6,996 nt of DNA from Verrucomicrobiales bacterium (lineage in GTDB: Bacteria; Verrucomicrobiota; Verrucomicrobiia; Verrucomicrobiales; DEV007), in contig QIKC01000194.1 in NCBI GenBank assembly GCA_003232855.1, positions 1-6,996 of the forward strand, in the 5' to 3' direction. Positions 1-6,996 of the stretch are shown here, one piece after another. Below the pieces are notes generated by a model. The model was not told where the DNA came from, made no database searches, and saw only the letters and a list, made by a program, of their open reading frames with translations. Numbering within the stretch: position 1 is the first letter of the stretch; the number at the start of each line of letters is the position of its first letter. A program made the translations under genes and the position numbers.

Positions 1-1862
1 AATCCGCCACCGCGCCCGGCCTCTACATCGTCGAGGCGCCGATGGGCGAGGGAAAAACCGAAGCCGCCCTCGCCGCCGCCTACCAGCTCTGGGATCGCGG
101 CCACCACCACGGCCTCTACTTTGGTCTCCCCACCCAGCTCACCAGCGAGCGTATCCACGACCGGCTGCAACCCTTCCTCGACCGCGCCATCACTTCGGAC
201 GGCGCGCGCCTAACACTCGTCCACGGCCACGCCTGGCTCAAGGACGACCTCCGCATTCTCGATGTCGCCCCCACCTTACGCTCCCCGGATGATTTCGAAC
301 GCATCGACGCGCGGCGCTGGTTCACCTCATCGCGCCGCCCGCTGCTCGCCCCCTTCGGCGTCGGCACCATCGACCAGGCGCTGATGGCCACCATGTCCGT
401 CAAGCACGCCGGCCTGCGCCTCTTTGCCCTCGGCGGGAAAGTCGTCGTGCTCGATGAGGTTCACTCCTTCGATCCCTACACCGGCCGGCTCATCGACGCC
501 CTCGTGAAACGCCTGCTCAATCTCAACTGCTCCGTCATCGTCCTCTCCGCAACCCTCAGCACAGCGCGCCGCCGCGAGCTCTTAGAGCATGGCGCGGGTC
601 GCACCGAAACAAATCAAAGTGATGCCTACCCGCTGCTGACAGTCGCCCATCACGGCGATACCGAAACGCAGGCCATCCCCTTTGATCCCGACCCCAAGCT
701 CGAACGCCGGGTCGGCATCGACATCTGCCCGCCCGATTCCGAAGTTCCCCTCGCCGCCGCGGTCGAAGCCGCAGAGGCGGGCGCCGCCGTATTGATCGTC
801 CGCAACACCGTCGCCCTCGCCCAACAGACATACGACCAGCTCAAATCCGCCTGCCGCACCGGGGTCGATACCGGCCTGCTGCACAGTCGGTTCACGCCGT
901 TGGATCGCGACGCCATCGAGATCGAATGGCTCGCCCGTTTCGGCAAGGGCGCCACCACCCGCGGCCGTTGCATTCTCGTCGCCACCCAAATCGTCGAGCA
1001 ATCCGTCGATATCGATGCCGACCTTCTCATCTCCGACCTCGCGCCGAGCGACCTCCTCATCCAGCGCCTCGGTCGCCTCCATCGCCATCGCGACAACGAT
1101 CCGACACGTCCCGCGCGCGTCCGACAAGCCAGGCTCATCCTCCTCGACCCGCTGACCGGAACCGAGCCCGACGCCCGCGCCATCAAGGACGCGCTCGCCC
1201 CACATCATTTCATCTATCCCCCCTACGCGCTCCTGCGCAGCTCCGCCCGATGGCGCGACCTCGGTGGCGCCATCGCGCTCCCCGCCGACATCCGCCAAGT
1301 GATCGAATCGACCCACGCACCCCTGTCCGACCAGCCCGCCGCATGGGCCGAATTGCAAGCACAGCAAGACGACCAGATCCAGAAAAAAATCAACACCGCC
1401 CAGGTTCGCAGCAACCCGCTCGCACGGATTCCGCCCATCGACGATTCCGAAAACAACATTAACTTCGGCACCCGCTGGGCCGGGCAGTCCTCGGCGCTCA
1501 TCGTGTTGTGCAAATCGCAACCCGCTGGAGACGGCAGGCGCATCACCTTCCTCGATGGCGATTCCCACGAGGTCGAATTTTTCTGCTGGTCCATCGACCT
1601 CGCCAAAGCCCTCCACCGCAACGCCGTCAAAGTGCCGCGTTGGCAGATCGCCGAGGCGCTGCCCGACGCCCCTGATTGGTTGACCCAGCACATCTCCGAC
1701 GCCGTGATCGGCATCGTCGGCGACGGCGGCGAAATCGAATTTCAAACCACCGCCGATCTCCCCGGCATCCTAAAATACGACGCCCGCCATGGGGCTCGAT
1801 TTTGGAGGATCCAAAAACCGTCCTCCACATCAGCAGATGATGAGGAGGACGGCTGGAATTAA
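1..1862 (+). CDS. cas3: Cas3 helicase-nuclease, 3' part (5' truncated by window edge)
   Basis: Cas3 is the ATP-dependent 3'-5' single-strand DNA translocase and nuclease that Cascade recruits to degrade target DNA. The reading frame is open from base 3, with no start in the window. The ATG at 42 lies inside the Walker A motif (APMGEGKT, 36-59), so it is not the start. Superfamily 2 helicase motifs follow in order: Ia-like LPTQLTSERI (about 129-158), DEVH box (453-464), SAT (546-554), motif V around ATQIVEQSVDID (about 984-1019), and motif VI QRLGRLHRH (1062-1088). The N-terminal HD nuclease domain, normally about 250-300 residues, must lie upstream. The roughly 600 residues after Walker A fit the family length and include the accessory C-terminal domain. 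The final acidic tail (SADDEEDG) is encoded by a hairpin that is a good minus-strand terminator, an unusual dual use. No T-tract follows any hairpin on the + strand, so no intrinsic cas3 terminator is seen. Identification is secure. Confidence 0.97.
   Translation, partial: SATAPGLYIVEAPMGEGKTEAALAAAYQLWDRGHHHGLYFGLPTQLTSERIHDRLQPFLDRAITSDGARLTLVHGHAWLKDDLRILDVAPTLRSPDDFERIDARRWFTSSRRPLLAPFGVGTIDQALMATMSVKHAGLRLFALGGKVVVLDEVHSFDPYTGRLIDALVKRLLNLNCSVIVLSATLSTARRRELLEHGAGRTETNQSDAYPLLTVAHHGDTETQAIPFDPDPKLERRVGIDICPPDSEVPLAAAVEAAEAGAAVLIVRNTVALAQQTYDQLKSACRTGVDTGLLHSRFTPLDRDAIEIEWLARFGKGATTRGRCILVATQIVEQSVDIDADLLISDLAPSDLLIQRLGRLHRHRDNDPTRPARVRQARLILLDPLTGTEPDARAIKDALAPHHFIYPPYALLRSSARWRDLGGAIALPADIRQVIESTHAPLSDQPAAWAELQAQQDDQIQKKINTAQVRSNPLARIPPIDDSENNINFGTRWAGQSSALIVLCKSQPAGDGRRITFLDGDSHEVEFFCWSIDLAKALHRNAVKVPRWQIAEALPDAPDWLTQHISDAVIGIVGDGGEIEFQTTADLPGILKYDARHGARFWRIQKPSSTSADDEEDGWN
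1813..1852 (-). terminator. Intrinsic terminator of the minus-strand RNA, inside the cas3 3' end
   Basis: Read on the minus strand, CCGTCCTCC (1852-1844) pairs perfectly with GGAGGACGG (1826-1818). Inside it, after one T/T mismatch, CATCA (1842-1838) pairs with TGATG (1832-1828) around a 5-nt loop. TTTTT (1817-1813) follows at once. On the + strand the hairpin is followed by CTGGAATT, so the terminator works only for minus-strand transcription. No minus-strand protein gene precedes it; the only plausible client is the crRNA-like RNA. It is embedded in cas3 coding sequence, so both functions constrain the same bases. Confidence 0.85.
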
Positions 1863-1885
1863 TGCCCCAGTGAGCTGGGGAAGAG
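1857..1885 (-). repeat. Degenerate type I-E CRISPR repeat, distal copy
   Basis: On the minus strand this begins CTCTTCCCCAG and carries a perfect hairpin CCCCAG-CTCA-CTGGGG (1880-1865). The 8-nt gap between CCCC and GGGG is that of type I-E repeats such as the E. coli one. Only about 12 of 29 positions match the proximal copy, nearly all in TTCCCCA and the TGGGG stem. The last 8 nt (CATTAATT) are no longer handle-like. The copy overlaps the cas3 stop codon (1860-1862). It sits one I-E repeat-spacer period (62 bp) from the proximal copy and would supply the 3' hairpin of the mature RNA. Confidence 0.72.
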
Positions 1886-1918
1886 ACCGTGATCAACTGT
1901 AAAATCGTCAGTCAATAC

Positions 1919-1947
1919 TGGGTCATCCCCATGAGTGTGGGGAATTT
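1919..1947 (-). repeat. Degenerate type I-E CRISPR repeat, proximal copy with handle
   Basis: Minus-strand sequence begins AAATTCCCCACACTCA and ends TGGGGATGACCCA. It shares the frame of the common I-E repeat (xxxTTCCCC, 8 nt, GGGGATxAxCCx). The stem is TCCCCA/TGGGGA (1943-1938 with 1931-1926). Eight nucleotides follow GGGG (ATGACCCA, 1926-1919), exactly the length of the Cas6e-generated 5' handle. This is the better preserved of the two copies. Orientation is judged from the TTCCCC...GGGGATGA polarity. Confidence 0.8.
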
Positions 1948-1964
1948 GTCCGCATAATTACACC

Positions 1965-1970
1965 ATTATA
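1965..1970 (-). promoter_or_regulatory. Minus-strand -10 box for the crRNA-like RNA
   Basis: A perfect TATAAT on the minus strand, about 17 bp before the proximal repeat, placing transcription start near 1958 with a leader of about 10 nt. No good -35 is visible: the 17-bp-spaced hexamer (1993-1988) reads GGTGTT. The guide's own target site reaches 1990, so Cascade bound there would touch this promoter too. Confidence 0.6.
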
Positions 1971-1989
1971 TCGTTTCAACACCGTTAAA

Positions 1990-2024
1990 CACCCGATAGT
2001 TCTTAAATCATCAATTAATACCTT
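1990..2024 (-). promoter_or_regulatory. Predicted Cascade target site with AAG PAM, upstream of casA
   Basis: Minus strand: AAG at 2024-2022, then GTATTAATTGATGATTTAA (2021-2003). Against the guide, positions 1-5, 7, 9-11, 13-17 and 19 match; 6, 8, 12 and 18 do not. Beyond position 19 pairing is near random. AAG is the canonical type I-E PAM, and positions 6, 12 and 18 are not read because every sixth base of the guide is flipped out in Cascade. Partial pairing of this kind is expected to give binding without Cas3 cleavage. The site lies 90-120 bp before the casA start, in the only plausible control region for the Cascade operon. Confidence 0.72.
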
Positions 2025-2034
2025 AAAAAAATAA

Positions 2035-2063
2035 TTGACCAGCTATTGATTTTGGTGTTCACT
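2035..2063 (+). promoter_or_regulatory. Candidate casA operon promoter (weak)
   Basis: TTGACC (2035-2040) matches the -35 consensus at 5 of 6 positions, but the hexamer 17 bp on, TTCACT (2058-2063), is a poor -10. An alternative is AATAAT (2030-2035, 5 of 6 to TATAAT) with a poor -35, TCATCA (2008-2013), inside the predicted Cascade target. The stretch 1950-2060 is strikingly AT-rich compared with its surroundings, as expected of a promoter region. The exact start cannot be fixed by eye. Confidence 0.3.
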
Positions 2064-2110
2064 CGGCTGAGTTGGTGGCGGATATGCGTCGATACCAGCC
2101 CAAATTCCCC

Positions 2111-3613
2111 ATGAAATTCGACCTAACCACCGATGCCTGGATTCCCATAAGGAACGCCGACGGCACATCTCGCCTCGTTTCGCTCATTGATCTCTTCGCT
2201 GGGGCGAAGAAGATAGCCGATCTCGACCTTCGCCCCCACGAGCGGGTCTCGGTGATGCGCCTGCTCGTCTGCATCGCCCAAGGTGCCGGAGGGATCCCGG
2301 ATGACGACTGGGAGCAATTCGAAGAATCTTTCGCCGAAAAATCCGTCGCCTACCTCCGCCGCGAGGACATCGCCCGCCATTTTGAGCTGTTCGGCGACGG
2401 GCCGCGCTTTCTCCAATTGCCCGTTACGGCGGAGAACCCGGTGTCCGCCAGCAAGCTCTTCCCCCGGCTCGCCTCCGGCAACAATTCCACCGTGCTCGAT
2501 CACGACGGCGGCGAGCTGCGATCTTTTGGCGCCGATGCGCTCGCGCTCGCCCTGCTCACTTTCCAAAATTTCTATCCGCTTTACGGTGCCGGTTACAAAG
2601 GCCGCGGCCCCTGCGTTGATTTCAACGGCCTGCATACTTTGCTGGTCGGCGAGACCTTACACCAGTCCATCATCTTCAACTGCCTCGACGCCCCCACGCT
2701 CGAAGGCTTCTCTGGAGAGGTCGGTCGCCCAGTTTGGGAACAGTACCCCGACAGTCCGAACGATTCCGCCGCGGTGGTCAACGCCACAGCCACCTACCTC
2801 GGTCGCCTCGCGCCTCTGCATCGCAGCGTTCGCCTCTGCGACGACGGCACCGCCTTCCACCTCGTCAAAGAATCGCTCATTTATCCACCCTTCGACGAAT
2901 ACTCCCGCGAGCCCTCGACCACCATCGTCATCCTCGGGAAAGGCGACAAGCAAGCACCGCGCCTGCTCTCCGCACGGCTCGATCAAGCCGTCTGGCGGCA
3001 ACTGCACGCGCTCACCGTGCTCCGGCGCGAAGCGCGGTCGGCAGCCTCAGCCCCCGCCGTGTTGGAAAGCTTTCGGCAGAACCACAGCGATCACCCCTGC
3101 CGCATTTGGACAGGCGCCCTCGTCGCCGACAACGCAAAAATTCTCGATGTCATCGAATCAACCTTCGACATGCCCGAAGCCATCTTCGCCGAAGGCGGCA
3201 GGACCACCTACGAACAAGGCGTCGGGCACGCCGAGTATTGGAAGTTCCAACTGCACAAAGCCGTCGTCGCCTACGGCAAAAAAATGATGCGGGACAAGCC
3301 CTCCTCCCGCGCCGCCACGACCCATTACTGGAACGCCCTCGATCAGGCCAGCGGCGTGCTCTTGAAGGTCATCCAGAACCCCGAACTCCCAGATGGCAAG
3401 AAGCCCGACGGCACCGGTCGCCAGTTCGGCCACGGCTCCACCGACCCGTGGTCTGCGTTGGTGAGGGAATCTGTCCGCGAAGCCTATTCCTTCGCCTGCC
3501 CGCGGCGCACCCCGCGTCACCTCGAAGCCTACGCCGCCGGCCTGCGCGCCCTCTATCACAAGCCGAAGGCGAAGAAAAAAGCTGTAGCCAAGAAAGTCGC
3601 CGCCACTTCCTAA
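2111..3613 (+). CDS. casA: Cascade large subunit CasA (Cas8e/Cse1), type I-E
   Basis: Large subunit of Cascade: it recognises the PAM, helps open the DNA and provides the docking surface for Cas3. The 500-residue product is close to E. coli CasA (502). It opens MKFDLTTDAWIPIRNADG, the family signature of an N-terminal TDxWIPV-like motif, followed by a typical Cse1 fold sequence (LFAGAKKIADLDLRPHE, then RLLVCIAQGA). ATG 2111 is chosen because it puts this motif at the N-terminus. An in-frame ATG at 2084, preceded by GGTGG (2074-2078), would add 9 residues and has the better Shine-Dalgarno. The start region CAAATTCCCCA (2101-2111) is identical to minus-strand bases 1948-1938 at the proximal CRISPR-like repeat. 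The C-terminus ends in a lysine/alanine-rich tail (about residues 484-500), which may be a nonspecific nucleic-acid-binding extension (inference). First gene of the probable Cascade operon and likely the regulated one. Confidence 0.95.
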   Translation: MKFDLTTDAWIPIRNADGTSRLVSLIDLFAGAKKIADLDLRPHERVSVMRLLVCIAQGAGGIPDDDWEQFEESFAEKSVAYLRREDIARHFELFGDGPRFLQLPVTAENPVSASKLFPRLASGNNSTVLDHDGGELRSFGADALALALLTFQNFYPLYGAGYKGRGPCVDFNGLHTLLVGETLHQSIIFNCLDAPTLEGFSGEVGRPVWEQYPDSPNDSAAVVNATATYLGRLAPLHRSVRLCDDGTAFHLVKESLIYPPFDEYSREPSTTIVILGKGDKQAPRLLSARLDQAVWRQLHALTVLRREARSAASAPAVLESFRQNHSDHPCRIWTGALVADNAKILDVIESTFDMPEAIFAEGGRTTYEQGVGHAEYWKFQLHKAVVAYGKKMMRDKPSSRAATTHYWNALDQASGVLLKVIQNPELPDGKKPDGTGRQFGHGSTDPWSALVRESVREAYSFACPRRTPRHLEAYAAGLRALYHKPKAKKKAVAKKVAATS

Positions 3614-3630
3614 GATAAAACTAACAAATT

Positions 3631-4167
3631 ATGAGCAAAAAAGAAAAATACCAGCAAGACGCCGAGGCCTTCGTCGCCCAGCTCGCCCCCTACGCCCCGC
3701 GTCCCGGAGCCGATCCCCACCGCGGCGATCGCGCTCTGCTCAAGCGCTACTGGAGTCCGGCCACCCGCGGTTACGCCCTGCCCGTGTTGGGGCGGCTGCG
3801 CGCCATCGGCAACGACGCGAAAACCATCACCGCCGCCCTATTCGCCGTGCATCCACAGCACAAAGACATCACGTCCTTCGGCGAAACGTGCCGCCGGGTC
3901 GCCGGTAAGAACCGCGACACTTTCGAGCCCCACTTCCGCCGCCTGCTCGCCTGCGAGACGCTCGACGAACTGGCCGTCCAGCTCCCCCGGCTCGTCAAAC
4001 GTGCCGAGCGCGGAGGCGCGCCGATCAACTTCGTCCAGCTCCTCCTCGACCTCGGCGGATGGAGGTTCTACGCCGAGGACATCAAGACCCGCTGGGCGAA
4101 AGATTTCTGGCAAGCACCCGACCCAGACGTCCCCGCAAACACGGAACTCCAATCCGCGAAATCATGA
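3631..4167 (+). CDS. casB: Cascade small subunit CasB (Cse2)
   Basis: Cse2 forms the dimeric belly of Cascade, which stabilises the displaced strand and the crRNA-DNA hybrid. The 178-residue product carries the family's landmarks: RGDRALLKRYW (31-41) with the basic residues typical of the N-terminal helix, HFRRLLAC (101-108), PINFVQLLLDLGGW (131-144) and RWAKDFW (154-160). It starts 17 nt after the casA stop, with an A-rich leader (AAACTAACAAATT) and no Shine-Dalgarno. Its stop overlaps the cas6e start as ATGA (4164-4167), suggesting translational coupling. The N-terminal KKEK segment is a short basic extension. Identification is by sequence motifs and position together. Confidence 0.93.
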   Translation: MSKKEKYQQDAEAFVAQLAPYAPRPGADPHRGDRALLKRYWSPATRGYALPVLGRLRAIGNDAKTITAALFAVHPQHKDITSFGETCRRVAGKNRDTFEPHFRRLLACETLDELAVQLPRLVKRAERGGAPINFVQLLLDLGGWRFYAEDIKTRWAKDFWQAPDPDVPANTELQSAKS

Positions 4168-4769
4168 GCCTATTCCTAACCAAAGTCGAAATCGACCACC
4201 AGACCGCGCACTTGACCGGCCTGCGCGACGCCTACGACTGGCACCAGAAAATCTGGCACGCCTTCCCCGGGCGCGACGGCGAGCCGCGCGACTTCCTCAC
4301 CCGCCTCGATGCGGTCGATGACCACTTGCGCCTGCTCCTGCTTTCCAAAGCGGAGCCCACCCGCCCCGACTGGTGCCCCGAGTCCGCCTGGAAATCTAAA
4401 ACTATATCGGAAGACTTCCTCGGCCACGCCAGCTACGGGTTCAGCCTAGTCGCTAACGCAACTAAAAAAATTCGTAACGAGAGCAAAAACGGCCGCCGCA
4501 TTCCCCTGACCAAGCGCGAGGATCTCGTCGCATGGATCGGTCGGAAAGGGGAGTCCGGCGGATTTTCAATCGAACCCTCTAGCCTGCGCACCATCGGGCG
4601 CCCTCGTCAACAGTTCATCAAAAGAGGCAAAGCCGGCCGCCACGACGCCACTGAATTCCGCGGCATCCTCACCGTCACCGATCGCGAAAAATTCGCCGCC
4701 ATCTTCGAAAAAGGCATCGGCACCGCCAAAGCCTTCGGCTTCGGCATGCTAGTCATTTCCCCAATCTGA
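4164..4769 (+). CDS. cas6e: Cas6e crRNA-processing endoribonuclease (CasE/Cse3)
   Basis: Cas6e cuts pre-crRNA at the base of the repeat hairpin and stays on the 3' stem as a Cascade subunit. The 201-residue product is close to E. coli CasE (199). YDWHQKIWHAFPGR (24-37) aligns with E. coli YQLHQGLWHLFPNR, making His27 the likely catalytic base and Tyr24 its partner, as in the T. thermophilus enzyme. The C-terminal glycine-rich loop GIGTAKAFGFG (184-194) is the ferredoxin-like RNA-binding signature, and the protein ends ...VISPI like CasE ...SLAPL. The start at 4164 overlaps the casB stop by 4 nt; an upstream in-frame ATG at 4059 would add 35 unrelated residues. It should process both normal pre-crRNA and the minus-strand crRNA-like RNA described above (inference). 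Its stop codon lies inside the left repeat of the S23 cassette. Confidence 0.95.
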   Translation: MSLFLTKVEIDHQTAHLTGLRDAYDWHQKIWHAFPGRDGEPRDFLTRLDAVDDHLRLLLLSKAEPTRPDWCPESAWKSKTISEDFLGHASYGFSLVANATKKIRNESKNGRRIPLTKREDLVAWIGRKGESGGFSIEPSSLRTIGRPRQQFIKRGKAGRHDATEFRGILTVTDREKFAAIFEKGIGTAKAFGFGMLVISPI

Positions 4770-4794
4770 AATCTGAGATCTAAAATTTCAAATC
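4764..4794 (+). repeat. AT-rich repeat, copy A (left edge of S23 cassette)
   Basis: AATCTGAAATCTGAGATC followed by TAAAATTTCAAATC. It shares TTTCAAATC with copy B, and its reverse complement (..TTTTAGATCTCAGATTTCAG..) resembles copy C, so it is partly inverted relative to the others. It begins at the cas6e stop codon (TGA 4767-4769) and ends 7 nt before the S23-family start. It is made of short palindromic words (AGATCT, AAATTT-like). Confidence 0.65.
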
Positions 4795-4801
4795 ATCCCA
4801 A

Positions 4802-5335
4802 ATGACCTACAAACGCTTCGAGGATCTCCCAGTATGGCGAGAGGCGATCTGCCTCGCCGAAGGCGTCTATGACCTCACCGAAAAAGCGGGGAAAGCCATC
4901 TCTTGGTCAGGCCGTGATCAGATCGAACGCGCCGCCCTCTCCGTCTCCAACAACATCGCCGAAGGCTTCGAGCGCGGCACCACCAACGAACTCCTCTACT
5001 TCCTCTACATCGCTAGAGGCTCGGCCGGCGAAGTCCGCTCCATGCTCTGCTTCTTCGAGCGCAGGTGCAGCCTCTCAAATTTCAAATCTGATATTTCAGA
5101 TCTCAAACCCACCGCCGAATCCTGCTCCCGCCAGCTCCGTGCATGGGCGGACAAACTTCAGAATTCCGACATCAAAGGCCAGCGCCATCTCAACGCCGCC
5201 TCCCGATCCAACTGGGAAAAACGCGATTCCGCGCAGAAATCACGATCCGTTTTCGAAGAAACCCAGCGCGACATCATTGCAAAACTCCCAGCCGAACATC
5301 CCCTCCGTCAACAGTGGGACGCTAGGCAGAAATAA
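4802..5335 (+). CDS. Four-helix-bundle protein, S23/IVP family, inside the cas operon
   Basis: Residues 1-88 match the S23 / 23S rRNA intervening-sequence protein family: FEDLPVWREAI (6-16), a GRDQIERAALSVSNNIAEGFERG core (37-59) and LLYFLYIARGSAGEVRSML (64-82), with the family's RAaxSvxxNIAEG and iARGSxxE motifs. Members are small all-alpha proteins; a related fold is Avd of diversity-generating retroelements, which binds nucleic acid. Their cellular role is mostly unknown. At 177 residues this one is longer than the usual roughly 120: residues 91-103 (LSNFKSDISDLKP) are encoded by an AT-rich repeat, and a charged tail of about 50 residues (from about 126) is not recognised. It is flanked by two more repeat copies, so it looks like an inserted cassette. 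It is co-oriented with cas genes and probably co-transcribed. No known Cascade role; any link to CRISPR function is speculative. Confidence 0.85.
   Translation: MTYKRFEDLPVWREAICLAEGVYDLTEKAGKAISWSGRDQIERAALSVSNNIAEGFERGTTNELLYFLYIARGSAGEVRSMLCFFERRCSLSNFKSDISDLKPTAESCSRQLRAWADKLQNSDIKGQRHLNAASRSNWEKRDSAQKSRSVFEETQRDIIAKLPAEHPLRQQWDARQK
5073..5109 (+). repeat. AT-rich repeat, copy B (inside the S23-family gene)
   Basis: Starts TCTCAAATTTCAAATCTG and ends ATTTCAGATCTCAAACC (5093-5109). The last 17 nt are identical to copy C (5342-5358). Copy C equals copy B minus 14 internal bases lying between two TTTCA words. It is translated in frame as residues 91-103 of the S23-family protein, in the probable linker before the last helix. 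Confidence 0.8.
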
Positions 5336-5358
5336 TCTCAAATTTCAGATCTCAAACC
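5336..5358 (+). repeat. AT-rich repeat, copy C (right edge of S23 cassette)
   Basis: TCTCAAATTTCA followed by GATCTCAAACC, starting on the base right after the S23-family stop codon (5333-5335). It shares a 17-nt exact match with copy B. The remaining 16 nt to the cas7e start (ATAACTAAAAACAG-like) hold no Shine-Dalgarno. Confidence 0.75.
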
Positions 5359-5374
5359 GATAACTAAAAACAGA

Positions 5375-6403
5375 ATGAAACTACTAGAACTCCATATCCT
5401 ACAATCCTTCCCCGTCTCCTGCCTCAACCGCGATGATGTCGGCGCGCCTAAATCTGCCATCTTCGGCGGCGTTGCCCGTGCCCGCATCTCCTCCCAGTCG
5501 CTCAAACGCGCCGTTCGCCTCCATGCCCGTGACGAGCTCGGTGCCAAAGGCTTTACCGGCATCCGCTCGCGCATCTTGAAACAGCCGTTTATCGACGCTC
5601 TCGAAAAACACGGACTCGAAAAAGATGTCGAGAAAGCCGCAGACGCCATCTGTGCAGTGTTTTCCAAACAGGACGGCAAGGACAAAGCCCAAGTCACCAC
5701 CGCAGTCTATCTCTCGCCAGACGAGATCGACCAAATCGCTAAAGCCGTCGCCGAAGGTGGGGATGCGAAAAAGGCCAGCAAGAAAGCCCAGCGCAACGAC
5801 GCTGCCGACATCGCCCTCTTCGGCCGCATGATCGCCAACGACGCCACCCTCAACGTCGAGGGCGCCGCCATGTTTTCCCACGCCCTCTCCACCCACAAGG
5901 TCGCCAACGACATCGACTTCTTCACCGCCGTCGATGACCGCAAAACCGACGCCGAAGACGCTGGCGCTGGCATGATGGGCACCCTCGAATTCAACAGCGC
6001 CTGCTACTACCGCTACGCCGCACTTAACCTCGACCTCCTGGCCGATGAAAAACACCTCGGCGGCCTGTCTGCCGAAGAACGCGGGGCGGTCGTCGATGCC
6101 TTCGTGCGCGCCACCTTACTCGCCGTCCCCGGCGCGCGGAAAAATTCCATGAACGCCCACACCGTGCCCTCCTTCGTCCTCGGCACCATCAAGGAAAAAG
6201 GCCAGCCCGTTCAGTTGGTCAACGCCTTCGAGAAGCCCGTTTTCCAGAAAGGCATGGGAATAGTCGAAGCCTCGATCGAAGGCCTCACCGCCGAGCACGA
6301 CAAGCTGAAAGCCACCTGGGGCATGACCACCGCTGCGGAAGTCGCCCTCCCCGACACCGACCTTGAAACCTTCTGCTTCACCCTCGTCAAACATGTCAGC
6401 TGA
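5375..6403 (+). CDS. cas7e: Cascade backbone subunit Cas7e (CasC/Cse4)
   Basis: Six copies of Cas7e form the helical backbone that holds the crRNA guide and flips out every sixth base. The 342-residue product is slightly shorter than E. coli CasC (363). Clear family signature near the N-terminus: SCLNRDDVGAPKSAIFGG (15-32) and ARISSQSLKRA (36-46), the RNA-binding palm region. A later conserved segment, KNSMNAHTVPSFVLG (about 6141-6185), is also typical. It starts 39 nt after the S23-family gene with an A-rich leader and no Shine-Dalgarno. Its end overlaps cas5e by 11 nt. The sixth-base periodicity set by this subunit is relevant to the mismatch pattern of the predicted regulatory guide. Confidence 0.96.
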   Translation: MKLLELHILQSFPVSCLNRDDVGAPKSAIFGGVARARISSQSLKRAVRLHARDELGAKGFTGIRSRILKQPFIDALEKHGLEKDVEKAADAICAVFSKQDGKDKAQVTTAVYLSPDEIDQIAKAVAEGGDAKKASKKAQRNDAADIALFGRMIANDATLNVEGAAMFSHALSTHKVANDIDFFTAVDDRKTDAEDAGAGMMGTLEFNSACYYRYAALNLDLLADEKHLGGLSAEERGAVVDAFVRATLLAVPGARKNSMNAHTVPSFVLGTIKEKGQPVQLVNAFEKPVFQKGMGIVEASIEGLTAEHDKLKATWGMTTAAEVALPDTDLETFCFTLVKHVS

Positions 6404-6996
6404 AGCCCTCGCCATCTACCTCGACGCCCCGCTACAATCGTGGGGCGTCGCCTCGCAGTTCCAGCGCCGCGATACCGAAGCGCATCCGAGCAAAAGTGCC
6501 GTGCTCGGCATGGTCGCCGCAGCCCTCGGCATCGACAAACACGCCCCCGGCGAGAGAGAGAAGCTCGCGCCGCTCGCCGCGCTGGCGTTCAGCAGCTACC
6601 GACTACCCGGACGCGCCATTACCCGACTCGAAGATTTTCACACCATCGGTGGTGGCTTCGACAAGAAGAACCCGCTCGAGGTCGGCCACATCCCCCGCAA
6701 GGCCAGCGGTGGGAGTTTCGGTACCGTTATCACCCGGCGCACCTACCTAAACGACGCGAAATTCATCGCTCTCCTCGAAGGCGACCCGGCTACCCTCGAT
6801 CAGATTTCCAACGCTCTGCTAAACCCGGTCTGGGGTGTTTGGTTCGGGCGTAAATGCTGCCTCCCCGCATCGCCACTGACTCCCACACGCGCCGCTGATC
6901 TTGCGACGGCTCTGACGGAAATATTTGATCGCATTGGCCTTGTCCTGAAACCTGAAGCCATCGGAAAACTCCAAGCGTACCGCGAGTTCGGCGAAG
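6393..6996 (+). CDS. cas5e: Cascade subunit Cas5e (CasD), 3' truncated by window edge
   Basis: Cas5e binds the crRNA 5' handle and caps the foot of Cascade next to CasA. The frame is open from ATG 6393 to the end of the window, giving 201 codons without a stop. Signature segments are LAIYLDAPLQSWG (6-18; compare E. coli LRLAGPMQAWG) and HPSKSAVLGMVAAALGI (31-47; compare FPTRSGLLGLLGACLGI). The family is about 220-250 residues, so only the last few tens are missing. It starts 11 nt inside the end of cas7e, in another frame, indicating coupled translation. The following gene is not visible; cas1 would be a normal neighbour. Confidence 0.94.
   Translation, partial: MSAEALAIYLDAPLQSWGVASQFQRRDTEAHPSKSAVLGMVAAALGIDKHAPGEREKLAPLAALAFSSYRLPGRAITRLEDFHTIGGGFDKKNPLEVGHIPRKASGGSFGTVITRRTYLNDAKFIALLEGDPATLDQISNALLNPVWGVWFGRKCCLPASPLTPTRAADLATALTEIFDRIGLVLKPEAIGKLQAYREFGE

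What the first reader, a model, noticed from the sequence alone, without database searches (positions are those of the whole stretch)
1886..2024. Guide matches a PAM-flanked site in the same intergenic region, with mismatches at flipped-out positions
With the guide start fixed independently by the 8-nt handle rule (1918), its first 19 nt match 2021-2003 at 15 of 19 positions, next to a perfect AAG PAM (2024-2022). Mismatches are at 6, 8, 12 and 18; Cascade does not read 6, 12 or 18, so 15 of the 16 read positions pair. Matching then collapses, the design expected for binding without Cas3 cutting. With equal base frequencies a 15/19 match is about one in a million per site; AT-richness weakens this, but the PAM and fixed register strengthen it. 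Predicted effect: Cascade represses its own operon when in excess, and relieves repression when crRNAs or phage targets occupy it.
Basis: partly seen in the sequence, partly recalled or inferred. Interest (0 to 1): 0.95.

Follow-up and report, generated by a model that had tools for sequence, protein, structure and literature searches.

The report
CRISPR guide targeting its own operon
Beside a bacterium's CRISPR immune genes lies a one-guide mini-CRISPR whose guide matches a site just in front of those genes, and because seven other bacterial lineages carry the same pairing in different letters, the immune complex likely uses it to turn its own production down.

Summary
On the minus strand of the cas3-casA gap lies a degenerate repeat-guide-repeat unit. 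Its guide starts at 1918 and matches 2021-2003 at 15 of 19 positions beside an AAG PAM. The gap has three AAG sites; chance of such a match is about 2e-7.

Relatives decide the matter. Of 8 non-E. coli loci with a cas3-casA gap over 100 nt, 7 carry the unit. Guides and targets differ between lineages, yet each guide fits its own gap best. Across eight lineages mismatches gather at positions 6 (6 of 8) and 12 (7 of 8), which Cascade does not read; positions 1-5 never mismatch. A -35-like TTG starts 6-12 nt beyond the PAM in 8 of 8.

This is the anatomy of CreR, the published RNA by which type I-B, I-E and V-A effectors repress their own cas genes: a new member of a known kind. Repression itself is inferred.

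Bonus: the E. coli K-12 cas3-casA gap, home of the 'anti-Pcas' transcript whose role two reviews call unknown, holds the same unit. I could not read the original CreR paper to see whether that is already reported.

The parts
1919..1947 (-). first degenerate CRISPR repeat of the unit, ending in handle ATGACCCA
   Evidence: 22 of 29 identical to the genome's array repeat; hairpin when folded alone
1886..1918 (-). 33-nt guide (spacer)
   Evidence: lies between the two repeats; first 17 nt pair with the operator at 14 of 15 read positions
1857..1885 (-). second, more degenerate repeat; overlaps the cas3 stop codon
   Evidence: 13 of 29 identical to the array repeat, hairpin kept
2003..2021 (-). 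operator: protospacer part that matches guide positions 1-19 (15 of 19)
2022..2024 (-). AAG PAM of the operator
   Evidence: AAG flanks the best match of any flank in 7 of 8 lineages
1965..1970 (-). TATAAT, possible -10 of the guide RNA (predicted; no good -35)
   Evidence: read from sequence; the strict scan found no promoter
2035..2040 (+). TTGACC, possible -35 of the casA promoter, 10 nt beyond the PAM (predicted; weak -10)
   Evidence: a TTG at 6-12 nt beyond the PAM in 8 of 8 lineages; the strict scan found no promoter
42..1862 (+). cas3, cut at the contig start
   Evidence: NCBIfam cas3_core
2111..3613 (+). casA (cse1), first gene of the operon predicted to be regulated
   Evidence: TIGR02547
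3631..6996 (+). rest of the operon: casB 3631-4167, cas6e 4164-4769, four-helix-bundle gene 4802-5335, cas7 5375-6403, cas5 6393-end (cut)
   Evidence: NCBIfam matches

Best explanation
The cas3-casA gap carries a minus-strand, one-spacer degenerate CRISPR whose guide matches an AAG-flanked site in the same gap, and it likely works as a CreR-type cas-regulating RNA that would bring Cascade to the casA promoter and repress it. Predicted steps: the RNA starts near 1958 on the minus strand; Cas6e cuts it at the repeat hairpin and leaves the ATGACCCA handle; Cascade loaded with it recognises AAG at 2024-2022 and pairs over about 17 nt (14 of 15 read positions); its PAM side then lies against the putative -35 (TTGACC, 2035-2040) and keeps RNA polymerase off. 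Pairing stops at about position 17-19, so Cas3 would not be licensed to cut. When ordinary crRNAs or anti-CRISPR proteins take up Cascade, the repressor would fall and the casA operon would rise. Shown here: the unit, the match, the PAM, the co-variation and the conserved placement before a TTG. Inferred: transcription, processing, binding, repression, relief.
For: Unit and exact match; chance about 2e-7. Of 8 non-E. coli loci with a cas3-casA gap over 100 nt, 7 carry the unit, while no unit was found in the 54 loci where the genes abut. Swap test: each of 8 guides scores highest in its own gap, 10-15 of 15 read positions, against at most 10 elsewhere. Mismatches at positions 6 and 12: 13 of 16, against 14 of 120 at the other positions of 1-17, Fisher p 1.7e-8, with sites chosen on all 17 positions alike. 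AAG flanks the best match of any flank in 7 of 8 gaps. A TTG starts 6-12 nt beyond the PAM in 8 of 8 operators against 2 of 38 other CTT sites in the same gaps. Precedent: H. hubeiense CreA represses through pairs 1-5 and 7-11, with 6 and 12 free (PMC8501985, passages). E. coli Cascade binds with AAG plus a short seed, peaks in affinity by an 18-bp match and needs 18-25 bp or more for interference (PMC5904413, passages).
Against: Nothing here shows transcription or repression. Position 8, a read seed position, is mismatched in the window; in the CreA experiment any change at 1-5 or 7-11 abolished repression. In E. coli, off-target seed binding changed no local gene expression (PMC5904413 section 9). 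A strict sigma-70 scan finds no promoter in the gap. The whole 101-nt RNA folds best with the two repeats paired to each other, which could hinder processing. One locus with a long gap (L057) has no unit, and L047 reaches only p 0.044 when all 17 positions count.
Confidence: 0.84

Rival explanations
1. A decaying remnant: a spacer once taken from the promoter by Cas1-Cas2, now drifting without function.
For: The repeats are degenerate (22 and 13 of 29), and guide and operator are direct repeats of one stretch, as self-acquisition would leave them.
Against: Drift would scatter mismatches. Instead they gather at 6 and 12 while 1-5, 7 and 10 have none in eight lineages. In 4 of 4 other E. coli strains read, the guide differs from K-12 only at 12 and 28.
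Confidence: 0.07
2. The guide acts on the other side: Cascade controls the guide RNA's own divergent promoter, or activates casA, rather than repressing casA.
For: The operator lies between two opposed start regions; in L023 it runs straight into the first repeat.
Against: The distance from PAM to the casA-side TTG is held at 6-12 nt in 8 of 8, whereas the guide-to-target distance varies from 40 to 154 nt, so placement follows the casA side. I know of no precedent for activation.
Confidence: 0.06
3. A CreTA-like module: the guide silences a small toxin RNA in the gap instead of, or besides, casA.
For: CreA has the same anatomy. In L046 a tRNA-like RNA lies between the operator and casA.
Against: In the window only 87 nt separate the PAM from the casA start; no tRNA and no relevant Rfam match lies there. 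A very short toxin RNA cannot be excluded.
Confidence: 0.03
4. Chance similarity in AT-rich DNA.
For: The gap is richer in A+T than the window as a whole (39% against 61% G+C).
Against: 2.4e-7 at the gap's own composition; 0 of 100,000 shuffled guides; the same anatomy in seven other lineages.
Confidence: 0.001

Closest known systems
CreR, cas-regulating RNA of type I-B, I-E and V-A systems (Liu et al. 2023, Cell Host Microbe; not held; seen only through passages of PMC12737573, PMC13131331 and PMC12948488)
   Same: crRNA-like RNA from a mini-CRISPR beside the cas genes, partial match in the cas promoter region, predicted autorepression by the effector.
   Different: Pairing here is longer than the 10-nt seed in 7 of 8 lineages (13-15 of 15 read positions; L047 is seed-only). 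I could not compare with the I-E cases of the original paper.
CreA of CreTA modules (H. hubeiense, PMC8501985, passages seen)
   Same: Two degenerate repeats around a spacer, PAM-flanked target in a promoter, pairs at 1-5 and 7-11, 6 and 12 free.
   Different: CreA represses a toxin RNA; here the next gene is casA and no toxin was found.
tracr-L of S. pyogenes Cas9 (PMC8616872, passage)
   Same: A long-form guide RNA sends the effector to its own cas promoter with a short, 11-nt match.
   Different: Type II, tracrRNA-derived, unrelated RNA.
E. coli anti-Pcas transcript (PMC7074321 and PMC10011333, passages seen)
   Same: Antisense, just downstream of cas3. On that strand the K-12 gap holds a repeat with handle ATAAACCG, a guide and an AAG-flanked match.
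   Different: E. coli adds H-NS, LeuO and CRP control; those reviews call the role of anti-Pcas unknown.

Membership tests
CreR (type I-E) | Mini-CRISPR (degenerate repeat-spacer-repeat) beside the cas operon | tested here: met
   22 and 13 of 29 against the array repeat; hairpins kept
CreR (type I-E) | Partial, PAM-flanked seed match in front of the cas operon | tested here: met
   AAG, 9 of 10 seed and 14 of 15 read positions; mismatch at read position 8 noted
CreR (type I-E) | The match lies in the cas promoter | tested here: inconclusive
   TTGACC 10 nt beyond the PAM and a TTG at 6-12 nt in 8 of 8; strict promoter scan negative
CreR (type I-E) | RNA is made, processed by Cas6e and bound by Cascade | not testable with these tools
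   needs RNA sequencing and pull-down
CreR (type I-E) | Cascade-dependent repression, relieved by crRNAs or anti-CRISPR proteins | not testable with these tools
   needs reporters
CreTA | Toxin gene (creT) under the targeted promoter | tested here: inconclusive
   no tRNA or relevant Rfam match in the window gap; very short toxin RNAs would not be seen
Ordinary CRISPR array with self-targeting spacer | Near-identical repeats and near-full-length spacer match | tested here: not met
   repeats 22 and 13 of 29; beyond position 19 only 4 of 14 match

The most novel reading that the evidence does not exclude
The long cas3-casA gap of type I-E systems is in general a Cascade-operated switch, E. coli K-12 included: the anti-Pcas transcript of unknown role is a CreR whose guide (TTATTGGTCTTATTATC...) brings Cascade to an AAG-flanked operator 6 nt before a TTGAAA upstream of casA. 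In some Akkermansiaceae the same switch also governs a tRNA-like RNA ahead of casA.
Probability: 0.55. Interest if true: 0.82.

Novelty: new member of a known kind. Interest (0 to 1): 0.66.

Why it matters
Eight guide-operator pairs with unrelated letters obey one rule: PAM kept, positions 1-5 kept, every sixth position released, operator at a nearly fixed distance before a -35-like TTG. That is an evolutionary read-out of how Cascade pairs with DNA in the cell and a recipe for finding further cases. If repression is confirmed, it explains how type I-E bacteria keep Cascade in check and sense crRNA shortage or anti-CRISPR attack. It also gives the E. coli anti-Pcas RNA a testable role in a strain where every tool exists.

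Tried and rejected
Handle-free scan (part A): 73 entries (69 distinct; K-12 included), 420 nt upstream of casA, every guide start against every AAG site. Scores of 13 or more of 15: window, L021/L032, L023/L069, L046, L049, K-12, and L057, which is a tandem-repeat artefact. The scan missed L047 (10 of 15; found by the handle-and-hairpin scan) and L091 (outside the 420 nt; seen by eye in the printed gap, then tested). The handle-and-hairpin scan (part B) also lists chance matches of 8-9 of 10 in loci without a gap; I did not count them.

Searches treated minus-strand loci of the genome search as if already turned. I noticed this and corrected it; counts in this report use results from then on.

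The first position-bias test used sites picked while positions 6 and 12 were ignored, which favours the result. One search repeats it with sites picked on all 17 positions; the sites and the table are the same.

Six of 69 distinct loci could not be classed (L028, L035, L050, L068, L079, L080). A tblastn of K-12 CasA against plasmids gave 2 records, Vibrio and Photobacterium. In the second, casA follows cas5. In the first I only looked for handle motifs and pursued nothing. Rfam at gathering cut-off found nothing in the window; the gap alone gave one irrelevant sub-threshold match.

Full report
WHAT IS THERE. The window is the whole of contig C29 of a 1.82-Mb assembly, 62% complete. Its named CasA relatives are Verrucomicrobiota or PVC-group assemblies. 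It carries a type I-E cas operon: cas3 (cut at the contig start), casA, casB, cas6e, a four-helix-bundle gene, cas7 and cas5 (cut at the end). The same assembly holds a real array on contig C346 with repeat GATTTCCCCACCCGCGTGGGGATGGCCCG and 61-nt period. Between the cas3 stop (1862) and the casA start (2111) the minus strand carries a repeat copy (22 of 29), a 33-nt guide and a second, worse copy (13 of 29) that overlaps the cas3 stop. Each repeat folds as a hairpin on its own. Folded as one 101-nt RNA, however, the two repeats pair with each other (-31.2 kcal/mol, z -2.9), so clean processing is not guaranteed.

THE MATCH. The numbers in the finding check out: 15 of 19, mismatches at 6, 8, 12 and 18, AAG PAM, 4 of 14 beyond position 19. 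The gap has 3 AAG sites on both strands. P(at least 14 of 15 read positions) is 8e-8 per site. The 9 array spacers read reach at most 6 of 15. In the assembly the operator pattern with up to 3 mismatches occurs only at the target and at the guide.

RELATIVES. CasA loci came from genome contigs (7) and from whole-genome searches of the family (74 genomes), order (386), phylum (387), a sister family (13), class (384) and the order of L023 (322); the sets overlap. After minus-strand loci were turned, 73 entries gave 69 distinct loci, K-12 included. In 54 cas3 and casA lie under 40 nt apart, 9 have a gap over 100 nt, 6 could not be classed. Of the 9, 8 carry a minus-strand repeat-guide unit with an AAG-flanked match: window, L021/L032, L023/L069, L047, L046, L049, L091 and K-12. 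L057 does not; its gap is filled with short tandem repeats. In the 54 abutting loci, upstream of casA, I found no unit. L104, a close relative of L023 (385 of 400 nt at the cas3 end), has a 29-nt gap and no unit. So the whole control stretch is present in one and absent in the other.

CO-VARIATION. Guides and operators of different lineages do not resemble each other, but each guide finds its own operator. Own-gap seed scores are 9, 10, 10, 10, 10, 10, 8 and 9 of 10, for window, L021, L023, L047, L046, L049, L091 and K-12. In foreign gaps the best read score is 10 of 15, and the seed score reaches 8 of 10 twice. With all 17 positions counted alike and any flank allowed, the best match in the gap is the AAG-flanked one in 7 of 8; L047 is the exception. 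Shuffled-guide p at AAG sites: 0 of 100,000 for the window, L046 and L049; 1e-5 for L021; 4e-5 for L091; 7e-5 for E. coli E308; 1.4e-4 for L023; 0.044 for L047. Counting the seed alone, L047 gives 5e-5 and L091 0.016.

THE SIXTH-POSITION SIGNATURE. Over eight lineages, with E308 standing for E. coli, mismatches at positions 1-17 number 0,0,0,0,0,6,0,1,2,0,1,7,1,2,1,2,4. Positions 6 and 12 carry 13 of 16 possible mismatches, the other fifteen 14 of 120; Fisher p = 1.7e-8. L046 and L091 match at 6 and L049 at 12, so the rule is release, not a required mismatch. Every sixth position is flipped out in Cascade (PMC5904413, passage). In H. hubeiense CreA, positions 6 and 12 may change freely while 1-5 and 7-11 may not (PMC8501985, passages). 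By that standard the window's mismatch at 8 counts against full strength; its longer pairing may make up for it (inference).

PLACEMENT. In all eight, guide and target lie on the same strand, antisense to casA. A TTG starts 6-12 nt beyond the PAM on the casA side; L021 has a second one at 5. The hexamers include TTGACC (window, L023), TTGACA (L047) and TTGAAA (E. coli). Among the other 38 CTT sites of the same gaps, 2 have a TTG there. The 6-12 range was chosen after seeing the data. The guide-to-target distance varies from 40 to 154 nt. In L091 the target lies 619 nt before casA, and I did not establish what lies between. A strict sigma-70 scan finds no promoter in the window gap.

E. COLI. 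The 414-nt cas3-casA gap of K-12 holds CACCTTCCCTACTTAAGTAGGGATAAACCG, then the guide TTATTGGTCTTATTATC..., then a second hairpin, and AAG|TTATTCGTTTTATTATT. Of 5,426 complete genomes, 1,125 match this gap and 1,106 over at least 80%. I read four strains with a diverged gap (P276M, C325, AR_0061, E308). In 4 of 4 the guide differs from K-12 only at positions 12 and 28. In 3 of 4 the target also pairs at 17, where K-12 does not; in P276M pairing ends after position 13. Three of these four have cas3 or casA flagged as a pseudogene, so some of these systems may be decaying. In a fifth, ZH142, IS1 copies have removed the casA side. Two reviews place an anti-Pcas promoter just downstream of cas3 on the opposite strand and call its role or significance unknown; one gives a 150-200-nt transcript (PMC7074321 and PMC10011333, passages). 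I did not map its start against this unit.

WHAT IS KNOWN. [quoted passage not shown] PMC12948488, passage). The primary paper is not held. Eight searches of the held library (listings only) showed no title or abstract start that describes a CreR in E. coli K-12 or in Verrucomicrobiota. As the primary paper was not seen, I claim no priority for either.

VERDICT. The pairing is real and under selection, and the unit has the anatomy of a CreR. The step from binding site to repression is inferred. Because off-target seed binding in E. coli changed no local expression (PMC5904413 section 9), the placement before the casA side has to carry the argument until a reporter is run.

Noticed in passing
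L108 (E. coli K-12 NC_000913.3), cas3-casA gap, locus 9140-9553: A degenerate repeat with the K-12 handle ATAAACCG, a guide and an AAG-flanked match (13 of 15 read positions; 14 of 15 in strain E308) lie antisense in the gap, where reviews place the anti-Pcas transcript.
   Followed up: partly
L046 2101-2178 (-); weaker in L049 2127-2196 (-): Between the operator and casA, in casA sense, L046 holds a tRNA-like sequence (ARAGORN tRNA-Gln; Rfam tRNA 30.7 bits, cut-off 29). L049 has only sub-threshold tRNA-like matches. It could be a guide-controlled toxin, a processing site or an ordinary tRNA.
   Followed up: partly
L104 (gap before 1501) against L023/L069: Two close relatives differ by presence or absence of the whole guide-operator stretch; without it cas3 and casA lie 29 nt apart.
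   Followed up: partly
window 4802-5335, flanks 4758-4795, 5073-5109, 5334-5358: A four-helix-bundle gene (TIGR02436) sits between cas6e and cas7, with AAATTTCAAATCT-like repeats in and around it; it may be a mobile insert.
   Followed up: no
window 3631-6996: Gene order is casA-casB-cas6e-(insert)-cas7-cas5, whereas in E. coli K-12 cas6e (casE) follows casC and casD.
   Followed up: no
L091 (G814), cas3-casA gap of 797 nt: Guide unit and operator are present, but the operator is 619 nt before casA; the stretch between was not annotated.
   Followed up: no
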